Source of the DNA: Prochlorococcus marinus subsp. marinus str. CCMP1375 | GTDB taxonomy: Bacteria; Cyanobacteriota; Cyanobacteriia; PCC-6307; Cyanobiaceae | Assembly: GCF_000007925.1 (NCBI RefSeq) | Contig: NC_005042.1 | Coordinates: forward strand, 1,364,001-1,428,000 | Direction of reading: 5' to 3' | Length of the DNA stretch: 64,000 nt | In this document: positions 1-64,000 of the stretch, piece by piece | Layout: the number at the start of each line of letters is the position of its first letter | Position numbering within the stretch: position 1 is the stretch's first letter | Made by a program: the position numbers and the translations under genes | The notes under the pieces: model-generated | The model's database searches: none | Seen by the model: only the letters and a program-made list of their open reading frames with translations | Told to the model about the DNA's origin: nothing

Positions 1-105
1 AAAGAATTCACTCTGAAGATGATGATGGATATGCTGACTAATCAGTCCTCCAAAATTATTGCTTTAAGGGCTTTGAGGATTTTAAGCAAGTATACAAATG
101 AGTAA
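1..105 (+). CDS. 3' end of an unidentified gene (partial)
   Basis: Frame 1 is open from the window edge to a TAA at 103-105, giving 34 residues ending in a basic, helix-like tail (LRILSKYTNE). The upstream part is outside the window, so the product cannot be named. The following small gene starts inside the last codons (ATGAGTAA), which suggests one transcript with coupled translation. Confidence 0.5.
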   Translation, partial: KEFTLKMMMDMLTNQSSKIIALRALRILSKYTNE

Positions 106-268
106 TTTTCACTTCACCGATCAGCAATTTATAGAAATTCGTGAAATCTGGAGAGACATCAACTCTCAATGCAAAATATTTCAAGAAAACACTGGTTGTC
201 CAAATAGCGAAATAGTAAAGATGATTGACTCAGCCAAGAGTTACTGGGAAGAAAAAGGTAAAGGTTAA
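98..268 (+). CDS. Small unknown protein, 56 aa
   Basis: A 57-codon ORF beginning MSNFHFTDQQFIEIRE and ending WEEKGKG. It overlaps the upstream gene by 8 nt, as expected for translational coupling. It is polar, has two cysteines and no membrane segment or signal peptide. I do not recognise a family. The overlap and the balanced composition are the main support that it is real. Confidence 0.55.
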   Translation: MSNFHFTDQQFIEIREIWRDINSQCKIFQENTGCPNSEIVKMIDSAKSYWEEKGKG

Positions 269-364
269 AAGGCAAAATTTAGCTTTATTTTATTTGCTCC
301 TATTAATTTTTATTGAGTTATATCTTATAAATTATTCTATGAGAAATAAAGAAAAAGAAGTCTC

Positions 365-904
365 ATGTATCTAAAAAGCCTTGATGGCTGTCTCTTGGCA
401 ATTGGCTCATATCCAGCTTTTCAATATGACGCTAGAGGTGGAGGGGGATCAGCCGTAGTGATTAAAAGTGAAAAAAATAATATTAAGTACATAAAATTTG
501 CTCCTGAAACATTTTCAATACCTGCACTTACTTCAAAAACAACAAAGTTTTTAGGACTTCCATTGCTAATAGGCTTAAAGATCCAAATGTATCTGGAAAT
601 CCTTGAAGGAACTATTAACCTAGATTCTGGAGAAGTTTTATTGAATTTTGAATCGAGATTTATTTTCAGCATTTTCACTAAATTTCATTTTCCAAGTTTA
701 TTTGTCAAAACATGTCTTAAAACAGGAACCGTAAAAAGTGATTTATATCAAGAAACTGGTAATGTGGTTCAACAAAATGGAGTTGCAAAGCTCGTAGGAG
801 TTGCTTGCATTCCTAAGACTGGTAACAAAGCCTTGGATCTCTTCCTTGGTCTACCTAATGAGGCCTTGGCTATTCTTCAGTGTGAAATAAATATTGAGTC
901 GTGA
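365..904 (+). CDS. Conserved-looking hypothetical protein, 179 aa
   Basis: I do not recognise this protein. It starts MYLKSLDGCLLAIGSYPAFQ, has a Gly-rich patch near residue 25 (RGGGGS) and hydrophobic stretches around residues 60-80 and 95-120 that are too mixed to be confident membrane helices. There is no signal peptide. It ends 11 nt from the end of the convergent exporter gene. Its length, even codon use and lack of competing ORFs make it a likely real gene of unknown role. Confidence 0.75.
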   Translation: MYLKSLDGCLLAIGSYPAFQYDARGGGGSAVVIKSEKNNIKYIKFAPETFSIPALTSKTTKFLGLPLLIGLKIQMYLEILEGTINLDSGEVLLNFESRFIFSIFTKFHFPSLFVKTCLKTGTVKSDLYQETGNVVQQNGVAKLVGVACIPKTGNKALDLFLGLPNEALAILQCEINIES

Positions 905-915
905 ACAAACATTAA

Positions 916-1782
916 TCAAATGAACACTATTGAGACTCCTAATATAGTTGTTCCAGTTAATACTATGCTTTTCCAATTCACTTTCTCACCTTCAGCCCTT
1001 GCAAAAAGTAATGAGATTGCAGGCGAAGTACTTAGTAATGTCCATCCCAATCCAATTGGCAAGGATTGGAAAACATTTTGCTGCAATAATATACCTAAAT
1101 TAGTACCTAAGAATGTTGCATAGAACAGTCTTATTTTATTTGCAGGAGGAAGCTCTTTTATTGATCTAATTAAATTGAGGTTAACCGATAATAATAAAGC
1201 AAGAACACTACCAAGTAATCTAATTTCTGTCGTTTGAAATGGATTAAGGCTAGAATTTAAAAGGACAATTCTTGATAAAGCTGCTGCAACTACAGCACAA
1301 AAGACTGAAAGGAATGCAAAGAAAAAACCTTTTTGATTTATGCTATTAAATTTAAAATTATTATTCTCATCTACATTTTGTGACGCTATCCCTATCAAAG
1401 AAATAGTTACAATTAAAACACCAATCCATACTTTTAATTGAAGCACCTCATTTAACATGAATGAGCCTAAAAGGCTCGCTATAATTGGCGATGTAGCTTC
1501 TACAGTAAGGGTCTTCCTAGTCCCTATTTTTTTCAAGGCAGTTATATATAATGAGTCCCCTATAGCAATTCCAATAATTCCACTTAGCAAAAGAATGCAA
1601 ACATATTTAAAATTAGATATAAAGTCAAAAGTAAATATTATTGGTAAAAATATAATGAATGCAATTATATTTTTTATTACATTTACGTGTATAGAAGAGA
1701 AGTATCGAGTCTGTTGCCTCCATAAAAAACAAGCATATGTCCAAGAGAAAGAAGCCCCCAAGGCTGAAATGATTCCAATCAA
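916..1782 (-). CDS. EamA/DMT-family membrane transporter
   Basis: The 288-residue product is almost entirely hydrophobic, with about ten membrane helices in two repeated halves (roughly 1-135 and 150-285), the usual architecture of drug/metabolite transporters. Diagnostic stretches are GIIGIAIGDSLYITALKKIG and TSPIIASLLGSFMLNEVL in the first half and GTNLGILLQQNVFQSLPIG in the second. Members export amino acids, nucleobases or other metabolites across the inner membrane; the substrate cannot be read from sequence. The gene stands alone, convergent with the 365-904 gene. Confidence 0.85.
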   Translation of the reverse strand: MIGIISALGASFSWTYACFLWRQQTRYFSSIHVNVIKNIIAFIIFLPIIFTFDFISNFKYVCILLLSGIIGIAIGDSLYITALKKIGTRKTLTVEATSPIIASLLGSFMLNEVLQLKVWIGVLIVTISLIGIASQNVDENNNFKFNSINQKGFFFAFLSVFCAVVAAALSRIVLLNSSLNPFQTTEIRLLGSVLALLLSVNLNLIRSIKELPPANKIRLFYATFLGTNLGILLQQNVFQSLPIGLGWTLLSTSPAISLLFARAEGEKVNWKSIVLTGTTILGVSIVFI

Positions 1783-1864
1783 ATCTGAGAGAGGGAAGTT
1801 ATCCCTAATTGAGAATATTTATTCAAGTCAATCAATGGCGACAAAATTTCCAACCTACGAAAAA

Positions 1865-2206
1865 TCATTTACCCATTGCTCTTCTGAGTTTTTCTGCTTC
1901 ATCCATACCTTCCATAATCGTAAAGGTTGCATTTTTGGTTGCAGCGATACGAAGCTTCGATAACTCTTGATATTCCTCCGACTCATAAGCTTCAACAGCA
2001 GCACGCATAGAGGAGAACTCACAAATAACTGCCAAATTTGCCCCTTCTGTTCTTTCTTTCCCTTGTGGCTCTGTATCTTTTGCAAAAACTTCTCCACCAA
2101 CACCTTTTAGCCAAGGACCTACTTTCCCGACATACTCAGCAAATAAAGCTTGATTGATAACTGTTGAGGTTGAAATCCAATAGCCTTTCGCACCTTTCTT
2201 GTCCAT
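1865..2206 (-). CDS. DUF1330-family protein
   Basis: The 113-residue protein begins MDKKGAKGYWISTSTVINQA and shows the DUF1330 pattern: an initial GYW strand, an NLAVICEF strand in the middle and a conserved EAYESEEYQEL helix. The family folds as a dimeric ferredoxin-like alpha/beta barrel and its biochemical role is unknown. It is soluble and has no signal peptide. It sits downstream of two small secreted or cytosolic genes on the same strand and about 80 nt before the exporter gene. Confidence 0.85.
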   Translation of the reverse strand: MDKKGAKGYWISTSTVINQALFAEYVGKVGPWLKGVGGEVFAKDTEPQGKERTEGANLAVICEFSSMRAAVEAYESEEYQELSKLRIAATKNATFTIMEGMDEAEKLRRAMGK

Positions 2207-2253
2207 AAAAATAATTTAAAAGCCTAGAGAACTTTTTTAGTCCTCATTCAACA

Positions 2254-2364
2254 TTACCAATCTGGGTAACTAAAGTCATCTCCAATAGGCTCTTCATAAA
2301 ACCCTCCTTCTTTGATACCTCTCTTATAAATTTCAAGGAATCTAAGAAATAATTCAGGCATCAT
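2254..2364 (-). CDS. Small acidic protein, 36 aa
   Basis: A 37-codon ORF starting MMPELFLRFLEIYKRGIKEG and ending DDFSYPDW. Its ATG overlaps the stop of the upstream secreted-protein gene (ATGA), a classic coupled arrangement, which is the strongest evidence that it is translated. The family is not recognised. Confidence 0.55.
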   Translation of the reverse strand: MMPELFLRFLEIYKRGIKEGGFYEEPIGDDFSYPDW

Positions 2365-2561
2365 TTTTTGTTTTCAAGGCATACATAAGTATGGCGACCA
2401 GAAACTTCACTCCATTGTTCACCTAACTGCTCGCAATCAACTTTGTTAGCCATTTCTATCCTTTCTAAACCTGAACCTCTCTTGGAAAGGATTAAATAAT
2501 ATTCTTCGGCACTAGCAACTGGAATGGCAAGTGCACAGGAGATGAATAACAAAAAGCGCAT
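2361..2561 (-). CDS. Small secreted protein, 66 aa
   Basis: The N-terminus MRFLLFISCALAIPVASAEE is a clear Sec signal peptide with an ASA-E cleavage site, leaving a mature peptide of about 47 residues with two cysteines (CEQLG, YVCLE) that could pair in the periplasm. The layout matches the small secreted proteins at 58967-59188 and the decayed copy at 50019-50102, so it belongs to a multi-copy family in this window. Function unknown. Confidence 0.7.
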   Translation of the reverse strand: MRFLLFISCALAIPVASAEEYYLILSKRGSGLERIEMANKVDCEQLGEQWSEVSGRHTYVCLENKK

Positions 2562-2723
2562 TGACTACAATTACATGTCATTCTAATTATCTACAAAATT
2601 AACAGACATCGCAAAGGCCAAACTCATAAATCTAAGACTTCCTCAAATATCACTAATGCATATACCTTTGATTAGCTTGCTACATGAGCAGTCAAATCTC
2701 TAAGGCGTTTCAAAGGGTAACCA

Positions 2724-3254
2724 TTATTTTGTTACATCAACACTTCCCATAGGAGCCAAGAAATTCACTATTGCCGGTATCAAGAAAAGAACTGTTATTA
2801 ATCTGACCGCATGCAAAGCAGCAACAGCTGCACCAACACCAAACTCTGCTCCGACAAGACTCATTCCTATAGTTCCACCAGGTGCTGCCCCTAATAAGGC
2901 GACGATCTTTTCTACTCCAAAAAATCTACTAACCAGAAGACCAAGCAAAATGCCAGTTATCAAAAGAGTAAAAGTGATAATCAATGCAGGCTTCCAAAGC
3001 AATTGCAATTCACCCAATGTTTCTCTATTTATCCCTGTTCCAATAACTGTTCCTATACCTATGCCAAGTACTGTTTTTGTACCTAAAGGCCAATCTGCAA
3101 CTTCAAGTTGGCCACTAACGCTTAATAATCCAGCGCCCAAGATAGCTCCTAAAAGTGGTCCTGCAGGGATTCCGGTTAGAAGCATTAGGGAACCCAAGGT
3201 GGCACCAGCAAGAATGTATATCAACAAGATTAATAAAGAATGCATTTCAATCAA
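2724..3254 (-). CDS. AbrB-family integral membrane protein
   Basis: The 176-residue product has about five membrane helices and the family signatures GIPAGPLLGAILGAGLLS near residue 30 and LLGAAPGGTIGMSLVGAEFG near residue 120. It matches one repeat of the AbrB family (annotated in many genomes as putative ammonia monooxygenase or regulator), whose bacterial members usually carry two repeats in about 350 residues. Single-repeat forms are common in cyanobacteria. Transport function is presumed, substrate unknown. Confidence 0.8.
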   Translation of the reverse strand: MIEMHSLLILLIYILAGATLGSLMLLTGIPAGPLLGAILGAGLLSVSGQLEVADWPLGTKTVLGIGIGTVIGTGINRETLGELQLLWKPALIITFTLLITGILLGLLVSRFFGVEKIVALLGAAPGGTIGMSLVGAEFGVGAAVAALHAVRLITVLFLIPAIVNFLAPMGSVDVTK

Positions 3255-3463
3255 TTTGGCTATATCTCCAAGTTACTAGTGTTTAGGATTCATTTATCAA
3301 CTAAACAAGAGAAAATTCTGACTATCGTTATGATAAATACAAGTAACCTCCCACAGTCGTCATAGATGTATAAACTACTTGTTAAAAGTCAACTTAAGAA
3401 AGTTGCAAAAGCAAGTTGATGAAATATTGTGTTTTCTAACTAAATTAATACCGTTAAATATTC

Positions 3464-3691
3464 ATGACTGAAGCAAAAGACAAAAGAAAGTTTGATTGGA
3501 CAAAAATTTTCATAGGAATATCTCTACTTTTATGTGCATGCAGCCTTGCATTTATTTCAGTGAGTTTACGGCCAGTGGCTAAATGGGCTAATTATCAAAG
3601 TGTCTGTGTTGAACAAGAAAGCATCAAAGCTCCTATTTCATGGGCTGTTAGGAAGTGCAATGGACGTTCAAAGGTGTATCAAGTGAAATAA
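3464..3691 (+). CDS. Small single-pass membrane protein, 75 aa
   Basis: It has a basic cytoplasmic N-terminus (MTEAKDKRKFDWTK), one membrane helix at residues 15-37 (IFIGISLLLCACSLAFISVS) and an extracytoplasmic tail with two cysteines (VCVEQ, RKCNG). Family not recognised. It stands alone. Confidence 0.6.
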   Translation: MTEAKDKRKFDWTKIFIGISLLLCACSLAFISVSLRPVAKWANYQSVCVEQESIKAPISWAVRKCNGRSKVYQVK

Positions 3692-3930
3692 AACAAGGTC
3701 TTTTAAAAAAGATAGCTTCTATCACTAAATTGTTATGCTTGCTAACGAAAGAACTAAGATCTAAAAGTCAGTCTTCATAAAGGCTAAGGGATCCTGATCC
3801 TTCCATAATCATCTTTACTTCGATAGATTCTCTAAACAAGAAGCACGATAAAATTTCTATAAAATATTTGAAAGGCTATTGCAAAAAACAGCGGCAAGTA
3901 AGTCATCACTAACAATGAATAACAAGACAA

Positions 3931-4050
3931 TTATTCCTCTTTTTCAACTTGCGTAATGCGGAGCTGCAGACCAATATATATAAAAAACCATCCAATTAGA
4001 GGGGTCCAAAGAGACCAATTATTTACATGGGGCGTTTCAAGAAATCCCAT
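3931..4050 (-). CDS. Micro membrane protein, 39 aa
   Basis: MGFLETPHVNNWSLWTPLIG begins a 40-codon ORF with one aromatic-rich helix (residues 12-29) and a charged tail ending QVEKEE. It resembles in plan, but not in sequence, the 39-residue protein at 13236-13355. Its start overlaps the 3' end of the upstream 54-residue gene by 14 nt. Unknown role. Confidence 0.5.
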   Translation of the reverse strand: MGFLETPHVNNWSLWTPLIGWFFIYIGLQLRITQVEKEE

Positions 4051-4201
4051 TAGTGTGTTCTATCAAATTAATTGCTGTTATATCAGGCTTACATTCTTCT
4101 GGATAAGAGATGACATTATGAGCCGTTAAGCCCGTAGAGATTGCTAACACTCCAATGGCAAGCAACCATTTCGTTCTCTCACTGACCAAGATTTTCTCCA
4201 T
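4037..4201 (-). CDS. Small membrane or secreted protein, 54 aa
   Basis: The ORF begins MEKILVSERTKWLLAIGVLA, with one hydrophobic segment (residues 12-27) that could be a signal anchor, followed by a short polar tail with one cysteine (EECKPD). It is followed in an overlapping arrangement by the 39-residue gene. Family not recognised. Confidence 0.5.
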   Translation of the reverse strand: MEKILVSERTKWLLAIGVLAISTGLTAHNVISYPEECKPDITAINLIEHTNGIS

Positions 4202-4429
4202 AAAGACATTTATAGGGCTTTTAGCAAGTTAATCAATCTTTTGAAACCTTCTGGAATATCCAGACTAGACGAGAACTAGATCCTAAAAAAATTTGGGTGA
4301 AAATGACTACAGAAGTGTTTGCTGCATCAACTATTTGAATACAAATCTTATTTTCAAGTTACTTTGATAAGTCTAATAAAAACTAGGATTGTTTAATAGT
4401 TCCATAAACGTAGGAATCATTAATCGCAT

Positions 4430-4624
4430 TTAGTTATTTGCTTGCTTCCAAATAAACCCAATAAGTAAAGACATTAAAATTAAAGGGAAAATGAATTTTA
4501 GTATCCCTACAACAATCAATACTCCAATTCCTATAAGTGAGTAGATAGCCCATTTAGGAATAAATCGAACAGCATTAAACCCGGCTGAACTAGAAGAAGG
4601 AATAACTTCAGGATCTATAGCCAT
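4430..4624 (-). CDS. Small membrane protein, 64 aa
   Basis: The N-terminal 25 residues are soluble (MAIDPEVIPSSSSAGFNAVR), followed by a long hydrophobic stretch at residues 27-58, enough for one or two helices. Codon use is clean and there is no competing frame. Function unknown; the type is common in picocyanobacteria. Confidence 0.65.
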   Translation of the reverse strand: MAIDPEVIPSSSSAGFNAVRFIPKWAIYSLIGIGVLIVVGILKFIFPLILMSLLIGFIWKQANN

Positions 4625-4693
4625 TGAGGCGAATAATCAAATTATCTACAACCAAAAATAACTTACTTATTGTGAAAGGGGTATGGGTCTTTA

Positions 4694-4840
4694 CTAAAGA
4701 GAAGAGAATATTTTCATAATAATCCACATTACTAAAGCTCCTTCAAAAAAAGCCATCCAATACAATGTGTAATTAGATAAACCCATTTCCTTCTGTGCTC
4801 TCTCAAGCATTGACTTGTGCCAAGTGATTAATTTCTTCAT
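4694..4840 (-). CDS. Small single-helix protein of the MKKLI-WHKS family, 48 aa
   Basis: The protein starts MKKLITWHKSMLERAQKEMG and ends in one membrane helix containing FFEGALVMWIIMK. The paralogue at 32058-32234 shares MKKLI-WHKS, ERAQ and EGAL--W-IMK, which proves this ORF is under protein-level selection. Role unknown; the pattern is an amphipathic start plus a single anchor. Confidence 0.7.
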   Translation of the reverse strand: MKKLITWHKSMLERAQKEMGLSNYTLYWMAFFEGALVMWIIMKIFSSL

Positions 4841-4992
4841 CGAATATTCTCCATAGCATTTCAGCCTTCCCAACCAATAAAAACATATCCATAACTTAAC
4901 TCATAATTTTTGACAATTTGAACAAGTTGAATTTCGCCGACAAATTTAAACCGCCCCATGAAGCCTCATGGACTTGACACTCTATAGTAACT

Positions 4993-5196
4993 ATGTACTA
5001 TAGAGCTAAGCCTATGAGCCTTAAGAAAATGATTTCTACAGTTTCTCCAATGCCTTTTAAAGTATCTCAAACAGGAAGCAGATCATACGTGAACATGTCC
5101 TGGGATTCTTCTTATGAAGCATGGGTTGCTTATTCGCGGCCTGGGCCTGTATTCGAACCCCAGCTGCCCCGCATTAGCAAACGTTGGAGATATTAG
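4993..5196 (+). CDS. Hypothetical protein, 67 aa
   Basis: The ORF begins MYYRAKPMSLKKMISTVSPM and ends in the basic tail RISKRWRY. An internal ATG at 5017 is an alternative start. No membrane helix or motif is recognised. Only the unbroken frame supports it. Confidence 0.4.
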   Translation: MYYRAKPMSLKKMISTVSPMPFKVSQTGSRSYVNMSWDSSYEAWVAYSRPGPVFEPQLPRISKRWRY

Positions 5197-5268
5197 ATGA
5201 TGAGTTTTTTCTATATATGGCTTGGATTTATCGTTCTAATGGCTGCCATAAGAAATAAAACTTGCTGA
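5197..5268 (+). CDS. Possible micro-peptide, 23 aa
   Basis: ATG ATG follows directly on the TAG of the previous ORF and opens a 24-codon frame encoding one hydrophobic helix (SFFYIWLGFIVLMAAI) and a basic end. Stop-start abutment hints at coupling. Too short to be sure. Confidence 0.3.
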   Translation: MMSFFYIWLGFIVLMAAIRNKTC

Positions 5269-5273
5269 ATTGA

Positions 5274-5372
5274 TCAGATTTTTTCTGCTTTGTTAGATTT
5301 TGAACTTAGTTGAATTATAGAAATAACAATCACCAATATGGATAGCACGTCAAGAGCGATAAAATGGAACAT
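5274..5372 (-). CDS. Possible micro membrane protein, 32 aa
   Basis: A 33-codon ORF starting MFHFIALDVLSILVIVISII with one helix and a charged Lys/Ser tail. No homologue in the window. Convergent with the preceding micro-ORF. Confidence 0.35.
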   Translation of the reverse strand: MFHFIALDVLSILVIVISIIQLSSKSNKAEKI

Positions 5373-5650
5373 AGCTTGAGTCTCGTTGCTTAGTTCTAAC
5401 AGCAAATTAAACGCAGTCAAACCAAGTGAAACAAATAAATCTCAAATGCATCGAATATATTTACATAACTATGTTAGTCAAATACTTAATATCCCTAAGA
5501 ATCAAAAGTCAAAAAATATTAATCCAGTAAAGTGGCATCTTTGACCTAAAGGTTATTAAGCTCTATTCAAATCGCAATAATTACTTTTGTAACTAGAGCG
5601 ATATATAGCAAATATATTGAAGTCAATAAAAATAAAAAAGTGTTTTTGAA
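5373..5650. other. Non-coding stretch
   Basis: AT-rich DNA between convergent genes. I see no credible ORF, hairpin terminator or RNA gene here. Confidence 0.4.
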
Positions 5651-6079
5651 TTACTGAATACTAACAACGATACTTCTTTCCCTAGGGCCATCTAGTTCAA
5701 CCATAATTATGTCTTGATATTTGCCTAGTTGAAGTTTCCCATCTTTAAAAGGAACACTTACATGATTACCTAAAAGCAATGCCCTTAGATGGGAATGAGC
5801 GTTCTTTGGCTCATCTTTCGGGATATTATCTCTAAGGTGTAAATCATCATGCTTATAGCCTTGTGCTATAGGTGCCATCTCTTCTAACCATTTGCCTAGA
5901 TCTAATATCAGCCTTTCTTCCATCTCGTTAATAATCATCCCAACCGTTGAATGCTGACTAAATGCACACACAACCCCTTCTAACTGTTGAGATGTATCTA
6001 AAAAGCTTTCTATTTGCTCAGTAATTGAGTGACAGCTATAAGAAGAAGTTGATTTAACGCTAATGATATGAGTAAGCAT
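5651..6079 (-). CDS. YjbQ/UPF0047-family protein
   Basis: The 142-residue protein matches the YjbQ family along its length: FSQHSTVGMIINE near residue 40, LRDNIPKDEPKNAHSHLRAL near residue 80 and QDIIMVELDGPRERSI at the end. The conserved His residues surround the presumed active site. Family members can show weak thiamine phosphate synthase activity, so databases call it secondary thiamine-phosphate synthase, but the physiological role is unsettled. Soluble, monocistronic. Confidence 0.9.
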   Translation of the reverse strand: MLTHIISVKSTSSYSCHSITEQIESFLDTSQQLEGVVCAFSQHSTVGMIINEMEERLILDLGKWLEEMAPIAQGYKHDDLHLRDNIPKDEPKNAHSHLRALLLGNHVSVPFKDGKLQLGKYQDIIMVELDGPRERSIVVSIQ

Positions 6080-6460
6080 TTTTAAAATTACAGCAAAAAT
6101 TCACTATTGATTCTCCATATATATTGGCGCTTTTTGAGAAATATTTACATAATATCGAAAATGACTTAACCGCTGTAGACAAAATCCGATCTAGTGATGC
6201 CCAATTATTTTAGTTTTAGCCACCTTCAAATACTATGCATTAACTAAGCAATGGGATTCGCACTCTCCTTAATGCTGCATTGAGTCTTTTCTCCTGGCTA
6301 ATTTGATTAAAGGTGACTGAGCAAACTAATTAATTTCTGTTGAGATAATCCCTACATTACAAATTTATTCCCAGTAATAATAAAAGCATCCAAAAAAGAC
6401 ATTGAATAGATTTTTCAATCATCATCACTAATGAGCTGACTCAATGAAGTACTGTCTTAA
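6080..6460. other. Intergenic region without a gene
   Basis: About 380 bp between divergent genes. It must hold the promoters of the YjbQ gene and of the DUF1543-glycosylase pair, but I cannot place -35/-10 boxes with confidence. No ORF or hairpin stands out. Confidence 0.4.
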
Positions 6461-6958
6461 ATGAATTTATACCTTGTAGTTTTGGGAGGAAAAATAAAAG
6501 GGGGACATATTGAGATGCACGATATTCGTTGGGTAATTGGCAAAAATATTGAATCAACTATCCCGAAATTAAAGTCCGAATGGATTGGCAATTCTTTAGG
6601 GCTACACATAGATAGCTATAAATTAATTCAATTTGTAGATGGTTATCGAATTAAACTTATCAATAGAGATAAGAGCAAAGAGAGCTACGCCAACAAGCTT
6701 TGGTTCATTAACCTTGGAGGATATAAAACTGATGAGATGCTGGAACAGCATCACATAGAAATTGTAGTCGCAACATCAGCCCAAGAGGCTAAGAAGAAGG
6801 CTCGTAGCAGATGGTCCCAACCTATAAAACAAATCCACAAAGATGACCATGCTTCTATAATCCATTTTCAAGAATATACAGTCTTCTTAGAAACTGATCC
6901 TCAAAGCCGGGATGATGGAATGACTCCCGACTGGAGCGGATACTGGCTTATCAATTAA
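6461..6958 (+). CDS. DUF1543 protein with two domain copies
   Basis: The N-terminus LYLVVLGGKIKGGHIEMHDI followed by RWVIG is the DUF1543 signature. A second, weaker copy begins near residue 87 (LWFINLGGY) and continues to the HHIEIVVATSAQEAKKKA segment. Function of the family is unknown. The next gene, a DNA repair glycosylase, starts 18 nt downstream on the same strand, so the two are probably co-transcribed. Confidence 0.85.
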   Translation: MNLYLVVLGGKIKGGHIEMHDIRWVIGKNIESTIPKLKSEWIGNSLGLHIDSYKLIQFVDGYRIKLINRDKSKESYANKLWFINLGGYKTDEMLEQHHIEIVVATSAQEAKKKARSRWSQPIKQIHKDDHASIIHFQEYTVFLETDPQSRDDGMTPDWSGYWLIN

Positions 6959-6976
6959 TCTTCAAAGAGTTTTTCA

Positions 6977-7420
6977 ATGACAAGAATCAACTTAATAAAT
7001 CCAAGTGAGCTATCTGATCAACATTTAATTGCAGAATATAGAGAAATTTTCATGATTGGCTCTGCTCTCCAGCGTTCAATAAAGTCGAAAACCTGGGAAA
7101 AAACCAAGAAAAACTTACCCAAAGAATTCACCTTAAATATTGGGCATGTCAAATTCTTCTATAACAAGGGAAAATACCTCCACAAAAGATATATAAAGCT
7201 GATCGATGAAATGAAATGCAGAGGCATGAATCCAAATCCAGAACGGCAATTCAAAAAAGAGCAGTGGCCTAATGACTTTTACAAAGACTGGGGACCTAGC
7301 GCTCAAGATATTAAACTTATAAGAAAGAGGATCAAAGAAAAAATCAATCAAAAGCCAAATTGGTATCGCTGGACAAAAAAAAAGGCAACGAAGCAAGCCC
7401 AGAACATTAAATTTTTATAG
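6977..7420 (+). CDS. denV: T4 endonuclease V-type pyrimidine dimer DNA glycosylase/AP lyase
   Basis: The first 24 residues align almost position by position with bacteriophage T4 endonuclease V. The N-terminal Thr2 nucleophile (after Met removal), Arg3, Arg22 and catalytic Glu23 are present (MTRINL, DQHL, AEYRE). Later matches are GHVKFFYNKGKYLHKR and PNWYRW near the C-terminus. Length is 147 residues against 138 in T4. The enzyme flips out and cleaves the glycosyl bond of UV-induced cyclobutane dimers, then nicks the abasic site. It follows the DUF1543 gene by 18 nt. A phage-type enzyme in a bacterium suggests past transfer; the C-terminus is unusually Lys-rich. Confidence 0.92.
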   Translation: MTRINLINPSELSDQHLIAEYREIFMIGSALQRSIKSKTWEKTKKNLPKEFTLNIGHVKFFYNKGKYLHKRYIKLIDEMKCRGMNPNPERQFKKEQWPNDFYKDWGPSAQDIKLIRKRIKEKINQKPNWYRWTKKKATKQAQNIKFL

Positions 7421-7585
7421 TTGCTAGTTAATAACTAATTTCTTTTTACTAAAAACCGTGAAACCCAAAAAGGCAATCTCAACGTTTAAATAGAGCGAGC
7501 ATTATAGAAATAGTCCAAGGTAATTTATCCCAATAATTGAGAAGTATTTTCTTATTCAACTTTATTTTTAATTACTAACAATTTA

Positions 7586-7771
7586 TTATTTACTTTCATC
7601 CTTTGGATAAAAGCTCCAAAGGATTATTCCAATTGAAATGGTAATTAAGGTTAGACCGAACCATCCCCACAATTTGTTTTCGGTAAACAAATTAGTTAAC
7701 ATTGATTTTTCTTGATACCGCGCCTCCATTTGGTTTTGATAAATATCTACTACCAATAGGAAGCTTTTCAT
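7586..7771 (-). CDS. Small membrane protein, 61 aa
   Basis: One confident membrane helix at residues 36-53 (WFGLTLITISIGIILWSFY) with a short charged tail (PKDESK). The first 16 residues (MKSFLLVVDIYQNQ) may not be translated, since MEARYQEK is a plausible later start. Family not recognised. Confidence 0.5.
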   Translation of the reverse strand: MKSFLLVVDIYQNQMEARYQEKSMLTNLFTENKLWGWFGLTLITISIGIILWSFYPKDESK

Positions 7772-7970
7772 ATACCATTTCTAGAGGTTTTTTGGAAACC
7801 TACTATATATGGAGGAAAAGTTAAATATAACTAATGAGTTGAAACAATGCTAAAAGGTCCTTATTTCATCTTGCATATAAGCCTCTAATGCCTAATCACC
7901 TTAAATTATTTTTTCTCATAGAGTTAAACTAATTTTCAGTTAATTTGATAATAAATCTACAAAATGTCTA

Positions 7971-8252
7971 CTATTTCATAGGTGCAACAAATTTCAAGAA
8001 CTGTTCATCTATCTCAATTGGCTTAACCTTGCAAGGGCTAACGTTGTCTCCCCAAGGATCTTGTACTCTGAAATCGGCTGCGATCTCATTGAGTTTTCTT
8101 TTAGTAGAAAGAGCCTTCCATTCAAGCCACATGTCACTAAGCATTAGCGTCTGACTATTACTTTGTGGGCCCTCGTCAAGCAATTTAGTTTGATAAGGTT
8201 GGAGATTAGGATTTAAGGCCTTGTACTCTTCTTTCCAATTTTCGTCGTTCAT
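7971..8252 (-). CDS. Hypothetical soluble protein, 93 aa
   Basis: The ORF starts MNDENWKEEYKALNPNLQPY and is polar and slightly acidic with no membrane segment. It shows even codon use and is preceded by a strong terminator of the upstream gene, so it has its own transcription start. The family is not recognised. Confidence 0.65.
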   Translation of the reverse strand: MNDENWKEEYKALNPNLQPYQTKLLDEGPQSNSQTLMLSDMWLEWKALSTKRKLNEIAADFRVQDPWGDNVSPCKVKPIEIDEQFLKFVAPMK

Positions 8253-8254
8253 AA

Positions 8255-8283
8255 TAAAAAAACGGCCTGTGGATATAGGCCGT
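8255..8283 (-). terminator. Rho-independent terminator
   Basis: The arms ACGGCCT (8262-8268) and AGGCCGT (8277-8283) form a perfect 7-bp stem with an 8-nt loop. On the minus strand the stem is followed by a T run (A run at 8255-8261 on the plus strand). It terminates the small gene at 8352-8480. Confidence 0.85.
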
Positions 8284-8351
8284 AAATTATGTTTCCTAAA
8301 TACATTTAAACTCTTTTACCAATTACGTGCCCTCGTAACTAATACTCAAAA

Positions 8352-8480
8352 TCAAGCAGCTTCGCTAACTTGGTTATTTTGTCTAAAGCTTGATAGATCT
8401 ATAGGCTGACGAAAGTAACTCTTGTCTTCTGTTTTATATCTAATCAATTCTTGGTATAACTCAGGAGTTAGTTCTGCCAT
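8352..8480 (-). CDS. Small soluble protein, 42 aa
   Basis: A 43-codon ORF beginning MAELTPELYQELIRYKTEDK and containing RQPIDLSSFR. It is followed about 70 nt later by a strong rho-independent terminator, so it sits in a proper monocistronic unit. Unknown family. Confidence 0.6.
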   Translation of the reverse strand: MAELTPELYQELIRYKTEDKSYFRQPIDLSSFRQNNQVSEAA

Positions 8481-8628
8481 ATTCTCGCTGTAACAACTCC
8501 CAATAGTCTGTGGATTCAAAAATGGCATTCAGGACTTTGCAGCTTATGTGTGTTATATCAACTGATCTAATAAAAACCATAGGTAAGAACTACACTTGAC
8601 TTATACAAAGCCGAATTAAACAAAGAAA

Positions 8629-8661
8629 TTTGCTAAAGATTTGCTAAAGATTTGCTAAAGA
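8629..8661 (+). repeat. Three tandem copies of an 11-bp unit
   Basis: TTTGCTAAAGA is repeated three times without spacing in a gene-free stretch. Short tandem repeats of this kind arise by slippage; no function is evident. Confidence 0.8.
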
Positions 8662-8853
8662 AGAACTCTTTTAAATTAAAGCCTATGAATCAATCAAACT
8701 ATTCTGCATAAAAGAGTTAAACGCTGTTGAGAAGACAATATTTATCCTCGTCAATAAGCTATACAAATTACTAATTCATTCGAATTAGAGCAAATCATTG
8801 AAGGTTTTCAACGCTTAAGCCTATGAAAAATTTGTTTAAAGACACTAAAATAA

Positions 8854-9030
8854 CAGCAAGTTTACAAAGTAACTTTTCGCGAAGTTAAAGATCCTTTCTG
8901 GGAGCGAAAAACAAAGACGAGAGGAAGGCCTACAACAAGTAAAGCTGAAATCGACAAAATTATATTTATTGTGGAGCTACTTACTCCTAGCTCAGAAGAA
9001 GCTAAACCAAATAAAGTTTGTAGCATTTGA
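8854..9030 (+). pseudogene. Start-less ORF, probable gene remnant
   Basis: A 59-codon frame (from just after a TAA) reads as a coherent basic-then-acidic protein, including VTFREVKDPFWERKTKTRGR and ELLTPSSEEAKPNK, but has no ATG, GTG or TTG at a usable position. Either the start codon was lost or the N-terminus has been cut away. The rest of 8481-9188 holds no other gene I can support. Confidence 0.35.
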
Positions 9031-9188
9031 TTGATCCTATATATAGAACTTCTACAAGATATAAATCATATGCTGACTCAATAATGTTAATTTACAACTT
9101 AAGCTTGGAATGATTTATACATTTAAATGCACCATTTATCATTTGACTCCCAAACAGTAGCCATAAAATTATATTTTATGGTTAAAGC

Positions 9189-9797
9189 ATGGAAAATCTA
9201 GACAACAATATTCCTAATTCTCAAGAAACAGCAGGAGAAGGGGATCCTATTTCAAGTCAAGCTAAATCATCATCAATTAAAGCAGCATATGAAGCAACCT
9301 CAATCGAATCAAATCATCCAGAAACTCAAAACGATTCTTTAACAGAAACTGAAAATTCAAGCAAAGCTGAAGCAAGTAAAGTTTTAGAGAAAAAACCTAT
9401 AGTGTTAAAAGAAATTAACAACCAAGATATATTTACTTCTATAGAAAAGGGGTTCCCAAAGCAAGAGTCTAAAATTGAATATGCATTCCCTCATCCAAGA
9501 TATTGGATTGGTCCACGCTTTATGGCCATTTGGGTCCTACCAATAATTGTTATAAAGAAAATCAACGATTTAGCAAATAGACTAAATCCAGTAAGGCCAT
9601 ATGAAAAATTAGATTTCTCGGTTACCAAAGCAGACACAATATACACATCAACCAAGCAATCACTAGAAGGCAATGGATCTATGAGATTCTTTGGGGCACG
9701 CTTCCTAGCAATATGGGTATTACCTTTAGCTATTACTGGGATATTTATGGAATATCTTTTTGTAGCTCCTTTAACAGGTTCAAATCCATTTGGTTAA
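9189..9797 (+). CDS. Membrane protein with a duplicated RF-AIWVLP helix, 202 aa
   Basis: The first 85 residues are polar, rich in Ser, Glu and Asn and probably disordered. Two similar hydrophobic segments follow: GPRFMAIWVLPIIV (near residue 110) and GARFLAIWVLPLAI (near residue 170), separated by a polar linker. I do not recognise the family. The neighbouring convergent genes encode a PsbF-like protein and a micro membrane protein, so a link to thylakoid complexes is possible but is inference only. Confidence 0.75.
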   Translation: MENLDNNIPNSQETAGEGDPISSQAKSSSIKAAYEATSIESNHPETQNDSLTETENSSKAEASKVLEKKPIVLKEINNQDIFTSIEKGFPKQESKIEYAFPHPRYWIGPRFMAIWVLPIIVIKKINDLANRLNPVRPYEKLDFSVTKADTIYTSTKQSLEGNGSMRFFGARFLAIWVLPLAITGIFMEYLFVAPLTGSNPFG

Positions 9798-9898
9798 CTC
9801 ATTAAATAAGTCAACAAATTCCCAGTCAAAACAATAGATAGCCATGAAAAGGCTGTAATCGAAACAATAAAGAATAGGACTTGATCGATGGCTTTCAT
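9794..9898 (-). CDS. Micro membrane protein, 34 aa
   Basis: MKAIDQVLFFIVSITAFSWL begins a single-helix protein of the size of small photosystem subunits. It starts 5 nt after the stop of the PsbF-like gene on the same strand, so the two probably share a transcript. Its 3' end overlaps the convergent 202-residue gene by 4 nt. No family assigned. Confidence 0.55.
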   Translation of the reverse strand: MKAIDQVLFFIVSITAFSWLSIVLTGNLLTYLMS

Positions 9899-9903
9899 AA
9901 CAA

Positions 9904-10194
9904 TTAAGCAATGAAAATACCTCTACGAACAAATTGCATTGCGAAAATAGCGCCTAAGAAAAATACTGTTGGTATTCCCAAAGCATTTACAGCAAGTGTT
10001 CTAACAGTAAATACTGGATAACCTCCCTTTGGTCTGTTTTCCGGAATAACCCCACTATCTTCCCAATCTTGATAATTTTCGAAACCTAGTTGATTGTCTT
10101 CCCACTTGAAGACACCCCAATATGAAAGCCAGAAAATTGTTGAGAATGCTGCAATTAAAATTGGAGCTATGACAATTAAAGTTTTTAAAACCAT
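9904..10194 (-). CDS. PsbF-like (cytochrome b559 beta-like) protein with an extra N-terminal helix
   Basis: Residues 60-92 match Psb[21 protein letters not shown] followed by [13 protein letters not shown]. In true PsbF the helix carries the heme-ligating His (pattern WLAVHAL); here that position is Asn (TLAVNAL), so a standard b559 heme could not be held. About 55 extra residues precede it, with a membrane helix at 4-26 ([20 protein letters not shown]) vaguely like PsbY, then an acidic linker. Total 96 residues against about 45 for PsbF. It is best described as a divergent paralogue in the thylakoid membrane, not the photosystem II subunit itself. Confidence 0.7.
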
Positions 10195-10349
10195 TAAGTT
10201 TAAAGCATTTAACTTATTGATTTAATCTTTAGCATTTATCTAATTGATTAGTTTTTAATTTTATGTATTTTGCTTGTGCTTTCTTTTACTAAACATAGTT
10301 ATTCTCAATGTCTTTGTATAAAGAGAACAAATTAAAATATTTTTTTTAA

Positions 10350-10514
10350 CAACTAAAAGTATTAAGAGTTAAATTTATTTATTCATGTAATGAACAAGTT
10401 CATGAGAAAGCTATTGATTCTCTAGAGAGTTACAAGTATTTCAGCCATAATACTTTTGTGAATTGCTATCCCAAAGGAGTGCTTCATCAAATAAAAGGAG
10501 CAGGTGATCTCTGA
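10350..10514 (+). pseudogene. Start-less ORF, probable remnant or non-ATG gene
   Basis: A 55-codon frame encodes a protein-like sequence (YSCNEQVHEKAIDSLESYKY near the middle, ending KGAGDL) but offers no standard start codon. The flanking DNA from 10515 to 10911 contains no gene that I can support. Confidence 0.3.
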
Positions 10515-10911
10515 CACTCTAGGAACCATAGAATAAACTCTTTTACATAGTTAATTGGCAATAATAAGCTCAAAAAGGTAGGTGTTCTAGTTTTTGCATA
10601 TAGGAAGTAACGTCAACACAACTTAGAAGAATGAGTTGTCAAAGTTCTATTCTATTCGTGTGCAAGCTAATTCTTGCCGAAAAAATAAAGTCAAAAAAAG
10701 CACTGTCGTTATTACAGGCAAGCAAGAAGGAGATATTAATTAAATGCTAAAGGCAAATCAGTCGAGTTTTCCTCTGGAAAAAGTTGCATTCCAATCATGC
10801 AACCCAATCTTGTATATCAGGGTATATTAATACTACATAGCCATTCAATGCATTCAATCTCATTTAACTATATATAATAATAAATGTTTGGAAACCTCAT
10901 TAAGATTGGTA

Positions 10912-11127
10912 ATGGCAAGATTTCTGTTCATTCCCCTTTTATTTACTAGTACTCTTTTAATTAGTTGCTCCACTCATACCAACAAGAGCAAAACCCGTGC
11001 TCTTTTTGATACCAAGACAGAAGCAGCAGAAGCAGCCAAAGATTTCAATTGCACTGGTGCTCATAAAATGGGAGACAAGTGGATGCCTTGTGAAAAGCAT
11101 CCCAATCATGGTCATCACAATCACTAA
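10912..11127 (+). CDS. DUF3721-family lipoprotein, 71 aa
   Basis: Starting at the ATG 10912 gives MARFLFIPLLFTSTLLISCS, a lipoprotein signal peptide with Cys at about residue 19; the upstream TTG at 10888 would hide this signal. The mature part carries the DUF3721 block: TEAAEAAKDFNCTGAHKMGD then KWMPC and a His-rich tail (HPNHGHHNH). The same block ends the interrupted gene just downstream. The Cys-His-Met pattern would suit metal binding, which is speculation. Confidence 0.75.
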   Translation: MARFLFIPLLFTSTLLISCSTHTNKSKTRALFDTKTEAAEAAKDFNCTGAHKMGDKWMPCEKHPNHGHHNH

Positions 11128-11131
11128 ATAA

Positions 11132-11578
11132 ATGGCAGTTATTAATAGTCCTAATCAAGATCAATCAAAAGGTCCTTCTCACTGTGGGAGCAAGCCCAAA
11201 AAGATTGCTATAGGCATAGCACCACTTGGGTTCATATCAATTGGCATAGTCCCAATGGGAATTGTTTCTATAGGCATAGTTCCAATGTGAGTAGTATCTC
11301 TTGGGCTGGTGGCAATGGGAGTAGTAAACGCCTCCATTGTTGGTATGGGAATATTCTCTGCAGGGATAACAACTATGGGGATAAAAGTATGGAGTCCAAT
11401 CGAGGTGGGGTTCCCCCAATCAACTATTGAGAATACACACCATTCATCTCCGAAAAACATTTACGCCTATCCCTCTAAATCGAAAGCAGAGGAAGAAGCT
11501 AAAAAGTTAGGATGTTTAGGGGTTCACAAAATGGGTCAATTATGGATGCCTTGTGCAACCCATAGACCTAATCAATAA
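11132..11578 (+). pseudogene. Five-residue-repeat plus DUF3721 fusion, interrupted by an in-frame TGA
   Basis: Reading from ATG 11132 gives MAVINSPNQDQSKG, then repeats of the type [ILM]-G-[IVF]-x-x until TGA at 11288-11290 (codon 53). The same frame continues through more repeats (LGLVAMGVVNASIVGMGIF) and a complete DUF3721 domain (AEEEAKKLGCLGVHKMG, LWMPC) to 11578. The TGA falls where the repeat needs Gly, so a single GGA to TGA change explains it. Either the gene is dead, or a 52-residue fragment and a downstream restart at 11309 (ATG) are made. Confidence 0.75.
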
Positions 11579-11610
11579 TTATCTAAATCTCCATTAATTC
11601 ACAAATAAAT

Positions 11611-11865
11611 TTGCCTTCTGATTCTCAAATAACAAACTCATACCAAGGGAATCAACTTGGCGATAGCATGCCCAAATTAATTTCAATTGGGATAGCACCT
11701 CGTGGAATTATTGCCATTGGATTAGTTCCCATGGGAATTGTCTCTATAGGCGCTGTCTCAATGGGACTTTTTACGATCGGAGTTGTTGGCATGGGGTTAA
11801 TAAATGCTTGTATAGTAGGTTGTGGGATGATTGTTTACGGGGTTAAAATAATGAGTCTTAACTGA
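11611..11865 (+). CDS. Five-residue glycine-repeat membrane protein, 84 aa
   Basis: From a TTG start the protein has about 26 polar residues, then a continuous run of [IML]-G-x-x-x repeats (IGIAPRGIIAIGLVPMG and onward) to its end at IMSLN. It is a paralogue of the repeat part of the interrupted gene at 11132 and lacks DUF3721. The spacing from the start to the first repeat matches that gene, which supports TTG over the internal ATG at 11668. Regular Gly every fifth residue suggests a solenoid or packed hydrophobic structure. Confidence 0.65.
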   Translation: MPSDSQITNSYQGNQLGDSMPKLISIGIAPRGIIAIGLVPMGIVSIGAVSMGLFTIGVVGMGLINACIVGCGMIVYGVKIMSLN

Positions 11866-11934
11866 AAAAAGCTGTTTCAGAGTCAATGATACAAAGTAAA
11901 TAAGCAGATATTTTTTCAGTAACTATTCGAATTT

Positions 11935-12016
11935 GTCTTCGTCAACTACAAACTCTTCGTCAACTAAACCTCTTCGTCAACTACACAACCTCTTCGTCAA
12001 CTAAACCTCTTCGTCA
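11935..12016. repeat. Degenerate 17-20 bp tandem repeat at a gene 3' end
   Basis: TCTTCGTCAACTA recurs at intervals of 17-20 bp four times, and a fifth TCTTCGTC lies inside the last codons of the minus-strand gene ending at 12001. The array therefore looks like repeated copying of that gene's C-terminal codons and stop into its 3' UTR. Confidence 0.8.
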
Positions 12017-12264
12017 GACGTAATATCCACAGGTTGAATTGGCACCATTTGATTGTCTGATGAGAAATCATCGTTATCTCCAACAAAAGGGAAATCTCCT
12101 ACCTCGTAATTGTTGTCAAAACCTTTGATCAATAACTTCAACACATATAGAAGAACAAATAGCAGCGCAATTGGAAATATGAAATTAAATAGGAATTGAT
12201 AGAGGACAATTCCTCCTATAGCAATTACAACAATAGCTATAAGGGTATTTTTGTTGATGTTCAT
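12001..12264 (-). CDS. Small membrane protein with acidic tail, 87 aa
   Basis: Two adjacent hydrophobic segments at residues 8-48 (LIAIVVIAIGGIVLYQFLF onward) precede an acidic soluble tail with FPFVGDNDDFSSDNQ and ending SDEEV. The last codons belong to the tandem repeat that continues past the stop. Family unknown. Confidence 0.65.
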   Translation of the reverse strand: MNINKNTLIAIVVIAIGGIVLYQFLFNFIFPIALLFVLLYVLKLLIKGFDNNYEVGDFPFVGDNDDFSSDNQMVPIQPVDITSDEEV

Positions 12265-12546
12265 CTTTTACCTTTAAAGGCACATTAATTTAAGATGTTT
12301 CTTAATTTCTAAGCAAAGGCTTCTCATTTCTTATCAACAGATTGCTTTCGATCTAACAAAGTCAAAAAATTTTAAACCATTTCACCAGCTATCAAATGCA
12401 CCTAGGCGTGAACTATCAGCCAATACAAGCTTGTTCAATTAAAACCCACAGGATAGTATCTTCCTCCTAATTCATTCATATGACAAAGATCTAATATCAT
12501 CAACTAGCAAATAAATAGATAGGAAAAGGGACCAGCCTTGTCCATT

Positions 12547-12726
12547 TCAACGAGTTTCATGCTGAAAGTTTTTCTTATTGAAACTCAGGAAAAGAATCAA
12601 AAAAGAAAATCCCAACCAAACGGCTGTAAATACAATCAATAAAAATGCGATAAAATTATAATCAGCCTCAAAAAAAAGAGCTGATTCATTTATTTGTCTT
12701 AAGTATTGATCGTTTAGGTAATGCAT
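12547..12726 (-). CDS. Small single-pass membrane protein, 59 aa
   Basis: Begins MHYLNDQYLRQINESALFFE, with one long helix (FIAFLLIVFTAVWLGFSFLI) and a basic tail. It starts 5 nt after the stop of the upstream 60-residue membrane gene, so they form an operon. Role unknown. Confidence 0.6.
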   Translation of the reverse strand: MHYLNDQYLRQINESALFFEADYNFIAFLLIVFTAVWLGFSFLILFLSFNKKNFQHETR

Positions 12727-12731
12727 GCTTT

Positions 12732-12914
12732 TTAGTCATGCGTGTGAGCAATGCCCAATTCATGCATTCGTGCATGCTCATCAATGCTGTCTATTAGCAA
12801 CTTAGAACCTGCTCCAAAGGTACTGTACATTCCATATGCTACTGAACCAAGCAAGAAAAATAAAATCGCTCCCGTCATTAGATAAGGAGCTAGATGAAGA
12901 GAAGAGTTTCCCAA
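12732..12914 (-). CDS. Small membrane protein, 60 aa
   Basis: One helix at residues 9-32 (PYLMTGAILFFLLGSVAYGM) with a His-containing tail (HARMHELGIAHTHD). First gene of a two-gene unit with the 59-residue protein. Not recognised beyond being a picocyanobacterial-type micro membrane protein. Confidence 0.65.
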   Translation of the reverse strand: MGNSSLHLAPYLMTGAILFFLLGSVAYGMYSTFGAGSKLLIDSIDEHARMHELGIAHTHD

Positions 12915-13235
12915 ATCATGAATTTATATACATGCAACTATCTTTCTTGAATAATAAGGAATTATCAAGAAAATTTTTTACATTAATTTGAAGATATAAT
13001 TCCTTTTTAATGTTATTTAGATCCATTCATTTGTTTCATTTTATTCAAAAGATATTTGTACTAAAATAATGTCAAAATATACATAATTTAGTGTTCTTTC
13101 TAATCACTTCTATGTTAAATAAGTTTTTGCAGGTTTTTAATCTTTTTAAAGCGGGCGATTAAGGGTCAGTGGAATTTAATTTAAAATCTCTTTCCGCGAC
13201 TCCTTATTCTAAAGGTATAAGAGAAAGAGTATAAG
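12915..13235. other. Gene-free AT-rich stretch
   Basis: I see no ORF, terminator hairpin or repeat here that I can support. Confidence 0.4.
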
Positions 13236-13355
13236 TTATCTCTTTTGTGCAACTCGCCAGAAAAGGAAGTAACCAATCAATGCAATAACTCCCCATACTG
13301 GAGCAGATAAATTCAGAGGAGAAGACCATTCAGTATGAATAAAGTAGTTTCCCAT
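13236..13355 (-). CDS. Micro membrane protein, 39 aa
   Basis: MGNYFIHTEWSSPLNLSAPV begins a 40-codon ORF with one helix (VWGVIALIGYFLFW) and a basic end (RVAQKR). Reasonable start context, no known family. Confidence 0.5.
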   Translation of the reverse strand: MGNYFIHTEWSSPLNLSAPVWGVIALIGYFLFWRVAQKR

Positions 13356-13474
13356 AGTAGTAAAAGTGCCAATTCAACATATACCTAGTTCAATTGGCCT
13401 ATTAAAGCTATTCAGATGTAAAGCATTTCATATACATTAGATCAATTCAAGGTCTCGTTGGTAACAAATTTTAC

Positions 13475-13564
13475 TCAAAGCCACTCAGGATAAGCAATAA
13501 AATATGAAAAGGCACCTTCCTCATCTAGGCCCCCAGTAAAATATCCATCTGGAAATTCAAATCT
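13475..13564 (-). pseudogene. Short start-less fragment
   Basis: Thirty open codons read FEFPDGYFTGGLDEEGAFSY and end in YPEWL, which looks like the C-terminus of a real protein, but there is no start codon and the upstream frame is closed by a stop. Probably a relic. The rest of 13356-13713 shows nothing. Confidence 0.3.
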
Positions 13565-13713
13565 TTAATTAAAGTTCAAGATGATGATGGAATATTAAAA
13601 ATAATACTTACTGAAAGAATAACCACTCGAGAAATTAAAAGTAGAAAAAGCTGGTTTTTCTTACACATCATTCAATCACCTTGTTTCTCTATATCCTTTG
13701 AGGAATGAATTCA

Positions 13714-14508
13714 TCAACTCTTATTTTTTCTAGGCAAAATTGCCAATCCAGCAACACATAGAACACTGATAAGAGGGCCTGGAGATAAGTTAAATTGAAA
13801 TGCCAGAAAAAAGCCTAATATTGAAATGCATAACCCAAAGATTGCAGATCGGATCATCGCAACCCACAAGCTTGGCGCTTGAATTAATCCCCATAAAGTT
13901 GGTGTAGAAAGTAAAGCAACAACAAGAATTACTCCAACTGCAGACATTGAGCTGACAATGACAAGAGCAGTTGTAAAGCCAAGAGCTAAGTTTAAAGAAT
14001 CCACTTTTATTCCACTAGCTCTAGCACCTTCTGGGTCTAATCCAACATAAACAAGTTTGTCGTAACCAAAAATCATCAGACAAGCAAACACAAAAAATGC
14101 CAAAAAAGTTCTGATAAGATCTCCAAAATTTGCTGTCAATAAATCACCAAATAGAACAGCTTCTAAATCAATTCTGATGCCAAGAAGAGGTATAAGGAGA
14201 ACGCCAAGGCCAAGTGATCCAGCAAGAATAATATTCATAACAGCTTCATAATTTTGACTTCGTTTATTAGTCCAATGTTCTGCAAGAAGTGATCCCAACA
14301 AACCGCTGAAAACTCCTCCAATTGAAGGATGAACACCTAGCGCTAGGGCTAATGCCAAGCCTGGCAAAACACAATGGGAAATTAAATTGACTTGTAATAA
14401 TCGCTTATGTGTAATTAGAATAGTTCCCATGGCTGGACAAAGGAGTCCTGAAAATAGTGTTATAACAAGGGGGATTATCCACCAATTTGTATTTACAAAA
14501 GACATCAA
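13714..14508 (-). CDS. znuB: Zinc ABC transporter permease ZnuB
   Basis: The 264-residue product is an ABC-3 family integral membrane permease with about eight helices; typical stretches are CPAMGTILITHKRLLQVNLI, SHCVLPGLALALALG and MSAVGVILVVALLSTPTLWG. It forms the membrane channel for zinc taken from ZnuA and driven by ZnuC. The gene is separated from znuC (same strand) by the oppositely oriented zur gene, so a znuC-znuB transcript would cover zur in antisense. Metal specificity rests on the Zur and ZnuA context. Confidence 0.93.
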   Translation of the reverse strand: MMSFVNTNWWIIPLVITLFSGLLCPAMGTILITHKRLLQVNLISHCVLPGLALALALGVHPSIGGVFSGLLGSLLAEHWTNKRSQNYEAVMNIILAGSLGLGVLLIPLLGIRIDLEAVLFGDLLTANFGDLIRTFLAFFVFACLMIFGYDKLVYVGLDPEGARASGIKVDSLNLALGFTTALVIVSSMSAVGVILVVALLSTPTLWGLIQAPSLWVAMIRSAIFGLCISILGFFLAFQFNLSPGPLISVLCVAGLAILPRKNKS

Positions 14509-14543
14509 GCAAATGATTCAGTATTGTTAGAAAGAGGGGTCAA

Positions 14544-14960
14544 ATGAAGATCTTGCCAATGGATAGAAGTACACCTGAAATTAGTGAACGGCAAAAGCAA
14601 TTGCTTCAAGAACTCAAAAAATGTAATGATGAATTGAGTGGTCAAGAGTTGCATAGACAATTGCACCAAAGTGAGAATGCCATGGGGTTGGCAACTGTAT
14701 ATAGAAATTTGCAAGTACTTGTAAAACAAGGGTTGGTTCGTTCTAGGCATCTGCCAACAGGTGAAGTTCTCTATACACCAGTTGAGAGAGATATTCATCA
14801 TTTAACTTGTGTTAATTGTGGAGAAACTACACGCTTGGAAGGATGCCCTGTAAACACAATGAATGTACCCAAGAAAACCTCTGAAAAATTCGAACTCTTG
14901 TTCCATACTCTGGAGTTCTTTGGTCTTTGCCAAAATTGCCTTCAGAAAAAAGAGTCTTGA
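14544..14960 (+). CDS. zur: Fur-family zinc uptake regulator Zur
   Basis: The 138-residue protein has the Fur fold order: winged helix with ATVYRNLQVLVKQGLV (about residues 50-65), the hinge motif HHLTCVNCGE with the first Cys pair (CVNC) and the second pair CQNC at the C-terminus for structural zinc. Assignment to Zur rather than Fur or PerR follows from its place inside the znu locus and the Zur-like box at 15712. A near-consensus Shine-Dalgarno (AGAGGGG) precedes the ATG. It has only 35 nt from the divergent znuB start, and its 3' end stops 16 nt before the end of znuC. Confidence 0.92.
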   Translation: MKILPMDRSTPEISERQKQLLQELKKCNDELSGQELHRQLHQSENAMGLATVYRNLQVLVKQGLVRSRHLPTGEVLYTPVERDIHHLTCVNCGETTRLEGCPVNTMNVPKKTSEKFELLFHTLEFFGLCQNCLQKKES

Positions 14961-14976
14961 TGAAATTTGAAGACTA

Positions 14977-15678
14977 TTAAGCACAGCAATTATTACTCAT
15001 ACAATTAATAGAATCTAGTTTTTCTTGTACTTCTTGAGGCCTACCCGAAGCTAAAACAGTCTTGTCCAGAGCGACAACCTTGTCATAAGCATCTAAAGAC
15101 TTACCCCAATCATGACTACTAACAAAAAGTGTTAAACCAGCATCGGCTAATTGACGAATGATAATTAAAAACTGTTCTCTAGTAGGCGGATCTAATGAAG
15201 AGCATGGCTCATCAAGTAGAAATATTGAGGCAGGTCTCATCAAAGTTTTTGCAAGTAATGCTTTTTGTTGTTGACCACCTGATAAAGAATCAAGTCTCCT
15301 TTTTGATAGCTCAGATATTCCAACTCTTTGGAGTGCTGCTTCTAATTCACAACATGCTGATCTGCAATGATTTACTCGCCCTAAAGAAACCAATCCTTCA
15401 ACAGTAATAGGAAAATTCCAATTTAAAAGTCCTCTTTGTGGCATTAAAGCAATTTGATCTAACTCTCCCATTAAGGGTTTACCATCAACATTGACCTGGC
15501 CTTTTCTTGGCTTAGCTTGTCCCTGCAGCAGACGTAATAACGTTGATTTGCCAGCACCATTTGGACCAACAAGTGCTGTCAAAGTTCCTGGAGCGAGCTG
15601 TATTGAGACATCATTCAAAACAGGTTTACTTTCAGCTGAATAGGAATATGTCAAATTTTCAGCAAGCAAACTAGCCAT
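14977..15678 (-). CDS. znuC: Zinc ABC transporter ATPase ZnuC
   Basis: A 233-residue ABC ATPase with Walker A GPNGAGKST (near residue 37), Q-loop region, signature LSGGQQQKALLAK, Walker B IFLLDEP and the H-loop SSHDW. It powers zinc import through ZnuB. It is divergent from znuA, with the Zur box in the 83-bp gap, so both directions are probably repressed together when zinc is plentiful. The C-terminus ends in Cys-rich CMSNNCCA, which could bind metal. Confidence 0.93.
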   Translation of the reverse strand: MASLLAENLTYSYSAESKPVLNDVSIQLAPGTLTALVGPNGAGKSTLLRLLQGQAKPRKGQVNVDGKPLMGELDQIALMPQRGLLNWNFPITVEGLVSLGRVNHCRSACCELEAALQRVGISELSKRRLDSLSGGQQQKALLAKTLMRPASIFLLDEPCSSLDPPTREQFLIIIRQLADAGLTLFVSSHDWGKSLDAYDKVVALDKTVLASGRPQEVQEKLDSINCMSNNCCA

Positions 15679-15711
15679 GAATTAAAGCATTCCCTAACAA
15701 AACGGTAAGAT

Positions 15712-15726
15712 TGATAACGATTATCA
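15712..15726. promoter_or_regulatory. Zur-type operator between znuC and znuA
   Basis: TGATAA-CGA-TTATCA is a perfect 6-bp inverted repeat with a 3-bp centre and fits the AT-rich cyanobacterial Zur/Fur box pattern. It lies 33 bp from the znuC start and 35 bp from the chosen znuA start, an ideal place to repress both. Confidence 0.8.
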
Positions 15727-15761
15727 TTATAGTATATAAAATACAAGTAATTTGGAGCATA

Positions 15762-17264
15762 ATGTTAAATCGCTTCACCAGTTCAGAGCAAAGCAAATCA
15801 TCCATTAGCAAAACAATCATTAACACCTCTATTTTAGCTGGTGCTGTTTTTTTGTCTGGAATTTCAGAGGGAGTACAAGCTAATTCCAAGCCATTAGTTG
15901 CCGTAGAACCAATTGTCTGTGACTTGCTTACTGCAATCGCTCTGCCTTCAAATACAGTTACTTGCTTAATAGATAGAAAACAAGATGTTCATGACTTCCA
16001 AATTAATCCTAAGCAAGCTCAAATTCTTAGCAATGCAGGGCAAGTCTTTACTCTTGGGCAAGAGATGACTCCCGCAATGAAAAAATGGCTGGATAATCCC
16101 ATAACGGTTGTTGTCGGTGTAAGTGCAATAGAAATTGACGATCACGATGACCATGCTGATCATTCATCTGCTAAACATGATGACCACGACGATCATGACG
16201 ACCACGATGATCATTCATCTGCTAAACATGATGACCATGGAGACGAAGCCTTTGAATGGGCTGGTGTCTTTGAACTTCTACGAGGAACATACCAATGGTC
16301 TTTTGCAAAAGTCGATGGAGGCTATGCGGATCCTGCAATGAAAATGGTCATTCTGGAATCTGGGGATATTGAAGCATCAGAAGAGCTTGCTGAAGAATTA
16401 TTAGAGTCCAAAAATTCAGAAGTTAAACGCAATAATGACAAACTTGTTGCACAAGAAAAAGCCTATGTTCTTAGATTTAATGAGAGAAAAGACAGCACAA
16501 CATTCAATGTAGAAATCAAAAAAGCTGGTAAATATGCATTCTTTACTGAGCATATGCCTTTTGAGTTTGAAGCCGATGAACATTTCTTTAAAGATGTTTC
16601 AGGCGATGATATTGAACCGATAGCTCAAGTTCCAGATGAAGGCGGTGATCATCATCACCATGATCATGGGAAACTAGATCCACATGTTTGGCATGACCCT
16701 CATAACATCATCAAGATAGGGAATGTCATCTCTAAAAATCTCAACAAGAAAATTTCATTCTTTGATAAAGAAACTAAAAAAGTTTTAAAAGAAAGAACAC
16801 AATCTGTTAATTCTATTTTAGAAGGTTTAGATCAATGGACTCAAAGACAAGTAGCCACAATCCCTTCTAATCAAAGGACGCTAGTTTCTAAGCATAAAGC
16901 TATGGAATACTACGGGGATGCATTTGGTTTGAAAACTATTAGCTTATTAGATTTTCTTGGTCATTCATCGAGTCTTAGGCCTCAAAACATTACAAAAGTA
17001 ATCACAGAACTTAGAGGAGAGAATGTAAAAGTATTGTTCTCTGAGCAAAAACCACCTTCTAAGTTGATGAGAAACTTAAGCAGACAAACCTCTACCCCTA
17101 TAGCAAAACAACAGATTTTTGTTGATGGTTTAATGCCAACAGGAAACACGATTTCTGTAGCTGTTCATAACACTTGTACTATCGTCAACTCTTTGGGTGG
17201 TTCCTGCAATAAGAAAGCAGGTAATCAACTCGTAAATAGATGGGATACCTTAACTAAACGTTAA
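15762..17264 (+). CDS. znuA: Zinc-binding periplasmic protein ZnuA with an inserted extra domain
   Basis: I place the start at ATG 15762, preceded by GGAG; the longer frame from TTG 15711 would begin inside the operator. The 500-residue protein has a signal segment near residues 20-40, the ZnuA fold (LVAVEPIVCDLL, QDVHDFQINPKQAQIL, KLDPHVWHDP, LVSKHKAMEYYGDAFG, LFSEQKPPS) and two Asp/His-rich tracts near residues 127-160 and 297-305. It is about 200 residues longer than standard ZnuA because a domain (about 164-275, FEWAGVFELLRGTY to FFTEHMPFEF) sits between the His tracts. The same domain occurs in the GTPase at 17643. It captures zinc for ZnuBC. Confidence 0.93.
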   Translation: MLNRFTSSEQSKSSISKTIINTSILAGAVFLSGISEGVQANSKPLVAVEPIVCDLLTAIALPSNTVTCLIDRKQDVHDFQINPKQAQILSNAGQVFTLGQEMTPAMKKWLDNPITVVVGVSAIEIDDHDDHADHSSAKHDDHDDHDDHDDHSSAKHDDHGDEAFEWAGVFELLRGTYQWSFAKVDGGYADPAMKMVILESGDIEASEELAEELLESKNSEVKRNNDKLVAQEKAYVLRFNERKDSTTFNVEIKKAGKYAFFTEHMPFEFEADEHFFKDVSGDDIEPIAQVPDEGGDHHHHDHGKLDPHVWHDPHNIIKIGNVISKNLNKKISFFDKETKKVLKERTQSVNSILEGLDQWTQRQVATIPSNQRTLVSKHKAMEYYGDAFGLKTISLLDFLGHSSSLRPQNITKVITELRGENVKVLFSEQKPPSKLMRNLSRQTSTPIAKQQIFVDGLMPTGNTISVAVHNTCTIVNSLGGSCNKKAGNQLVNRWDTLTKR

Positions 17265-17307
17265 TTTTAAAGCCCCCTCTTCTTTAAAAGTTACAAATTC
17301 AACTCAA

Positions 17308-17646
17308 ATGACATCATCTGAATTTAAAGGTATCAAAACTTATAAAAAATACTGGGAAGATCAAGCAAGTTTTATGGATCAATTGCCCTGGAACCAGAAA
17401 AAAATCTTAAAGTTAACTCTCTCAAATGATTTTGAGGAAAATATTGAAGAACTTAAATTTTCTAATCACTCTCTTGCAAGAGAAAATGGACAATTAACTT
17501 TACGCTTAAAAGTTCCATACAACTACTCTCAGATCGATGATTTTGAGTTAAAGGCTCTAGGACTCTTGGGTATAGATAGAAGTTGCTTAATCGATATGAG
17601 CTTGACCAATTCTAATTGTACTAAAGACTTAACAAAAACAAAATGA
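17308..17646 (+). CDS. Unknown protein of the zinc cluster, 112 aa
   Basis: A soluble, charged protein (MTSSEFKGIKTYKKYWEDQA at the start, several aromatic residues, one Cys near the end). It lies between znuA and the G3E GTPase gene and overlaps the latter by 4 nt (ATGA), so it is very likely translated and coupled to it. No family is recognised; function in zinc handling is inferred only from position. Confidence 0.6.
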   Translation: MTSSEFKGIKTYKKYWEDQASFMDQLPWNQKKILKLTLSNDFEENIEELKFSNHSLARENGQLTLRLKVPYNYSQIDDFELKALGLLGIDRSCLIDMSLTNSNCTKDLTKTK

Positions 17647-19025
17647 CTATCGGACAAAAAGTACCTGTCACCATCCTTACGGGCTTCCTCGGCTCTGGGA
17701 AAACGACTCTCCTTAATCGAATTCTGAGTGAAGAACACGGTAAACGAATCGCTGTAATCGAAAACGAATATGGTGAAGTAGGTATTGATCAGGGTCTGGT
17801 CATTAATGCTGACGAAGAAGTCTTTGAAATGTCCAACGGTTGCATTTGTTGCACCGTTCGTGGAGACCTGATTCGCGTATTGGGCAATCTCATGAAGCGA
17901 CGAGATAAATTCGACTATGTGTTGGTTGAGACAACAGGACTTGCTGATCCTGGCCCTGTTGCTCAGACATTTTTTATGGATGACGAAATCCGTAATGAAT
18001 TTTCTCTTGATGGCATTGTTACTCTCGTTGATGCGGCTCATATTGATCAGCAACTCGGTCGCAGTGATGAAAGTTCTGAGCAGGTTGCCTTCGCAGATGT
18101 TCTTGTCCTAAATAAAACGGACTTAGTTTCTGATGAATCTCTTGATATTCTTGAATCACGGCTACGAGATATGAATCGTATGGCTCGTGTTGTGCGTAGT
18201 AAGCAAGCGGAGGTGTCTATTGATACTGTGCTAAACCTTAGTGCTTTTGATCTAGATCAGGTGTTAAAGCGTCGCCCCACTTTTCTTGAGCCAGAATATC
18301 CATTCGAGTGGACAGGTGTCTTTTCTCTTGAGAAAGGTCGTTATGAACTTAGCCTTGAAGAAGGTCCTGATCCCACTATGTCACTCGTAGTTCTGGGAGA
18401 TCAGGGGATTGACGAAGCGGCTCTTAATGCTGGTGCGGAGTCTTGCGTAAGACTTTACGCTGACTCTGCGAAACTTCTTCATCCGGGAAGCACAGTCCCA
18501 ATTGAAAAACATGTCAGTCTTCAGCTTCAGTCTAATGGGCGTAAGTCTTTCTTTTTAGAACTAGATAACCCTACTCATATTGGGCTGTTCACCCAGCACA
18601 CAGCAGAGGAATTTGATATCAAAGTATCCCGAGTTGATACTTTAATTTCTACAATTGAAAGTAATGGCAAAATCGAGGCTTTGGTCCAACCTGAAACTGA
18701 GCGGACTTGGGTAGCAGAGCATGAACATGATGATGAAGTGGGCTCAATTGCTATCGAGCGACTAGGTGATGTCGATCCAGAAAAACTCAATAAGTGGTTG
18801 AGTCGACTCCTATCAGAAAAAGGTGTAGATATATTTAGGACAAAAGGATTTATAAGTTATGCGGGCGAATCCAGGCGAATGGTTTTTCAAGGGGTTCACA
18901 TGCTCTTCACTGCTCAGCCAGATAAAGAGTGGGGAAGTGAACCTCGCCGCAATCAATTGGTGTTTATCGGCAGAAATCTTGATGAAGAAGAAATGTCTCG
19001 AGAGTTTGATAAATGCCTGGTGTAG
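17643..19025 (+). CDS. G3E-family GTPase (COG0523), putative zinc chaperone
   Basis: Residues 8-200 form the GTPase: Walker A GFLGSGKTT, ENEYGEVGID, the metal-binding GCICCTVRGDL (CxCC), ETTGLADP and NKTD. Residues about 220-325 hold the extra domain shared with ZnuA (FEWTGVFSLEKGRYELSL to FTQHTAEEFD). The CobW C-terminal domain follows from about 358 (IERLGDVDPEKLNKWLSRLL, RTKGFISYAG). COG0523 proteins deliver metals to client enzymes using GTP; zinc is inferred from neighbours. The DNA is visibly richer in GC and CGT/GGT codons than flanking genes. It overlaps the WD40 gene by 13 nt. Confidence 0.9.
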   Translation: MTIGQKVPVTILTGFLGSGKTTLLNRILSEEHGKRIAVIENEYGEVGIDQGLVINADEEVFEMSNGCICCTVRGDLIRVLGNLMKRRDKFDYVLVETTGLADPGPVAQTFFMDDEIRNEFSLDGIVTLVDAAHIDQQLGRSDESSEQVAFADVLVLNKTDLVSDESLDILESRLRDMNRMARVVRSKQAEVSIDTVLNLSAFDLDQVLKRRPTFLEPEYPFEWTGVFSLEKGRYELSLEEGPDPTMSLVVLGDQGIDEAALNAGAESCVRLYADSAKLLHPGSTVPIEKHVSLQLQSNGRKSFFLELDNPTHIGLFTQHTAEEFDIKVSRVDTLISTIESNGKIEALVQPETERTWVAEHEHDDEVGSIAIERLGDVDPEKLNKWLSRLLSEKGVDIFRTKGFISYAGESRRMVFQGVHMLFTAQPDKEWGSEPRRNQLVFIGRNLDEEEMSREFDKCLV

Positions 19026-20086
19026 AAGGATTTAGTCCCCAGGGGATGCTTCACGAGGGCTGGAGTGCTGAAGTTGAAGACTATGGAATAGTTTGTGGGT
19101 GGATCTTAGGAGGCAAAGCACTCTTAGTAGGTGATGTTGCAAGTGGACTTTATTTATTTGAGGGTAAATCTGGAACCCCCCTTTGGCAGAAAAAAGAGGT
19201 CCATAAAGGAGGCCTACTCGCATTGTCTATACACCCAGATGGAGATATTTTTGCAACTTCAGGACAGGATGGACGTGCTCTTATTTGGAATGGCGAAGAA
19301 GGTGAGTCAACTAACGTAATAGAGCTTGGAGACGGTTGGGTCGAACACCTTAGATGGTCACCAGATGGACGTTTCTTGGCTGTAGCCTTTTCTCGCAGAG
19401 TGCATGTATATGGGATTGATGGCCACGAGTATTGGAAATCAGGAGAACACCCAAGCACTATTAGCTCGATCGCTTGGTCAAAGTCAAATGAACTAGCAAC
19501 TGCATGCTATGGCCGAGTAACTTTTTTTGACGTAGTTAGTGACAAGGTCAATCAAAAACTGGAATGGAAAGGTTCACTAGTGTCTATGGTACTTAGTCCT
19601 AATGGTGATGTTGTGGTTTGCGGTAGTCAGGATAATTCTGTACATTTCTGGCGACGCTCAACTGATCAAGACTCTGAAATGACTGGGTATCCGGGTAAGC
19701 CAAGCCAGTTAGCATTTGATCAGAGTGGCACAGTCCTCGCTACTGGGGGAAGTGATGTTATAACAGTTTGGAGCTTTGAAGGTAATGGCCCTGAAGGCAC
19801 TGTCCCTGGACAATTATCTCTTCATGCTGAATCGATTTCTTGTCTTGCTTTTTCCAATCAAGGAATGCTTCTTGCCTCAGGAGCTAGAGATGGTTCAGTT
19901 CTTGTTTGGTTTCTCAAGAGTAATGGTGATGGTGACCCACTTGGTGGAGCATACGCAGGAGAGCTTGTCTCCGCAATTGCATGGCGGCCTGATGACTGTG
20001 CTTTGGCCGCAGTTAATTCAAAAGGAGGGGTTACTGTTTGGACTTTTAAAATTCGCACCAAAACATCTCCTAAAGGCTTCTCATGA
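19013..20086 (+). CDS. WD40-repeat protein
   Basis: The 357-residue protein is built of WD40 blades; clear examples are LSIHPDGDIFATSGQDGRAL, LRWSPDGRFLAVAFSRRV, LAFSNQGMLLASGARDGSVL and IAWRPDDCALAA, consistent with a seven-bladed propeller. There is no signal peptide, so it is probably cytoplasmic. It overlaps the preceding GTPase gene by 13 nt and shares its higher-GC codon style, so the pair likely moved and works together, perhaps as a scaffold for the metal chaperone. The client is unknown. Confidence 0.88.
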   Translation: MPGVEGFSPQGMLHEGWSAEVEDYGIVCGWILGGKALLVGDVASGLYLFEGKSGTPLWQKKEVHKGGLLALSIHPDGDIFATSGQDGRALIWNGEEGESTNVIELGDGWVEHLRWSPDGRFLAVAFSRRVHVYGIDGHEYWKSGEHPSTISSIAWSKSNELATACYGRVTFFDVVSDKVNQKLEWKGSLVSMVLSPNGDVVVCGSQDNSVHFWRRSTDQDSEMTGYPGKPSQLAFDQSGTVLATGGSDVITVWSFEGNGPEGTVPGQLSLHAESISCLAFSNQGMLLASGARDGSVLVWFLKSNGDGDPLGGAYAGELVSAIAWRPDDCALAAVNSKGGVTVWTFKIRTKTSPKGFS

Positions 20087-20119
20087 TCTATTTTCTACAG
20101 AAATTTGCCAAAGAATTCA

Positions 20120-21229
20120 ATGTCACAATCAGATAATTCTATGAATGAAACGTCGAATATTCCAGTGACAATTATTACCGGATTTCTTGGATCAGGTAAA
20201 ACAACACTTTTGAATCATATTTTAACTAATCAAGGTGAATTAAAAACCGCAATTCTAGTTAATGAATTTGGAGAAATAGGTATTGATAATGACTTAATTG
20301 TAAAAACAGATCAAGGTATTGTTGAACTAAACAATGGTTGTATATGTTGTACAATCAATGGAGAATTAATGAGCACTATAAATAAGATATTAGAAAGCAA
20401 TAAAACTATAGAGTACTTGATAATTGAAACCACTGGACTAGCAGACCCTTTACCAGTAGCAATGACTATTAATAGTGCCACAGAAAGATTGAGATTAGAT
20501 TCAATAATTACATTAATTGATGCTGAAAACTTTTGTGATGAAAATTTATCTAGCCAAATTGCAAGATCTCAAATAATATATGGTGATATATTGATAATCA
20601 ATAAATGTGATCTTGTAAGCGAAGAGAAGATATCATTTATTAAGCGTAAAGTTTCAGAAATAAAAAACCAGCCAAGAATATTAAGAAGCATCAAAGGCAA
20701 TGTACCTTTGGGCCTATTTTTAAGTGTTGGCCTATTCCAATCAGATTTGTTAGCAAAAGATAGTAGCGCCCATAACCATAACCATAACCATAACCATAAC
20801 CATAACCATAACCATAACCATAACCATAACCATAACCATAACCATAACCATAACCATAACCATAACCATAACCATGAGCATGAGCATGAGCATGAGCATG
20901 AGCATGAGCATGATGAATCATCGATTGAGGGATTTACTTCATTGTCATTTCAATCTGAATTGCCTTTCTCATTGAGAAAATTCCAAAATTTCTTAGACAA
21001 TCAATTACCATCTACTGTATATAGAGCGAAAGGTTTACTTTGCTTTGAAGAAAGTGAATTAACTCATATATTTCATTTATCAGGCAAAAGATTTACACTG
21101 GATGATACTAAAAGACATCGTAAAAGAGAAAATAAAATTGTGCTTATAGGGAAAAATCTTCAACACAATGAGCTATACAATCAACTGCAAGCATGTATTT
21201 CATATACGCATAAGAATAAAGTTCATTAA
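20120..21229 (+). CDS. Second G3E GTPase with a very long His-Asn/His-Glu tract
   Basis: I choose ATG 20120 (MSQSDNSMNETSNIP); a TTG at 20105 is possible. Residues 15-200 give the G3E GTPase: ITGFLGSGKTTLL, NEFGEIGIDN, NNGCICCTINGEL, ETTGLADPLP, NKCD. A tract of 17 His-Asn and 6 His-Glu pairs follows (about residues 218-263), then the CobW C-terminal domain (SLRKFQNFLDNQLPS, RAKGLLCFEES, LIGKNLQ). His-rich tracts in this family store or relay Zn, Ni or Co. It lacks the extra domain of the first GTPase and has AT-rich codon use like the rest of the genome. Separated from the WD40 gene by 33 nt. Confidence 0.9.
   Translation: MSQSDNSMNETSNIPVTIITGFLGSGKTTLLNHILTNQGELKTAILVNEFGEIGIDNDLIVKTDQGIVELNNGCICCTINGELMSTINKILESNKTIEYLIIETTGLADPLPVAMTINSATERLRLDSIITLIDAENFCDENLSSQIARSQIIYGDILIINKCDLVSEEKISFIKRKVSEIKNQPRILRSIKGNVPLGLFLSVGLFQSDLLAKDSSAHNHNHNHNHNHNHNHNHNHNHNHNHNHNHNHNHNHEHEHEHEHEHEHDESSIEGFTSLSFQSELPFSLRKFQNFLDNQLPSTVYRAKGLLCFEESELTHIFHLSGKRFTLDDTKRHRKRENKIVLIGKNLQHNELYNQLQACISYTHKNKVH
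20771..20908 (+). repeat. Hexanucleotide microsatellite inside the G3E GTPase gene
   Basis: Seventeen copies of CATAAC (20771-20872) run directly into six copies of CATGAG (20873-20908), 138 bp in all. Every unit encodes His-Asn or His-Glu. Gain or loss of units by slippage keeps the frame and changes only the number of His residues. Confidence 0.97.
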
Positions 21230-21283
21230 ATTAGAATCTAGTCTTAATCAGAAGAACTGAGGAGAGATCCAATACCTAGCTAG

Positions 21284-21478
21284 CATGGATTAATACACGA
21301 AGAACTCGAGCTATTGCAAAAACTCGACTGCACTGATGAATGTATTTATTATTTTCGTGAAGTCATTAAGGGTTATCCGCTTACAGCTGCTTTGCTCGAA
21401 TCAGACACCTTAAAGGCAAGAACATCTAAATCTCTAAGAAAAGAGAAGCCCGCCAAGATGGAACACCACCTGAAATAG
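21284..21478 (+). pseudogene. ORF without a standard start near its 5' end
   Basis: After a TAG at 21281 the frame is open for 65 codons and reads like a protein (HEELELLQKLDCTDECIYYF, then VIKGYPLTAALLESDTLKAR). It has no ATG or GTG; a TTG at 21314 or an ATA at 21293 are the only options. Either a TTG-started 54-residue protein or a decayed gene. Confidence 0.35.
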
Positions 21479-21571
21479 TTAGAGTATGAGTCATACTTAG
21501 CTATTCTACGAGTTGATTTTGCTTCTTTGTAGGCATTTCTCTTTAATTAGAAGACATGAAAGATAGCCGAC

Positions 21572-21688
21572 ATGGATTACAATTACAATATGCCAACAAG
21601 TATTATCAAGATCATTGTCTTAGCCATGGTCTCTTTACTACTCGCTTCTACCTTTGGAGGCCTTTTATTCTCTTTCCTTAAAACATGA
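21572..21688 (+). CDS. Micro membrane protein, 38 aa
   Basis: One helix (IIKIIVLAMVSLLLASTFGG) after a short polar start; an in-frame ATG at 21590 may be the true start. It overlaps the next ORF by 4 nt (ATGA), implying a two-gene unit. Unknown role. Confidence 0.55.
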   Translation: MDYNYNMPTSIIKIIVLAMVSLLLASTFGGLLFSFLKT

Positions 21689-21849
21689 GTACTAACTGGA
21701 AAGATACCTCATGGCAAAAACACTTCTTAGAGATGAAGGCTCATAAGCCTACAGATATAAAGCTACTAATAGAAGGTCCTAAAGGGTTTTTAGATGTATT
21801 GAGACTTGGCGCGCTTCACGAGGAATACAATAGGATTAAAAATAATTGA
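21685..21849 (+). CDS. Small soluble protein, 54 aa
   Basis: Starts MSTNWKDTSWQKHFLEMKAH in a 4-nt overlap with the membrane micro-gene and ends YNRIKNN. Helical, charged, no membrane segment. The overlap is the main support. Family unknown. Confidence 0.55.
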   Translation: MSTNWKDTSWQKHFLEMKAHKPTDIKLLIEGPKGFLDVLRLGALHEEYNRIKNN

Positions 21850-21983
21850 GGCTTTCTTTCCGGATCTACTGGTTCTGAGCTTTAACTACACTCTTAGAAA
21901 TGAGAGAATCTACACGGTGATTTTTAACCATTAGGCATAGAAAGGTTCATACTCTTGAGGAACTGGTAGAAGCAAGGACTTTT

Positions 21984-22139
21984 TTAGAAGAAGTTGGATA
22001 TCTTCTCCTTATGAATCTTAAGCTCTTTATCAAGATGACTTGTATAAGATTCTATTAATTCATCACCGGTAGGTATTGATACCGTATCCACAAAATCTTG
22101 TACATAGTCAGAGGTAAAAAGTCTCCAGAATTTAGTCAT
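21984..22139 (-). CDS. Small soluble protein, 51 aa
   Basis: A 52-codon ORF starting MTKFWRLFTSDYVQDFVDTV and ending KISNFF. Polar and acidic. It is the only credible ORF in this stretch; no family recognised. Confidence 0.5.
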   Translation of the reverse strand: MTKFWRLFTSDYVQDFVDTVSIPTGDELIESYTSHLDKELKIHKEKISNFF

Positions 22140-22429
22140 ATTCAGTTAAAGTTTATTCATGCTCAGGGTCACATTATATTTTTAAATAAACAATATTAAA
22201 CTCTTCTAATTGTCTTACCTAGTAATAATTCAAGTGTTTATATAAAAGGTGATCATAAAAGCAATATAACTACAAGGTCCAAGATTGACCCAAACCTAAA
22301 AAAACCGCTCTTGTTCATAGACCCCCATGGCAAATAGACATTCAACTAATGGGTATCAACTGTTAAAAATTAAAGCCAGGTAGGAATTAGCCAAATTCTA
22401 AGCCCCAATTAAAGAATATTTACAGATTT
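22140..22429. other. Non-coding stretch
   Basis: Between two minus-strand genes. No ORF, hairpin or repeat that I can support. Confidence 0.35.
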
Positions 22430-22912
22430 TCAAAGGAACGAAGGATCTAGGCGTGATGGTCGATAAGAAATTATAAATGGTCTTTGCTCGCTCTTAACTG
22501 CAGTAACCACATCTTCCCCAGTATGCCAAATCCATTGCTGTTGAGGAGATCTGCCATCAATGTCAACGCTCGCCCCAACTGGAGGCCCAAAACGATGCCT
22601 TAACCCTGCCAAAACTTCAGTCATATTTTCATAATCCATTTCATAAGCTAGCTGTTTTAACCCATACTTCTCTGGAACACGAACAAGAAGACTATTGACA
22701 GGCAAGCCACTCATCTGAAAATCTTTAACTTCGAAAAGATCATTACTGACTCCCTCCCTTACTGGTGATAAAGACACACCAAGATGGCTTTCTACATTTG
22801 CAAGATCCATTCCCCATGACAAACCTTCCACGCATGCCATTGCAGACATAGGAGTAAATTGAATAATGGAAAGGAGAACAGCTAAGGCAACAAATCTCAA
22901 AGACTTTCCCAT
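22430..22912 (-). CDS. Secreted protein of unknown function, 160 aa
   Basis: A clear signal peptide (MGKSLRFVALAVLLSIIQFT, cleaved near SAMA-C) leads a soluble domain of about 130 residues beginning CVEGLSWGMDLANVESHLG. Two-strand-and-helix segments such as LKQLAYEMDYENMTEVLAGL suggest a small alpha/beta fold, but I do not recognise the family. Probably periplasmic. Codon use is somewhat GC-richer than neighbours. It stands alone. Confidence 0.75.
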   Translation of the reverse strand: MGKSLRFVALAVLLSIIQFTPMSAMACVEGLSWGMDLANVESHLGVSLSPVREGVSNDLFEVKDFQMSGLPVNSLLVRVPEKYGLKQLAYEMDYENMTEVLAGLRHRFGPPVGASVDIDGRSPQQQWIWHTGEDVVTAVKSEQRPFIISYRPSRLDPSFL

Positions 22913-23251
22913 CTCAATGCTGTTAGATCTATGTGAAGACTAGATAGCTCCATAGAAAAATATATCTTTTATGAGCTATCAAACTTAAAGCATTTAAAGA
23001 CTCTTGATAATAAGAGTATTCGCCATCTGATCTTTTAGGAAACTCATACCCCTCGTCTTTAAAGGTATCCCACCCACCCCGTCAAAGCTGAATAGTTTTA
23101 TTAGATAAACAATTTCAAACGAACCATAGGAACAAAAGCAACCCAAAGAGCTCAAAGAAGTCTCATTCATTGCTCAATAGGCTGCTAAAAGATTAGCTTC
23201 ACACTACTTAACATTATCTGTTATATTTTGTTACATCTATTCAATCTTTCC
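22913..23251. other. Intergenic region upstream of the hli cluster
   Basis: About 340 bp between divergent genes, so it holds the promoters of the secreted protein and of the first hli gene. No ORF is supported and no operator could be placed. Confidence 0.4.
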
Positions 23252-23371
23252 ATGGATCAAGCTAACACCTCAGTCCTAGACATTGCTTTTGGGAGACCCG
23301 CAATGATTGGTTTCATCCTTCTTTTAGGCACATACCTTGTCACTGGTCAAATCATTCCTGGCACTTTTTAA
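23252..23371 (+). CDS. hli: High-light-inducible-type protein, 39 aa
   Basis: One Cab-type helix with the variant core FGRPAMIGFILLLGTYLVTG and the typical end GQIIPGTF. Canonical Hli proteins have E-x-x-N-G-R-x-A-M-I-G; here the Glu and Asn positions are changed (IAFGRPAMIG), so pigment ligation may differ. Hli proteins bind chlorophyll and carotenoid and protect photosystems in excess light. Its stop shares one base with the next hli start (TAATG), so they are co-translated. Confidence 0.85.
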   Translation: MDQANTSVLDIAFGRPAMIGFILLLGTYLVTGQIIPGTF

Positions 23372-23514
23372 TGAAAACCTCTACAAGTTCAACCAAAGTC
23401 GAAACCAGCAAAGTTTTGGCAGAAAAAATTAATGGGAGAGCTGCTCTAATTGGCGTCATTGCTCTTTTAGGCGCTTATTCAGCAACAGGTCAAATCATTC
23501 CTGGTTATCTCTAA
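23371..23514 (+). CDS. hli: High-light-inducible protein, 47 aa
   Basis: A polar N-terminus of about 18 residues is followed by EKINGRAALIGVIALLGAYS and ends GQIIPGYL. The E-x-x-N-G-R motif supplies chlorophyll ligands. Coupled to the preceding hli gene by TAATG. The cluster arrangement suggests joint stress induction. Confidence 0.9.
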   Translation: MKTSTSSTKVETSKVLAEKINGRAALIGVIALLGAYSATGQIIPGYL

Positions 23515-23547
23515 ACAACTAAACCTCACTTACTAAAACTTTTTATC

Positions 23548-23655
23548 ATGACTCCTGAAGCAGAAAAGTTCAATGGCTGGGCAGCCATGCTTGGATTTGT
23601 TGCAGCCTTTGGTGCTTATGCAACCACAGGTCAAATAATTCCTGGGATTTTTTAA
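23548..23655 (+). CDS. hli: High-light-inducible protein, 35 aa
   Basis: Starts MTPEAEKFNGWAAMLGFVAA and ends GQIIPGIF. It is nearly identical in plan to the hli at 33333-33440 (MTPQAEKFNGWAAMIGF). In both, the Arg of NGR is replaced by Trp (NGWAAM). The micro-ORF MEFNPFKPL follows 3 nt later, as it does at the other locus. Confidence 0.92.
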   Translation: MTPEAEKFNGWAAMLGFVAAFGAYATTGQIIPGIF

Positions 23656-23658
23656 ATC

Positions 23659-23730
23659 ATGGAATTTAATCCTTTCAAGCCTTTACAGCAATTTGTTTTG
23701 GCTATCTACAAAAAAGTCACTTTTAACTAA
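23659..23730 (+). CDS. MEFNPFKP micro-protein paired with hli, 23 aa
   Basis: The ORF MEFNPFKPLQQFVLAIYKKV begins 3 nt after the hli stop. A homologous ORF (MEFNPFKPLTQLFEKLFK) follows the second hli copy directly at 33441. Conservation of peptide and position in two diverged copies argues strongly for translation. It may be a partner or chaperone of the Hli protein; this is inference. Confidence 0.7.
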   Translation: MEFNPFKPLQQFVLAIYKKVTFN

Positions 23731-23747
23731 TTCTGGGGAGCTTCCAA

Positions 23748-23921
23748 ATGGGAATAGGCAAGTTATTTCTAACATCTATTTCATCTGGAATTATCACCCA
23801 AGATGAATTGCAATGGGTTGCACAAAAACAATTAACGTTTTCTAGATGTGAGCAAGTCACAGCCTTAAAACTAGGTCAACTCATCGATTCTGGTCAGATT
23901 CATCTTGGATGCAGGGTTTGA
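23748..23921 (+). CDS. Small soluble protein in the hli cluster, 57 aa
   Basis: Starts MGIGKLFLTSISSGIITQDE and ends IHLGCRV. Helical and polar with two cysteines. It lies 17 nt after the micro-ORF on the same strand, so it belongs to the hli transcript. Function unknown. Confidence 0.65.
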   Translation: MGIGKLFLTSISSGIITQDELQWVAQKQLTFSRCEQVTALKLGQLIDSGQIHLGCRV

Positions 23922-24011
23922 CTGTTTTGAGAAAATACTAATTCTAATTAATTAGTCCAATCGCCTCCTTAAACTCTTGTTCCTAAACAATCAATTAATC
24001 CCAAACTTCTA

Positions 24012-24131
24012 ATGAACAACAACTACTGGACAATCGCAGAAAGAACTAATGGTCGTCTAGCGATGATTGGCTTATTTGCACTAATAATAAATTACGGTTT
24101 TTTCGGCTGGATCATTCCTGGAATTTACTAA
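24012..24131 (+). CDS. hli: High-light-inducible protein, 39 aa
   Basis: Canonical core ERTNGRLAMIGLFALIINYG with the end WIIPGIY. The complete E-R-T-N-G-R-L-A-M motif should bind chlorophyll. Fourth hli in the cluster. Confidence 0.92.
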   Translation: MNNNYWTIAERTNGRLAMIGLFALIINYGFFGWIIPGIY

Positions 24132-24326
24132 TTAACTGACTGCTAATTTCAATAAAATATAATTGAAGTAGCCATATCAATTTTATAGCTACTTCTAACA
24201 ATTTTTTATTCAGCAGAAGTGAAGTATTTTTTGTCTTGTCAATAAGGATAATGCGAGATTTTAATCAATTCCAACGCTCAAATCTCCCAGCTCTATAGGT
24301 TTCACATCTTTTTCAACAAACGTTCA

Positions 24327-24434
24327 ATGGCTCAAAAACTTTCTATTGCTCTGAATTCACCATTTCGTGATTTGATTGAATTTTCTTTCTTCTGTCTCAT
24401 TGGTTTTACTGCTGGATATATAGGAGGATTATGA
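24327..24434 (+). CDS. Micro membrane protein, 35 aa
   Basis: MAQKLSIALNSPFRDLIEFS then a helix with GFTAGYIGG. It overlaps the next ORF by 4 nt (ATGA). It follows the hli genes by about 200 nt. Family unknown. Confidence 0.6.
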   Translation: MAQKLSIALNSPFRDLIEFSFFCLIGFTAGYIGGL

Positions 24435-24532
24435 ATTTCTCTTCATTACTTCTTTTGAGCTCATGGGCTGGTTTGTTTTACATCGGCGCTGTTCTTTGGA
24501 GAGACCTTTCAAGAAACGGATCTACGAACTAA
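24431..24532 (+). CDS. Micro membrane protein, 33 aa
   Basis: MNFSSLLLLSSWAGLFYIGA starts a single-helix protein with a polar end (RDLSRNGSTN). Overlaps the previous gene by ATGA, so the pair is translationally coupled. Role unknown. Confidence 0.6.
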   Translation: MNFSSLLLLSSWAGLFYIGAVLWRDLSRNGSTN

Positions 24533-24592
24533 TTCCAACTACGTTCAACATAAAGAAGAATTTACCATTAACCATTTTTTTGATTTACCACT

Positions 24593-24769
24593 ATGTCTTT
24601 AGACGGGCTACAAACATCTATAGAAAACATCTCAGCATTGCAAGCCATTCTTTGGTGTTTATACCCAATGGCAGTACTGGTTGCACTTGAGTTTCTTGCT
24701 CGTTCAATTGATGACGATGATGATCAAGGTGGAGGCACGCTCATTCCAATCTTAGAAGGTGCTCAATAA
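24593..24769 (+). CDS. Single-helix protein with acidic DDDDQGGG tail, 58 aa
   Basis: A short soluble start (MSLDGLQTSIENISALQ), one helix (ILWCLYPMAVLVALEFLA) and a tail SIDDDDDQGGGTLIPILEG. The DDDDQGGG-x-x-x-P-I tail recurs in the proteins at 37550 and 61898, defining a family with a conserved acidic tail at the membrane face. Likely thylakoid or inner membrane; function unknown. Confidence 0.7.
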   Translation: MSLDGLQTSIENISALQAILWCLYPMAVLVALEFLARSIDDDDDQGGGTLIPILEGAQ

Positions 24770-24886
24770 AGTAATGCATTAATAAACAAGTAGATTTAAG
24801 GATTCTGCATGGTGCTACAAAATGATTGCGATCAGTCCTTTATATATCTTGTATGAACGCATCGATAATTAAAAAGCTTAAAAAGA

Positions 24887-25015
24887 ATGGAACTTTTTGA
24901 TCCTCTTAATGCAACCGTAATAAATGGGCAAAGCTTCGAAAACTCCAAACTGATTGATTTACTAATTGAAGCTTTGCATGTGGGTGCACTGAATGCTGCC
25001 ATTCAAAGAAGTTAA
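24887..25015 (+). CDS. Small soluble protein, 42 aa
   Basis: MELFDPLNATVINGQSFENS begins a 43-codon ORF ending AIQRS. Slightly acidic, helical second half. No family recognised. Confidence 0.45.
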   Translation: MELFDPLNATVINGQSFENSKLIDLLIEALHVGALNAAIQRS

Positions 25016-25226
25016 AAAAGAAAGGATGGTTTGGCCTGAAAGAAATAAGTCGTACAAAACAAACAAATAAAAGAACTTGAAAGCCTAGTAAAAAAAGCAA
25101 AAGACAATCAGGTTTAAAGATTGAAAAAAATTAGTGAAGTCTTCCCTTCAATACATTTGAGCTGAAACAGTTCATTCTGAACGCCATATTCTAACTATTA
25201 GCTCATCATTAATAAAACAAAGAACT

Positions 25227-25415
25227 ATGGCTTCTAAATCATCAAAGAATATTCTGTCAATGGCGCAATACAAAGCCGTTCTTGATGATTCTTCGAGTAT
25301 TAATGAGCCTTATTTAGAACCAGGTCATTTGCATCCAGGGAAGGAATTACCCTCAAGCAAAAAATGGTTTAAAGGAGCCAGAGATAGAGGGTTCAGAGGA
25401 GATCTGGCAGCTTAA
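25227..25415 (+). CDS. Small hypothetical protein, 62 aa
   Basis: Starts MASKSSKNILSMAQYKAVLD and is rich in Ser, Gly and charged residues, ending in a basic GARDRGFRGDLAA. No motif recognised. A 19-codon hydrophobic ORF (25420-25479) follows 4 nt later and might be a coupled micro-peptide. Confidence 0.5.
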   Translation: MASKSSKNILSMAQYKAVLDDSSSINEPYLEPGHLHPGKELPSSKKWFKGARDRGFRGDLAA

Positions 25416-25490
25416 AACAATGAACGAAGTGCAAATTATTGAGCTCTCAGTATTAGTAGCACTACTGGGAGTTATCTGAGGCTTCTTTTC

Positions 25491-25721
25491 TTAAGATTCA
25501 CTAATTGAGCTAAAACATTTTTCTTCAACCGATTTCAATCTTTGTTCAACTGACAAAATCCTTGATTCTATTCCCTTAGGGGAATCATTTTCTAGTTTAT
25601 TAGAAATAGTCTCAGAAACAAATGCTGAGATTGTTTGACCAGAACTAATAGCAACTCTTTTCAACTGCTCCATTAATTCAGGTTCAATATTGATATTAAG
25701 CTGTGTTCTTGTTGTAGCCAT
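25491..25721 (-). CDS. Ribbon-helix-helix regulator with coiled-coil tail, 76 aa
   Basis: The ATG at 25721 gives MATTRTQLNINIEPELMEQL, which aligns with the starts of the paralogues at 30509 and 50690; the upstream ATG at 25766 adds unrelated residues. The RHH DNA-binding fold spans residues 4-45 and a heptad-like tail (RILSVEQRLKSVEEK) follows. It is divergent from a short RHH gene at 25834, with three CTAG motifs between them. Probably a dimeric autoregulated repressor. Confidence 0.8.
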   Translation of the reverse strand: MATTRTQLNINIEPELMEQLKRVAISSGQTISAFVSETISNKLENDSPKGIESRILSVEQRLKSVEEKCFSSISES

Positions 25722-25804
25722 TGCTTTAGATTGAAAAGTAATTTTCATTTTTGCTAATATAACCACTAAAAATATTGATAGTCAGATAGATCAGCATTAT
25801 TGGA

Positions 25805-25827
25805 CTAGACTATCTAGATAAGGCTAG
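25805..25827. promoter_or_regulatory. CTAG iterons between divergent RHH genes
   Basis: CTAG occurs at 25805, 25814 and 25824, spaced 9 and 10 bp, so the motifs face the same side of the helix. RHH proteins bind short repeats of this kind cooperatively. The same design is found at 51413 and 57960. Confidence 0.55.
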
Positions 25828-25833
25828 TTGCAT

Positions 25834-26007
25834 GTGATTGAAAACAATAAGCAAGTACCACAAGAGGAGGAAATGTCCTTTGAATTAACTGATGAAATCA
25901 TTTTCAAACTAAGAACTTTTGCCAAGGAAGAGAATAAGAGTATCAATGAATTCATTAATGAGCTCCTTGAAGAAGCAATTAAAGAAGAAAATGAATCAGA
26001 AGATTAA
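25834..26007 (+). CDS. Short ribbon-helix-helix protein, 57 aa
   Basis: The RHH motif is SFELTDEIIFKLRTFAKEEN then SINEFINELLEEAI. I use GTG 25834 because the paralogue at 51481 has a similar 15-residue leader before its RHH part; ATG 25873, with AGGAGG only 2 nt away, is the alternative. The acidic tail EENESED follows. Divergent from the longer RHH gene. Confidence 0.7.
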   Translation: MIENNKQVPQEEEMSFELTDEIIFKLRTFAKEENKSINEFINELLEEAIKEENESED

Positions 26008-26151
26008 GTAAAAAGCTCCAAGGCCACTTAAAACAGTTGCTCCTGCGATCAGGCTGCCATTGATGGTTTTCTTAAAAATCTTTGTCTTGAAAAAAATGAG
26101 TCCAATTTCACTAATTGTCAACGAAAAGCAATAGCACAGTAGTAATGTCAA
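25996..26151 (-). CDS. Possible fragment of a membrane protein, 51 aa
   Basis: From a TTG start the frame is hydrophobic with two helices separated by FFKTKIFKKTING, like the C-terminus of a LysE-type or similar exporter. It overlaps the 3' end of the short RHH gene by 12 nt. More likely a relic than an intact gene. Confidence 0.3.
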   Translation of the reverse strand: MTLLLCYCFSLTISEIGLIFFKTKIFKKTINGSLIAGATVLSGLGAFYLIF

Positions 26152-26205
26152 GAGCCCTCAATGAATTACTAAAGTTCTATTCCAGCAAAATCCAGCAAGT
26201 TTTAA

Positions 26206-27906
26206 ATGCATATGAAAGACCTGTACGAACCATCAACAACAAGAACATTTACTGAGTTTTCACAACATGCTGACTATTCACTGATGGAATCACTCCAAGC
26301 GGATCCTCAAGCGACAAGCGATGGTAATGATCATAAACCTCGTCAAGTGTTCTCCGGTCATTACGTACCGGTGAGCCCTACTGCTATTCCAGCACCGGAA
26401 TATATTGCGCACAGCAAAATCTTATTTAACGAACTTGGGCTAAGTAATGAGCTTGTCCTAGACGAACAATTCCGCAGATTATTTTCAGGCGACATCTCAG
26501 TTGCGCAAGATCCAATGCGTCCTGTTGGTTGGGCGACCGGTTATGCACTGTCGATCTACGGCACTGAATACATACATCAGTGTCCGTTTGGAACCGGCAA
26601 CGGGTATGGCGATGGCCGGGCAATTTCCGTATTCGAAGGCCTCTTCAACGGCAGGCGCTGGGAGATGCAACTAAAAGGTGCAGGACCGACACCGTATTGT
26701 CGAGGCGCCGATGGACGTGCCGTACTCCGTTCCAGCGTACGCGAGTTTCTAGCGCAGGAGTACATGCATGCTCTGGGAGTTCCAACCTCACGATCTCTAA
26801 CACTGTATGTATCCAGATCCGAAACAGTTGACAGACCCTGGTATACCAACGATTCTAGGGCCACAGATCCCGACATCTTGGTAAATAGTCCTGCGGCGAT
26901 CACAACACGCGCCGCCCCATCCTTTATACGTGTCGGGCAGCTTGAGCTGTTTGCCCGTCGCGTACGCAACAATGCGCAGAATAGTTCGCTAAATGAACTG
27001 CAAATGATCGTGAAGCACTTGATCAAGCGGAACTACAAGAGGGTGATTGACCCGAATCTTCCCTTCGCTAATCAAGTAGTCGAACTGGCACATTTGTTTC
27101 GCGGACGACTCATATCACTAGTGACAAACTGGATGCGGATTGGCTACTGCCAGGGTAATTTCAACAGTGACAATTGTGCCGCGGGCGGTTTCACTCTCGA
27201 CTATGGTCCCTTTGGGTTCTGCGAACTGTTCGATCCCAGTTTTCAGCCCTGGACAGGAGGCGGTGAGCATTTCTCATTCTTCAATCAACCGGTTGCTGCA
27301 AAAGCCAATTTTCAAATGTTTTGTGCATCCATACGACCTTTGATCACAGGTAACAAGGAAGTAATTGCGAGGCTGGATAAAATTCAAGACGAATTCAGTG
27401 AAGCTATGGATCAAGAGATCGAAGCTATGTGGGCAAAGAAATTGGGAATTAATCACTATGACGCGACTCTAGTGAATGAACTTCTTCAGCTAATGATTCT
27501 CTCCAAAGTGGACTACACGATCTTTTTCCGAAAACTGTCTGATATTCCAGATCAACTCACAACATTGAAACCAAGCTTCTATCAGTCAACCTCACAACAT
27601 GTTGATGCGCGATGGAACAGCTGGCTGCAACGGTGGCAAAATCGCATCAAGAGCTGCGGCGACCTCGCAATGACATCGGCAGCGATGAAACGCATCAATC
27701 CCAAATACACTTGGCGCGAGTGGCTGATAGCACCAGCTTACAAACAAGCTGAACAAGGTGATTACAGCCTCATCAAGGAGCTACAGGATGTGTTCAGGAA
27801 TCCCTACGATGAGCAATCATCGGAAGTATCGATTAAGTACGACCGCCTAAAGCCCAAGGAATTCTTTAACGCCGGTGGTGTATCCCACTACAGCTGTTCG
27901 TCTTGA
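26206..27906 (+). CDS. selO: SelO (YdiU) family protein AMPylase
   Basis: The 566-residue protein has the pseudokinase-like SelO hallmarks: [57 protein letters not shown] and the active-site region GNFNSDNC...DYGPFGFCE. Family enzymes bind ATP upside down and transfer AMP to Ser, Thr or Tyr of target proteins in redox stress. Length is typical. No C-terminal CxxU/CxxC, but it ends in CSS. The gene is visibly GC-richer (near 50%) than its surroundings and uses different codons, so recent horizontal acquisition is likely. It stands alone. Confidence 0.93.
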
Positions 27907-27955
27907 CAAGACAAAATTCTAGTCAAACTCTGTTCAAACTTTTTTCAAACTTGCA

Positions 27956-29737
27956 TTGAAAACGTACAAACCATTCGGGCTAATTCTTCTTTTCACACTT
28001 CCTTTACCACTAATTGCACAAGTTAACTGGAAGTCACCAGAGAGTATTGATACAAAAAAACTAAGTGTCTCAACTGCTAGCGGGCAGGCTGTAGTTGTAA
28101 CTGCCAATCCTTTAGCAAGTGATGCAGCTCTTAGAGCCTTGGAGGAAGGTGGTACCGCAATGGATGCGGTTATCTCAGCACAGACAGTGCTTACTGTTGT
28201 TGAACCACAAAGTTCAGGATTAGGAGGCGGGTCTTTTCTTTTGTATTGGGACCAGGCAAAAAAAACTTTGTACGCACTTGATGGCAGAGAGACTGCTTCA
28301 GCTCAAGCCGAAGAGGATATGTGGATGACATCTGATGGGGGAGTGGTCCCATGGCTACAAGCAACTAGAAGTCCCTCTGCAATAGGTGTACCAGGTACAA
28401 CAGCATTACTTTGGGAAGGACATCGAGAATTTGGACGTTTACCTTGGAAGACTAATTTCAGGAGGAGTATTCAACTTGCCAAGGAGGGATTCATCCCGAG
28501 TCCTCGCTTTCTTCGATCAATCTCTTTAGCAAAGACATTAGGAATTAACCATAGTCGAACTTTTAAATCTCTCTATCTCCCAAATGGTTCTCTCCCAAAA
28601 CAAAACATTCCATTTCACAATAAGAAATTAGCAGCAACCTTAATCCGCCTTGCCAAGGGAGGCATCAATGAATTTTACCGTGGAAAAGTAGCCAATGAAC
28701 TTATAACTGAGCTGCAACTCCAGCAGAAAAATAATAAAGAAATTAGAACAATCACTCACGAGGATTTAGAGAATTATAAAGTCCAAAAACGCAACCCTAT
28801 CTGTCGCAAATACAAATCATGGAAAATATGTTCTTTCCCTCCTCCAAGTGGTGGTGGAGTTGCTGTATTACAAGCTCTTGGAACATATGAGTTTCTATCA
28901 AAGGCAAATTGGTCAGATAACACAATCACCCGTTGGCATCTTCTAGCAGAATCTCTAAGGTTTGCAGATGCTGATCGTTCTCACTGGATAGGAGATCCTA
29001 TTGATTGGCCAGTTCCTCTCAAGGGTTTATTAGAAGAGGACTATATTAGGGAAAGGGCAAACGCTATCAAAATCAGTACTACAACATTTCGCCCTTTACC
29101 AGGGAAGCCAAAAGGTAGCGAATTATTGGATTTGGCAAGTCAACCGCGTACAGCCGGTGGAGGAACGACTCACCTAGTAGTAGTTGATTTAGATGGTAAC
29201 GTCGCCTCATACACAAGTTCTGTTGAAACGGTCTTCGGGAGTAGGCATTTATCTGGAGGCATGGTTTTAAACAACCAACTAACTGACTTTTCATTTTTAT
29301 CAAACGTCTCAGGGAAGCCAATTGCCAATCGAATTAAACCCAATAAGCGTCCTATGAGCTCTATGTCTCCAGTCATAGTATTTCGTGATGAACGTCCAAT
29401 TTTGGCAGTAGGTTCACCAGGTGGATGGCTTATCCCCCATTACGTAACAAATGCATTAATTGGGGCACTAGATTTAAAGCTTTCTCCAAAAGAAGTAGTT
29501 AGCCAAAATCTTCTCTCGGTCCAGCCTGCTTATACGGTGCTTGAACAAAGTAATAACTGGTCGAAATCTCAGGCCAATATCCAAAAAGGACTAAGAAGTC
29601 TTGGACACCAAATTAAATACAGTTCTTTTAGCAGTGGAATAGCTTTAATCAAATGGCATAAGGGAAGTTGGCACGGGGCTGCTGACCCAAGAAGAGAAGG
29701 GAAAGCAGTGAGCTTACAGGTAGAAAAAAAACACTAA
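27956..29737 (+). CDS. ggt: Gamma-glutamyltransferase
   Basis: TTG start, then a signal peptide (MKTYKPFGLILLFTLPLPLI). The N-terminal large-subunit part shows ANPLASDAALRALEEGGTAM, GLGGGSFLLYWD and LDGRETAS. The catalytic Thr lies in AGGGTTHLVVVDLDGNVASY, where the precursor is cut into two subunits. Further matches are LNNQLTDFSF, RPMSSMSP and GSPGGWLIPHYV. The 593-residue length is normal. The periplasmic enzyme transfers or hydrolyses the gamma-glutamyl group of glutathione, recycling Cys, Glu and Gly. Confidence 0.95.
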   Translation: MKTYKPFGLILLFTLPLPLIAQVNWKSPESIDTKKLSVSTASGQAVVVTANPLASDAALRALEEGGTAMDAVISAQTVLTVVEPQSSGLGGGSFLLYWDQAKKTLYALDGRETASAQAEEDMWMTSDGGVVPWLQATRSPSAIGVPGTTALLWEGHREFGRLPWKTNFRRSIQLAKEGFIPSPRFLRSISLAKTLGINHSRTFKSLYLPNGSLPKQNIPFHNKKLAATLIRLAKGGINEFYRGKVANELITELQLQQKNNKEIRTITHEDLENYKVQKRNPICRKYKSWKICSFPPPSGGGVAVLQALGTYEFLSKANWSDNTITRWHLLAESLRFADADRSHWIGDPIDWPVPLKGLLEEDYIRERANAIKISTTTFRPLPGKPKGSELLDLASQPRTAGGGTTHLVVVDLDGNVASYTSSVETVFGSRHLSGGMVLNNQLTDFSFLSNVSGKPIANRIKPNKRPMSSMSPVIVFRDERPILAVGSPGGWLIPHYVTNALIGALDLKLSPKEVVSQNLLSVQPAYTVLEQSNNWSKSQANIQKGLRSLGHQIKYSSFSSGIALIKWHKGSWHGAADPRREGKAVSLQVEKKH

Positions 29738-29857
29738 GATCTCATGTTATCGCGAGAACAAAGCTACTGAGGAAAAAACTTCTAATTAAAATTGACTAAT
29801 GAAAAGCAATCTAAGCAATTCAACATTTTTATTCAAACTTAAGAATTAATTTAAAAA

Positions 29858-30061
29858 TCCTCCTTTTCGTTTAATTCACGCGTAACACATTGTTTAAATT
29901 GCCATAAGGCTTTTACGCAAGTATTTAGGCTTTTCGGTTATTACTAACTAAAGTATAATTAACCGAATTAGGTGATATTTACCGAATCAATTTCTTCGGT
30001 TTACAACATTAGTAATTCTAAAAGACTAACGCAAAGTAGTGGTGTTAATTCACAGAACATC
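29858..30061 (+). promoter_or_regulatory. Conserved structured leader, copy 1
   Basis: About 200 bp upstream of the 30062 gene align with the leader at 53890-54095. Two potential hairpins are visible: TTCGGTTA (29933-29940) with TAACCGAA (29960-29967), and ACCGAA (29981-29986) with TTCGGT (29995-30000). The first and second pairs could also exchange arms. Confidence 0.65.
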
Positions 30062-30328
30062 ATGTACACATCTTTATTTGACCAAGTCTTCACCGACTCA
30101 TTCTTTTCTCCAATGCGGACTGTTTATGTAGTCTCTGATAGCCAACTAGAGGAGATCAAGCGCAAACAGCGACAAGAAGAACTCGACAATCTTGAAGCTT
30201 CTCGTAAAAGGCTAGAGGAAACCTACCAATCACGTATTCAAATTATCGATGAACGTGAACATGAACTGAAAGAAGCACTCAAGGCGCTATTGCCAGCAGA
30301 TAAAAAAAACAAACTCACTACTGAATAG
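30062..30328 (+). CDS. Coiled-coil protein of the MYTSLFD family, 88 aa
   Basis: I start at MYTSLFDQVF (30062) because the paralogue at 54096 starts there; the frame extends upstream through the leader, which is conserved as DNA rather than protein. The block FFSPMRTVYVVSDSQLEEIK is nearly identical in both, followed by a long charged helix (RQEELDNLEASRKRLEETYQ). It is probably a cytosolic coiled-coil protein. Function unknown. A strong terminator follows at 30398. Confidence 0.85.
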   Translation: MYTSLFDQVFTDSFFSPMRTVYVVSDSQLEEIKRKQRQEELDNLEASRKRLEETYQSRIQIIDEREHELKEALKALLPADKKNKLTTE

Positions 30329-30397
30329 ACTGAAAGTACTTTGTTAAGGATTAATCCTTTTGACTAATTGATTGATCGAGATCAGTAAGGGAGTTTT

Positions 30398-30428
30398 GTG
30401 AGGGGCCTTATTTGGCCCCTCACTTTTT
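30398..30428 (+). terminator. Rho-independent terminator
   Basis: GTGAGGGGCC (30398-30407) pairs perfectly with GGCCCCTCAC (30414-30423), followed by TTTTT. It ends the 30062 gene's transcript. Confidence 0.93.
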
Positions 30429-30508
30429 ATATTTTCAACCAAAAAGTTTCTTACAAGAGCAGGCATAACTTCTTTAATTACCTATCATTGAAAAAAGCGA
30501 CTCCTCAA

Positions 30509-31066
30509 ATGGCAAAAAGAAGGTCCCAACTGAATATAAATATTGATCCAGAATTATTATTATGGCTAAAGACTGAATCAACTAAGTCAGGAAAAACTTT
30601 AACAGCCTTTGTCACTGAAAAACTAATGGGGACATCACCACCCTCTACTGATCATTTAGATTTACTGGAGAATAGACTCTTAAAGATAGAAGAACTGCTT
30701 CAGCTAAAAAACATATACTCTCATCAAGAAAATCAGATGGGAACTATTTTTACTGATGAGGGAGCAAAGAAATATGGTGAAGTTGCTAAGAGACTTTTTG
30801 AATCACATCGTAAACATAAAAACTTGTCTCTTGACGCTGCCTTGAAAGGCCTTGCTGATCATCTCAAAAATTACCCAAATAGTAATCCTGAACTGGTGTT
30901 CCAGATCCTATTAGGCAATCATGTCTTAACAGGTCCAGAAATGACAAATGCCTATAGAAGGGGATCTTGTGCCATGAGAAGCGCTCTATGCGATTGGAGC
31001 AATGACTCTTTAGAAGAATTAAACGAGGTTTTTCTAAATGCAGTGATTACTAAAAAGCTGGCTTAA
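30509..31066 (+). CDS. RHH regulator with a helical C-terminal domain, 185 aa
   Basis: MAKRRSQLNINIDPELLLWL opens an RHH domain (residues 5-45) homologous to those at 25491 and 50690, followed by a coiled coil (LLENRLLKIEELLQ) and a helical domain of about 110 residues (DEGAKKYGEVAKRLFESHRK, ALCDWSNDSLEELNEVFLNA). The C-terminal domain is distantly similar to that of the 50690 protein (LT-x-x-EM, W). Probably a DNA-binding regulator of the island. The longer frame from 30398 starts inside the upstream terminator, so the ATG at 30509 is used. Confidence 0.8.
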   Translation: MAKRRSQLNINIDPELLLWLKTESTKSGKTLTAFVTEKLMGTSPPSTDHLDLLENRLLKIEELLQLKNIYSHQENQMGTIFTDEGAKKYGEVAKRLFESHRKHKNLSLDAALKGLADHLKNYPNSNPELVFQILLGNHVLTGPEMTNAYRRGSCAMRSALCDWSNDSLEELNEVFLNAVITKKLA

Positions 31067-31299
31067 ATATCTTGATGCAATTGATCTTCTTCAAACAACT
31101 TGCAATGAAGTAAAAAAATACCAGATCGAATTTTTACTCAAACTCACAATTGTCGCTGAGTTGTAAAACTATTACTAAACCAATCTAAAAGCTAATGAAG
31201 AGTACGCCAATGACTATCCCAAGTAATCTCTACTACTGAGCTAAACCAATTCGAAGTTTTTCCGAACTTTTCACTTCTCTTCCTAGTCAATAACAAACA

Positions 31300-31974
31300 A
31301 TGACCGATAAATCCTCACCATGGATCACGTCCCTGCGAGAAGAAATTCGCAAATCATGTGGAGATGGCTGGATGGTTCGTGGAATAGGAAGTGGCCATGT
31401 TCAAAAGGTTCAGCTAACTGTTCGTTTCGAGAATGGCAAGCGAAGCAGTATTATTCTCGGACCCAAAGCTAAGAGTGATCCAGACTTTGTTCCATGGGGA
31501 GTGACAAGCGCAGGATGGATACTGAATGTTTGTAAAGCTATCTCATTAAAAATGGAATCTGAAAATAAGAACTTAGATAAAGCGTATGGACTAGTAAAAC
31601 AAAATCAGCAGTCTGGTTTAGATGGAACACTCGACTGGGAGAAGTTGTCTACAAAATTTAAAATACATAAAACAAGTACTGGGAAAAAAGGATCTCGCAT
31701 TTGGAATAGAAACTACCGCACTACAATTGACCGCACATTACTTATTCTTGCTAGTGAACCTCCCATAGCAAGCGGCTACTCAGTCTTAAAAACGCTTGTT
31801 GAGCGCCATGGAGGAGCGCCTGGATCAGCAAGCAGACGACTCAGGGTCCAATATGCAGCTGAGTTCCTACGCTTTGCCTTTAGGAATGGAGCCAAGAAAA
31901 GCTGTTTACCTCCAGAAGATCTCAACGAACTCATCGGGGAAAAGGTAGCCATTAATAAAAAAAAGGAGGATTAA
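31300..31974 (+). CDS. Integrase-like protein truncated to its N-terminal DNA-binding part
   Basis: The 224-residue product resembles the arm-binding and core-binding N-terminal region of picocyanobacterial tyrosine recombinases: SLREEIRKSCGDGWMVRGIG, LTVRFENGKRSSIILGPKA, a helical SAM-like segment (SGYSVLKTLVERHGGAPGSA). It stops at a Lys-rich tail before the catalytic Arg...His-x-x-Arg...Tyr domain would begin, and no such domain follows. It may be an inactivated integrase or a DNA-binding factor derived from one. It marks a mobile-element history. Confidence 0.65.
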   Translation: MTDKSSPWITSLREEIRKSCGDGWMVRGIGSGHVQKVQLTVRFENGKRSSIILGPKAKSDPDFVPWGVTSAGWILNVCKAISLKMESENKNLDKAYGLVKQNQQSGLDGTLDWEKLSTKFKIHKTSTGKKGSRIWNRNYRTTIDRTLLILASEPPIASGYSVLKTLVERHGGAPGSASRRLRVQYAAEFLRFAFRNGAKKSCLPPEDLNELIGEKVAINKKKED

Positions 31975-32057
31975 ATCAAACTAAACTCTTCCTCATCAAA
32001 AAGATTAGAACTTCAATCAATAAATCCATTAAGAGAATAAAATCTTATGATTAATAA

Positions 32058-32234
32058 ATGAAGAAATTAATTGACTGGCATAAATCTCTTATTGAACGTG
32101 CTCAAGAACAATTTGGATTATCTGGATATCAAATGTACTTGTCTGGATTGCTAGAGGGTGCTCTAATTCTTTGGGTCATAATGAAAGTTGCCTCTGTATT
32201 GAAAGCAAGTTCTGAGTTCCCTTTTCAATTATGA
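32058..32234 (+). CDS. Small single-helix protein of the MKKLI-WHKS family, 58 aa
   Basis: Starts MKKLIDWHKSLIERAQEQFG and has one helix with LLEGALILWVIMK. Paralogue of 4694-4840, with a longer C-terminus (SSEFPFQL). The shared core shows both are genuine genes. It follows the truncated integrase gene by about 80 nt. Confidence 0.7.
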   Translation: MKKLIDWHKSLIERAQEQFGLSGYQMYLSGLLEGALILWVIMKVASVLKASSEFPFQL

Positions 32235-32294
32235 AACACTGAATTATTCCCTTCCTAACTGCTTATGAAAGTATCTTCTTTCTGAAAGCAAATA

Positions 32295-33083
32295 TTAATC
32301 GCCTTCTCCAAGGCTTTTACTTTGTAACCCGATTGATTCGCTAAATCCTGCAGCAAGAATCCCTGTAGGAATTGCTATAGCACCAATTCCCAAAAGCGAA
32401 GTCACCGATGCGATTATTTTCCCAATTGCTGTCACTGGAATTGAATCTCCATAACCAACAGCACTAACAGTAGTGACAGACCACCAAAGACAACGGGGTA
32501 TAGATCCTAAAAGTTCAGGTTGTATCGATGATTCAGCGAGATACATCAATGTGCTGCTTATCAATAATAGCAAAACTGTGTAAACCGTTGATATCTGTAG
32601 TTCTTGACTCTTCGATCTAAGTGCATAATTAAAGTGAAATATGCTTTTCTTAAATTTTTCACTCCTTCCTATCTTTAAAATTCTGAGCAATCGGATAACT
32701 CTTAAAATCTTCAATTCTGCTCGAACACCAATAAACGAAGGAATAATTGCAATAACATCGATAATTGCCATTGGAGACAAAACATATCTAAAGATTCCTT
32801 TCAAACCTTTGCCATATTTTTCTTGAAGAGGAGCGACCCATAAACGACAAAGATACTCAATACAAAACAATCCTCCAATGACCCAGTCTAAAAAGTCTAT
32901 TTGATCTCCAAATTGGTAATCAATCTGATTCTCAGTCACTAAGACTGCGAAAAAAATTGAAATAAAGATAGTCACCCCACTTATTTTGTTAAAAAGAGAA
33001 GTCTGCGTTCCAAGATTGTTATTAGTTACCTGATCAAGAAGTTTTGTTCTGAATTCATTCATCTCCAAATAGAACCTAAACAT
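32295..33083 (-). CDS. Voltage-gated-type potassium channel
   Basis: The 262-residue protein has six helices in the Kv pattern. The S4-like segment is basic (LKILRVIRLLRILKIGRSEK, about residues 125-144) and the pore has the K+ selectivity filter TVSAVGYGDSIP near residue 205. A short N-terminal cytoplasmic region precedes S1. It should pass K+ across the inner membrane or thylakoid in response to voltage. No cyclic-nucleotide domain is present. Monocistronic. Confidence 0.92.
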   Translation of the reverse strand: MFRFYLEMNEFRTKLLDQVTNNNLGTQTSLFNKISGVTIFISIFFAVLVTENQIDYQFGDQIDFLDWVIGGLFCIEYLCRLWVAPLQEKYGKGLKGIFRYVLSPMAIIDVIAIIPSFIGVRAELKILRVIRLLRILKIGRSEKFKKSIFHFNYALRSKSQELQISTVYTVLLLLISSTLMYLAESSIQPELLGSIPRCLWWSVTTVSAVGYGDSIPVTAIGKIIASVTSLLGIGAIAIPTGILAAGFSESIGLQSKSLGEGD

Positions 33084-33332
33084 CTATTCTTCCAAGTTAG
33101 ACATTTCTTCATAGCAATTCTTAAATTGAACCATCGTTCGCGTTTCATTAAATCTACGGAAGAGGTAAATGCACATATTTTCATTCAATTAAAGCCCTTT
33201 ACGTCGCCAGGCATGCATAAGCCAGGCTGATCTGTCAAACAAGTCTTCATTGTGAAATATGTAGGTATTTATACGCATGAATCTGTCTGTTTTCCTCTAT
33301 GGTTTTCATTCAACCTCACTCCTCAAAACACA

Positions 33333-33440
33333 ATGACACCTCAGGCTGAAAAATTCAATGGCTGGGCTGCAATGATCGGCTTCGTTTGTGCTGTAGGCAG
33401 TTATGCAACTACTGGTCAAATTATTCCTGGCATTTTCTAA
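33333..33440 (+). CDS. hli: High-light-inducible protein, 35 aa
   Basis: MTPQAEKFNGWAAMIGFVCA, ending GQIIPGIF. It is the close paralogue of 23548-23655 with the same NGWAAM variant. The ATG at 33333 is chosen from that alignment, not the upstream ATG at 33252. The micro-ORF MEFNPFKPL begins immediately at the next base after its stop. Confidence 0.93.
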   Translation: MTPQAEKFNGWAAMIGFVCAVGSYATTGQIIPGIF

Positions 33441-33497
33441 ATGGAATTCAATCCATTTAAACCATTGACTCAGTTATTTGAAAAGCTCTTTAAGTAA
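33441..33497 (+). CDS. MEFNPFKP micro-protein paired with hli, 18 aa
   Basis: MEFNPFKPLTQLFEKLFK is the second copy of the micro-protein found after the hli at 23548. It abuts the hli stop codon and is followed 6 nt later by a strong terminator, so hli and micro-ORF form a complete two-gene unit. Confidence 0.7.
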   Translation: MEFNPFKPLTQLFEKLFK

Positions 33498-33502
33498 CTT
33501 AA

Positions 33503-33532
33503 ACCACTCCTATCGATTTAGATAGGAGTGGT
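33503..33532 (+). terminator. Terminator of the hli cassette
   Basis: ACCACTCCTATC (33503-33514) pairs with GATAGGAGTGGT (33521-33532), a perfect 12-bp stem. The following T run is weak (CACTTT). Confidence 0.8.
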
Positions 33533-33727
33533 CACTTTAATAAAGGAGTTCAATAAGTCTTCTCTCAGGAATAATGACAATGCTTCTGAACTATGTAAGC
33601 AGGATGGAGAAAGTTTTATGAGCTTAAAAAAATCTTGCCAAGCTTGAGCTACATTCCAATTAATCCATTCAGATGAAACTTAATATAAATTATCCATCCT
33701 AATGAAATCCATACTAGGTAACTACGA

Positions 33728-34618
33728 TTAGAACGATACTCCCATCAGAAATTTATATGCTCTATCCGTATTTGGTTCTATTTCACTATCATAATTGATC
33801 TCATATTTTATTGATGTATGAAATGAAGAGTCTTGAAACGGATAAAATTTAAAAGTTGTTGAGAAATAATTTCCAACTTTAGTCTTTGATGAAAAAGCAG
33901 TAGAGACGATATCCTCTATTTCAAAAGATATTTTCTTACTAATATTCCATTGATATTCACTAGAAAAGAAAGTTGCTGGAATAAAACTCTCACAATCTGG
34001 ATCAGTAGAGCACAATTCACCTCCGCCATACCAATTAATTCCAGGGCCTAAAGAAAGAGACAATTTCTGTTTATCTGTATTTATTAATTTTTTAGAAACT
34101 CCTATGGATGTAATATTCTCATTAATTCCTATAGTATTTAATTCATTGTACTTATATCTTGAATATGCAAATAAACTAAATTTTTCATTCCTAATCTTAT
34201 CATAACGAATATCAACTTTTCGTTTATTTGATGTAGCCTGATTGTTATTTTGCTGCCTCTCTAATGAAGCATTTATCTTAAACCTATTATCTCCCGAAAA
34301 ATAGATGGTGTTTCCATCTAATGAATAATCAAATGAATCATTCCCACCTGTTTTTATTCCATTAAAACCAAAGTCAATAGATGTTTGCCATGGTTTTACC
34401 TTGGGTTCAATATAAATTGAAGACACCCTTATCTTTAATTTTCCAAGATAAGGGTGTTGAATTACTTTTACTTCTTCAGAACTTAATTCTTCTAAAAGCT
34501 CTCCAGTAATAATGTCTCCATTTCTTAATTTGTAACTAGTTTCACCTGCTCTGACAGTAGGAACTGGAATAGCACTGGAAAAGCCAAGCAATAGAGATAA
34601 TAGGCAAAGAGCTTTCAT
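33728..34618 (-). CDS. DUF481-family outer membrane beta-barrel protein
   Basis: The signal peptide MKALCLLSLLLGFSSAIPVP is followed by a short soluble part (YKLRNGDIITGELLEELSSE) typical of proteins preceding a DUF481 barrel, then alternating amphipathic strands from about residue 75 to the terminal Phe (MGVSF), as expected for barrel insertion. 296 residues is within family range. It probably sits in the outer membrane; function unknown. Its start overlaps the stop of the upstream 54-residue gene by 4 nt. Confidence 0.82.
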   Translation of the reverse strand: MKALCLLSLLLGFSSAIPVPTVRAGETSYKLRNGDIITGELLEELSSEEVKVIQHPYLGKLKIRVSSIYIEPKVKPWQTSIDFGFNGIKTGGNDSFDYSLDGNTIYFSGDNRFKINASLERQQNNNQATSNKRKVDIRYDKIRNEKFSLFAYSRYKYNELNTIGINENITSIGVSKKLINTDKQKLSLSLGPGINWYGGGELCSTDPDCESFIPATFFSSEYQWNISKKISFEIEDIVSTAFSSKTKVGNYFSTTFKFYPFQDSSFHTSIKYEINYDSEIEPNTDRAYKFLMGVSF

Positions 34619-34779
34619 GAATAATAGCGATCAGATATTTCTTGAAGCATCTTTCTGATGTGCCCGTCTTTAGCATTGGTTTCTTCCTTTAGTTTCTCGC
34701 ACGCACCTTTAACTTGCATCCACACTGCTTCCATTACTTCTCTTTCATCTTTTGAAGGCTTCCACTTAGGTGTTTCCAT
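34615..34779 (-). CDS. Small helical protein of the MET-KWKPS family, 54 aa
   Basis: METPKWKPSKDEREVMEAVW begins a charged helical protein ending IRKMLQEISDRYYS. The paralogue at 55437-55601 is nearly identical and shares the ATG at this position, so the longer frame to 34800 is not used. It is coupled (ATGA overlap) to the DUF481 gene here, but lies upstream of clpS in the other copy. Function unknown. Confidence 0.8.
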   Translation of the reverse strand: METPKWKPSKDEREVMEAVWMQVKGACEKLKEETNAKDGHIRKMLQEISDRYYS

Positions 34780-34831
34780 GTAAGAAAAAATCATGCTCAC
34801 TGATAGCTCATCAGCTTTCTATAATCATCGT

Positions 34832-35155
34832 ATGACTTATGTGGTTTTATACATTGCTGGCATAATTTGTATATGGTGGACTTATCGTGTTGGCTGGAGG
34901 GAAGCTTTCAAGAAGATTCTCAGCATCTTAATTCCATCAGCATTAATCATTCTGTTCAATGTGAAAGCTGGTCGATTACTTTTTAGAAGTCCTATAGTTG
35001 GAATTATAAGTATTCTACCAACCGCCATTTTGATATACCGAGGATCTCTACCTTTGGTAAATGGATTCAATAACTGGATTGACAGGAAGGCTAATAACTT
35101 TACTGAATCTCAAGATGTAGTTGATGCAGAAGTTATATCTAAAGAGGATGCATGA
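34832..35155 (+). CDS. Small membrane protein, 107 aa
   Basis: From ATG 34832 (MTYVVLYIAGIICIWWTYRV) the protein has three to four hydrophobic segments and a soluble acidic tail (DVVDAEVISKEDA). A start at ATG 34793 would add 13 polar residues. Divergent from the small MET-KWKPS gene. Family unknown. Confidence 0.65.
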   Translation: MTYVVLYIAGIICIWWTYRVGWREAFKKILSILIPSALIILFNVKAGRLLFRSPIVGIISILPTAILIYRGSLPLVNGFNNWIDRKANNFTESQDVVDAEVISKEDA

Positions 35156-35223
35156 ATAAACTTGGAGAGAGATAAAAACCTAGCTCTACTAATAAGAGAT
35201 TAACAATGACTTAAACGACTTTC

Positions 35224-35424
35224 TCAAGAGTATTCATCTAAGTCTTCAAAGTCTTCCCGGGCACAAAAATGATGAGCTCGCTGATCATCAACATCTGCCA
35301 TCAAATCAACATCATCATTTTTTTTAAGATTGTCAAACAAATGCGATATTTTATTTAATTGTGAATCAGTATTCATTAATAAAGAGAGATATCTTCTACT
35401 AAGTGCATAGCTAAAGATTGACAT
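35224..35424 (-). CDS. Small acidic protein, 66 aa
   Basis: MSIFSYALSRRYLSLLMNTD then an Asp/Glu-rich second half (NDDVDLMADVDDQRAHHFCA, EDFEDLDEYS). No family recognised. Codon use is consistent and no other frame competes. Confidence 0.5.
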   Translation of the reverse strand: MSIFSYALSRRYLSLLMNTDSQLNKISHLFDNLKKNDDVDLMADVDDQRAHHFCAREDFEDLDEYS

Positions 35425-35511
35425 CTTGCAATTGGAGCAAATACTCTTTATGTGTAGATGGCTATTTATGAGGAACCTTTTATAGATTTAAAAGGACATC
35501 AGGAAATAACT

Positions 35512-35540
35512 CTTTTCTTGATTTAAGAAATAATAGAAGC
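35512..35540. repeat. Dispersed GATAAT element, copy 1
   Basis: Matches the extended element CTTTTCTTGATTTAAG followed by AAATAATAGAAGC. One of six copies in the window, all in the same orientation. Confidence 0.7.
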
Positions 35541-35727
35541 CAGAAAAAAACTCCTAGAGAAGGTTATTTTCATGCTTTTTCAACCCCTTCTAAGACCAAT
35601 ATCAGAGCAAGAACCCTGCTGGATGCTAATGAAGAGTGATACTGCAGTCACTCCATGGAGTCTCAGCGATTTTTGAAATCCTGTTCTTGCAAACCTATTT
35701 ATTTACTTCTGGTCTTTTAGAATAATT

Positions 35728-36039
35728 ATGTTTGACAGCCAGGTTCAGATCACAAGGCAAATGATCTCAGCAATCACACTCTTATTTGGTTTAAGTATTG
35801 GTTGGCTTTTATCTTGCCGACGTCAAGCTAAAATAGAGAGGCAAAGAGAAAAAAAGAAATTTAGTGAAGAGATCGAACTAAGAGCTACACCTGATTCATA
35901 CCTTTCAGAGTTTGACCTTATAAGAAAACGTTATTACGAAGCTAAGTTTAAAAAAATAACCGAGCCTATGATTAATAGAAAGGGAATCTCAATGACTGAA
36001 GAGGAAATTAATCTAAGGAAAGGATCAAAAAATGCATAG
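35728..36039 (+). CDS. Single-pass membrane protein with charged helix, 103 aa
   Basis: An N-terminal helix (MISAITLLFGLSIGWLLSCR, about residues 12-31) anchors a long, highly charged cytoplasmic helix (KIERQREKKKFSEEIELRA) and a Lys/Glu-rich end. Unknown family. Upstream of pstS by about 110 nt on the same strand. Confidence 0.6.
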   Translation: MFDSQVQITRQMISAITLLFGLSIGWLLSCRRQAKIERQREKKKFSEEIELRATPDSYLSEFDLIRKRYYEAKFKKITEPMINRKGISMTEEEINLRKGSKNA

Positions 36040-36146
36040 TAAGAATTGTTGACCTGGCTCAATTTACTCACTGCGATGTCCGCAGATCTCTTTACATAAT
36101 TGATGAAAGAATATAATTAAAAAAAGTTCATTCTGTTCTAATTGTC

Positions 36147-37139
36147 ATGTCCTTCTCTAAGAAGGCGTCATTATTTGTATCCATTGCCGCTCTTGCAGCT
36201 GGCATTGTTGCTTGTGGGTCAAATAATTCCGCAACAAACATTAGGCTTAGCGGAGCAGGTGCTTCCTTCCCTTCCAAAATCTACACCCGGTGGTTTGCTG
36301 ACCTTAACAATGAAGGTGGTCCTAGGGTTAACTACCAAGCTGTTGGCTCTGGCTCTGGGCGAAAAGCTTTCATTGATGAAACCGTTGATTTTGGAGCATC
36401 GGATGACCCAATGAAAGCCCAAGATATCGCAAAAGTTAAACGAGGATTAGTTCAGATCCCAATGGTGGGAGGGACAGTCGCTTTTGGATATAACAATCCT
36501 GATTGCGAACTCAAGCTTACTCAGAGACAAGCAGTTCGTATTGCAATAGGCAAAATCAATAATTGGAGCGAGCTTGGGTGCCCTGCTCAAAAGATTACTT
36601 GGATTCACCGTTCTGATGGCTCTGGCACAACCAAGGCTTTTACCAATTCAATGGAAGCTTTCTCTAAAGAGTGGACATTAGGAACTGGTAAATCCGTAGC
36701 ATGGCCTGTAGGTATTGGAGGGAAAGGCAATGCAGGGGTTGCTGGAGTTATTAAAAACACCCCCGGTGCTATTGGTTATGTAAACCAGTCTTATATCAAA
36801 GGAAATGTCAGAGCCGCTGCTTTACAAAATTTGTCTGGTGAGTTTCTAAAACCAAACATAAATTCTGGTGCTAAAGCCCTTAATGGAATCACTTTAGATC
36901 CAAATCTGGCTGGTAGCAACCCAAACCCAACAGCAAAAGGTGCCTATCCAATTGCTACTTTAACTTGGGTCCTTGCTTATGAAACTGGCAATGGCTCTAA
37001 AACAGAGGCAATTATAGCTTCCTTAGGATACCTTCTTAGCGACAAGGCTCAAGCCAAGGCTCCTAGCCTAGGATTTGTTCCTCTAACAGGAGATATCCTT
37101 ATGAAAGCTCGTAAAGCTGTGACCAGAATTGGGAAGTAA
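36147..37139 (+). CDS. pstS: Phosphate-binding protein PstS
   Basis: A lipoprotein signal (MSFSKKASLFVSIAALAAGI, then VACG) leads the 330-residue periplasmic binding protein. PstS signatures are LSGAGASFPSKIYTRWF near residue 35, YQAVGSGSGRKAF, FGASDDPM and WIHRSDGSGTTKAFTN, which together form the phosphate site. It captures phosphate for the PstCAB importer, whose genes are not in this window. A Pho box could not be placed in the 107-bp upstream gap. The next gene is convergent, ending 2 bp away. Confidence 0.96.
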   Translation: MSFSKKASLFVSIAALAAGIVACGSNNSATNIRLSGAGASFPSKIYTRWFADLNNEGGPRVNYQAVGSGSGRKAFIDETVDFGASDDPMKAQDIAKVKRGLVQIPMVGGTVAFGYNNPDCELKLTQRQAVRIAIGKINNWSELGCPAQKITWIHRSDGSGTTKAFTNSMEAFSKEWTLGTGKSVAWPVGIGGKGNAGVAGVIKNTPGAIGYVNQSYIKGNVRAAALQNLSGEFLKPNINSGAKALNGITLDPNLAGSNPNPTAKGAYPIATLTWVLAYETGNGSKTEAIIASLGYLLSDKAQAKAPSLGFVPLTGDILMKARKAVTRIGK

Positions 37140-37140
37140 T

Positions 37141-37356
37141 TTAAGCAAAAACTATTAATTGCTTCCCATCAACAACCATCCTAGATAATCCATCCACAAT
37201 TGATCTTCCTGTATCGTTGAAATAATCATAGGCACTTCGATATAAGAGATAATAGAAGCAAGAAGAAGCATTACGAATGGATGTCTTTCTAGTGTTGATA
37301 GCTCCTCTATGGATTACATCGTCTACATTCTGATCATTTATAACAAAAGTTTTCAT
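37141..37356 (-). CDS. Hypothetical protein, 71 aa
   Basis: MKTFVINDQNVDDVIHRGAI opens a soluble protein ending DGKQLIVFA. It ends 2 bp from the pstS stop. A copy of the dispersed GATAAT element (37241-37258) lies within the frame, which slightly weakens the call, although the reading looks protein-like throughout. Confidence 0.55.
   Translation of the reverse strand: MKTFVINDQNVDDVIHRGAINTRKTSIRNASSCFYYLLYRSAYDYFNDTGRSIVDGLSRMVVDGKQLIVFA
37241..37258. repeat. Dispersed GATAAT element, copy 2
   Basis: TATAAGAGATAATAGAAG, identical to copies 3 and 5. Confidence 0.8.
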
Positions 37357-37549
37357 GCATGGATGAGAAGGATCTCGGATATATAGTGCGACAATATAGA
37401 CCTACTAAGTCATTGCAATCCCTGGCATATCCAGCTTCAAATACTGGAATGACAAATAAATTGGTCTAATAGGATAGCTAACCTAAAAACTTTACATAAA
37501 CTTCGATTTATTCAAAAAGAGAGATTTTCTATAGGATCAGAAAAATCAA

Positions 37550-37681
37550 TTAACGCTTTAAAGGTATTGGCATCATCTTGCCACCACCCTGATCATCATC
37601 ATCTTCAAACGAGAAGAAGATTACCACTATTCCAAAACTCGCAATAAAGACTGAATAAGAAATAACTGCGAATTCACTCAT
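37550..37681 (-). CDS. Single-helix protein with DDDDQGGG tail, 43 aa
   Basis: MSEFAVISYSVFIASFGIVV is a membrane helix, followed by FSFEDDDDQGGGKMMPIPLK. Almost identical to the protein at 61898-62029 and sharing its tail with 24593-24769. N-terminus probably outside or lumenal and acidic tail on the other face. Function unknown but strongly conserved. Confidence 0.8.
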   Translation of the reverse strand: MSEFAVISYSVFIASFGIVVIFFSFEDDDDQGGGKMMPIPLKR

Positions 37682-37797
37682 GTGACTTGAGGTTTTATCA
37701 AAATTATCAAACTGTGGAGAGCAAAGATGTACTTATTAATACGAAATAGCAATTATAAAGAGAAAATATCATCTAAGTTAAAAATGTCTAAAAAAAA

Positions 37798-37821
37798 GAC
37801 AGCCTTGTGAGGAGGGCTGTC
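37798..37821 (-). terminator. Rho-independent terminator (minus strand)
   Basis: GACAGCC (37798-37804) pairs with GGCTGTC (37815-37821). A run of seven A precedes it on the plus strand, giving a T tail for minus-strand transcripts. It may end the acyltransferase transcript about 300 nt downstream of that gene, or a small RNA. Confidence 0.75.
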
Positions 37822-38005
37822 TGATAAAAACTTTGTCGATAAAGTTATAAAATCAATCATACAGATGAAAGCAAATAAAGAAAGATGTATTTGATACCAA
37901 AAACAAAACATAAAAATATTTAGATCATAGCGTATTAAGTAAAGCCTTAATAAATTATCGCTTAGAAAGAACTTTTTGTATGATTAGCATACACCTTCTA
38001 TATAA

Positions 38006-38122
38006 TTAGTGGGTGCCTTCTGAGAAGTTATGAATAGAAATCAATTTCGAGATAATATGATCAATATCTAAAATTCCATTTAATTTAAAAAGAATGAAGA
38101 CATTTTTTGCAAAGCGCAGGAA
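38006..38122 (-). pseudogene. Relic of the 62106-type gene
   Basis: The frame reads KNVFILFKLNGILDIDHIIS and ends NFSEGTH, matching ILFDLNGIENIDHISSQL and the EG-x-H part of the intact protein at 62106-62303. It has no start codon and its upstream end runs to the acyltransferase stop. A truncated second copy. Confidence 0.5.
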
Positions 38123-38125
38123 GGA

Positions 38126-40240
38126 TTATTTTATTAAATTATTCTCTTTTAAAAAGTTTAGAAGGTCATTGCTATAGTGTTTTGCAGTAGCATATGAAAT
38201 ATGATTAGTATCTGAATATATGTATTCATTATTCTCTTTATTAAGACAAATCTTATTAGGGCAAATTTTATCAAATAAATCATATATATACACATTACTT
38301 TGATTTAAACTAATCTCTTTTAAAGCAGAGGTTATTGGTTTGATTCTAGTAATTAAAAAGTTCTTTTCTTCCTTATATACCTTGCAATCTTCATTTATAT
38401 ATGGTCGAAACCACTCTTCCAGGCATGAGTATTGAGGTGGTGGATTATCAATACCTTCAAATACAGGTAAAGGGGATACAATAACAATATGAATACCTAG
38501 TTTCTTTACTCTTTCTGCTAAAGATCTGACTTTTTCAGTCCATTCTATTAATGATTCATCTGCTTCAATTTCTTTCAGACTATCTGAGTAATGCTTAACA
38601 GGAAAATCACCTTTTGTAATTATCGGTTCAATAAAATATTTATCTAGTCTTGATGATAAGACAATAATATCGTTTTCTTTAAGCAGTGGAAGTCTATTTT
38701 CGAATGCTTCATTTGTATTTCTAAATCTTTCTTTAGAAACATCAAGTGTATTACCTGCTTTGTCTGTAAAATGTGTTGTGGGGTAAGGACCTGGAGAGGA
38801 TACATACACACCTACTCCTGATAAATTATGTAAAGCTCCAATCAGTGGTATTAAGTGTCCCGCATGGCTATCTCCAATCAATAGAATTGTTGGCAAATCA
38901 GCTTCTTTTGATGCTGTATAACAGCTTTTGACTAAATCAGATTGATGGCAAGAACCATATGTAGCTGATATATATTCAGAAGAGTAACCTCCATCAATAT
39001 CTATATTATGTTTACCAATGAACAATTTTTTGTTTATTGGTTGCAAAGAATTCAGGATAGATAGTCTTGGAGTCCTAATGAAGCAAATTACTAAAAATAT
39101 ACTTGTCGTGATCACACAAAGTATAGAAAAATATATACTTTTTAGCTTGCTAATATTATATTTGCTTTTTCGTATAGGCAACTCTATATAATCATAGGAA
39201 AAAGTAGATATAAAATACATAAAATATAGCTGAAATGGAAGAGTCCACCAATGTATTCCTACCGTCCACTTGCTAATAGAAATTACGCCCCAGTGCCAAA
39301 GATATAATGAATATGAAATTAAGCCTAAATTCATGCATAACTTTGTTGTTAATATTTTATAAACTTTATCGTTCATTTTAATTCTAATGATCAAAAGACA
39401 TGTAAATAAAATAATTGCAAGTGTTGAAGAGAATATATACTTACCAGGACTAAACATGATTAAAATTAAAGCTATAAATATCAAAGATGTTTTGAGATAT
39501 TTAAACTTATTAATTACTGATAATAATTTTTCTTTATATATAAATAGCAGGCTTCCAGCTGCTATTTCCCAAAACCTAAAAGGCATAAGGTAATAGGCTG
39601 CATTTATATTTATTTGAAGAAAATGGTAAAACCCAATTAATGAAATAAAAGCAAAGAATATAAGTATAATTCCAAGATATTTATATCCATTCTTGCTGCC
39701 ATTCCCAAATCCTGAGAACCATGTGAGGAAAGGAAATATCAAGTAAAATTGTTCTTCTACTGCTAAAGACCATGTCTGGGTGAATGGATTTAACAATGTT
39801 GTCTCTGCAAAATAATTATTTGAAATTACAAAAAGGTGTATATTCGAGAAACCAAATGTTGAGAATAAGCCTGTCAGATAAGAAGAGACTGGTTGCGGAT
39901 CAAATAAACTTATTACAAAGAACATTATAAGAACATAAAACAATAACGCAGGTAAAATCCTCTTTAACCTCCTTTCGTAAAAACCCAATATGAATTCTGA
40001 TATCCTTGATTCTTGACGAGTTGCCAGTGAAGATGTAATTACATAACCTGAAATTACAAAGAAAATATCTACACCTAAGAACCCACTGGGAAGTAAATCA
40101 TTATTTATATGGTTAATTATAACTGCAATTACTGCTATCGCTCTTAACCCATTTATTTCTGGTCTAAAGCCTTTAGTGCTTAAATTCTCTTTCTCATAAT
40201 AATCTTTGTGAAATAGATCATATTGCGATTTGCTTTTCAT
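38126..40240 (-). CDS. OafA/YrhL-type O-acyltransferase with C-terminal SGNH domain
   Basis: Residues about 25-375 form the membrane acyltransferase-3 domain with ten or so helices (INGLRAIAVIAVIINHIN, GVDIFFVISGYV, WSLAVEEQFYL). Residues about 430-700 form an extracytoplasmic SGNH hydrolase domain with LLIGDSHAGH and the terminal DTNHISYATA (D-x-x-H). Such fusions transfer acetyl groups to O-antigen, capsule or peptidoglycan sugars. The 704-residue length is normal. An alternative cell-surface modification role could alter phage receptors. The gene is notably AT-rich compared with neighbours, consistent with transfer. Confidence 0.92.
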   Translation of the reverse strand: MKSKSQYDLFHKDYYEKENLSTKGFRPEINGLRAIAVIAVIINHINNDLLPSGFLGVDIFFVISGYVITSSLATRQESRISEFILGFYERRLKRILPALLFYVLIMFFVISLFDPQPVSSYLTGLFSTFGFSNIHLFVISNNYFAETTLLNPFTQTWSLAVEEQFYLIFPFLTWFSGFGNGSKNGYKYLGIILIFFAFISLIGFYHFLQININAAYYLMPFRFWEIAAGSLLFIYKEKLLSVINKFKYLKTSLIFIALILIMFSPGKYIFSSTLAIILFTCLLIIRIKMNDKVYKILTTKLCMNLGLISYSLYLWHWGVISISKWTVGIHWWTLPFQLYFMYFISTFSYDYIELPIRKSKYNISKLKSIYFSILCVITTSIFLVICFIRTPRLSILNSLQPINKKLFIGKHNIDIDGGYSSEYISATYGSCHQSDLVKSCYTASKEADLPTILLIGDSHAGHLIPLIGALHNLSGVGVYVSSPGPYPTTHFTDKAGNTLDVSKERFRNTNEAFENRLPLLKENDIIVLSSRLDKYFIEPIITKGDFPVKHYSDSLKEIEADESLIEWTEKVRSLAERVKKLGIHIVIVSPLPVFEGIDNPPPQYSCLEEWFRPYINEDCKVYKEEKNFLITRIKPITSALKEISLNQSNVYIYDLFDKICPNKICLNKENNEYIYSDTNHISYATAKHYSNDLLNFLKENNLIK

Positions 40241-40504
40241 TCTTATTCAGCAGATTTCTCTTGACAAATGAGGAATTACGCTGACTGCTGAAGCATTAAA
40301 ACATATTTTTCTAGATTATCTAGGTACGCTAGATCAGGCTGTTACTTTTGAAATGATAAAAAGCCTAAAATTAACCTATAACTACCTTTGGCTGATTTCT
40401 CTTCTTTTACAAATTCAGCTATTTATGTATAAATCCTATAAGCGCTTTACATTCCATTTCTAGCTTTTCCTGAAAGACTCTTCGTTTTGGACAAAAATAA
40501 AGAG

Positions 40505-41452
40505 CTATTTCTTTGTACTCAAAAGCTCTTTCCCTTTACTTATGTCAACTGCATCTCCAATGAGTTTTTCACTCAATTGCCATAGTTGTTCTCTTTCATC
40601 GCTATTTAAAGCTGATGGTGCTATACGGCAAATCTTCGGATAACCTCTGAAATTAAACCTAGGTCCATATTGCTCCCCAGTTTTTGCCGTTGGATCTGTT
40701 GCAGCGAGAAGCTGAGGGAGGGCCCCCATACGAGAACTCTGAAACATTGGATCCATTAATTTATAGGCTATAGCCTCTTGCCAAGATCCATTAAGTTTTA
40801 CTGATGTAGATTGCAAGTTCGTTCGAGCCAAGCCCGGATGGGCAGAAAGCGAAGCAATATCTAAATTTGATTGCTGTAATCTTTTACTCAGCTCCAAAGC
40901 GAACATAACATTCGCAAGTTTGCTTTGAGAATAAGAAGACCACCGATCATATCCCTCCCCCCCTTGAAGATCATCCAAATTAATTTTGCCCATATATTGA
41001 GCTCCAGAAGAAACAGTTACAACACGACTCCCGGGTTGTTTAGCAATTAATGGCAACAGCTTAAGGGTCAAAGCCATATGGCTAAGATGATTAACTGCGA
41101 ATTGGAGTTCAAACCCTTGTTTGCTAAATGTTTGAGGAGGAGCCATTACACCAGCATTATTAATCAAGAGATCTAATTTTTTATATTTGACAGCAATTTT
41201 ATCTAGCGCTTCATTTACTTTTTCTAAATCAGCAAGATCTATCTCTAGTACATCAATTTTTCCACAATCAGTTTCATCAAGAAGTTTCTGTCGTGATCTC
41301 TCAGCTTTTTCTAATGTGCGACAGCCAAGAATTACAGTTGCACCCTTCTCAAGTAAAGCTTGTGCTGTGTCGAAGCCCAAGCCACTATTTGCACCCGTTA
41401 CAAAAACTGTTCGGCCTTCTTGGCTAGGAATTGAATTGATAGACCAAGTCAT
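40505..41452 (-). CDS. Short-chain dehydrogenase (retinol dehydrogenase/POR-like)
   Basis: Rossmann motif VFVTGANSGLGFDTAQAL (residues about 16-33), NNAGVMAPP and the catalytic Tyr-x-x-x-Lys in WSSYSQSKLANVMFALEL with the upstream Ser in VVTVSSGAQY. The 315-residue length and the long C-terminal part (SSRMGALPQLLAATDP) fit the WW-oxidoreductase/retinol dehydrogenase branch, related to protochlorophyllide reductase. NADP-dependent oxidoreduction of an unknown, probably hydrophobic, substrate. A copy of the dispersed GATAAT element lies just upstream. Confidence 0.92.
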   Translation of the reverse strand: MTWSINSIPSQEGRTVFVTGANSGLGFDTAQALLEKGATVILGCRTLEKAERSRQKLLDETDCGKIDVLEIDLADLEKVNEALDKIAVKYKKLDLLINNAGVMAPPQTFSKQGFELQFAVNHLSHMALTLKLLPLIAKQPGSRVVTVSSGAQYMGKINLDDLQGGEGYDRWSSYSQSKLANVMFALELSKRLQQSNLDIASLSAHPGLARTNLQSTSVKLNGSWQEAIAYKLMDPMFQSSRMGALPQLLAATDPTAKTGEQYGPRFNFRGYPKICRIAPSALNSDEREQLWQLSEKLIGDAVDISKGKELLSTKK

Positions 41453-41470
41453 TTAATTGAAGAGCTTCCA

Positions 41471-41488
41471 TATAAGAGATAATAGAAG
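41471..41488. repeat. Dispersed GATAAT element, copy 3
   Basis: TATAAGAGATAATAGAAG, 18 bp upstream of the minus-strand SDR gene. Confidence 0.8.
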
Positions 41489-41574
41489 TCACACAGCACT
41501 GAGATCTAAAGTTTTCTCAAACTTTACTCAAATCCAGTCAGAACGAGGAGATCAAAAACTATGCCTACACCTAA

Positions 41575-41590
41575 ACTGGCTAATGAAAAG
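41575..41590. repeat. Dispersed ACTGGCTAATGAAAAG element, copy a
   Basis: Core of the eight-copy element. The gap 41453-41930 otherwise contains no gene I can support beyond tiny ORFs. Confidence 0.7.
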
Positions 41591-41930
41591 CGAACAAAAA
41601 TAGACAAGGATGCTAGATGAAGCGTTTAATCAACTTTATACCCTGCTCAGATAATTTCTTGTCATCAGGTCTCTATCTACAATCTTACTAGTTGAAATTT
41701 CTTGGACGGAGAACCTGCTCTTTAAACGTGAAATCTTTTTTCTCAAACGAGCAATGATGACCATAAAGAATTTTCAACTTGTATCTGTTATATCAACAGT
41801 ACAAACACATGCAATACTCTCCTGAGAGGATGTTCTTTAACTGAACAAAGAGTGATAAATATTTTGTATTGATTGATTGCGAGCCAAGCGAGCATATGGC
41901 AGCATCAAGAACAGTTTATAAAAGTATCAA

Positions 41931-43325
41931 GTGTTTTATCTGACTGAAAATAATTTCTCAGTAAATATTTTTGCCCAAACTCAAGGAGCTATTGAGAAAA
42001 CTGTAGAACTAATTAATAACCCTATCAACAGTTTTGCATGGGGTTGGCCAACAGTTACCCTCATTGCTCTCACTGGAATCGTCTTGATGGCGGGGCTCAA
42101 TTTCATGCCTCTGCTTCGGCTCCCTTATGGGTTTAAAACATTACTTAATAGCTCAGAAAAATTAAAAGGAGAGGGACAGATAAGTCCGTTCCAAGCCTTA
42201 ATGACATCACTGTCAGCAACGATTGGGACTGGCAATATTGCTGGTGTTGCTGCAGCAATAGCAGTGGGGGGGCCTGGCGCCATTTTTTGGATGTGGTTAA
42301 TAGCAATTTTTGGAATTGCTACCAAATATGCCGAAGGAGTTTTAGCTGTTCACTTTCGTGAAGTTGATTCGCTAGGAAACCACGTTGGTGGTCCTATGTA
42401 CTACATAAAAAATGGCCTAGGTAGCAGATGGGCTTGGTTAGGAGGATTATTTGCTCTTTTTGGAATGCTGGCAGGGTTTGGCATTGGTAATGGCGTCCAG
42501 TGCTTCGAAGTTTCAAGTGCTCTTGCATTAGCGGGAGTACCGAAGCTCCTTACAGGAATTGTTTTAGGGATCCTCGTTTTTTCTGTCATTGTTGGCGGTG
42601 TCCAACGTATTGCAAAAGCAGCCTCTGCAATAGTGCCCTCCATGGCACTTTTGTATGTGTTTGCTTGTTTGATAATTATCCTTAGTAATTTCTCGGATGT
42701 CCCATCAGCCTTTGCAACAATATTTTCAAATGCTTTTACGGGCAAAGCCGCTGCTAGTGGGACATTGACTCAAGTAATACTAATGGGCTTTAAAAGAGGC
42801 ATATTTTCAAATGAAGCAGGTTTAGGAAGTGCTCCAATAGCTCATGCATCTGCAAAAACTAATGATCCTGTCCAACAAGGGACCATTGCAATGCTTGGAA
42901 CATTTATTGACACCATTGTTATTTGCACAATGACTGCTTTAGTAATCATTACTACAGGTGCATATCAAACAGGAGAGTCTGGATCTGATCTTTCAATCAC
43001 TGCTTTTAATAGTGGAATTGCTGGAAGTGGATGGATTGTTCTTGTTGGTCTAGTTTTATTTGCATTCACTACTGTCCTTGGATGGAGCTTATATGGAGAA
43101 CGATGCACAGAGTATCTATTTGGAACTAAGGCAATCATGCCTTTCCGATTAGTCTGGGTCTCTGTTGTAGTTATTGGTTCTGTGGCTGGAGATAGAGGGA
43201 TTGTTTGGGCTGTTGCAGATACTTTAAATGGATTGATGGCTATCCCTAACTTGATAGCTCTTTTACTTCTCTCAAAAACAGTTTTCAAACTTACACGCAA
43301 TTATCGTTTCAATGATTCAGTTTAG
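41931..43325 (+). CDS. AGCS-family sodium/alanine (amino acid) symporter
   Basis: GTG start. The 464-residue protein has about eleven helices and AGCS signatures: MTSLSATIGTGNIAGVAAAI, GGPGAIFWMWLIAIFG, ATKYAEGVLAVHFRE, GGPMYYI, and FKRGIFSNEAGLGSAPIAHA. It imports alanine, glycine or glutamine with Na+. It stands alone between two minus-strand genes. Confidence 0.95.
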   Translation: MFYLTENNFSVNIFAQTQGAIEKTVELINNPINSFAWGWPTVTLIALTGIVLMAGLNFMPLLRLPYGFKTLLNSSEKLKGEGQISPFQALMTSLSATIGTGNIAGVAAAIAVGGPGAIFWMWLIAIFGIATKYAEGVLAVHFREVDSLGNHVGGPMYYIKNGLGSRWAWLGGLFALFGMLAGFGIGNGVQCFEVSSALALAGVPKLLTGIVLGILVFSVIVGGVQRIAKAASAIVPSMALLYVFACLIIILSNFSDVPSAFATIFSNAFTGKAAASGTLTQVILMGFKRGIFSNEAGLGSAPIAHASAKTNDPVQQGTIAMLGTFIDTIVICTMTALVIITTGAYQTGESGSDLSITAFNSGIAGSGWIVLVGLVLFAFTTVLGWSLYGERCTEYLFGTKAIMPFRLVWVSVVVIGSVAGDRGIVWAVADTLNGLMAIPNLIALLLLSKTVFKLTRNYRFNDSV

Positions 43326-43515
43326 GATTAATTATTTCTCTTCCTAGCCACGCTCATTTTTCCCATTTAAGACACACATGACGAGCATCAAATTTCTTGC
43401 TGGACTATGACAAAAATTAACCACTTTCTAATAAAAAGTGACCCTTCCGTTATACCAATGAGTTAAGGGAAAAGAAGAGATCCTGTACAAACCTTGTTTG
43501 AACTTTTCACCACAC

Positions 43516-44835
43516 TCATTCTTGGCTAGATAGAGGAACAGAATGAGTTCTTGAAATATTTGCTCCAACTGCATTGAGCTTTTCTGCGAAATCTTCATAA
43601 CCTCTATCGAGGTGCTCCAAACCTTGAATAACGCTTGTTCCATTTGCAGCAAGGCTTGCTAACACCATTGCAGCACAGGATCTTAAGTCCCCTCCTGTAA
43701 CAGACGTTGCCTTTAAATTGTTGCCACCAATAACAACAGCAGTATTGCCTTCTAGCACAATCGTTGCTCCCATTCTCTGTAATTCACCAACATGCTGCAT
43801 TCTGTTTTCAAAAACAGTTTCTTGAATTTTCGAGATCCCCTTGACCGTAGTCATCAGTGCCATAAAAGGAGCTTGTAAATCAGTCGGGAATCCTGGGAAT
43901 GGCCTTGTGGTGATATCTACTGCTTGAAGATTTTTTCTTGGAATTACGCTTAGAGTGTTACCTGAGTATTCGATTAAACAGCCACATTCTTGCAGCTTTA
44001 AAATCACAGCTTCTAAGTGTTCTGGAACAACAGGAGAGATAGTTAAAGGAGAACGTGTAATAGCTGCTGCGACAAGAAATGTCCCGGCCTCAATACGATC
44101 TGGCATGACAGTATAGCTACATCCCTTTAGACGATCAACTCCTTCAATAGTGATCTGAGAAGTTCCTGCACCTTGAATCTTGGCACCCATCTCGTTCAAC
44201 ATCGTTGCTAGATCTTGAATCTCAGGTTCTTCTGCTGTGTTCTCAAGAATTGTCGTCCCTTGAGACAAAGTCGCTGCCATCAAGATGGTTTCAGTGGCTC
44301 CAACGCTTTTGCAATTAAATCTGATTCGTGCACCGATTAATCGTTTTTGAGGACTAATCGCTTTTGCGACAACATAATCATTCTGAATTTCAACTCTTGC
44401 TCCTAAGGCTTTCAAAGCTTGAATATGCTCATCAATAGGTCTTGCTCCTATTCTGCAACCACCAGGCAATGGAATCTTAGCTTCCCCAAACCTCGCAAGG
44501 AGAGGGCCTATACAAAAGAAGCTTGCTCTAAGCGAATGAAAAGCTTCACAAGACAAATCCTTTGAAAAAAGGCTCAGTCCACTGGTCATTATCTCTAATT
44601 GATTCTTATTTCGTCTTAGCTCTACACCCATAGAGACTAATAACTTAGACATAACCTCAACATCTGTAAGAAGAGGAACATTAGAAAGAAAAACAGACCT
44701 ATCAGCAAGTAAAGCTGCAGCCATAAGGACCAAAGAAGAATTCTTTGCACCACTAACTCTTATATGACCAGATAATTTTTGACTTTCTAGAACTTGCAAG
44801 TACTTCCTAGAAAGAAAATCTTGATTGAGAGTCAA
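43516..44835 (-). CDS. murA: UDP-N-acetylglucosamine 1-carboxyvinyltransferase MurA
   Basis: Full-length (439 residues) EPSP synthase-like fold. Substrate-binding Lys lies in [20 protein letters not shown]; the catalytic loop [14 protein letters not shown] carries the Cys that attacks phosphoenolpyruvate. Other matches are [35 protein letters not shown], and [19 protein letters not shown]. It catalyses the first committed step of peptidoglycan synthesis in the cytoplasm. A Cys rather than Asp in the loop implies fosfomycin sensitivity by family knowledge. Confidence 0.97.
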
Positions 44836-44873
44836 TTGATTCTAAGTATTAGTCATAGGCATACAAAGAAATG

Positions 44874-45140
44874 CTAAAAAGAATTTTCTTGATCCATTGC
44901 AGTGCAGTATCTTTTTTGAGAAGGCAGATCACCTTGTCCCCAACATTCGGCAACTAAAGATGTTGTGTTTCCATCACAAGCCTCTTGTCCCATAGTTTTT
45001 CTATAGCCAGAAGTTTCATTTAGATAAAGACCAATCCGATATGGAACATCACAATTATTTGGTAGCTCTGTTAAAGGTTGTTCAAAAAATGACAAAGGCG
45101 CAAAAATAGTGACCATTGCAATAAATAATTTGTGATGCAT
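44874..45140 (-). CDS. Small secreted Cys-containing protein, 88 aa
   Basis: A signal peptide-like start (MHHKLFIAMVTIFAPLSFFE) and four cysteines in the mature part (NNCDVP, EACDGN, AECWGQ, RYCTAM), suggesting two disulfides in the periplasm. It ends close to murA on the same strand and starts 2 nt after the stop of the 45143 gene, so these two form an operon. Confidence 0.65.
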   Translation of the reverse strand: MHHKLFIAMVTIFAPLSFFEQPLTELPNNCDVPYRIGLYLNETSGYRKTMGQEACDGNTTSLVAECWGQGDLPSQKRYCTAMDQENSF

Positions 45141-45142
45141 CT

Positions 45143-45478
45143 CTAAACCTGATCAGGTGTGAATAGATCAGACAACTTTTTAGGTGGAATCACCTCGCGT
45201 AATTGACTATGAACTTTTTCACAACGAGTATCTCTTCTTAAGCAAGGTTCATCACTTCTAACTTCAACTGAACATTCTCTTTTACTTTTGTCACTCCAGG
45301 AAATTAATACGTTTACCTTGGATTGGTAATTATCCCCGACGTTCTTGCACTCTGCAAAGATTTGAGCAGGGCTACTAAAGTCATTTGAAATATGCAATCC
45401 AGCATTCTCAAGCACAGAAGTGAAACTGCTAAACAAGCAATCACCCTCAACTTCACTTAGATATTGAAAGAAAGCCAT
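45143..45478 (-). CDS. Small Cys-rich protein, 111 aa
   Basis: I start at MAFFQYLSEVEGDCLFSSFT (45478); the frame extends to 45571 but the added residues are Arg-rich and unlike a protein start. Six or seven cysteines (GDCLF, AECKNV, RECSVE, EPCLRR, TRCEK). No signal peptide with this start. Unknown family. Upstream partner of the secreted 88-residue protein. Confidence 0.65.
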   Translation of the reverse strand: MAFFQYLSEVEGDCLFSSFTSVLENAGLHISNDFSSPAQIFAECKNVGDNYQSKVNVLISWSDKSKRECSVEVRSDEPCLRRDTRCEKVHSQLREVIPPKKLSDLFTPDQV

Positions 45479-45677
45479 AACTAATGCTAAGAACTCGCAA
45501 AAGATAGTGACCCCCATCACCGGTCTTCGCCAACGGCATAAGCAAGTAACGCCTAGCCGCCTACCCCTCAATGAGTAGACTCTCTACCCATAGCCTATCA
45601 CGTCAAGATAATACAAAGGAAGGTGTTTAATATTCTCTTAAGGCTTTTGCGAATTATTGTTTATTTAGTCTTCCGCA

Positions 45678-46265
45678 GTGCTGTTGGACGTACTAGTTGT
45701 CGAAGATGATTTCATCCTCTTGGATTTCTTATACCAAGAGCTATCTAATCAGATTAATTCTCTAGGAGGAATCGTCAGAAAGGCTTCTTCTCTTGATGAT
45801 GCACGTAAATTAATTTCCCAGAAAAGTCCTGATTGGATTCTTGTGGACCTACTTCTTCCCGATGGATCAGGTATTGAATTGGCGGAAGAGTTCATTCTAA
45901 ATAAACCCAACTCAAAAGTTTTAATACTGACTGCACAAGCCGATCAATATGTACTGCCTGCAACTCTTCTAAAAAACGTACATGCATTGATTAATAAGGC
46001 TGATGGTTTAGCACCTCTAAGGGAAGCAGTTTGGGAGATATTGAAAGAAGTTGATAGCACTTTCCCAGAATTAAATAGCCTTACTCCAAGACAAATGGAA
46101 TTTCTTCACCTTATTGGGAAAGGACTAGATACTGCGCAAATCGCCAAGAAGTTAGATGTTAGTTTTTCCACCGCTCAGACACATAGGCGACAAATTACTC
46201 GTAAATTAAAAATTAAGGGTTCGGCATTAGTAACCTTTGCAAAGACTCTTCCTAAATCCTTGTGA
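45678..46265 (+). CDS. NarL/LuxR-type response regulator
   Basis: GTG start. Receiver domain: acidic pocket VVEDD at residues 6-10, phospho-acceptor Asp in WILVDLLLPDGSG near residue 53, Lys in INKAD. The C-terminal LuxR helix-turn-helix starts at LTPRQMEFLHLIGKGLDTAQ and recognises DNA with VSFSTAQTHRRQI. It overlaps the sensor kinase gene by 4 nt (GTGA), so the pair is a co-translated two-component system. Confidence 0.93.
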   Translation: MLLDVLVVEDDFILLDFLYQELSNQINSLGGIVRKASSLDDARKLISQKSPDWILVDLLLPDGSGIELAEEFILNKPNSKVLILTAQADQYVLPATLLKNVHALINKADGLAPLREAVWEILKEVDSTFPELNSLTPRQMEFLHLIGKGLDTAQIAKKLDVSFSTAQTHRRQITRKLKIKGSALVTFAKTLPKSL

Positions 46266-47767
46266 GAAACTCTATTCTTCATAAAGAACGAAAGAAAGCA
46301 ATATCTTTTGTTGTTCTGAATATTTGTGCAATAGCATCCTATTTTCTTCTCGCAATTATTTCCAAAAAAGCATTTGCTTGGGAGTCACCAGCTATAACAC
46401 TTTGGCCAGCATCAGGATTAGCTAATGCATTAGCAGTTTCTTATGGATGGAATGTATTTCCTGGACTAGTAATTGGTAATTTACTTGGCACCTCTTTTGA
46501 TCCACAGACAGGTTTTTCTTTTCAAGCATTTATGCTCCCAGTAGCCTTTGCCGCTGGGGCTCAAGCAGCTTTGATCCGTTGGATATTAATACGCCACAAC
46601 ATTTTAGATGATAGTCTGACTCGTTTTTCGAAACTGCTCACTTTCCTTTTATGGATTGGTCCGTTAGGGAATTGGCCTGCCGCTACGACCTTCCTTTTAT
46701 ACAATTTGACTCATGCAGATAATTCAGTCCTTTTAAGTCAAGTATTTACAAGTTCATTCTTCTGGTGGAGTGGAGACTCCCTTGGCTCACTGATCATTTT
46801 CCCTTTACTTATATTGCTTTTGCCATTAAATCGTCCAATTTGGGAGGACCGAAAAATATATCTTCTAAGCCCACTCCTTGTTTTGATAGCTGTACTTGTT
46901 TCCGCAGCATTGATAGAACGAGCACTGCTAGAAAGAATTCAAATCACTCCTGCACTATTAGCACCTCTTCAAGATTTAAGACTTTTGTCAAATTCTGCTT
47001 GGACTCTCCTGGCTCTTGGAATGCTTGGCTTAATTTTGCAAATATCAGGCAAATCTCTTGAACAGGAAGGACTTATAACTCGTTCCCGTTTAGCTGCAGA
47101 TGCAGCAGGTGCTGTTATTCATGAAATTGGACAGCCATTAATTCGTTTACGATTACGGCTTGAAAGAATTGTTGCTTCCTTGGAGGAAAATACAGATGAA
47201 CCACTTGGGAATTCATCTTCTTGTTCAGAGCTGAAGAGTCAAGCGGAACAAAGCCTAAATGAATTAAATTCTGTAGTTTTAAATACTAGATCCATTCAAG
47301 ATTTAACCTTGGCAGGGATCCGGGATTCAAGTTCAGCAGATCTAAAAGATGCAATAGCGACATCAGCTACACAACTTCGACAAGAGTTAGATCGTTTAGA
47401 TCAAGACTTGAATATCTCAATAAGCAATCAATTACCTAATGTGAGCGCTGGACAAATTCAATTGCAAGCTGCTATTAGGAATCTCCTCTCTAATGCAAGT
47501 AAAGCTGCTGGCGAGAACGGTGTCATTCGTGTATCTGTTAGTTATTCCTCTAACTATGTTTACTGTGAAATTGAAGATTCAGGCATTGGGTTTAATCCTC
47601 TTAATATGCCTGATGGCAAGAAAAGGTTTAAGTCTCATTCAAATGGAATGGGGCTTGGCTTAATGATCGTTCAAAGAGTTGTAGACGATAATGGCGGAAG
47701 GATTCACTTTACGAATTCAGAAGAACTTAGGGGCGCAAAAGTAAAGATTTGGCTAAAACCAAGTTAA
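46262..47767 (+). CDS. MASE1-type sensor histidine kinase
   Basis: GTG start overlapping the regulator gene. Residues about 15-270 form eight or so membrane helices of the MASE1 sensor type (ITLWPASGLANALAVSYGWN, PGLVIGNLLG, FFWWSGDSLGSLIIFPLLIL). The dimerisation box has the phospho-His in AVIHEIGQPLIRLRLRL (about residue 284). ATP-binding parts are N-box LLSNASKAAG, G1 EDSGIGF and G2 SNGMGLGLMIV. The signal is unknown. It phosphorylates the upstream response regulator. Confidence 0.93.
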   Translation: MRNSILHKERKKAISFVVLNICAIASYFLLAIISKKAFAWESPAITLWPASGLANALAVSYGWNVFPGLVIGNLLGTSFDPQTGFSFQAFMLPVAFAAGAQAALIRWILIRHNILDDSLTRFSKLLTFLLWIGPLGNWPAATTFLLYNLTHADNSVLLSQVFTSSFFWWSGDSLGSLIIFPLLILLLPLNRPIWEDRKIYLLSPLLVLIAVLVSAALIERALLERIQITPALLAPLQDLRLLSNSAWTLLALGMLGLILQISGKSLEQEGLITRSRLAADAAGAVIHEIGQPLIRLRLRLERIVASLEENTDEPLGNSSSCSELKSQAEQSLNELNSVVLNTRSIQDLTLAGIRDSSSADLKDAIATSATQLRQELDRLDQDLNISISNQLPNVSAGQIQLQAAIRNLLSNASKAAGENGVIRVSVSYSSNYVYCEIEDSGIGFNPLNMPDGKKRFKSHSNGMGLGLMIVQRVVDDNGGRIHFTNSEELRGAKVKIWLKPS

Positions 47768-47812
47768 GATTAGTTCTGAAAAAAAGTTTGACAACTTAAG
47801 TCCTTATCTTCG

Positions 47813-48082
47813 ATGGATTCGTTTGGTTCTAATCATCCAGCAGTTGCAGGGAAAGGATGGGTTTGTTCAAAGAAGCCACTTTGGGAAAAAGGACTCTCAA
47901 CTTTAGGGAGTGCTAGTGTTCCCTCTACTACTAGCGAAAAATGTCCTCAGGTTGAACCTGAAGTTGGGAAAAACAATTCTTGTTTAAACGGACTTACTGC
48001 AGAAGAGATCTCTAAACATCCACTAGTCAATAGTCAAAGGCCAAACAGAGCCCCAGTGGATTGGGGCTCGAAGTTTAAATAA
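47813..48082 (+). CDS. EPEVG-NNSC-NGLT motif protein, 89 aa
   Basis: The protein starts MDSFGSNHPAVAGKGWVCSK and carries VEPEVGKNNSCLNGLT near residue 45. The 57155-57547 protein has PEVGRNNSCQNGLT, so a shared motif defines a family in this window. Its stop overlaps the ATG of the metallopeptidase by one base. Function unknown; no signal peptide. Confidence 0.65.
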   Translation: MDSFGSNHPAVAGKGWVCSKKPLWEKGLSTLGSASVPSTTSEKCPQVEPEVGKNNSCLNGLTAEEISKHPLVNSQRPNRAPVDWGSKFK

Positions 48083-49227
48083 TGAAACGCCTGCTGCTAC
48101 TCCTATCTTTGATGATTTGCTTGGATGCCTTAGATGCTGAAGAGCTAAACCAAGTAGCGCATAGAAAATGCAAATTAAGGAGTGGTAATGATTACGAAAA
48201 CTGCTACCGTTATTTTTCTCGGATTTATCCAACAAAAAATACCGATCCTATTTCTTCTAATAATAAACATCAACCTTTGATAGTTAATCTCAAGAATTTT
48301 GGTGATCCAAGTAGTGATATTGCCGACAAAGACTTTTTGAAACTTCATTTCAAATTGATGTATGCATACTGGCTTGAGCATGCGAGAAAGCGAGGTGCGA
48401 ATTTACCTCTCCCGACACTACGCTTAGACAATGGTTATCTTATGGGATGTGGTAAAAGACTAGTTTCTAAATCCCCCAACATTTATTGTCCTGATTCTAG
48501 TGAAATCACTCTTGATGTAAGGCCATTAATTAGAGGTTTTAGCGATAGACAAAGCCTTAACTTGAGTTATCTAAGTTTGGCAATTTTGTCTCATGAATTT
48601 GGGCATCATGTTAATCAACATATTGGTAGAGAAAAGTATCGTAGCAATGAAGAAAATGAAGCTGATTGGAGAGCTGGTAAGTACTTAGCATATGTAATCT
48701 CTAACAAGTTAATGCCTTTAGAAGGATTAACTAATGGTGCAAATCTCTTTTTTAGTGTTGGAGATTTTCATTTACATTCAGAGCATGGTAACCCAAAAGG
48801 TAGATTTAAGGCTTTCATGAATGGCTTCAATGATGAATCTATGGGTATAGGTAGTTTTGCTGGAGAATGGCTACAAGATACTAATGAGACCTTCTCCAAA
48901 AGAATTCATAAAAGCTACAGCATTAATACTGACATATTGTATTTTGATGTTTATAGATTTGAAATCGACAGGAGTAGGCAAATTGCTGGAAATATTTTTG
49001 CAGGTGTCATTGGCGTGCTGAACTGTTCACAAGGCAATAAGGAAGACTGTGCTCATTCACTACTTTATCAAGGGAAAGCCAAGCCTGAAGGTTGGTTCAG
49101 AAAGCAGAGAATGATCATTAACTGTCAAAGCAACACCTTTGATATTGAGGGCGACGAATTTAAGAGTCAATCAATAAATTCAGATGGAAAAGGGCAGGCT
49201 CAATACTTATCTCAAAGAGATTGCTAG
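48082..49227 (+). CDS. YpfJ-type neutral zinc metallopeptidase
   Basis: A signal peptide (MKRLLLLLSLMICLDALDAE) directs the 381-residue enzyme to the periplasm. Its core resembles the YpfJ family: MGCGKRL and NIYCPDSSEITLD precede the zinc site LSHEFGHHVNQHIG (His171-Glu172, His175), with the third ligand probably in ENEADWRAGKY. The C-terminal 120 residues are extra and contain three or four Cys (LNCSQG, EDCAHS, INCQSN). The natural substrate is unknown. Overlaps the preceding motif gene by 1 nt. Confidence 0.85.
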   Translation: MKRLLLLLSLMICLDALDAEELNQVAHRKCKLRSGNDYENCYRYFSRIYPTKNTDPISSNNKHQPLIVNLKNFGDPSSDIADKDFLKLHFKLMYAYWLEHARKRGANLPLPTLRLDNGYLMGCGKRLVSKSPNIYCPDSSEITLDVRPLIRGFSDRQSLNLSYLSLAILSHEFGHHVNQHIGREKYRSNEENEADWRAGKYLAYVISNKLMPLEGLTNGANLFFSVGDFHLHSEHGNPKGRFKAFMNGFNDESMGIGSFAGEWLQDTNETFSKRIHKSYSINTDILYFDVYRFEIDRSRQIAGNIFAGVIGVLNCSQGNKEDCAHSLLYQGKAKPEGWFRKQRMIINCQSNTFDIEGDEFKSQSINSDGKGQAQYLSQRDC

Positions 49228-49273
49228 AGATCTCCTTAGCTTATTTTCGCGCAATAGCTGAAAAAGATATTGA

Positions 49274-49287
49274 CTACTGGCTAATGA
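49274..49287. repeat. Dispersed CTACTGGCTAATGA element, copy b
   Basis: Intergenic copy between the metallopeptidase and the next gene. Confidence 0.65.
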
Positions 49288-49395
49288 GCAGTTAGAAGCT
49301 TTTGATAGCAATAGATCTTAGCGATCCCTGTAAATCTGTTTTAGCAAAATTGTAGCAAACCCTTTCTGCAGACTTAGTCAATAAAGTAGAACAAA

Positions 49396-49668
49396 TCATC
49401 CAAAGAAGAATTCAATCTCCTTTTGTTTTAACCCTTCCCAACCAGCTTCCACAAGCCGCTTATGCAGTGTGTCTTGATCGAAGTGTTTTGCTCCTGATCG
49501 AACAATTCGATTTCGCATTGATTTTTTAACTCCACTCCTTTTTCTGGCCCCTTCTTTATCCATAACTTCTCGGTAAAGATTGAGCATCTCTAAAGGAATT
49601 TTACTGCCATCGAGATCTAGGCCAACTTCAATAGCTTTATCAATTGCATCAGGTCCAGAAAAATCCAT
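49396..49668 (-). CDS. Hypothetical soluble protein, 90 aa
   Basis: MDFSGPDAIDKAIEVGLDLD opens a basic helical protein (KRSGVKKSMRNRIVRSGAKH) ending QKEIEFFFG. It resembles nothing I recognise. It starts 3 nt after the stop of the start-less ORF upstream. Confidence 0.65.
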   Translation of the reverse strand: MDFSGPDAIDKAIEVGLDLDGSKIPLEMLNLYREVMDKEGARKRSGVKKSMRNRIVRSGAKHFDQDTLHKRLVEAGWEGLKQKEIEFFFG

Positions 49669-49671
49669 TCT

Positions 49672-49845
49672 CTAAAGAAATCTATGATTAGATACTAAAG
49701 ATACATCAGCAGCTGAGCCCAAGGCTGTATCCAATGGGGCCATCAGAGCATCAAATCCTTTAGTAGTATAAGTTTCTTCTTGAATATCAGCTTGGCCGAA
49801 GTCTGCACGAACAAGGTCAAAACTCGGGCTGTCAAGAAATGCATT
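49672..49845 (-). pseudogene. Start-less upstream ORF, probable remnant
   Basis: Fifty-eight open codons read FLDSPSFDLVRADFGQADIQ and DALMAPLDTALGSAADVSLV, a convincing protein style, but no usable start codon exists before the TGA at 49846. It abuts the 49396 gene like an operon partner that has lost its 5' end. The opposite-strand frame 49780-49968 is considered a weaker alternative. Confidence 0.35.
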
Positions 49846-50018
49846 TCAATTCTCCACACAAGTCCATACAACGTCAAAATGTCTAACTGGCTTAATAACT
49901 TCGTTGAATATTTTTCTCCATCAGCTTCGCATTTAGTTAATGAATCAAAAGGGGCGGAGCTTATATGAGTAGATCTGAGTGCTTCGCCTTTTATAGGGGT
50001 TTAACCAGTGAAAGTTCC

Positions 50019-50102
50019 TCAATAGAGATAATAAGTTTCAGCGCTAGCAGCTGTTGGTATCGCTATAGCTGCGATTAAGGATAGTAAGAATCGTTTCCTA
50101 TT
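50019..50102 (-). pseudogene. Relic of a small secreted-protein gene
   Basis: KRFLLSLIAAIAIPTAASAE followed by TYYLY and a stop is an unmistakable signal peptide of the type found at 2361 and 58967, but the ATG is missing and the mature part is gone. The rest of 49969-50342 has no gene, only the dispersed element at 50247. Confidence 0.6.
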
Positions 50103-50246
50103 TCCTTTCGAGCAATTTTTGAAATCCTCTTCATTTCAAGGAAGAATAGAGAACCAAACTCGGGTAATTTTTAGATTTCATCGCCTCAAAAAAGCCTCAT
50201 ACCAGCAAAAATAGACACTTGAATCCCTTGCTATGAATGATATCTT

Positions 50247-50258
50247 CTACTGGCTAAT
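50247..50258. repeat. Dispersed CTACTGGCTAAT element, copy c
   Basis: Truncated copy, followed by AAAAG rather than GAAAAG. Confidence 0.55.
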
Positions 50259-50342
50259 AAAAGTAGACCTTTGAGTAAATCTCGGCAAATCGTCGAGTTC
50301 ACTCAAACATTCCCTCACTTATTTCTCTTTACTTTTAGTCAG

Positions 50343-50453
50343 TCATTGCTTCTTCCTTCTGACGAAGATGAAATAAGCAACGACTCCTATTAGAAGAACA
50401 AAATCAAGTGCGATATGCCAAGGCGGATATAGCTGATGAAATAATTCGAGCAT
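50343..50453 (-). CDS. Micro membrane protein, 36 aa
   Basis: MLELFHQLYPPWHIALDFVL followed by LIGVVAYFIF and a basic end (VRRKKQ). It abuts the stop of the DUF2905 gene by one base, so it is translated after it in an operon. Unknown role. Confidence 0.6.
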   Translation of the reverse strand: MLELFHQLYPPWHIALDFVLLIGVVAYFIFVRRKKQ

Positions 50454-50656
50454 TAGGAGGATCGGAACAAATTAAGCAGGATCGAAACAATCAAACTGAT
50501 AGCAATACAACTAATAACTGGAAAATAAAAGGTTGAATTCTCACCTTTCAAAGCTATGTCACCAGGCAATTGACCTATACCTACCTCCTTTAAGTAAGGA
50601 TAGAGAACACCTATGGCTGCAATTCCAAGTCCGAGTGTAATAAGTAGTTTTTGCAT
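50453..50656 (-). CDS. DUF2905-family membrane protein
   Basis: From ATG 50656 the 67-residue protein MQKLLITLGLGIAAIGVLYP has two helices around the conserved loop IGQLPGDIALKGENSTFYFP, the DUF2905 signature. The longer frame to 50689 adds a Lys/Glu-rich start unlike the family. Function unknown. Followed by the 36-residue micro-gene. Confidence 0.88.
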   Translation of the reverse strand: MQKLLITLGLGIAAIGVLYPYLKEVGIGQLPGDIALKGENSTFYFPVISCIAISLIVSILLNLFRSS

Positions 50657-50689
50657 TTCTTTTTCCTTCTCTTTATTTTTTCGAATCAA

Positions 50690-51310
50690 TCACAAAGCAT
50701 ATAATTGTTCTAAAAGCTTCTCACCTTCGTCACAGATAGTTTGCTGTGATGGAAAGTACTCATTAGCACAACTGCATTTGCCCTTCGGTTGATTATTGAT
50801 CCAATTGATCAATCCCGTTCTGATCGGGCAAGGGCATATTTTGCCTTTAGTTAATGAGTTCATTTCATCGCAAGTTAAGTCATCTCCACCCTTGATAAAC
50901 AGAGCCTCTTTCAACCTAAGGGTAATGATGTCATTCCACTGATCGAAACATTCGATGTGACCAATTAAATCATTCCATGCATCAATACTTGAATTATATT
51001 GCTGCCTTTTGGTCTCTTCTAGAAAGACACCTTTGATAAATGCATTACAATTTTCTGCTTCGCTAATTGTAAATGGAGTGATTTTTTGACCCGAAGAGAC
51101 CTGAGAACAACACTTTTCAAGAGAACTTATTTTTTGTTCAACTGCAAAAAGCCTAGCCTCTAGAGTTCGTTCAGAAATAGTGTTATTTAATTGATTAGTT
51201 ATAGCATCAGAAACAAGCTCTGTTAAGGTTCTGCGTTGCTTACTCGCTTCAGATTTCAGCTTTAACAATAAGTCAGGATTAATATTAATGTTTAACTGAG
51301 TTCTAAGCAT
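50690..51310 (-). CDS. RHH regulator with Cys-rich C-terminal domain, 206 aa
   Basis: RTQLNINPDLLLKLKSEA-type RHH fold at residues 3-42, a coiled coil (LEARLFAVEQKISSLEKCC) and a C-terminal domain related to that of the 30509 protein. About ten cysteines, clustered in KICPCPIRTG and KGKCSCANEYF, could bind zinc or an iron-sulfur cluster and sense redox or metals. Divergent from a short RHH gene, with CTAG iterons between. Confidence 0.8.
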   Translation of the reverse strand: MLRTQLNININPDLLLKLKSEASKQRRTLTELVSDAITNQLNNTISERTLEARLFAVEQKISSLEKCCSQVSSGQKITPFTISEAENCNAFIKGVFLEETKRQQYNSSIDAWNDLIGHIECFDQWNDIITLRLKEALFIKGGDDLTCDEMNSLTKGKICPCPIRTGLINWINNQPKGKCSCANEYFPSQQTICDEGEKLLEQLYAL

Positions 51311-51412
51311 GACTTTAAAATTAATCTCTGCAAAATGAACCTATTGCATCAATATAGAAAAACTAATCGGATTTAGGAACAAAATTTAGCTTTTTTGAGA
51401 TCTTGCCAACGT

Positions 51413-51449
51413 CTAGATAGGTCTAGACACGTCTAGAGGCTCTAGCTAG
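51413..51449. promoter_or_regulatory. CTAG iterons between divergent RHH genes
   Basis: GTCTAGA occurs at 51411, 51421 and 51431, exactly 10 bp apart, and further CTAGs at 51442 and 51446. Direct repeats on one helical face between two divergent RHH genes are what an RHH operator looks like. Confidence 0.65.
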
Positions 51450-51480
51450 TATCTAAATGTCCTAAAAACAGCTAAGCAAC

Positions 51481-51630
51481 ATGTCTGAGGATTTAACTAA
51501 TAATTCTGTAGGCCCTCAAATAACTATGGAGTTAAATAACGAGGTCATGGCTAAGCTGAACTATATAGCAAAAGAGAGGAAGATGACTATCAATGAACTG
51601 ATTAATCGCCTTCTAGCAGAATCAATTTAG
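51481..51630 (+). CDS. Short ribbon-helix-helix protein, 49 aa
   Basis: MSEDLTNNSVGPQITMELNN then VMAKLNYIAKERKMTINELI forms an RHH fold. Paralogue of 25834-26007 with the same divergent arrangement. Possibly the co-repressor or antagonist of the long RHH partner. Confidence 0.72.
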   Translation: MSEDLTNNSVGPQITMELNNEVMAKLNYIAKERKMTINELINRLLAESI

Positions 51631-51853
51631 GAGCAAGAGCTACTTGCTAAAGAAAACATAACCATAAGTGATCCCATGACTTGTAAGCTATCTCTATAAA
51701 TCTATTCTAGAAAAATTCCAGCAATCTCTTCATCTAAGATTCCATTGAACAAAAGAACAAATAACCGAAGAAATCACAGCTGAATATGCCAAAAAAGCTC
51801 AAAAAGATGCTGAATGGGCATACAACAATGCAATAGAAAAGTTCTACTACTCA

Positions 51854-52150
51854 ATGTTGGAAGTTATTTTCTTAAGGATCAAAAGTCATCTCAGCCCCGA
51901 AGGGTTAAAAAAAGTTTTCGAGATGGACGATAAAAGGAAGAACAATGAAACCTTGGGAGTTGAATTTAGCCAGAAAACTTGGGCTGTTTTAGCGGAATCT
52001 TGGACAGCAGCAGAAGGTCTAGCTATGAGAAAAATCGCTGATCTCTACGAACTAGAGATAGCTGATTTTGATATATCTAAGATTGAGAGACTTAATAAGA
52101 AAACTGATACGCCAAGATATGAGCCAACTAATAGATCAGAAAGAATATAA
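51854..52150 (+). CDS. Hypothetical helical protein, 98 aa
   Basis: From ATG 51854 (MLEVIFLRIKSHLSPEGLKK). The frame is open and protein-like for a further 25 codons upstream (EYAKKAQKDAEWAYNNAIEK) without a standard start, so the N-terminus is uncertain. The C-terminal part IADLYELEIADFDISKIERL is repeated in a fragment at 56475-56560. Unknown family. Confidence 0.6.
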   Translation: MLEVIFLRIKSHLSPEGLKKVFEMDDKRKNNETLGVEFSQKTWAVLAESWTAAEGLAMRKIADLYELEIADFDISKIERLNKKTDTPRYEPTNRSERI

Positions 52151-52261
52151 TGAATAGTAACTAGTAGCATCTCATTCAAGTAAAATTCGTACAAGCCTAA
52201 AAGCGTCTAAAAGGTCCCGCACTTCTCCCTCGCATTGGCTGATATAAATAGAAGCTAACGA

Positions 52262-52468
52262 ATGAACTCATTTGTTGATTACATAAATACTTCTAAAGGT
52301 CTTAACACCGCAATTCTTGTAATCATTGTCATCGGTGCTATCAATACGATTCTGCTTAACTTCTTTGTAAGGAAAAGGTTTAGCAAAGCAGTAGCAGAGA
52401 GCAAGAAGAGAGAACTTCAACAGGAAAAGATCGATAGATTATCTCCTAAAAAGCCAGAGGGTAAGTGA
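52262..52468 (+). CDS. Single-pass membrane protein, 68 aa
   Basis: One helix at residues 15-36 (TAILVIIVIGAINTILLNFF) and a charged cytoplasmic tail (SKKRELQQEKIDRLSPKKPE). Lies just before a duplicated segment. Role unknown. Confidence 0.65.
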   Translation: MNSFVDYINTSKGLNTAILVIIVIGAINTILLNFFVRKRFSKAVAESKKRELQQEKIDRLSPKKPEGK

Positions 52469-52473
52469 AAAGA

Positions 52474-52582
52474 TCTTCCTCCTTGGATGGAAAGACTATC
52501 TCAGAACAGTGGAACTATATGGACCTATGGAATTATCACAATTACTGTATTTATCAATCATGAAATACTGAAGTAATAGTTA
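52474..52582 (+). pseudogene. Truncated, frame-shifted copy of the 55637 gene
   Basis: DNA homologous to the C-terminal half of the membrane protein at 55637-55822 (LPPWMERLSQNSGTIWTYG), but the N-terminal helix is absent and an inserted base near 52550 changes the frame before the end. Confidence 0.65.
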
Positions 52583-52583
52583 G

Positions 52584-52748
52584 ATGACTCTTAGTCCTCA
52601 TAAACAGCACAAAATTTATATCGCAGCAACGATGGTATATGGGCTTGGTTCAGAAGATCCTGAAGAAGTTAGCTATTGCACGCAAATCAAAGAAGAGATG
52701 AAGAAAGATAGAAAAAACGGGAATCTAGGAATATCGAGATCTAACTAA
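52584..52748 (+). CDS. Small soluble protein, 54 aa (copy 1)
   Basis: MTLSPHKQHKIYIAATMVYG opens a charged helical protein ending GNLGISRSN. The paralogue at 55823-55987 has the same length and differs at about ten residues, showing selection on the protein. Unknown function. Confidence 0.72.
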   Translation: MTLSPHKQHKIYIAATMVYGLGSEDPEEVSYCTQIKEEMKKDRKNGNLGISRSN

Positions 52749-52760
52749 AACTTTTCTTGA

Positions 52761-52778
52761 TTTAAGAGATAATAGAAG
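52761..52778. repeat. Dispersed GATAAT element, copy 4
   Basis: TTTAAGAGATAATAGAAG preceded by CTTTTCTTGA; lies at the end of the duplicated segment. Confidence 0.75.
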
Positions 52779-52781
52779 CAA

Positions 52782-53693
52782 TTAAGCCGTGATCTGTTTC
52801 TTGCCACTTGAAATACCACTAACTTTTAATCTTCTGATTTTTCCATCTTCCCAAATCCAAAAAACAGGATCGGCTGTTTTTGCTTTCTGCAAGTCAGCTT
52901 GATGTCTCAAACTAACAGGCTTAAATTCCTTAGTTGGATCGAAATCGCTATCTCTAACTGCCTGATTCAATACAATACTGCCTTCCGGCCCTGAGACAGA
53001 TCGGTGATAAGTACCAATAGGTATCTGGAGAGCACCCATTTTTTGATTGAGATAAATCACATGATGAGGCTCTTCCCATTCGGGATTGAGTAAGGTAAAA
53101 GTACGCCTCCCCGCTAGGACCAAATTGTGGTCAACCTGGTGATGATGCATATAATACTGCTCAATTTCATCGTCATTTGGAGGAGAAATTGCACTCCCAT
53201 GATGAATGACTACATCAGATCCATTAGAGCCCTTGACTCCTGCATCAAAGAAAGTGACTTGAGGTGTTTCCCTAAACACATTCGTGGGAACAAAGTTTAG
53301 AGAAGTCTTTTTTTTACTTTTCGATTGATTCCACTGAACGTTAATTCGTATTGAGTCATCTAGATTTCTCAAAACAGGGCAGTCCTTCGTGGCCTTTCGA
53401 AGAACCTTTAATTGATCAGACTCTAAATCACTTGGCATCTCAATTTGTAGTAATAAAGATTCAATCTTGCGTGGACCATGAGTTGTCATCTTCTTTTCAA
53501 TTTCAACTGTTATCTCACCTAATCCCCAACCTTTTTCTTTTGCTGTAATTCCCATCACTGTAAGGAAACAAGTCCCTACTGCTGTTGCTAATAAATCAGT
53601 AGGAGCAAAATTTTCTCCTTTTCCTGCATGATCAACAGGTGCATCAGTTCTAAGTGTTTGCCCAGAATGCACATGCTGAGCTTCTGTATGCAA
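52782..53693 (-). CDS. OsmC-like domain fused to a cupin-like domain
   Basis: Residues 1-130 are an OsmC/Ohr-type domain (TDAPVDHAGKGENFAPTDLL, VGTCFLTVMGITAKEKGW, CPVLRNLDD) with a conserved Cys in VGTC and a second in DCPVL. Residues 140-303 look like a cupin-like beta fold (HHHQVDHNLVLAGRRTFTLL, QIPIGTYHRSVSGPEGSIVL). OsmC proteins reduce organic peroxides; the fusion is unusual. The TTG start at 53693 cuts into the family N-terminus: the frame upstream reads ILCRYLGNLHTEA, which belongs to the domain, so ATT 53717 may be the real start. Confidence 0.8.
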   Translation of the reverse strand: MHTEAQHVHSGQTLRTDAPVDHAGKGENFAPTDLLATAVGTCFLTVMGITAKEKGWGLGEITVEIEKKMTTHGPRKIESLLLQIEMPSDLESDQLKVLRKATKDCPVLRNLDDSIRINVQWNQSKSKKKTSLNFVPTNVFRETPQVTFFDAGVKGSNGSDVVIHHGSAISPPNDDEIEQYYMHHHQVDHNLVLAGRRTFTLLNPEWEEPHHVIYLNQKMGALQIPIGTYHRSVSGPEGSIVLNQAVRDSDFDPTKEFKPVSLRHQADLQKAKTADPVFWIWEDGKIRRLKVSGISSGKKQITA

Positions 53694-53722
53694 ATTCCCT
53701 AAATAACGACAAAGAATTCTGT

Positions 53723-53887
53723 CTACACTGCGTAGAGCTTACAAGTAGATTTAGTAGGATAAAGCTTGCATTCCTTTTCCCAAAATAAATCTTGCTTTTG
53801 TTGTGGTAGTTCATAAGAGAAATCATGAATATAATCAAGATCTCTCAGTGGATTTGCAAAGACTGTAAAAGGAGTTCTCAGCTTCAT
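53723..53887 (-). CDS. Small soluble protein, 54 aa
   Basis: MKLRTPFTVFANPLRDLDYI opens an ORF with a perfect AGGAGG 4 nt before ATG. It ends LYAV about 30 nt upstream of the OsmC-cupin gene, so the two are likely co-transcribed. Three aromatic-rich stretches, two cysteines, no membrane helix. Family unknown. Confidence 0.68.
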   Translation of the reverse strand: MKLRTPFTVFANPLRDLDYIHDFSYELPQQKQDLFWEKECKLYPTKSTCKLYAV

Positions 53888-53889
53888 AA

Positions 53890-54095
53890 TCCTCCTATTC
53901 GGTTAATTCATTTTTAACACATTCTTGTAAATTGGATATAGTGCGTTCACGAAAGTATTTAGACTGTACGGTTCTTACTAACAAAAGTGCTATTAACCGT
54001 CTTAAGTGATATTTACCGTATATATTTCTTCGGTTTACATCATTAGTGATTTCTAAACCTAGAGGCAAAATAATACTATTCTCGCAAGGAACATC
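53890..54095 (+). promoter_or_regulatory. Conserved structured leader, copy 2
   Basis: Homologous to 29858-30061. TACGGTT (53967-53973) pairs with AACCGT (53995-54000); compared with copy 1, a T-A pair in the stem has become A-T, a compensatory change. A second, weaker stem is ACCG (54015-54018) with CGGT (54031-54034). Confidence 0.65.
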
Positions 54096-54389
54096 ATGTA
54101 CACATCCTTATTTGACACAGTTCTCTTCGACTCATTCTTTTCTCCAATGAGGACTGTTTATGTTGTCTCTGATAGTCAACTAGAGGAGATACATCGTAAG
54201 CAAAGACAAGAGGAACTCGACAATCTTGAAGCTTCACGCAGAAGACTTAAGGAGAACTATCAGTCACGCATCAAAATCATTGATGAACGTGAGCATGAGC
54301 TTCAAAAAGAACTCAAAGCGCTAACAGCAGCAGAAAAAAAAACTAAGTTTGGTGCTGAAGAAACTGAAAAGTGCGCTGTTAAGGTTTAA
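54096..54389 (+). CDS. Coiled-coil protein of the MYTSLFD family, 97 aa
   Basis: Paralogue of 30062-30328, sharing FFSPMRTVYVVSDSQLEEIH and the long charged helix RQEELDNLEASRRRL, with a longer tail (ETEKCAVKV). The conserved leader and a 3' hairpin frame the gene as at the other locus. Function unknown; possibly stress or phage-responsive, which is a guess. Confidence 0.87.
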   Translation: MYTSLFDTVLFDSFFSPMRTVYVVSDSQLEEIHRKQRQEELDNLEASRRRLKENYQSRIKIIDEREHELQKELKALTAAEKKTKFGAEETEKCAVKV

Positions 54390-54424
54390 GCCTTTTAACT
54401 AGCCGAGTGATGGGGATCACTAAA

Positions 54425-54462
54425 TACAACTAAATGGGCCTTGTCTGGCCCATTTAGTTGTA
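54425..54462. terminator. Strong hairpin after the 54096 gene
   Basis: TACAACTAAATGGGCC (54425-54440) pairs perfectly over 16 bp with GGCCCATTTAGTTGTA (54447-54462), loop TTGTCT. There is no T tail, so it may protect the 3' end rather than terminate by the classic mechanism. Confidence 0.8.
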
Positions 54463-54472
54463 TATGTTGCAG

Positions 54473-54625
54473 ATGAATATCCTTAATGGCAACCAAAAAG
54501 GGAACTACGTAAAGATATTTTTAGACATGAAGAAGGGGGACGTATTTCGATGTCCCCCTTTGAGTCCAGCTCTTTATTTTCTTAACCAACGAGCTCGGAC
54601 CCCTGTTTCATTTCTAGCCAACTAA
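54473..54625 (+). CDS. Possible small protein, 50 aa
   Basis: MNILNGNQKGNYVKIFLDMK opens a 51-codon frame that includes a 9-bp hairpin (AAGGGGGAC at 54533-54541 with GTCCCCCTT at 54552-54560). The hairpin may be the more important feature, a terminator-like stem with a weak T tail. Coding is uncertain. Confidence 0.35.
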   Translation: MNILNGNQKGNYVKIFLDMKKGDVFRCPPLSPALYFLNQRARTPVSFLAN

Positions 54626-54811
54626 TAACAATATCAAAAGAGTATAAACACCTCCTTTTGATCTTTGCTGGCTAATGAAAAATGAGCTTAAAGCTATAAC
54701 AAGAAAATAACATTACTTCCCGATTTTATTCAGCTTTTAAAACGCCATCAATTGTGCATGATGCAGACGCTTAGCCTTCTCTTTTCTTGCAGCACTATTA
54801 GCATTTAATAC

Positions 54812-54961
54812 TCACTGATCATGGTATTTGCTTCCATATGAAGTCGATAGCAACTGTGCTTCGTGAAGTCGTTTAGCTCTTTTAAGTTGCGAGCGGATTA
54901 AGGGGAGAGTGTTCTTAACATTACTCCAAAGTGACAGCCCCGTTCCCTGCTGCCAATACAT
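54812..54961 (-). CDS. Small basic protein, 49 aa
   Basis: MYWQQGTGLSLWSNVKNTLP then SQLKRAKRLHEAQLLS. After the TGA at 54812 the same frame stays open to 54737 and repeats the motif (KAKRLHHAQLMAF), so a longer two-repeat protein may have been interrupted. Unknown family. Confidence 0.5.
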   Translation of the reverse strand: MYWQQGTGLSLWSNVKNTLPLIRSQLKRAKRLHEAQLLSTSYGSKYHDQ

Positions 54962-55085
54962 GCATCCCGATGGGACGAACGTAGTAAAATTGTAGCAACA
55001 GATACCAAATATTGACCTTAAGGAGAAATACTTAATCTAAAAAGAGTTGGCAGCCATCTGCGCTAAGAAATGAGGGTGAGAAATT

Positions 55086-55421
55086 TTATGTTTGTTCAAT
55101 TGGTGCCATTGTTAATCCTTTGCTGATCAGTTGCTGATGATATAGCTCTGCCTGCTCAAGTGGTCCTCTCCATATTTCCGCTAAACCTTCCCTATCTACT
55201 TCGACGGCAAGTACCCATGATCTTTTTTCACTCATTCCTGGGATGATTGTCGCGAGACAATTTGCCACATGTTCAAACGTATTAAAATTATCATCTAGAA
55301 CTATTATCCTTGCTTCTGGATATTTCTTTTTTGTTGTCTTTGGATCTAAAACTGTAGTAGTTGAATTGGCTGAAAATTTCATTGGTGTTGTTGCTACAAA
55401 ATCTTTTGTATGTCTAGTCAT
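55086..55421 (-). CDS. clpS: ClpS-like ATP-dependent protease adaptor
   Basis: The ClpS core is clear: ARIIVLDDNFNTFEHVANCL (the normal DDxxxTxxxV region), then SWVLAVEVDREGLAEIWRGP and LEQAELYHQQL. The 111-residue protein has a 30-residue disordered start. ClpS delivers N-degron substrates to the ClpAP/ClpCP protease. The substrate-pocket His found in the housekeeping form (KVHxxG) is replaced (EVDREG), so this is a divergent second-type ClpS, as cyanobacteria often carry. It follows the small MET-KWKPS gene by 15 nt in an operon. Confidence 0.88.
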   Translation of the reverse strand: MTRHTKDFVATTPMKFSANSTTTVLDPKTTKKKYPEARIIVLDDNFNTFEHVANCLATIIPGMSEKRSWVLAVEVDREGLAEIWRGPLEQAELYHQQLISKGLTMAPIEQT

Positions 55422-55436
55422 TATTTTTATTATCCA

Positions 55437-55601
55437 TCACGAGTAATGACGGTCAGCCATTTCTTTGAGCATTTTTCGAATGTGTTCATCTTGCGCATTA
55501 GTTTCTTCCTTTAGTTTCTCGCATGCACATTTAACTTGCATCCAAACAGCTTCCATTACTTCTCTTTCTTCTTCTGAAGGTTTCCACTTAGATGTTTCCA
55601 T
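55437..55601 (-). CDS. Small helical protein of the MET-KWKPS family, 54 aa
   Basis: METSKWKPSEEEREVMEAVW, ending KEMADRHYS. Paralogue of 34615-34779. The start codon overlaps the edge of a GATAAT element. Here it precedes clpS, whereas the other copy precedes a DUF481 gene, so its neighbours are not conserved. Confidence 0.8.
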   Translation of the reverse strand: METSKWKPSEEEREVMEAVWMQVKCACEKLKEETNAQDEHIRKMLKEMADRHYS

Positions 55602-55618
55602 ATAAGAGATAATAGAAG
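55601..55618. repeat. Dispersed GATAAT element, copy 5
   Basis: TATAAGAGATAATAGAAG between the divergent 55601 and 55637 genes, a position suited to a promoter. Confidence 0.8.
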
Positions 55619-55636
55619 TAATCAGTGGCATTGAAA

Positions 55637-55822
55637 ATGAATCCCTTCCTAACGCTGATCCTTCCTCTATTAATTCTTGGATTCATCTACATCCTGATCA
55701 TCGACAACAAAGGGCTTCCTCCATGGATGGAAAGACTATCGGATAACAGTGGGACTATCTGGACATACGGAGTCATTACGATCACTGTTTTATCAATCTT
55801 GAAATACTGGAGCAATAGTTAG
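55637..55822 (+). CDS. Small membrane protein, 61 aa
   Basis: MNPFLTLILPLLILGFIYIL is the first helix, followed by a soluble part (KGLPPWMERLSDNSGTIWTY) and a second hydrophobic stretch. GTG 55625 is an alternative start. The 3' half recurs as a broken copy at 52474. It ends immediately before the ATG of the next gene. Confidence 0.65.
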   Translation: MNPFLTLILPLLILGFIYILIIDNKGLPPWMERLSDNSGTIWTYGVITITVLSILKYWSNS

Positions 55823-55987
55823 ATGACTCTTAGTCCTCATCGACAACACAAAATTTATATCGCAGCAACTATGAGATATGGTCTTGGTTCAAAAGATCCA
55901 GAAGAAGTTGCCTATTACAAGCAGATCAAAGAAAAGATGAAGAAAGACAGAGAAAACGGGAATCTAGGAGTTTCGAGATCGGACTAA
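55823..55987 (+). CDS. Small soluble protein, 54 aa (copy 2)
   Basis: MTLSPHRQHKIYIAATMRYG, ending GNLGVSRSD. Paralogue of 52584-52748. It begins directly after the stop of the membrane gene, so the two form an operon here; in the other copy the partner is broken. Confidence 0.75.
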   Translation: MTLSPHRQHKIYIAATMRYGLGSKDPEEVAYYKQIKEKMKKDRENGNLGVSRSD

Positions 55988-55999
55988 AACTTTTCTTGA

Positions 56000-56017
56000 T
56001 TTAAGCGATAATAGAAC
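56000..56017. repeat. Dispersed GATAAT element, copy 6
   Basis: TTTAAGCGATAATAGAAC, one or two mismatches from consensus. It lies about 30 bp before the cupin gene. Confidence 0.65.
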
Positions 56018-56048
56018 CAAGAAAACCCCGAAATCAAAGGTTGGTTCA

Positions 56049-56324
56049 ATGAGCATTTCCGTTACATCTCCATGCTCTAAAAGCACAATTGAAGATCTAG
56101 GCATAAAAAACTGGCCAATATGGACTTGTGATCCAAGCACTTTCCCTTGGACATATCGCGAGAAAGAAACCTGTTTAATACTTGAAGGAGAAATCACAGT
56201 GACTCCTAATGGTGGGGAGCCAGTCAAATTTGGAGTCGGTGATTTAATTGTTTTTCCTGAGGGGATGTCTTGTACCTGGGAAGTGCATAAAGCAGTCAAA
56301 AAACACTATCGTTTTGGCAACTAA
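56049..56324 (+). CDS. Small cupin-domain protein (DUF861/EutQ-like)
   Basis: The 91-residue protein is a single cupin: WPIWTCDPSTFPWTYREKET, CLILEGEITVTPNGGEPVKF, GDLIVFPEGMSCTWEVHKAV. The metal-ligand His residues of enzymatic cupins are largely absent (only one His), as in the DUF861 branch, so a sugar-binding or structural role is more likely than catalysis. Monocistronic, with a GATAAT element upstream. Confidence 0.88.
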   Translation: MSISVTSPCSKSTIEDLGIKNWPIWTCDPSTFPWTYREKETCLILEGEITVTPNGGEPVKFGVGDLIVFPEGMSCTWEVHKAVKKHYRFGN

Positions 56325-56369
56325 CCAATCAAGAAAACCCTGAGATTAAAGACTATGACTGAAGCAAAG

Positions 56370-56383
56370 TACTGGCTAATGAA
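56370..56383. repeat. Dispersed TACTGGCTAATGAA element, copy e
   Basis: Intergenic copy after the cupin gene. A further copy (d, CTGGCTAATGAAAAAT) begins at 54668. Confidence 0.65.
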
Positions 56384-56474
56384 ATAATCGTTTTTAGTCC
56401 TCATAATGGATTTGGAGGAATCATAGAAAGCTATTCACACTTTATTCATACTTTACTTTCCATCTAAGCCCTTT

Positions 56475-56560
56475 TGAAAATTGCTGATCTCTACGAACTG
56501 AAGACAGCTGATTTGGATGTATCTAAAATTGAGAGACTGAATAAAAAAACTTACCTACAA
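56475..56560 (+). pseudogene. Fragment of the 51854-type gene
   Basis: About 85 bp match the 3' part of the 51854 gene (coding KIADLYELKTADLDVSKIER-like sequence). No start, no upstream domain. It precedes a small ORF directly. Confidence 0.65.
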
Positions 56561-56567
56561 AACTTCA

Positions 56568-56708
56568 ATGCTTTCCACTTCAACTCGTATTCGTGTTCAG
56601 GGAATCATTAATCGACTTGAAAAAATGGAAGAAGCAAAGCAGGTATTTTGTGAGCTCGAACGCCCTAAAAAAAGCCCCTACAAATTAACTGATGTTCCGC
56701 CAAATTAG
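56568..56708 (+). CDS. Small soluble protein, 46 aa
   Basis: MLSTSTRIRVQGIINRLEKM, then VFCELERPKKSPYKLTDVPP. Charged and helical. It follows the 51854-type fragment by a few bases. Family unknown. Confidence 0.5.
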   Translation: MLSTSTRIRVQGIINRLEKMEEAKQVFCELERPKKSPYKLTDVPPN

Positions 56709-56773
56709 TCTTAATGCTTTATCTGTTACTTAAATGCGCTAAACATAGATTAAACAATCTTTTTCATCATTAA

Positions 56774-56965
56774 ATGGCATCTTTTCGCGACAGGGTGAAT
56801 GCTCATCTGCCAATCGTTCTTCAATTCCTCAGCACCGCTTCATTAGTAGTTATTGCATTGAGTGCTATTTGCGGTTCAAAGTCATTGAAACAACTAGCTG
56901 GTAGCCATGAGATGCAAGGTCCTAGTGAAATGCATAACGGACACATGATGCACAAAAACCAATAA
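56774..56965 (+). CDS. Small membrane protein with His/Met-rich tail, 63 aa
   Basis: One helix (residues 14-34, IVLQFLSTASLVVIALSAIC) and a tail HEMQGPSEMHNGHMMHKNQ. The Met/His tail could bind copper or silver, which is only a suggestion. Family unknown. Confidence 0.65.
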   Translation: MASFRDRVNAHLPIVLQFLSTASLVVIALSAICGSKSLKQLAGSHEMQGPSEMHNGHMMHKNQ

Positions 56966-57154
56966 GAAGTGAAAACCCTATTAATAGAAAAGAAAATGCA
57001 CCCATTGCTCTGGTTCGAACGCCAGAAAAACTCAGATTAATAGCAAATGTTGGGGAGTTTGATGCAGGCTAAAAAGAAACTAAGAGCTAATTCAGCATAA
57101 ATCGCGCAACTAAATTCATTATTTGGGCGGCTTCAACTGTTGTAATCGCTTGCG

Positions 57155-57547
57155 GTGCAGTTTTTTTTAGTTAATCAAAGCACTCCAAAACAAGTTCTAA
57201 TTCAATCAATTATTGCCAAGCCGAAAAACTCCTGCCCCAAAGGACACGCATATCTTGGAAATGGCTTATGCGGTCATGTCTCCTGTGATACGGGTGGAAT
57301 AAGAGCACTCTTCAGCGGACATGGTCCACGGCTAGGAGGAAAAGGTTGTACATGCAAAGCTCGTTGGGATACTGGTGGAGGTTCGCTGAGGTTTTCAGCA
57401 ACTCCAACAATGCCTCTTAGTTTGAATAAGGAATATCCAGTCCAAGAACCAGAAGTTGGGAGGAATAACTCTTGCCAAAATGGCCTTACAGAGAAAGTCA
57501 TCAAAGCTTCTGAACCGCCAATCGGAATGGGTTTAGGGAAGCTATAA
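57155..57547 (+). CDS. EPEVG-NNSC-NGLT motif protein with a damaged N-terminus, 130 aa
   Basis: The GTG-started frame reads MQFFLVNQSTPKQVLIQS, then Gly/Cys-rich sequence (CPKGHAYLGNGLCGHVSCDT) and the motif VQEPEVGRNNSCQNGLT shared with 47813-48082. Just upstream another frame encodes a membrane or signal helix (FIIWAASTVVIACGAVFF) that joins this frame if one T is removed from the T8 run at 57161-57168. The helix lacks an ATG (ATA at 57097). The 5' part is therefore probably broken. Confidence 0.6.
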   Translation: MQFFLVNQSTPKQVLIQSIIAKPKNSCPKGHAYLGNGLCGHVSCDTGGIRALFSGHGPRLGGKGCTCKARWDTGGGSLRFSATPTMPLSLNKEYPVQEPEVGRNNSCQNGLTEKVIKASEPPIGMGLGKL

Positions 57548-57619
57548 GGACAAACTTCTCATTCACACATTATTCACACACTGAAACTCCCAGAGATCCT
57601 TTGGCATGGCAGGGCCTAA

Positions 57620-57637
57620 CTACTGGCTAATGAAAAG
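57620..57637. repeat. Dispersed element, copy f (full length)
   Basis: CTACTGGCTAATGAAAAG; the best-preserved copy. Confidence 0.8.
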
Positions 57638-57789
57638 TTCCTCTTGGGTGGTGGCAAGCGATCTCAGCCAATCAAGAATTTCTATTCAAACTTGTAAATC
57701 CACAAAACAACCCTGTTGATCTTCAACAAATAGTAGCTGTACAAATTCCAGGAAGAAGTAATTCATCAAGGCTCCCCGACTATTGGTAA
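57634..57789 (+). pseudogene. Start-less ORF before the 57789 relic
   Basis: Open from the TGA at 57631, reading GWWQAISANQEFLFKLVNPQ and ending SRLPDYW with TAATG overlapping the next ATG. No start codon. Together with the broken gene downstream it looks like a decayed two-gene unit. Confidence 0.35.
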
Positions 57790-57937
57790 TGACATATCGC
57801 ATCGCCAGACACGATGGAGAGGACGACGACATCACCTCTCAAAGCTTTTAGAACTACGACGATGCCTATGAATTGCTAGAGGAGATCTAAATATGTGCTG
57901 TTCAGAGGCTGCCCGGAATCACAATTGCAAAGCCTGA
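57789..57937 (+). pseudogene. Small cyanobacterial protein gene with nonsense codons
   Basis: ATG begins MTYRIARHDGEDDDITSQSF, then TAG at 57849, then NYDDAYELLEEI and TAA at 57888, then CCSEA in another frame. The pieces match the order of a conserved small cyanobacterial protein as I remember it (GEDDEI, YDAAYDLLE, CCSDA), so this is a copy with at least one nonsense and one frameshift mutation. Confidence 0.6.
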
Positions 57938-57959
57938 AAGATAGTATTTCATATTATGT

Positions 57960-57981
57960 CTAGACGATCTAGTTTGGCTAG
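57960..57981. promoter_or_regulatory. CTAG array upstream of the 58025 gene
   Basis: CTAG at 57960, 57969 and 57978, each 9 bp apart, about 45-65 bp before the ATG. Same style as the arrays at the two RHH loci, so a candidate target of an RHH regulator. Confidence 0.45.
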
Positions 57982-58024
57982 GAAGCAGTGTTAAATTGCT
58001 TTTACTTCTAAATTAAAAATTCAA

Positions 58025-58663
58025 ATGAAAAAGAAAGCATTAGTCATATCTTGTATGTCTTTCATAGCTTTAGGAAGTTTCTTAACACCCCAATCCCAAG
58101 CATATGAAATGGAAGGCACCTGTGATGGAGCTGATAAATGCAAAGTGACTATCAACGGAGATCAAATAAATACTAGTACAGGAATTAATATTAGCTCCGA
58201 TAATATTATTGGCTGGTCATTCAGTAATTCTTCAAAACGAGGCGGATTTTTCCCTGGTTACAGGAACGAAGATTATCGAATACTTATCAAGTACTTCGAT
58301 AAATCTGGAAAGCGCAAAATAAATCAAATTGGTTTCTATAATGCTAAAACAACTCATAATTTCCTAACTAGCCTGGAGCTAATTTCTGGGCTTGGAGTTA
58401 ATCATGATCAAGCAGGAGTGACAACTAAATGTTCAGCTAGAGGCAAAGATAGTAATACAGGGAAAGACGGAAAAAGCACTTTGTTTGGTGTTAATGGCGT
58501 CACGACCAATGGTGGGGCCTTTAGTCTGAAGAAAAACTTCATTAGTGATACACGAAGCGTTCCTGCCAACTCAAACTCATTCTCTGACGATTCATTTACT
58601 GGTAGAGATGACTGTGTAGATGAACCAAAAGTTGGGCCTCTAGAAATTAAGAATGTAAATTAG
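58025..58663 (+). CDS. Secreted protein of unknown function, 212 aa
   Basis: A signal peptide (MKKKALVISCMSFIALGSFL, cut near SQA-Y) and a mature domain starting YEMEGTCDGADKCKVTINGD. It shares layout with the 59583 protein: C-x-G-x-K-C-K near the start, I-x-x-W, then YFDKSGKRKINQIGFYNAKT and a helix (NFLTSLELISGLG). The second half is Ser/Asn/Gly-rich. Probably periplasmic or surface. A clear terminator follows. Confidence 0.75.
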   Translation: MKKKALVISCMSFIALGSFLTPQSQAYEMEGTCDGADKCKVTINGDQINTSTGINISSDNIIGWSFSNSSKRGGFFPGYRNEDYRILIKYFDKSGKRKINQIGFYNAKTTHNFLTSLELISGLGVNHDQAGVTTKCSARGKDSNTGKDGKSTLFGVNGVTTNGGAFSLKKNFISDTRSVPANSNSFSDDSFTGRDDCVDEPKVGPLEIKNVN

Positions 58664-58724
58664 TCTTTAAAGTCTAGGTAGTTACTAGTCTTCATTAAAG
58701 CAGTACCTTAACTTAAATATTTTT

Positions 58725-58748
58725 GGGAGGCATTAAGCCTCCCATTTT
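58725..58748 (+). terminator. Rho-independent terminator
   Basis: GGGAGGC (58725-58731) pairs with GCCTCCC (58737-58743), loop ATTAA, followed by ATTTTTA. Confidence 0.9.
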
Positions 58749-58966
58749 TATAGCGAAGCGAACGAACATCACGAAAGCACCGTCTGTATCTCCCAAACAC
58801 ACAAACCCCAACACTCAATATCTAAAGGTTCAACCCTGATGATCTAGATGTACCCTCATTGGACATTCCGTTTCATCTCTGTTGAGACTGTATGGATAGA
58901 TAGTTAGTTAATTCACAGTCAAATGAACACTCCTAAACATCTACCAAAACTCAATACAAAGACACC

Positions 58967-59188
58967 TCAAAAGCCAGACTCAGAGTAGGCACCAACTTCA
59001 AATCTTTTACTAGCAAGGATTTTAGCACCAGCTTCTTCACACACATCCATTGATGCCATAGGAACTACGAATGAAGTGATATTGGATTCGCTGCCAGCCT
59101 TGGACTTGATTAAAAGACAAACATTCTCAGCATTAGCTGCTGTAGGCAATGCAAGAGCAGCAATTAAAGGAAGGAAGAACTTATTCAT
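58967..59188 (-). CDS. Small secreted protein, 73 aa
   Basis: Signal peptide MNKFFLPLIAALALPTAANA, mature start ENVCLLIKSKAGSE, one further Cys (MDVCEEAGAKILASKRF). Same family style as 2361-2561. The C-terminus YSESGF lacks the usual Cys-containing end, possibly a shortened form. Its upstream region is duplicated before the 59583 gene. Confidence 0.7.
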   Translation of the reverse strand: MNKFFLPLIAALALPTAANAENVCLLIKSKAGSESNITSFVVPMASMDVCEEAGAKILASKRFEVGAYSESGF

Positions 59189-59227
59189 TTTCCCTTTCTA
59201 GCTGCTCTAATTAAATTAGACAGAAAA

Positions 59228-59290
59228 AATTACAAAAATCTCTGAGCTGATTTAACGAAATACACAGGACGCATACATCCCCCATATCCC
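59228..59290 (-). promoter_or_regulatory. Shared upstream element, copy 1
   Basis: The minus-strand sequence GGGGGATGTATGCGTCCTGT and flanking GTTAAAT recur at 60285-60345. It lies 40-100 bp before the secreted-protein start, with a -10-like TGTAAT closer to the gene. Confidence 0.55.
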
Positions 59291-59582
59291 CTCCAGAAAG
59301 TAGGTATAGGGATACAAGATAATTTCCTCGTGACTTAATTTTCAAAAGTCTTCAGGCTGATCCTGAACTTCGCAGAGAAAAGAAACCTTGAATACTCTAT
59401 AGAGAAATACGTAAGATAAGTGAAGGACTGGGTTTTAAGGGAATCGGATAATTTCATTCCAACTCCATTCCAACTTTGAGTTCATTTCTTCTTTAATCAT
59501 ACGCCCAGTAATACCCAAGATTGTAGAGAACAGAAAAGTCCTGAATGGGCGAGGAATAGTTGGGCAGTCTCGACGAAAAACT

Positions 59583-60221
59583 TTAAAGAGAATCAGGGAG
59601 AGTCCTTTCATTATTGCCGCGAGGCTTTCCTAAATTCATGGGTAAAATTTCTTTCCAAGAACCAGTTCTAGCCTCCCTTTTTGTAGCATCTTTTATCTCC
59701 TTGAGAGATCTTAATTCTCCCATTGCAAGTCCTGTCACTATAGGAAGTTCTTGCATTATTTTGCCAACAGGCTTTTTATTAATGAAATTGAAACTCTGAA
59801 TGGTTTTTTTTCCGTTTTGATCATAACCAACAACTGTGAAATAAAAATCTGCTGACTTACCTAATTGTGAGCCACCTACTCCTCCAGCAGCTCCTCCAGC
59901 AATAATTCCTGGGCCGCAAAGAACTATTGTCCAACAAGTTGCCAACCCGCCTATAACAGCTCCTCCTACAGCTCCTCCGCCAGCGCCTACTGCAGCTACT
60001 CCTTTGTTATGATCTGAACCGCCACCTGTATACCATTGAGCAATTTTATAGGAAGGCATAAACCCACTTGGTCCAGTAACACCTTTCCCATCAAGAATAA
60101 TCTTGCATTTCAGACCATTACATATAGCATCGTAATTTCCAGCCAAAGTAATCCCACCCCCCTGAAGTAATAAAACTGATGCAACTCCAACAGGCATCAA
60201 TTTTCTCAAACTATTAAACAT
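59583..60221 (-). CDS. Secreted protein with a glycine-zipper segment, 212 aa
   Basis: A signal peptide (MFNSLRKLMPVGVASVLLLQ, cut near TLA-G) leads a domain with AICNGLKCKIILDGKG, IAQWYTGGGS and FTVVGYDQNGKKTIQSFNFI. Between them is a hydrophobic Gly-rich block (GAGGGAVGGAVIGGLATCW, then GPGIIAGGAAGGVGG), a glycine zipper that could insert in a membrane. The 58025 protein has the same flanking domain without the zipper. Function unknown. Confidence 0.75.
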   Translation of the reverse strand: MFNSLRKLMPVGVASVLLLQGGGITLAGNYDAICNGLKCKIILDGKGVTGPSGFMPSYKIAQWYTGGGSDHNKGVAAVGAGGGAVGGAVIGGLATCWTIVLCGPGIIAGGAAGGVGGSQLGKSADFYFTVVGYDQNGKKTIQSFNFINKKPVGKIMQELPIVTGLAMGELRSLKEIKDATKREARTGSWKEILPMNLGKPRGNNERTLPDSL

Positions 60222-60284
60222 TTAGATAACCTATTCATTCATACTGATCATAAGGGTTAGGAGGGCTTGTCAACAAAAATTATA

Positions 60285-60345
60285 AAATTCATTAGCTTAT
60301 TTAACTAGATATACAGGACGCATACATCCCCTATATCCCAATTTA
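60285..60345 (-). promoter_or_regulatory. Shared upstream element, copy 2
   Basis: Homologous to 59228-59290 (ATGTATGCGTCCTGT, GTTAAAT) and followed toward the gene by TATAAT. Weaker similarity continues for about 100 bp further upstream at both loci. Confidence 0.55.
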
Positions 60346-60614
60346 GAAAATAGACATCGAGGTTAATGATTAATTTGCACAACTTCTTTTCTGTAAGTTT
60401 TCAATCGAGTCTTCAGCTGCAGGGAAAACCTTTAATACTTTATAAAGAAACACGTACCAGCTTGGTATCACTCCAGCCATGATAGATGTGTGGATAGAAA
60501 AAATACGAAAACCTTAGATCTGTTGCCGTTACTAGCCCTTTATCAAGATCTAATTTCAACCAACTTTTTTCCAAATTTCTTGACTAAACTAAAAAAATGA
60601 ATAACAAAAGATGG

Positions 60615-60628
60615 TGGCTAATGAAAAG
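60615..60628. repeat. Dispersed TGGCTAATGAAAAG element, copy g
   Basis: Its ATG opens a 33-codon frame (MKSKHAVKSRISGIEQNPFE) that is probably not a gene. Otherwise 60346-60835 shows no supported gene. Confidence 0.65.
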
Positions 60629-60835
60629 TAAGCATGCAGTTAAATCCAGGATTTCGGGAATTGAACAAAATCCATTCGAACTTTTCCTGAACGACAGTCA
60701 TCAATTAAATAGCATTGTCTAAATTATCAAAATCTAAATCAAATAAAATATGTGACAATTTACAATCCTACCTGCGCCATCTATTTTTTCTAGATTGTCT
60801 ATATAAAATTAAAAATAGCACATATCTGTATTCAG

Positions 60836-61504
60836 TTGAAAAAAACTCTTATCACCAGTTTAGTACTAGCTTCACTTGCATTTCCATCAATTGCATCTGC
60901 CGATGAAGATAGATACTACTTAACTATCGGAGGTGGAAATAATTCAACCTCAGATATTGAAGGAGATACCACAATAGGTACGACAAAATACGACTTATCC
61001 TCCAATATGGATAGTTCGTTTGCATATCAATTGGGTATTGGGAAACACTTCTCTGACAAGTGGCGTCTAGAGGTTTCATTTGGGAAATTCACTCCGAAAA
61101 TGCAAGACATTACAGCAAGCACAGGTGGAGTTGGCGCAACAGCAAGTCTTTCTCCAAAGCCAGAATATGACGTCAAGTCCTATATGCTTAATGTTTATAG
61201 GGATTTCCCAGGCGAAGAAGACAAGAAGTTCTACCCCTACGTAGCAGCAGGATTAGGAACAACGAATGTAAAAATGCAGAACTACACTACAACCGTTGCT
61301 GGAACAGATGTAGTTGTAGTTGATGATGGAAGAGATCTTTTTACTTGGAACTTAAAAGGTGGAATGAACTATAAAATGAATGATAAGAATGACTTGTTCG
61401 CGGAGGCTAATTATACAAAGCTAGAAAAATTTACAGAGGATTCTATTAATTATGATGCACTTAGTGCAGTTAACTTATTAGCTGGATGGAGATACAAATT
61501 CTAA
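60836..61504 (+). CDS. Small outer-membrane beta-barrel (porin-like) protein, 222 aa
   Basis: TTG start giving MKKTLITSLVLASLAFPSIA, a signal peptide cut near ASA-D. The mature part has about eight amphipathic strands (RYYLTIGGG, FAYQLGIGKHFSDKWRLEVS, YPYVAAGLGTTNVKM, LFTWNLKGGMNYKMNDKNDL) and ends YKF, with terminal Phe as needed for barrel insertion. It fits the OmpA/opacity-type eight-strand barrels. Likely in the outer membrane. A strong terminator follows. Confidence 0.88.
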   Translation: MKKTLITSLVLASLAFPSIASADEDRYYLTIGGGNNSTSDIEGDTTIGTTKYDLSSNMDSSFAYQLGIGKHFSDKWRLEVSFGKFTPKMQDITASTGGVGATASLSPKPEYDVKSYMLNVYRDFPGEEDKKFYPYVAAGLGTTNVKMQNYTTTVAGTDVVVVDDGRDLFTWNLKGGMNYKMNDKNDLFAEANYTKLEKFTEDSINYDALSAVNLLAGWRYKF

Positions 61505-61524
61505 TTTAGATATATAAAAATCTT

Positions 61525-61568
61525 AAAAAAATACCCAACTGCTTGATAAAACAGTTGGGTATTTTTTT
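61525..61568. terminator. Bidirectional rho-independent terminator
   Basis: The A-rich arm ending TACCCAACTG (to 61541) pairs over 17 bp with CAGTTGGGTA plus T run (61552-61568). A run on one side and T run on the other allow use in both directions. Confidence 0.92.
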
Positions 61569-61798
61569 CATTGAATCAGAAGAAAAAGATAAAGTCATCT
61601 TCCTTCTCGTTCCATTATTAACATTTGCATTCAGAATTAAAAAAACAGCAGCAACTGGAATCAAAAACTTCCTGTAATTCTTGAAATCTAATTTCTGAAA
61701 ACTCCTTCTCAAAGTATTATCGTTCAAAAGTTAATGATTGTCATGCAAACCAGTGCCAGATAAAAACGATGCAAAACAAAAAGAGTCACTGAACCTAA

Positions 61799-61813
61799 CT
61801 ACTGGCTAATGAA
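61799..61813. repeat. Dispersed CTACTGGCTAATGAA element, copy h
   Basis: Shares CCTAA before the core with copy f. Confidence 0.7.
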
Positions 61814-61897
61814 GTATGAACTAGATGGTTGAAAATCAAGAAGGCATACGCAATATAGTTATAGCAATCTATTTCAGCTTTTAATAAAATAAATTTA

Positions 61898-62029
61898 TTA
61901 CTTCCTTAGAAGTATTGGAATCATTTTCCCACCACCTTGATCATCATCATCTTCAAATGAGAAAAAAATAACCACTATTGCAAAAATCGCTATAAATAAT
62001 GAATAAGTGATAACTGCAAATTCACTCAT
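61898..62029 (-). CDS. Single-helix protein with DDDDQGGG tail, 43 aa
   Basis: MSEFAVITYSLFIAIFAIVV, then FSFEDDDDQGGGKMIPILLR. Close paralogue of 37550-37681 with the same length. See also 24593. Confidence 0.82.
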   Translation of the reverse strand: MSEFAVITYSLFIAIFAIVVIFFSFEDDDDQGGGKMIPILLRK

Positions 62030-62105
62030 TTGTTTTTATTTGGAATTTCGAAAGAGAATATCAGAATAAGAAAAAGGAATGTATCTAATTTGACAACCAC
62101 ATTTT

Positions 62106-62303
62106 TTAGAGGGAGCTTACATTTGAGATACGCTTACTCCTATACAATTCATGTATACCCTCTAACTGATTATAAACAGCAAGCAATTGAGAGCTGATAT
62201 GATCAATATTTTCAATACCATTTAAGTCAAAAAGAATCCTTTCAATTCGATTCTTTGATTCCACTAAAATGTGGCATTGCCTCGTTCCTGATTCGTATAG
62301 CAT
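62106..62303 (-). CDS. Small soluble protein, 65 aa
   Basis: MLYESGTRQCHILVESKNRI then ERILFDLNGIENIDHISSQL. A decayed relative lies at 38006-38122, which supports coding here. Strand-helix pattern without membrane segments; family unknown. Confidence 0.65.
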   Translation of the reverse strand: MLYESGTRQCHILVESKNRIERILFDLNGIENIDHISSQLLAVYNQLEGIHELYRSKRISNVSSL

Positions 62304-62347
62304 TAATTTTAACTGATAATTTTAAGAGCATTTTTACGAAGAAAAGA

Positions 62348-62440
62348 CTATGTAAATGAAGTCAGAATCATTATAATGACTCCTATCATAGCTAGTCTGC
62401 CATTAAGTATTTCCGCTTTCTTAAGATTACAGAAAGGCAT
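62348..62440 (-). CDS. hli: Short high-light-inducible-type protein, 30 aa
   Basis: MPFCNLKKAEILNGRLAMIG followed by VIIMILTSFT. The chlorophyll-binding E-x-x-N-G-R-x-A-M-I-G core is complete but the usual G-Q-x-x-P-G end is absent, so this is a minimal Hli. It stands alone. Confidence 0.75.
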   Translation of the reverse strand: MPFCNLKKAEILNGRLAMIGVIIMILTSFT

Positions 62441-62707
62441 GACTTAAAAAAAGTATTTGTTTACAAATAATATACTAATAGAAAAAAGTGTATGTATCTA
62501 TTTATGCTTTTCTCGAAAAACATCGATGCAAAGTCAAATTACTAGCATATTTTAGTATGCCTAAATACATAATTACGATAGAATTGTCGTATTTAATCTA
62601 AATAAATTAGCATTTAAAAATAAAGCCTATCAAAAAAACTTTTTGTCAAATTAGATACATCTATAAAGCAATAAAGCTGTAGCTTAATTTCAACCAAAGT
62701 TATTACT
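62441..62707. other. Non-coding AT-rich stretch
   Basis: Divergent intergenic region; nothing supported. Confidence 0.35.
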
Positions 62708-62860
62708 ATGGAAACCAAAAGTTTGAGACAACAGGATCTAATAAGAAAAGCAATTATTAAAGAATTTCATAAATGTCATCCATCCGGAATTGCTTTTCGA
62801 AAGAAGGCTTATAAGCCTTCCTTAAAAGTCAATCAATCACACTACCAGACATCCTTTTAA
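62708..62860 (+). CDS. Small basic protein, 50 aa
   Basis: METKSLRQQDLIRKAIIKEF then HKCHPSGIAFRKKAYKPSLK. Lys/Arg-rich and possibly nucleic-acid binding. The next ORF starts 3 nt after its stop. Unknown family. Confidence 0.55.
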   Translation: METKSLRQQDLIRKAIIKEFHKCHPSGIAFRKKAYKPSLKVNQSHYQTSF

Positions 62861-62863
62861 ACA

Positions 62864-63034
62864 ATGGATGATAATCAAGACTTTCATGGGACGAGCCCTG
62901 ACCTTTACGAAGAGATATTAGCTTACGAATCCCTAGACCCATACGAAGGTCTTTTGAATCGCTCCAAGATTACTAGAGCATATCTAAAAAACAGTACTAA
63001 GGAAGTTTCACGCCAAGAGCATCCTAAATACTAA
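62864..63034 (+). CDS. Small acidic protein, 56 aa
   Basis: MDDNQDFHGTSPDLYEEILA followed by YESLDPYEGLLNRSKITRAY. It follows the basic 50-residue ORF at 3 nt, so the two are likely an operon. Unknown family. Confidence 0.55.
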   Translation: MDDNQDFHGTSPDLYEEILAYESLDPYEGLLNRSKITRAYLKNSTKEVSRQEHPKY

Positions 63035-63120
63035 TCTACCTATTGTCGTGATTACAAAATGGAAACGATTATCGTTCTTATCTTTTGATAAGGTCAGCAA
63101 TGTTTGGTCTTGCGTAAAAG

Positions 63121-63906
63121 ATGGGACAAAAATGGTTAATTTCAGGCTCGCCAGGGTGCGGGAAGACTACCTGGATACTTAACAAGATCAAAAGCAATCA
63201 AGGTGCTTGCGGATATTTACGCCTAACTGAACAAGCCAACAATAATAAAGAAAAGTTACCTGAATCTCTAATTGATTACACATTCTTGAAAGATCAAGCT
63301 CCTCATCTACAAGACTTATCGGACTGTTCTGATACTTCTATGTCACAACAGAAAGACTTCTTCATTTTGATTGAGCTTTCACAATCTCAATCACCTGAAA
63401 GCGTAGAACCAGCAGAGCTAAATCCTTACATCAAGAGTCAACTTGAGTCTTTAAGGCTACAACCTGATAGGCAACTACACTTTGGTCGAGACTCAGAATT
63501 ACCTAATAATGACACGTTGGTTTTCAAAAAACTTGAATCTTGGAGCCTCAACCTTGCCAAAAGAGTCTGGGATCCACAGAGTCTGAATACCTTTTGGTTT
63601 GAGCTCGTGAATGGAGCCTATGGAGATGTCTATAGAGCCAAGGCTCTCATGAACTTGCCCGATGGACAGTCTATTTTCTTCAATTGGATTGTGAGTCAAA
63701 AAGGGTCACAATTTCTTCCACTAAAAACAGTTTCCCCTCCTAATGGCAGGCCTGAAAGCCCATCAGCGCTAGTTATACAAGGTAAAGGACTTGATTGCAT
63801 AGGCATTGAGTCAACGATTAATCACTGCCTACTAAACGATGCCTTACTCGAAATGCATCAAACACCTTTACGAAATCAACAGCCAGAAGCTCTTCGCACA
63901 AACTAA
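63121..63906 (+). CDS. P-loop NTPase with a CobW C-terminal-like region, 261 aa
   Basis: The N-terminal Walker A is ISGSPGCGKTTWILNKIKS (residues 7-25). The middle is acidic and variable; the G3E CxCC motif and NKxD are absent. The C-terminal third (LAKRVWDPQSLNTFWFELVN, GDVYRAKALMNLPDGQSIFF) resembles the CobW C-terminal domain. It is probably a degenerate G3E-like GTPase. The metallophosphoesterase gene follows 5 nt downstream, so they share a transcript. Confidence 0.7.
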   Translation: MGQKWLISGSPGCGKTTWILNKIKSNQGACGYLRLTEQANNNKEKLPESLIDYTFLKDQAPHLQDLSDCSDTSMSQQKDFFILIELSQSQSPESVEPAELNPYIKSQLESLRLQPDRQLHFGRDSELPNNDTLVFKKLESWSLNLAKRVWDPQSLNTFWFELVNGAYGDVYRAKALMNLPDGQSIFFNWIVSQKGSQFLPLKTVSPPNGRPESPSALVIQGKGLDCIGIESTINHCLLNDALLEMHQTPLRNQQPEALRTN

Positions 63907-63911
63907 TCATC

Positions 63912-64000
63912 ATGAAACACGCAGTTATCTCCTGCCTACATGCCAACCTCGCTGCAGTGAAAGCGGTATTAAATGATATTGATCAACAAGGAATTGACGA
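63912..64000 (+). CDS. Metallophosphoesterase, 5' end (partial)
   Basis: MKHAVISCLHANLAAVKAVL matches the start of calcineurin-like phosphoesterases of the YfcE/DUF type (usual pattern ISDIHGNxxAL). Here Asp of the D-x-H motif is Cys (SCLH), as seen in a cyanobacterial subgroup. The gene runs off the window. It is coupled to the P-loop gene upstream. Confidence 0.75.
   Translation, partial: MKHAVISCLHANLAAVKAVLNDIDQQGID

Follow-up and report, generated by a model that had tools for sequence, protein, structure and literature searches.

Some operons are split by a gene of opposite orientation. In the noncontiguous operon menE-menC-MW1733-ytkD-MW1731 of Staphylococcus aureus, the mRNA of the embedded gene is, over its whole length, antisense to an untranslated segment within the operon RNA, and cotranscription was demonstrated (PMC7154746). 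In the excludon, as outlined in the same source, an mRNA doubles as an antisense RNA to a neighbour of opposite role, so that the two are expressed exclusively, and the overlap is usually a long 5' or 3' one with a single neighbour (PMC7154746). The closest described zinc locus is that of Synechococcus WH8102 (zur, synw2401; znuABC, synw0969-0971), where znuA and znuC diverge from one Zur box, znuB comes after znuC in the same orientation, the three genes are all under repression by Zur, and zur lies elsewhere; the study treats znuBC as one divergent unit (PMC9337993). In that study, the zur RNA of WH8102 was zinc-independent and the zur promoter was not bound by Zur; znuB was increased in a zur mutant but changed only 1.4-fold with zinc (P = 0.83) (PMC9337993).

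Here we analyzed a stretch of 64,000 nucleotides (the window) from Prochlorococcus marinus subsp. marinus str. CCMP1375 (NC_005042.1, positions 1,364,001 to 1,428,000), in which zur is located between znuC and znuB. The sequence evidence favours a zinc-import locus under Zur control whose two arms, znuA-COG0523 and znuC-znuB, diverge, with zur reversed inside the znuC-znuB arm. No paper on a znuC-zur-znuB transcript was found in the literature text that was searched. The layout itself may be drawn in earlier work (Barnett 2012; Voigt 2014), and we therefore do not present it as unpublished.

Results

The zur gene lies in reverse between znuC and znuB

The original prediction placed zur on the plus strand between znuB and znuC on the minus strand, with gaps of 35 and 16 bp. 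The longest open reading frames give exactly these gaps and Pfam matches agree with the gene assignments (Table 1), so that the layout is confirmed, with the starts refined. The longest znuB frame (13714-14508, minus strand) opens with TTG and an ATG lies one codon downstream at 14505; counted from this ATG, the znuB-zur gap is 38 bp. Because an ATG at the position of 14544 was present in only 5 of 33 loci (window included), translation of zur probably starts at the ATG at 14559, in which case the gap would be 53 bp. A search for NCBIfam equivalogs among the locus proteins found none at the cut-off, and the names znuB, zur and znuC therefore stand for family plus context. The whole genome (one contig, 1,751,080 bases) has just two FUR-family genes and two ABC-3 permeases, which makes znuB, zur, znuC and znuA likely partners.

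Table 1. Features of the zinc locus, in window coordinates.
Feature	Position	Strand	Basis
znuB, ABC-3 family permease	13714..14505	(-)	Pfam ABC-3 3.1e-41; ATG start at 14505 kept in relatives
zur promoter -35, AAGACA, overlaps znuB start codon (predicted)	14499..14504	(+)	35/35 loci
Predicted internal untranslated stretch of znuC-znuB RNA	14506..14976	(-)	would be antisense to all of zur and the zur promoter
zur promoter -10, TATTGT (predicted)	14522..14527	(+)	TANNNT at this column in 35/35 loci
zur, FUR-family repressor	14544..14960 (longest ORF)	(+)	Pfam FUR 3.4e-18
znuC, ABC ATPase	14977..15678	(-)	Pfam ABC_tran 4.6e-29; best NCBIfam model AztA, under cut-off
Zur box TGATAACGATTATCA (predicted), between znuC and znuA	15712..15726	.	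position and conservation
Candidate -10 of znuC, TATAAT, abuts Zur box	15726..15731	(-)	read by eye against the consensus; missed by -35/-10 scan
znuA, zinc-binding protein, divergent from znuC	15762..17264	(+)	Pfam ZnuA 1.5e-46
COG0523/CobW-type GTPase, downstream of znuA, same strand	17643..19025	(+)	Pfam cobW 2.2e-61, CobW_C 5.1e-27

Two further observations were made in the window. Residues 164-332 of znuA and residues 221-387 of the COG0523 GTPase share a stretch opening FEW-GVF-L--G-Y (25% identity over 183 columns, E 1e-6 in a single comparison), a pattern that would fit insertion of the same accessory domain into two zinc proteins, one periplasmic and the other cytoplasmic. Positions 11309-11865 hold small open reading frames with repeated MGI/IG motifs, such as IGIAPRGIIAIGLVPMGIVSIG; adjoining frames end alike in C-x-GAHKMG-x-WMPC and form a small tandem family.

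Conservation of the gene order

We sought zur and znuB each in 201 genomes of the Prochlorococcus/Synechococcus family. Among the matches listed (at least 150 zur rows and 146 znuB rows), both genes were present in 107 genomes, and in 74 of these they were divergent neighbours, 37-118 bp apart from alignment end to alignment end. The order znuB(-) zur(+) znuC(-), hereafter the sandwich, was found in 75 of 110 fetched loci, that is, two genes of one strand split by a gene of the other; the remainder comprised 19 loci with contiguous znuC-znuB without zur, 1 with all genes on one strand and 15 with zur but no adjacent znuB. Since some of the 110 loci were chosen for zur-znuB adjacency, 75/110 is not a frequency, and the count over listed genomes is the fairer one. 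Among 61 named loci, the sandwich occurred in 20 of 24 Prochlorococcus/Synechococcus records of the family (L141-L164) and in none of 37 loci of other cyanobacteria (L165-L201).

In a ZnuB tree built from 95 rows, of which 74 were sandwich and 21 contiguous (row L091 left out), 5 state changes were required, at least 4 of them on starred branches. The sandwich appears in both deep halves of this tree, suggesting that the arrangement either is ancient in the Prochlorococcus/Synechococcus family or arose repeatedly, and that the contiguous state was gained or retained on several occasions. Because it was lost several times, the sandwich is not essential. Relatives with contiguous znuC-znuB keep the Zur box at znuC and have znuB directly after znuC. 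In several genomes a second znuC-znuB-znuA-COG0523 set, contiguous and of the Prochlorococcus type, accompanies or replaces the sandwich (L131-L137 versus L032-L069), and in L040, L067 and L079 zur has no znuB neighbour and a contiguous set lies elsewhere in the same genome.

A predicted Zur box lies at znuC and znuA but not at znuB

The predicted Zur box, TGATAACGATTATCA, is the sole exact match to TGATAANNNTTATCA in the genome, and the reversed control also has one. Sites with up to one mismatch (13 versus 19 in the control) or up to two (267 forward versus 249) are likewise not enriched genome-wide, and the box in the window therefore rests on position and conservation, not on rarity. Of the 75 sandwich loci, 57 had a site with at most two mismatches upstream of znuC and 18 had none. 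The predicted site thus lies at the znuC/znuA transporter promoter, as in a Zur regulon.

Whether znuB has a Zur box of its own was a check proposed with the original prediction. None was found: the best site upstream of znuB in the window, considered for znuB or zur, had four mismatches and was rejected, and sites with at most two mismatches upstream of znuB occurred in 1 of 75 sandwich loci, about the chance rate (the 267 sites in the 1.75-Mb genome amount to about 0.035 per 230 nt). That sole case, L035, overlaps the znuB start codon and was taken as chance, although a degenerate operator may be present. With a box at znuC and none at znuB, the simplest route by which znuB could be Zur-controlled is RNA coming from znuC.

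The znuB-zur gap contains a conserved, predicted zur promoter

Promoter motifs, synonymous constraint, codon-shuffled controls and terminators were examined in a set of 35 loci, the Prochlorococcus-like part of the 75 sandwich loci without L065 and L069. The znuB-zur gap carried GACA-N17-TANNNT on the plus strand in all 35 loci, compared with 37 of 3500 shuffled windows. Because the motif is kept with the same spacing in L040 and L067, whose zur has no znuB beside it, it belongs to the zur promoter, and the embedded gene thus has its own predicted promoter on the opposite strand. The -35 element covers the znuB ATG and second codon, an overlap found in 35/35 loci, and the Ser2 codon of znuB is TCT in all of them, TCT making up 252 of the 801 Ser codons of znuB.

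Packing at both ends of zur is also tight in relatives. In GC-richer relatives the start codons of znuB and zur come as near as about 25-30 bp, and in several freshwater-like (GC-richer) loci the stops of zur and znuC overlap by 4 nt. These features bear on an alternative in which polymerases from znuC do read through to znuB but without any regulatory effect on zur. The overlap of the zur promoter with the znuB start codon and the end-to-end packing of zur and znuC interlock the genes, so that rearrangement would break one of them, and the order could be held for this reason. The invariant -35/ATG overlap, the fixed TCT codon, the 4-nt stop overlap and the repeated loss of the layout are all in keeping with it. 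However, interlocking accounts for the adjacency of zur and znuB and not for the position of znuC: in 75 of 76 three-gene clusters, znuC lies beyond zur on the same strand as znuB. We regard read-through without effect as a real possibility, though less likely than not.

The zur 5' leader and coding region were inspected as well. Most Prochlorococcus-like loci have a conserved AAGATCTTG (window 14547-14556) immediately upstream of the probable zur start codon. A conserved hairpin around AAGATCTT was considered and rejected, as RNAalifold gave no structure and the window leader was no better than shuffled sequences (z = 1.26). Synonymous constraint, sought in the 35 loci as a sign of an antisense element or a hidden promoter, showed no strong peak inside zur; the first ten zur alignment codons were constrained (ratio 2.17), and these are mostly leader.

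Minus-strand starts and terminators between znuC and znuB

The main rival to read-through is a separate, Zur-independent start for znuB, located within zur or in the gap; the back side of the zur promoter, acting as a bidirectional promoter, may supply it. On such a reading ZnuB would be constitutive, only ZnuA and ZnuC would be zinc-regulated, and antisense RNA to zur would be short or incidental. Several results are consistent with it. A minus-strand TANNNT is found 5-49 nt before znuB in 19 of 35 loci, which makes a weak start possible; the hexamer mirroring the zur -10 fits xAxxxT in 19/35 (AATACT in the window); and the best-placed minus-strand TANNNT column, within zur, is filled in 20/35. 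Antisense starts are also frequent in Prochlorococcus MED4, with 363 internal antisense starts reported under N-replete growth (PMC5607370), and the contiguous znuB of WH8102 answered zinc weakly (PMC9337993). Against this, no minus-strand znuB promoter conserved in position like the zur promoter (35/35) was found in the 35 loci, and -35/-10 pairs scoring at least 9 of 12 preceded znuB in only 2 of 35 loci, below the codon-shuffled controls (22.8%). The one conserved motif of the gap is assigned to zur by L040 and L067. A separate start as the explanation for znuB expression, with the constitutive ZnuB that it implies, is rather unlikely in our judgement.

A start or a terminator between znuC and znuB would have spoken against the proposal that the two genes share an RNA. 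As for the start, the 35 loci yielded no positionally conserved minus-strand promoter, as described above. Terminator-like sites were counted in the same 35 loci with loose settings against dinucleotide-shuffled sequences (n = 105); a scan of all 75 loci was set aside because some gene ends were wrong (e.g. L061, L073, L088). Loose sites followed znuC in 0/35 loci (null 11/105), zur in 3/35 (null 7/105) and znuB in 14/35 (null 10/105), the last being an enrichment that covers under half of the loci; strict sites after znuB were found in 6/35 versus 1/105. Over the whole znuC-to-znuB stretch, sites were at the chance level (23/35 versus 72/105). The window itself had no terminator-like site in any of the four scanned stretches, and a separate scan of the window gave one, inside znuB. 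A search with the Rho model for a rho gene in 20 genomes, including that of the window, gave no match over the cut-off; the weak matches (about 23 bits, open reading frames of about 500 aa) resemble other ATPases. Cyanobacteria are named among bacteria natively without Rho (PMC5100998). The znuC-to-znuB interval thus yielded neither a positionally conserved minus-strand start nor terminators beyond chance in these 35 loci.

Discussion

The mechanism that we propose is as follows. When zinc falls, Zur would leave the box at znuC/znuA, and RNA polymerase starting at znuC would continue across zur in antisense as far as znuB; ZnuB would thereby be made together with ZnuC and ZnuA. Passing the zur promoter head-on, this read-through would lower zur, mainly by interference and perhaps also by RNA pairing. 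When zinc is present, znuC would be shut and zur freely expressed; the zur mRNA, likewise without a terminator, would run antisense into znuC.

The steps of this scheme differ in strength. Judging from the sequence comparisons, we hold, with moderate confidence, that read-through from znuC is the main source of znuB RNA. That its passage lowers zur expression is a more tentative suggestion. The latter is part of the former, and read-through without effect on zur overlaps with it in the same way, so the estimates are not to be added. Equally tentative is the view of the locus as a mutual-exclusion switch in cis, in which derepressed transporter transcription would silence its own repressor without an operator on zur. 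Such a switch may, again with some doubt, have been kept in Prochlorococcus and in freshwater Cyanobium-like lineages and dismantled where zur moved away.

The noncontiguous znuC-znuB operon of the original prediction thus gains support from sequence: no Zur box at znuB, no terminators beyond chance, no Rho, no znuB promoter conserved in position, and a layout that is kept. Its purely antisense mechanism, in which zur translation would be reduced, did not stand unchanged and needs head-on interference added, since the read-through polymerase would also cross the zur promoter, which makes transcriptional interference at least as probable as pairing of the antisense RNA.

Zinc is very scarce where Prochlorococcus lives, and its regulators are few. 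If the scheme is true, zur would come under zinc-dependent feedback by virtue of gene order alone. Lineages with the sandwich and lineages with contiguous genes offer a natural comparison that makes the role of the noncontiguous operon testable. Operon maps restricted to one strand are blind to such units; that of MED4, for example, joined same-strand neighbours only, and it therefore speaks neither for nor against read-through (PMC3898218). The binding protein of MED4 is PMM1032 (PMC9606707). By gene order, PMM1030 would be zur and PMM1029 znuB.

As in WH8102, znuA and znuC diverge here from a single predicted Zur box and znuB lies on the znuC strand; unlike in WH8102, where zur is elsewhere, zur here separates the two (PMC9337993). 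This comparison leads to the prediction that zur would be zinc-dependent only in sandwich strains; it also shows that znuB need not respond strongly. With the excludon the locus would share an mRNA that doubles as antisense to a gene of opposite role, and it would differ in that the antisense covers a whole internal gene, the regulator of the operon itself (PMC7154746). With the S. aureus operon it shares the interruption by an opposite-strand gene, whose entire mRNA would likewise be complementary to an untranslated segment within the operon RNA; cotranscription, the defining feature, was demonstrated there and is predicted here (PMC7154746). The znuC-zur-znuB locus is thus likely a variant of the noncontiguous operon rather than a proven member. 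What would be new, compared with S. aureus, is an embedded gene that encodes the repressor of its own operon, with a promoter that lies within the start of the next operon gene.

Follow-up and report, generated by a model that had tools for sequence, protein, structure and literature searches.

Tandem arrays of the palindromic core CTAG, with a usual period of 9 bp, are conserved in Prochlorococcus, lie close to promoters, and are associated both with genes for a family of small DNA-binding, ribbon-helix-helix (RHH) proteins and with genes for the cell surface. Judging by sequence, they are probably the operators of an autoregulated RHH family that binds them and through them controls a cell-surface regulon. 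The window, i.e., the whole stretch of DNA analyzed, is 64,000 nucleotides long and covers bases 1,364,001–1,428,000 of a genome assembled as one contig of 1,751,080 bp. Prochlorococcus has a streamlined genome and is a very abundant photosynthesizer of the ocean. To our knowledge, little is understood of how it regulates the porins, adhesins, and surface glycans with which it faces phages and nutrients, and a literature search on the CTAG motif, RHH regulators, or DUF3721 in Prochlorococcus found no paper on this system. A short recognizable operator together with a likely regulator would let a surface regulon be read off the sequence of cultured strains and single-cell genomes alike, and the idea of a CTAG-array operator is a concrete hypothesis for simple in vitro binding.

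Arrays and divergent RHH gene pairs in the window

The first-pass annotation had described a long RHH gene on the minus strand and a short one on the plus strand, diverging from a gap with three CTAG cores, and a second copy of the whole arrangement elsewhere in the window. Both are borne out. At locus A, the long gene is called as an ORF at 25491–25721 (−), encoding 76 aa from a likely ATG start at 25721 (protein MATTRTQLNIN...), although the frame spans 25491–25766 (−) and is open to a GTG at 25766. Array A (25805–25827), a putative RHH operator, has its three cores at 25805, 25814, and 25824, as had been noted, with spacings of 9 and 10 bp. The short gene begins 45 bp beyond the end of the array, at 25873–26007 (+); it encodes 44 aa, matches CopG and Arc by the short-RHH profile, and has GAGGAGG directly 5′ of it. 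The gap, put earlier at roughly 110 bp, measures 106 bp from the GTG start, or about 150 bp from the likely ATG.

At locus B, the long gene (50690–51310, −) encodes 206 aa, with an RHH domain, a linker helix, and a helical C-terminal domain containing conserved Cys159, Cys179, and Cys181. Array B (51413–51449) has five cores (51413, 51423, 51433, 51442, and 51446), spaced by 10, 10, 9, and 4 bp, and ends 31 bp before the short gene (51481–51630, +; 49 aa), for which an RHH fold is predicted by profile and structure model. In both loci the array is about 83–102 bp from the long start codon. The description of the cores as helically phased was loose: spacings are 9/10 bp in A and 10/10/9 bp in B, and the family norm of 9 bp is less than a helical turn.

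Scanning the window for triple arrays with the pattern CTAGN{5,6}CTAGN{5,6}CTAG gave five matches, where dinucleotide shuffles predict 0.01, while single CTAG sites are in no excess (189 against 209 expected). The five matches make up four arrays, which are the only triple arrays in the whole 1.75-Mb genome, and all four fall inside 32 kb (P ~2e-5 for four random points so close together). Two are those at the RHH pairs, A and B. The other two, absent from the first-pass annotation, each have three cores at 9-bp spacing and stand near other predicted targets. Array C (40311–40332) is 70 bp upstream of a gene for a 704-aa acyltransferase-3/SGNH protein, a predicted surface glycan acyltransferase (38126–40240, −), and array D (57960–57981) is 43 bp upstream of one for a predicted exported protein of 212 aa without a Pfam match (58025–58663, +). 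As read from the sequences, arrays A, C, and D are also alike outside the CTAG cores, with roughly CTAGAYKATCTAG and then GCTAG. Isolated pairs of CTAG at 9 bp, of which the genome has 41, were dropped as a sole criterion for targets because they are too unspecific.

A third long-family RHH gene in the window (30509–31066, +; ~185 aa) has no upstream CTAG array, but several of its homologues elsewhere do.

Conservation of the arrays and the genes beside them

The related named-genome records compared were essentially all from Prochlorococcus, and the homologue set for array conservation consisted of 55 RHH loci from named genomes, forming 38 similarity clusters. Upstream of the RHH genes, 27 CTAG pairs at 9 bp were found in 13.6 kb, against 18 in the 418 kb making up the rest of the same loci, a density about 46 times higher. 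Such a pair is present upstream in 20 of the 55 loci and 16 of the 38 clusters (shuffle mean 0.2), and missing from the other 35 loci; pairs at 11–16 bp do not occur upstream at any of the 55. The consensus repeat unit, symmetrized and loose, is about ATCTAGAT, with a 9-bp period. Triple arrays in 13 genomes of the same genus follow the same spacing, with 22 at 9–10 bp and none at 16–17 bp. The first-pass annotation had held that its operator idea would fall if CTAG were not kept in homologous gaps, or were spaced no better than in random intergenic DNA. Repeats at regular spacing are in fact kept upstream of RHH homologues, far above shuffled and alternatively spaced controls, so the operator idea stands.

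That the repeats reflect chance, base composition, or recombination sites is hardly credible. The core is a palindrome, and pairs at 9 bp recur singly around this genome, as noted above, but the shuffle, spacing, and position controls all contradict a chance origin, and the arrays are promoter-proximal. Recombination sites are also disfavored by a search for tRNA genes, with tRNA-linked island integration in mind, which found none in the 64-kb window.

A more serious alternative is that the arrays are operators of some other factor, with the RHH genes merely among its targets. The link between RHH genes and arrays is an association, and two genomes have arrays without a detected RHH homologue. 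Across genomes, however, array presence tracks the RHH family: triple arrays are found in 32 of 43 RHH-positive genomes but only 2 of 20 RHH-negative ones, the latter being mostly larger and of other composition, and in 2 of 9 when only RHH-negative genomes under 2 Mb are counted. Palindromic cores in short tandem repeats are moreover what RHH arrays usually consist of, the omega regulator being an example (PMC4803016). Another factor is on balance improbable, and binding by the RHH proteins themselves is preferred.

In all, 64 distinct triple arrays were examined, of which about ten are inside long genes and most others intergenic. RHH genes themselves are among the downstream genes. OprB porins divergent from DUF3721 lipoproteins flank arrays at L018, L165, and L084–L087, and the genes downstream of others encode OMP beta-barrels (L067, L174), an inverse autotransporter (L069), a YadA-head protein (L173), RTX-repeat proteins (L151, L164, L181, L014), a glycosyltransferase (L068), an HldE-like kinase/nucleotidyltransferase (L152), and methyltransferases (L163, L019). 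By these annotations, most array targets would be either RHH genes or genes for the cell surface. In lineages whose long RHH gene is without an array of its own, an array is found instead in the promoter of the neighboring porin or lipoprotein gene. This is the best indication that the array is part of the RHH system and that this system has the cell surface under its control. The earlier picture of a local regulator pair was right about RHH pairs with CTAG gaps, but too local, since the arrays also mark cell-surface genes.

Beside several long RHH genes (L084 at 1933–3870, L082, L085–L087, and L090) there is a conserved cluster encoding an OprB-like porin with a His/Met-rich N-terminus, a DUF3721 lipoprotein, and a 147-aa GLTT/DUF3721 protein, with a possible link to metals. 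In another genome (L013, G026:C1, near 1501), a triple array lies between divergent genes that by eye resemble components of type IV pilus or type II secretion systems.

The long and short RHH proteins

The long protein of locus B has full-length homologues in many Prochlorococcus genomes, and there are two further long subfamilies of ~180–205 aa. The QLNIN strand is conserved in the long family. Cys159 is invariant over all three subfamilies; B-type proteins also always keep Cys181 and nearly always Cys179. In the predicted structure of the B protein, a long helix follows the N-terminal RHH domain, and the C-terminal part is helical as well. Residues 1–73 align with RHH chains of PutA, CopG, and antitoxins (Z 4.2–5.6), by which the N-terminus of the model has the RHH fold. 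The C-terminal part, searched within the whole-protein model, had no convincing PDB match. A comparison with NikR-like regulators would draw on Cys159, Cys179, and Cys181 in this predicted C-terminal domain, without a structural match there.

The long protein of locus A is 43% identical to residues 3–90 of the locus B protein, and on this alignment is a truncated B-type copy, retaining the RHH domain and linker helix without the C-terminal domain. A similar truncated long form of 76–86 aa is encoded at L096. A separate family of RHH-plus-linker proteins of 73–74 aa occurs in other Prochlorococcus (L117, L123, L126, L129, and L133 near 4000), mostly without CTAG arrays.

The short proteins are bare RHH domains with the strand-helix-helix fold of the MetJ/Arc superfamily. 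A short-RHH profile matches CopG (E 7e-4) and Arc (E 5e-3), and the best match to the structure model is Arc (probability 0.99), although the RHH strand is left unassigned by DSSP in the monomer model. A tblastn search recovered the short RHH from two genomes, this one included, and weakly from a third. A conclusion from this that it is not conserved was overturned by HMM searches and inspection of the ORFs opposite the arrays, where the sequences proved merely to have diverged. Such diverged short RHH genes are found opposite a long RHH gene, with a CTAG repeat between, at L081, L046, L047, and L050, and probable remnants at L088 and L083. The search of related genomes for divergent long/short pairs that the first-pass annotation had proposed thus shows the arrangement kept in several diverged genomes, with a short RHH opposite a long one in at least four others. 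Two more short genes (L077, L065) have no adjoining long partner, yet each has a 9-bp CTAG pair directly upstream. Altogether, a CTAG repeat is just upstream of all eight short RHH genes found. In seven of the eight short proteins, the Asn found in the DNA-contacting strand of the long family is replaced by an acidic residue. The difference may reflect another preference for DNA, or a partner that does not itself bind.

All Pfam matches of the RHH proteins are weak, below curated cut-offs, and to antitoxin RHH families. RHH folds are frequent in antitoxins, and the pairs might on these grounds be antitoxins or remnants of toxin-antitoxin systems, the arrays serving ordinary autoregulation. This is very unlikely: arrays also stand ahead of surface genes with no RHH gene anywhere near, and among the neighbors of both pairs that were scanned, none matched a known toxin or defense family.

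Possible modes of regulation and known relatives

With RHH proteins as the binding factors, one RHH dimer would occupy each palindromic CTAG core (a unit of 9 bp), and neighboring dimers would, on RHH precedent, cooperate along the array. An array between divergent genes would serve for auto- and cross-regulation of the long and short RHH genes, and the same arrays elsewhere would bring the acyltransferase, the exported protein, porins, adhesins, and glycan enzymes into the same circuit. The long protein may sense a signal through its C-terminal domain with the conserved cysteines, and the short protein, as a bare RHH domain, may compete for the array or co-occupy it. It can be speculated that the signal is metal or redox, as hinted by these cysteines and by the His/Met-rich porins and DUF3721 lipoproteins near several long RHH genes.

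The most likely direction of regulation at the pairs is repression of the short gene, since the array is only 31–45 bp before its start codon. With about 83–102 bp on the other side, occupancy probably blocks the short promoter and lies upstream of the long one. A fixed distance from array to minus-10 element was sought among the array promoters and not found, so that both activation and repression are compatible with the arrays at other targets.

The first-pass annotation had suggested a bistable or antagonistic switch. In such a switch, mutual repression from the shared array, or the formation of inactive heterodimers, would lead to alternative surface states. The position of the shared array, closer to the short gene than to the long one at both loci, is compatible with a switch without demonstrating one, and conservation of the long/short pair in several diverged genomes and the acidic strand residue of most short proteins would also fit. 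Simple co-repression, however, fits the anatomy equally well, and the two short genes without an adjoining long partner do not suit a switch, which is accordingly a possible but rather unlikely reading. A tentative extension of it, likewise rather unlikely, is that the lineage-specific long/short pair is a sensor-plus-antagonist switch for a modular surface regulon, acting by way of portable 9-bp CTAG arrays. If true, regulator-poor cells could remodel the surface met by phages and grazers, the regulon in this case being porins, adhesins, RTX proteins, and glycan enzymes.

The system as a whole, an RHH family with tandem CTAG operators, appears to be of a known kind, the array-binding RHH regulator; what seems unusual, on the gene arrangements found, is the conserved divergent long/short pair and the predicted surface regulon. 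As in omega- and MetJ-like systems, regular short tandem repeats are present at the promoters of both the RHH genes and the targets. MetJ binds palindromic short boxes in tandem, with one RHH dimer to each; these are met boxes of 8 bp, with S-adenosylmethionine as co-repressor and methionine genes as targets. Tandem palindromic boxes are common to MetJ and the CTAG system; the other features set MetJ apart. Arc (phage P22) and CopG are, like the short protein, bare RHH domains, and provide the nearest structures and profiles to it, but come from phage and plasmid contexts with other operators and no surface regulon.

The omega regulator of plasmid pSM19035 is a MetJ/Arc-type RHH protein acting on arrays of heptad repeats, with one dimer per repeat, cooperative polymerization, autoregulation, and several promoters (PMC4803016). 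The likeness is in an RHH protein with arrays of short tandem repeats in promoters, here predicted from sequence. The omega repeat is NATCACN at 7 bp rather than CTAG at 9 bp, it serves plasmid partition and the control of copy number, whereas a cell-surface role is predicted here, and the text of PMC4803016 describes no divergent long/short partner. TrcR of Anabaena PCC 7120 is an autoregulated cyanobacterial RHH repressor whose multi-gene regulon shows conserved sites; Prochlorococcus reportedly lacks it (PMC10272220). Its TGTAGTAT-like motif and translation regulon differ from CTAG at 9 bp and surface genes. FciC of marine Synechococcus is a short RHH protein (55–67 aa) in a picocyanobacterial gene island (PMC3877281), but is found alongside AraC-type regulators and chromatic-acclimation genes, and CTAG is unmentioned in the text of that paper.

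Two further observations concern the same genome outside the window. A fourth long-type RHH gene (L070, G000:C1:1132800-1134600; gene at 545–1162, 205 aa) has a CTAG pair 9 bp apart, ~91 bp upstream. Elsewhere the genome has two intergenic copies of the element CTAGATCAGCTAG, ~650 bp apart (L188; G000:C1:562656 and 563302), the first of which is 25 bp ahead of a gene whose product is small and hydrophobic.

Follow-up and report, generated by a model that had tools for sequence, protein, structure and literature searches.

Among the closest described counterparts of the leader analysed here is the RNA thermometer of Synechocystis hsp17, a non-coding sequence directly 5′ of a cyanobacterial small heat-shock gene, in which one short hairpin masks the ribosome-binding site and the start codon (PMC4477652). 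The ROSE and fourU thermometers also occupy leaders of small heat-shock genes (PMC3669281, PMC4166951), and stress-gene cis-elements located in or near the leader, CIRCE and the K-box, are known from cyanobacterial groE (PMC5381637). The present leader, found twice in Prochlorococcus marinus CCMP1375, shares with hsp17 the position in front of a small heat-shock gene in Synechococcus and Cyanobium, but in Prochlorococcus it is attached to an unrelated gene, here called the orphan. Unlike the single hsp17 hairpin, it comprises around 120 nt with four repeated blocks, and no masking of the ribosome-binding site is predicted for it. It differs from ROSE and fourU in sequence and length, and no Rfam family, these two included, matched it at the gathering cut-off, a permissive search of copy 1 giving chance-level matches only. 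The arrangement of its blocks also differs from that of CIRCE and the K-box. CIRCE (TTAGCACTC-N9-GAGTGCTAA) had no match in the window (the whole stretch of 64,000 nt that was analysed) when up to three mismatches were allowed. The K-box consensus is GTTCGG-NNAN-CCNNAC; it had no exact match in 287 loci, and its first half is resembled by block A of Synechococcus, GTTCGG being present in most Synechococcus copies.

The leader pair and its conservation in Prochlorococcus

The source genome is a single contig of 1,751,080 bases, and the window holds both copies of the leader. According to the original prediction, leaders of around 200 bp at 29858 and 53890 align although neither is coding, and were duplicated along with their gene. 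Pairwise comparison bore this out: the 5′ part (29854-29926 against 53889-53960) and the 3′ part (29927-30052 against 53961-54086) are each 76% identical, whereas shuffled sequences averaged 52% and never exceeded 58%, and the coding sequences are 74% identical as DNA and 80% as protein. Beyond the duplication, identity falls to the level of the shuffles (49% farther upstream and 46% 3′ of the stop). The two leaders are homologous and non-coding. Although the alignment extends over 29854-30052, the unit conserved across relatives is smaller than had been proposed, around 126 nt, with a 5′ edge that adjoins a -10-like box and a 3′ edge 9 nt from the ATG (Table 1).

Table 1. Features of the two leader copies and their genes, in window coordinates (R1 and R2, search models described in the text)
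Feature	Copy	Position	Strand	Basis or remark
-10-like box TATTTA	1	29922-29927	+	position-matched in diverse Prochlorococcus leaders
Predicted transcription start	1	about 29931-29935	+	predicted from the -10-like box
Conserved leader element	1	29927-30052	+	R1/R2 E 1.6e-21 / 5.3e-21; genome 1393927-1394052
Block A TTCGGTTA	1	29933-29940	+	sequence; 5′ arm of the stem originally predicted
Block B TAACCGAA	1	29960-29967	+	sequence; pairing partner of A or D
Block C TTACCGAAT	1	29979-29987	+	sequence; 98.8% of cells show a paired C-D core
Block D TTCGGTTTA	1	29995-30003	+	sequence; pairs with C or B
3′ motif CGCAAAGTA...TGT	1	30030-30046	+	conserved; possible small hairpin CGCA/UGUU
Orphan gene, 88 aa	1	30062-30328	+	ORF; predicted fold, one long helix
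Terminator-like hairpin GTGAGGGGCC-TTATTT-GGCCCCTCAC-TTTTT, T run	1	30398-30428	+	sequence
-10-like box TATTTA	2	53956-53961	+	sequence
Conserved leader element	2	53961-54086	+	R1/R2 E 7e-20 / 1.3e-14; genome 1417961-1418086
Block A TACGGTT	2	53967-53973	+	sequence
Block B TAACCGTC	2	53994-54001	+	sequence; contains AACCGT at 53995-54000
Block C TTACCGTAT	2	54013-54021	+	sequence
Block D TTCGGTTTA	2	54029-54037	+	sequence
Orphan gene, 97 aa	2	54096-54389	+	ORF
Terminator-like hairpin ACAACTAAATGGGCC-TTGTCT-GGCCCATTTAGTTGT	2	54427-54462	+	sequence

The orphan was present in 157 of the 400 family genomes sampled, with up to four copies each, and the 120-130 nt located 5′ of it were conserved in every subgroup examined, including those whose proteins are only 40-50% identical. 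The sequence farther upstream varied by subgroup, and the conserved part opened at the same CGGT throughout. Because 104 of 110 homologous leaders had no indel over 78 nt and no reading frame was open in more than 35 of the 110, the leader represents conserved non-coding sequence; uninterrupted upstream coding, as for a leader peptide, was rejected, since no frame was conserved. Of 48 diverse Prochlorococcus leaders, 14 had a TATTTA-like box at the -10 position, whereas 70 comparison windows averaged 5.0 and none exceeded 10, in an analysis from which near-identical sequences were removed and in which relatedness was only partly corrected. This -10-like box is weak but position-specific, and was seen in Prochlorococcus leaders only. 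Lying where the element begins, it makes a 5′ UTR likely, as had been proposed.

In several genomes, orphan copies contain internal stop codons (L009, L010, L012, L014, L017, L020 and L026), and in L009 and L010 the leader blocks have also decayed. In the window, a small divergent ORF (MKLRTPFTVFANPLRDL..., 53722-53887, minus strand) adjoins the leader of copy 2 and is kept there in relatives, and copy 1 retains of it only a stretch matching its SD (AATCCTCC, 29856-29863). Copy 2 appears to occupy the ancestral site, and copy 1 to be a transposed duplicate.

The element in front of hsp20 and a proposed exchange of genes

A model built from Prochlorococcus leaders only (R1) was searched in the 400 family genomes, a large sample in which clades are unevenly represented and whose Synechococcus, Cyanobium and Prochlorococcus labels were deduced from genus grouping and relatives. 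R1 also matched genera of marine Synechococcus where no orphan was found, with E values down to 4.6e-8; of the 49 loci of this kind that were read, 47 had the small heat-shock gene hsp20 directly 3′ of the match. The identity of Hsp20 is given by PF00011 (E around 1e-18), whose coordinates fall just downstream of the element in the same genomes. The Synechococcus hsp20 leaders and the Prochlorococcus orphan leaders align nearly gap-free over around 115 columns, the GG of block A being invariant or nearly so and the CCGA of block B nearly invariant in both groups. A second model, built from Prochlorococcus and Synechococcus leaders together (R2), revealed weaker copies of the element 5′ of hsp20 in Cyanobium-type genomes (G022, G018, G047, G049 and G021), and matches in G036 and G042 that had E values of 0.4-0.6 and yet adjoined hsp20. 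A class-wide search of 291 genomes gave a match in 32, all of this one family, and the element was found in no other cyanobacterial family sampled. When a wider regulon was sought in the source genome, R1 was significant only at the two leader copies. Most Synechococcus genomes have, 3-17 nt ahead of the leader, the stop of a conserved ORF of around 165 aa that ends in ..SWWW[LI] (L188:997-1497 and equivalents), an arrangement that would place the hsp20 promoter inside that gene or have hsp20 co-transcribed with it.

PF00011 was detected in 202 of the 400 family genomes, and hsp20 and the orphan occurred together in only three of the 157 genomes with the orphan (G007, G389 and G238, the last with a borderline orphan match). 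A published survey had reported the absence of sHSP from 13 Prochlorococcus genomes (PMC3827213). Among Prochlorococcus-type genomes, PF00011 is restricted to rare exceptions, G007 (contig C9, 31625-31927), G389 and also G147 of genus g29, in which Hsp20 is possibly phage-derived, a contamination or a true retention. The members G041 and G082 of genus g29, a larger-genome lineage, lack hsp20, have no leader that could be detected and gave only weak orphan matches; this genus may mark the point of exchange.

The element is homologous in front of the two genes, it keeps a constant position ahead of the start codon, and hsp20 and the orphan nearly exclude each other. The shared element and this near exclusion suggest that the regulatory leader of a stress gene was kept in cis while the gene behind it was exchanged. 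Most simply, the leader would be an ancient cis-regulatory element of the marine picocyanobacteria, already present before the lineages split, which would have first controlled hsp20 or would share common ancestry with the hsp20 element. In the Prochlorococcus line, hsp20 would have been lost or displaced and the orphan would have taken over the leader, often in multiple copies; this is the order of events that we infer.

RNA or DNA as the mode of action

The old hsp20-type element that now precedes the orphan acts, with a probability of about 0.55, as RNA. The transcript would begin with the element itself, giving a 5′ UTR of around 120 nt, in which the ACCG/CGGU blocks would form mutually exclusive pairings, A-B together with C-D or, alternatively, B-D. 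Proteotoxic stress would act through this pairing switch on how well the mRNA is translated or how long it persists, and the signal sensed may be temperature or a stress-released protein. RNA is favoured by the position and length of the element, by the scarcity of indels and by an asymmetry in the C-D stem, where 13.3 substitution events led to G-U against 1.0 to A.C; this bias is no more than suggestive, since a large share of it consists of A-to-G changes at one column. Changes within the A-B stem were about equally distributed between A.C (12.0) and G-U (14.3). Computed fold energies are weak, with no preference for one strand, the z-scores of the two strands being -1.37 and -1.07 for Prochlorococcus and -0.73 and -0.97 for Synechococcus.

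Each copy contains two inverted pairs that compete, as had been described: the arms of the first stem (blocks A and B in Table 1) are followed by a second pair (TTACCGAA at 29979 and TTCGGTTTA at 29995 in copy 1) that can base-pair with either of these arms. These pairs, together with a T-A pair that became A-T in the second copy, had led to the proposal of a covarying, riboswitch-like leader. The change is real between the two copies, but it did not hold as covariation in 161 leaders, where the pair is T-A in 114, A.A in 28 (close relatives among them) and A-T in nine that form one clade of single origin. Larger alignments of 58, 110 and 161 leaders were analysed against tree-aware nulls with home-made analogues of R-scape, and no covariation was significant after correction. 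A tree-aware G-test found no significant real pair in the leaders, RNAalifold kept four pairs in 58 leaders, none of them changed on both sides, and no helix in the combined, Synechococcus-only or Prochlorococcus-only sets exceeded the phylogeny-aware null after correction. The 3′ hairpin, with the variants CGCA/UGCG in Synechococcus and UGCA/UGUA and others in Prochlorococcus, was significant when tested alone but not after correction over all helices, and was dropped as a covarying element after the global helix scan. A count test on 49 leaders gave a modest excess over simple shuffles, a control that ignores relatedness. What stands of the original prediction, and firmly so, is a conserved regulatory leader and not a covarying stem; as the leader has no Rfam match and its attached genes, a chaperone gene and the orphan, are not metabolic, a riboswitch is very improbable.

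The position of the element 5′ of hsp20 also brings to mind a thermometer of the hsp17 kind, in which heat melts a hairpin that otherwise covers the ribosome site, a control to which cyanobacterial hsp17 is subject (PMC4477652). This is an unlikely mode of action here: the predicted accessibility of the ribosome site and start codon between 15 and 45 C was indistinguishable from that of shuffled leaders, and masking was rejected since these sites were not found paired at low temperature. Further, around 40 nt separate the end of the conserved part from the start of hsp20 in Synechococcus, there is no conserved pairing with an anti-SD sequence, and the Prochlorococcus copies have no clear SD. 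A more serious competitor, though still a doubtful one, is a DNA operator, in which the four ACCG/CGGT blocks would bind, in duplex DNA, a stress regulator of both hsp20 and the orphan. It has precedents in the leader DNA elements CIRCE and K-box of some cyanobacterial groE operons (PMC5381637), and it agrees with a sequence that is conserved without covariation and with fold energies that are alike on both strands. Most of the Synechococcus genomes searched contain, in addition, a near-perfect inverted repeat (TTCGGYT-N-ARCCGAA) before hsp20. However, this repeat was not reproducible before other stress genes across species, and neither a CIRCE-like match in the window nor the K-box consensus in the fetched loci was found. 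An operator would also have to accommodate around 120 nt of conserved sequence with a spacing fixed to the base and not to helical turns, conservation that reaches far 3′ of the predicted start site and the bias of C-D changes to G-U. Weighed together with the null results of the folding and covariation tests, the points in favour of RNA leave action as RNA ahead of the operator.

The orphan protein

No Pfam family, PF00011 included, matched the orphan above the cut-off, and its comparison with the Hsp20 profile by hhalign gave a probability of 0.1-0.2. Structure prediction gives one long helix of coiled-coil type. The absence of an alpha-crystallin profile match, the hhalign value and the one-helix fold led to the rejection of the orphan as a shrunken Hsp20. 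In Synechococcus WH7803, HSP20 is strongly induced together with GroEL, ClpB1 and HtpG under several stresses (PMC7393227). Because the leader is common to hsp20 and the orphan, a stress role is the leading hypothesis for the latter, which is regarded here as a putative stress protein. Prochlorococcus is among the most abundant photosynthetic organisms, and nearly all of its lineages contain this multi-copy orphan family, whose tie to the control element of a missing chaperone gene provides a direct, testable function for the orphan. The leader family defined here is absent from Rfam, and it is a clear case of a regulatory region better conserved than the gene under its control. Tentatively, the leader may constitute a new class of stress-leader RNA, based on ACCG/CGGU switching, that outlived hsp20, the latter having been replaced by an unrelated coiled-coil gene that multiplied and serves as a substitute stress protein. 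On this reading, the orphan would provide Prochlorococcus with a stress protein in place of the sHSP that it lacks.

A phage origin was rejected, as no phage record matched either leader and the distant orphan homolog present in three podoviruses has no leader; a scan of IMG/VR for the orphan found none. In these podoviruses (9515-10a and NATL2A-133, with L142:2001-2255 and L143:2001-2255, and P-SSP6), the homolog is located 2 nt behind gp222, near psbA, and is possibly a captured host stress gene.

What the first reader, a model, noticed from the sequence alone, without database searches (positions are those of the whole stretch)
51411..51450. Three GTCTAGA repeats exactly 10 bp apart between divergent RHH genes (locus B)
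GTCTAGA begins at 51411, 51421 and 51431, followed by CTAG at 51442 and 51446. Exact one-turn spacing puts all sites on one face of the helix, the hallmark of cooperative dimer arrays. The motif core is the same CTAG as at locus A although the surrounding sequence has diverged.
Basis: partly seen in the sequence, partly recalled or inferred. Interest (0 to 1): 0.75.

Follow-up and report, generated by a model that had tools for sequence, protein, structure and literature searches.

The report
CTAG operator arrays for Prochlorococcus repressors
The evenly spaced GTCTAGA repeats are almost certainly docking sites for a family of small DNA-binding regulators found only in Prochlorococcus relatives here, and the same repeats sit in front of many outer-surface genes, pointing to an unreported control network in an organism known for having few regulators.

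Summary
Three GTCTAGA copies begin at 51411, 51421 and 51431, with CTAG also at 51442 and 51446. Chance expectation is nil. Three further CTAG triplets lie in the window: 25805 (locus A), 40311 and 57960. Genome-wide there is one other, inside a coding frame. The genome length matches Prochlorococcus SS120 (identified from memory).

In 71 non-redundant promoters of homologues of the 206-aa RHH gene (50690-51310), two CTAGs lie 9 bp apart 36 times against 0.28 expected. The class rule is therefore 9 bp (range 8-10); locus B's 10 bp is a variant. Triple arrays occur in 37 of 45 small genomes carrying this RHH family, against 7 of 32 lacking it.

Arrays also precede envelope genes: porins, OMP barrels, autotransporter/adhesin-type and RTX proteins, glycan-type enzymes. 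In high-light clades the array sits at a neighbouring porin/DUF3721-lipoprotein promoter, where two CTAGs are kept in 23/23 and 22/23 genomes while spacers drift.

Best reading: tandem operators of an RHH autoregulator family, probably repressors, controlling local envelope genes. Binding, sign and signal are untested. The 206-aa type has a conserved cysteine-bearing C-terminal domain; metal or redox sensing is possible but unproven.

The parts
51411..51449 (.). Array B: CTAG at 51413, 51423, 51433, 51442, 51446 (steps 10, 10, 9, 4), about 100-140 bp upstream of the 50690-51310 start and 32 bp upstream of the 51481 start
50690..51310 (-). RHH regulator, 206 aa: N-terminal RHH (strand RTQLNINI), coiled coil, helical C-terminal domain with conserved Cys 121, 159, 179, 181, 193
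   Evidence: (sub-threshold Pfam)
51481..51630 (+). Divergent small RHH protein, 49 aa (strand QITMEL, acidic third outward residue)
25805..25827 (.). Array A: three CTAG (steps 9, 10) between divergent RHH genes
25491..25721 (-). Short homologous RHH protein, 76 aa (RTQLNINI)
25828..26007 (+). Divergent small RHH protein, up to 59 aa (MSFELT strand); the listed TTG start abuts the array, the ATG further in is more likely
40311..40332 (.). Array of three CTAG (steps 9, 9), 70 bp upstream of the acyltransferase start
38126..40240 (-). Acyl_transf_3 + SGNH acyltransferase, candidate target
57960..57981 (.). Array of three CTAG (steps 9, 9), 43 bp upstream of the 58025 start
58025..58663 (+). Predicted secreted 212-aa protein, candidate target; homologues in four other genomes also have 8-9 bp CTAG pairs or triples upstream
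30509..31063 (+). Second-type RHH homologue, 184 aa, no CTAG array in its own promoter

Best explanation
The repeats are a tandem operator. Each CTAG centre (in B the palindrome GTCTAGAC or GTCTAGA) is most likely bound by one RHH dimer of the 50690-51310 family, with neighbouring dimers 9 bp apart (8-10 tolerated), binding together. At loci A and B the array lies between divergent RHH genes and gives autoregulation of both. The same protein family acts in trans on like arrays in front of envelope genes (here the acyltransferase at 38126 and the secreted protein at 58025; elsewhere porins, OMP barrels, inverse autotransporter, YadA-like and RTX proteins, glycan enzymes). Repression is more likely than activation, because arrays stand at very variable positions (1-76 bp from target start codons, before or after a -10-like hexamer). 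Shown here: the arrays, their spacing rule, their conservation, their association with RHH genes and their position. Inferred: binding, one dimer per CTAG, cooperativity, repression, and the C-terminal domain as the signal input.
For: Spacing 9 bp seen 36x vs 0.28 expected in 71 non-redundant RHH promoters, triple arrays 15 vs 0.005, confined to about -60 to -140. Triple arrays in 37/45 RHH-bearing vs 7/32 RHH-lacking genomes up to 2.05 Mb (Fisher p 1.4e-7, not corrected for kinship). Arrays occur at RHH promoters of two diverged subfamilies and of the short form. 42 of 46 long-type RHH loci carry a CTAG chain within the fetched flanks. In 23 aligned high-light loci the second and third CTAG persist in 23/23 and 22/23 while spacers are 0.62 and the DNA beyond the array 0.53 identical. 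Target arrays are mostly intergenic (27 of 42 sampled in RHH genomes, hand count) and precede envelope genes by Pfam. The 58025-family link recurs in G119, G026, G070 and G156. Residues 2-49 match RHH structures (TacA2, KacA, CopG-DNA, AtaR).
Against: No binding or expression data. Arrays are absent from the own promoters of many members (high-light clade, some low-light), although most of these have one nearby. Seven RHH-lacking small genomes have a triple array, and about a third of sampled arrays in RHH genomes fall inside coding genes, so background is not zero. The RHH Pfam hits are below curated cut-offs. Relatedness of genomes inflates all counts. The position of the -10 relative to the array is not uniform, so the sign of regulation is not settled.
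Confidence: 0.77

Rival explanations
1. The arrays are operators of the small divergent RHH protein (51481 type), and the large RHH gene is merely its target.
For: A small RHH gene stands divergently across the array at loci A and B and in three other lineages (L176, L213, L255).
Against: Detected in only 2 of 151 genomes by sequence (divergent ones are missed), and arrays occur at large-RHH promoters without any such gene. All five have an acidic residue at the third outward strand position, where the large type mostly has Asn or Ser, which argues against strong major-groove contact (inference).
Confidence: 0.1
2. The arrays are sites for another, unlinked regulator that controls envelope genes and also the RHH genes.
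For: Some small genomes have triple arrays but no RHH hit; targets are functionally broad.
Against: Array counts follow RHH presence; arrays sit at RHH promoters in separate subfamilies or at the adjacent promoter when the RHH promoter lacks one.
Confidence: 0.1
3. The RHH protein activates rather than represses, with the array in the -35 region of promoters lacking a -35 box.
For: In several promoters a -10-like TATAAT directly follows the last CTAG (L088, L143, L038, L042).
Against: At porin and lipoprotein promoters the array lies 1-40 bp from the start codon; in the high-light lipoprotein promoter a conserved TGACAA lies upstream of the array, which fits a roadblock or promoter occlusion better.
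Confidence: 0.22
4. Chance clustering of CTAG in AT-rich intergenic DNA.
For: Some triples in conserved coding genes (psaA, groEL, clpC, glnA and others) look accidental.
Against: Shuffles and Markov simulation, intergenic placement and conservation.
Confidence: 0.01

Closest known systems
MetJ with tandem met boxes (AGACGTCT, 8-bp step)
   Same: RHH dimers on tandem palindromic boxes, cooperative autorepression (from general knowledge); 8-bp palindromic box resembles GTCTAGAC
   Different: 9-bp step, CTAG core, no MetJ sequence match, different C-terminal domain, envelope rather than methionine targets
Omega/ParB of pSM19035 with 7-bp WATCACW repeats (PMC9499535)
   Same: RHH protein, one dimer per repeat, repeats overlap promoters of several genes including its own
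   Different: 7-bp non-palindromic repeats and plasmid partition; here 9-bp palindromic cores on chromosomes
CopG / TacA / KacA antitoxin-type RHH repressors
   Same: N-terminal RHH fold
   Different: No toxin partner recognised beside the gene; multi-gene envelope association; extra helical Cys-bearing domain
TrcR of Anabaena (PMC10272220)
   Same: Cyanobacterial RHH autorepressor with several targets
   Different: 8-bp TGTAGTAT-type site near -10; reported missing from Prochlorococcus
NikR
   Same: RHH plus a C-terminal domain with potential metal ligands (analogy only)
   Different: No sequence or fold match found; NikR's operator is a spaced dyad rather than a tandem array (general knowledge)

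Membership tests
RHH (MetJ/Arc/CopG) DNA-binding superfamily | N-terminal strand-helix-helix of about 45 residues | tested here: met
   Model residues 2-49 align to a list of RHH chains, best Z 5.3; sub-threshold Pfam/PHROG hits agree. The strand itself has low pLDDT in the monomer
RHH (MetJ/Arc/CopG) DNA-binding superfamily | Alternating polar strand residues facing DNA (Arc Q-N-R) | tested here: met
   Q5 and N7 invariant and position 9 N or S in nearly all; orientation towards DNA is inferred by analogy
RHH (MetJ/Arc/CopG) DNA-binding superfamily | Dimer binds operator DNA | not testable with these tools
   No binding assay
Tandem-operator RHH repressors (MetJ, Omega, ParR type) | Three or more evenly spaced copies of one short site in the regulator's own promoter | tested here: met
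   not universal in the family
Tandem-operator RHH repressors (MetJ, Omega, ParR type) | Cooperative binding and repression | not testable with these tools
   inferred only
Type II toxin-antitoxin antitoxin | Toxin gene in the same operon | tested here: inconclusive
   The partner genes seen are another RHH gene or envelope genes; no toxin family was recognised, but small unknown genes were not all tested
TrcR | TGTAGTAT-type 8-bp site overlapping -10 | tested here: not met
   Core is CTAG with 9-bp step
NikR-like metalloregulator | Metal-binding C-terminal domain | tested here: inconclusive
   Cys 159, 179, 181 invariant and 121 (22/24), 193 (19/24) conserved in the long type; no fold match for the domain

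The most novel reading that the evidence does not exclude
The long RHH type is a new metal- or thiol-responsive regulator with an undescribed helical Cys domain. It controls an outer-membrane metal-uptake module (His-rich Som/OprB-like porin plus DUF3721 His-tailed lipoprotein, beside a Fur-family gene, znuABC and cobW in high-light Prochlorococcus), and the small divergent RHH proteins with an acidic DNA-facing residue are dominant-negative partners that take the large protein off the array.
Probability: 0.2. Interest if true: 0.82.

Novelty: new variant of a known kind. Interest (0 to 1): 0.64.

Why it matters
Prochlorococcus is described as having very few regulators (PMC2518516 abstract). 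A lineage-wide operator code, readable by eye (CTAG every 9 bp), would give a testable handle on how it controls porins, adhesins, RTX proteins and surface sugars, which are the parts that meet phages, grazers and scarce nutrients. No paper found here describes it (open-access library only). The RHH operator spacing of 9 bp would also fill the gap between MetJ (8) and ParR (10) steps, the latter two from general knowledge.

Tried and rejected
(1) Covariation of strand residue 9 with arrays (Asn 24/45 vs Ser/Thr/Val 1/34 in own promoter) was dropped: the Ser clade does have arrays, at the neighbouring lipoprotein promoter. (2) A fixed -10 position relative to the array was not found. (3) The second-type RHH at 30509 has no array or near-array upstream. 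(4) One-mismatch arrays in the genome added one convincing place, the promoter of a fourth RHH gene near 1133241; the others examined lie in coding frames or are unconvincing, and the control pattern (GATC) gave more hits. (5) PDB sequence search with the 206-aa protein gave only noise. (6) Fold searches with the C-terminal domain alone (pLDDT 93) gave no match above Z 3.3, which does not prove a new fold. (7) No relatives in viral contigs by this search, made with the second-type alignment only, so no phage origin was seen. (8) The zinc link is only positional and only in the high-light clade; SS120's locus B has no such neighbours among the genes read.

Full report
What is there. The window lies in a single-contig genome of 1,751,080 bp, position 1364001-1428000. 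That length is, from memory, that of Prochlorococcus marinus SS120; all named relatives found are Prochlorococcus, with one Synechococcaceae MAG. CTAG alone is not enriched in the window, so the signal is the spacing. Five overlapping matches at four places have three or more CTAGs with 9-10 bp steps; a third-order Markov model predicts 0.003. The places are 25805 (locus A), 40311, 51413 (locus B) and 57960. The whole genome has only one more triple, and that lies inside a coding frame. So four of the five lie within 32 kb.

Which protein. Loci A and B each stand between a large-type RHH gene on the minus strand and a small RHH gene on the plus strand. The large genes (206 aa at B, 76 aa at A) share the start RTQLNINI and are homologous. 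A homologue search found the family in 46 of 151 genomes of the GTDB family, and a named-genome scan gave 80 loci, 79 of them labelled Prochlorococcus. The small 51481 protein was found in only 2 of the 151 genomes, one of them this one.

The spacing rule. In 71 non-redundant 250-bp upstream regions of family members, pairs of CTAG 9 bp apart occur 36 times against 0.28 in shuffles, 10 bp 8 times, 8 bp 4 times, with harmonics at 18 (13 times) and 19; triples occur in 15 regions against 0.005; enrichment is confined to about -60 to -140 from the start codon. With 10.5 bp per turn, 9-bp steps rotate successive sites by about -50 degrees rather than stacking them on one face (general knowledge).

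Arrays follow the regulator. Among genomes up to 2.05 Mb, 37 of 45 with the RHH family have a triple array and 7 of 32 without it do (Fisher p 1.4e-7; kinship not corrected). The high-light clade at first looked like an exception because its RHH promoters lack arrays. It is not: 42 of 46 long-type loci have a CTAG chain of at least two within the fetched flanks, in the high-light loci mostly about 0.9 kb downstream of the RHH gene. That place is the promoter of a lipoprotein with a DUF3721 motif and a His-rich tail; in full loci a Som/OprB-like porin faces it, and both promoters carry arrays or share one. In 23 aligned loci the second and third CTAG are kept in 23 and 22, with spacer identity 0.62 and identity beyond the array 0.53. 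This is a strong phylogenetic footprint.

Other targets. Triples inside conserved coding genes such as psaA, groEL and glnA look accidental. Of 42 sampled arrays in RHH-bearing genomes, 27 are intergenic (hand count). Genes behind intergenic arrays include OMP beta-barrels (L087, L155), an inverse autotransporter (L089), a YadA-head protein (L154), RTX-repeat proteins (L126, L144, L160, L161), OprB/SLH-type porins (L153, L169), a glycosyltransferase (L088), methyltransferases (L091, L152), a PfkB/cytidylyltransferase fusion (L162), a D-Ala-D-Ala dipeptidase (L129) and others. In this window the two non-RHH arrays precede an Acyl_transf_3/SGNH acyltransferase and a predicted secreted 212-aa protein without a Pfam match. 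Homologues of the latter in four other genomes also have CTAG pairs or triples with 8-9 bp steps upstream. The common theme is the cell envelope.

How it probably works. RHH proteins bind as dimers through a two-stranded ribbon, and several known ones coat tandem repeats (MetJ, 8 bp, and ParR, 10 bp, from general knowledge; Omega, 7 bp). The family has the RHH fold at residues 2-49, with Q5 and N7 invariant in the strand, the pattern of Arc's Q-N-R contacts (general knowledge). I infer one dimer per CTAG and cooperative filling of the array. Arrays lie 1-76 bp before target start codons at varied distances, and in the high-light lipoprotein promoter a conserved TGACAA lies upstream of the array; this variability fits repression better than activation. 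In several promoters a TATAAT directly follows the last CTAG, which either sign could explain, so the sign is open.

What might be sensed. The long type has a confidently predicted helical C-terminal domain (pLDDT 93) with Cys 159, 179 and 181 invariant and 121 and 193 mostly conserved; the second type keeps only Cys 159. In high-light genomes the RHH gene adjoins a Fur-family gene, znuABC-like genes and cobW. A metal signal is therefore attractive, but it rests on position and cysteines only, and SS120's own locus lacks these neighbours.

The small partner. Small RHH genes stand divergently across the array at A, B and three other lineages; in all five the third outward strand residue is acidic, where the large type mostly has Asn or Ser. 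Such a protein could pair with the large one and weaken DNA binding. This is a hypothesis.

Verdict. The operator interpretation is supported by comparison and extended to a family-wide, envelope-centred operator code. The exact-turn argument is not general. Binding, sign and signal need experiments.

Noticed in passing
58025-58663 and 59583-60221: Two apparently paralogous secreted proteins of 212 aa (CDGADKCKVTINGD / CNGLKCKIILDGKG); only the first has a CTAG array upstream.
   Followed up: partly
52584-52748 and 55823-55987: Two near-identical 54-aa peptides (MTLSPH.QHKIYIAATM.YGLGS.DPEEV) about 3 kb apart, on either side of unrelated genes.
   Followed up: no
56049-56324: Cupin-like 91-aa protein; close copies lie beside RHH genes in other genomes (L265, L270), suggesting a shared variable region.
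   Followed up: no
L181-L212 (about 95 bp upstream of the RHH gene): High-light RHH promoters lack CTAG arrays but share a different conserved block, AGATCAAGAAATCTgAAAATnntAACGATatTG, between the znuB-like and RHH genes; possibly a site for another regulator.
   Followed up: partly
L260:4820-5536 and relatives: DUF3721 occurs both in the His-tailed lipoprotein and at the C-terminus of the next gene's GLTT-repeat protein, beside the Som-type porin in the loci read.
   Followed up: partly
genome G138, contig C10:37534-37585: A longer run of CTAGCTAA repeats with 8-bp period in one genome, looking like a simple tandem repeat rather than an operator.
   Followed up: no
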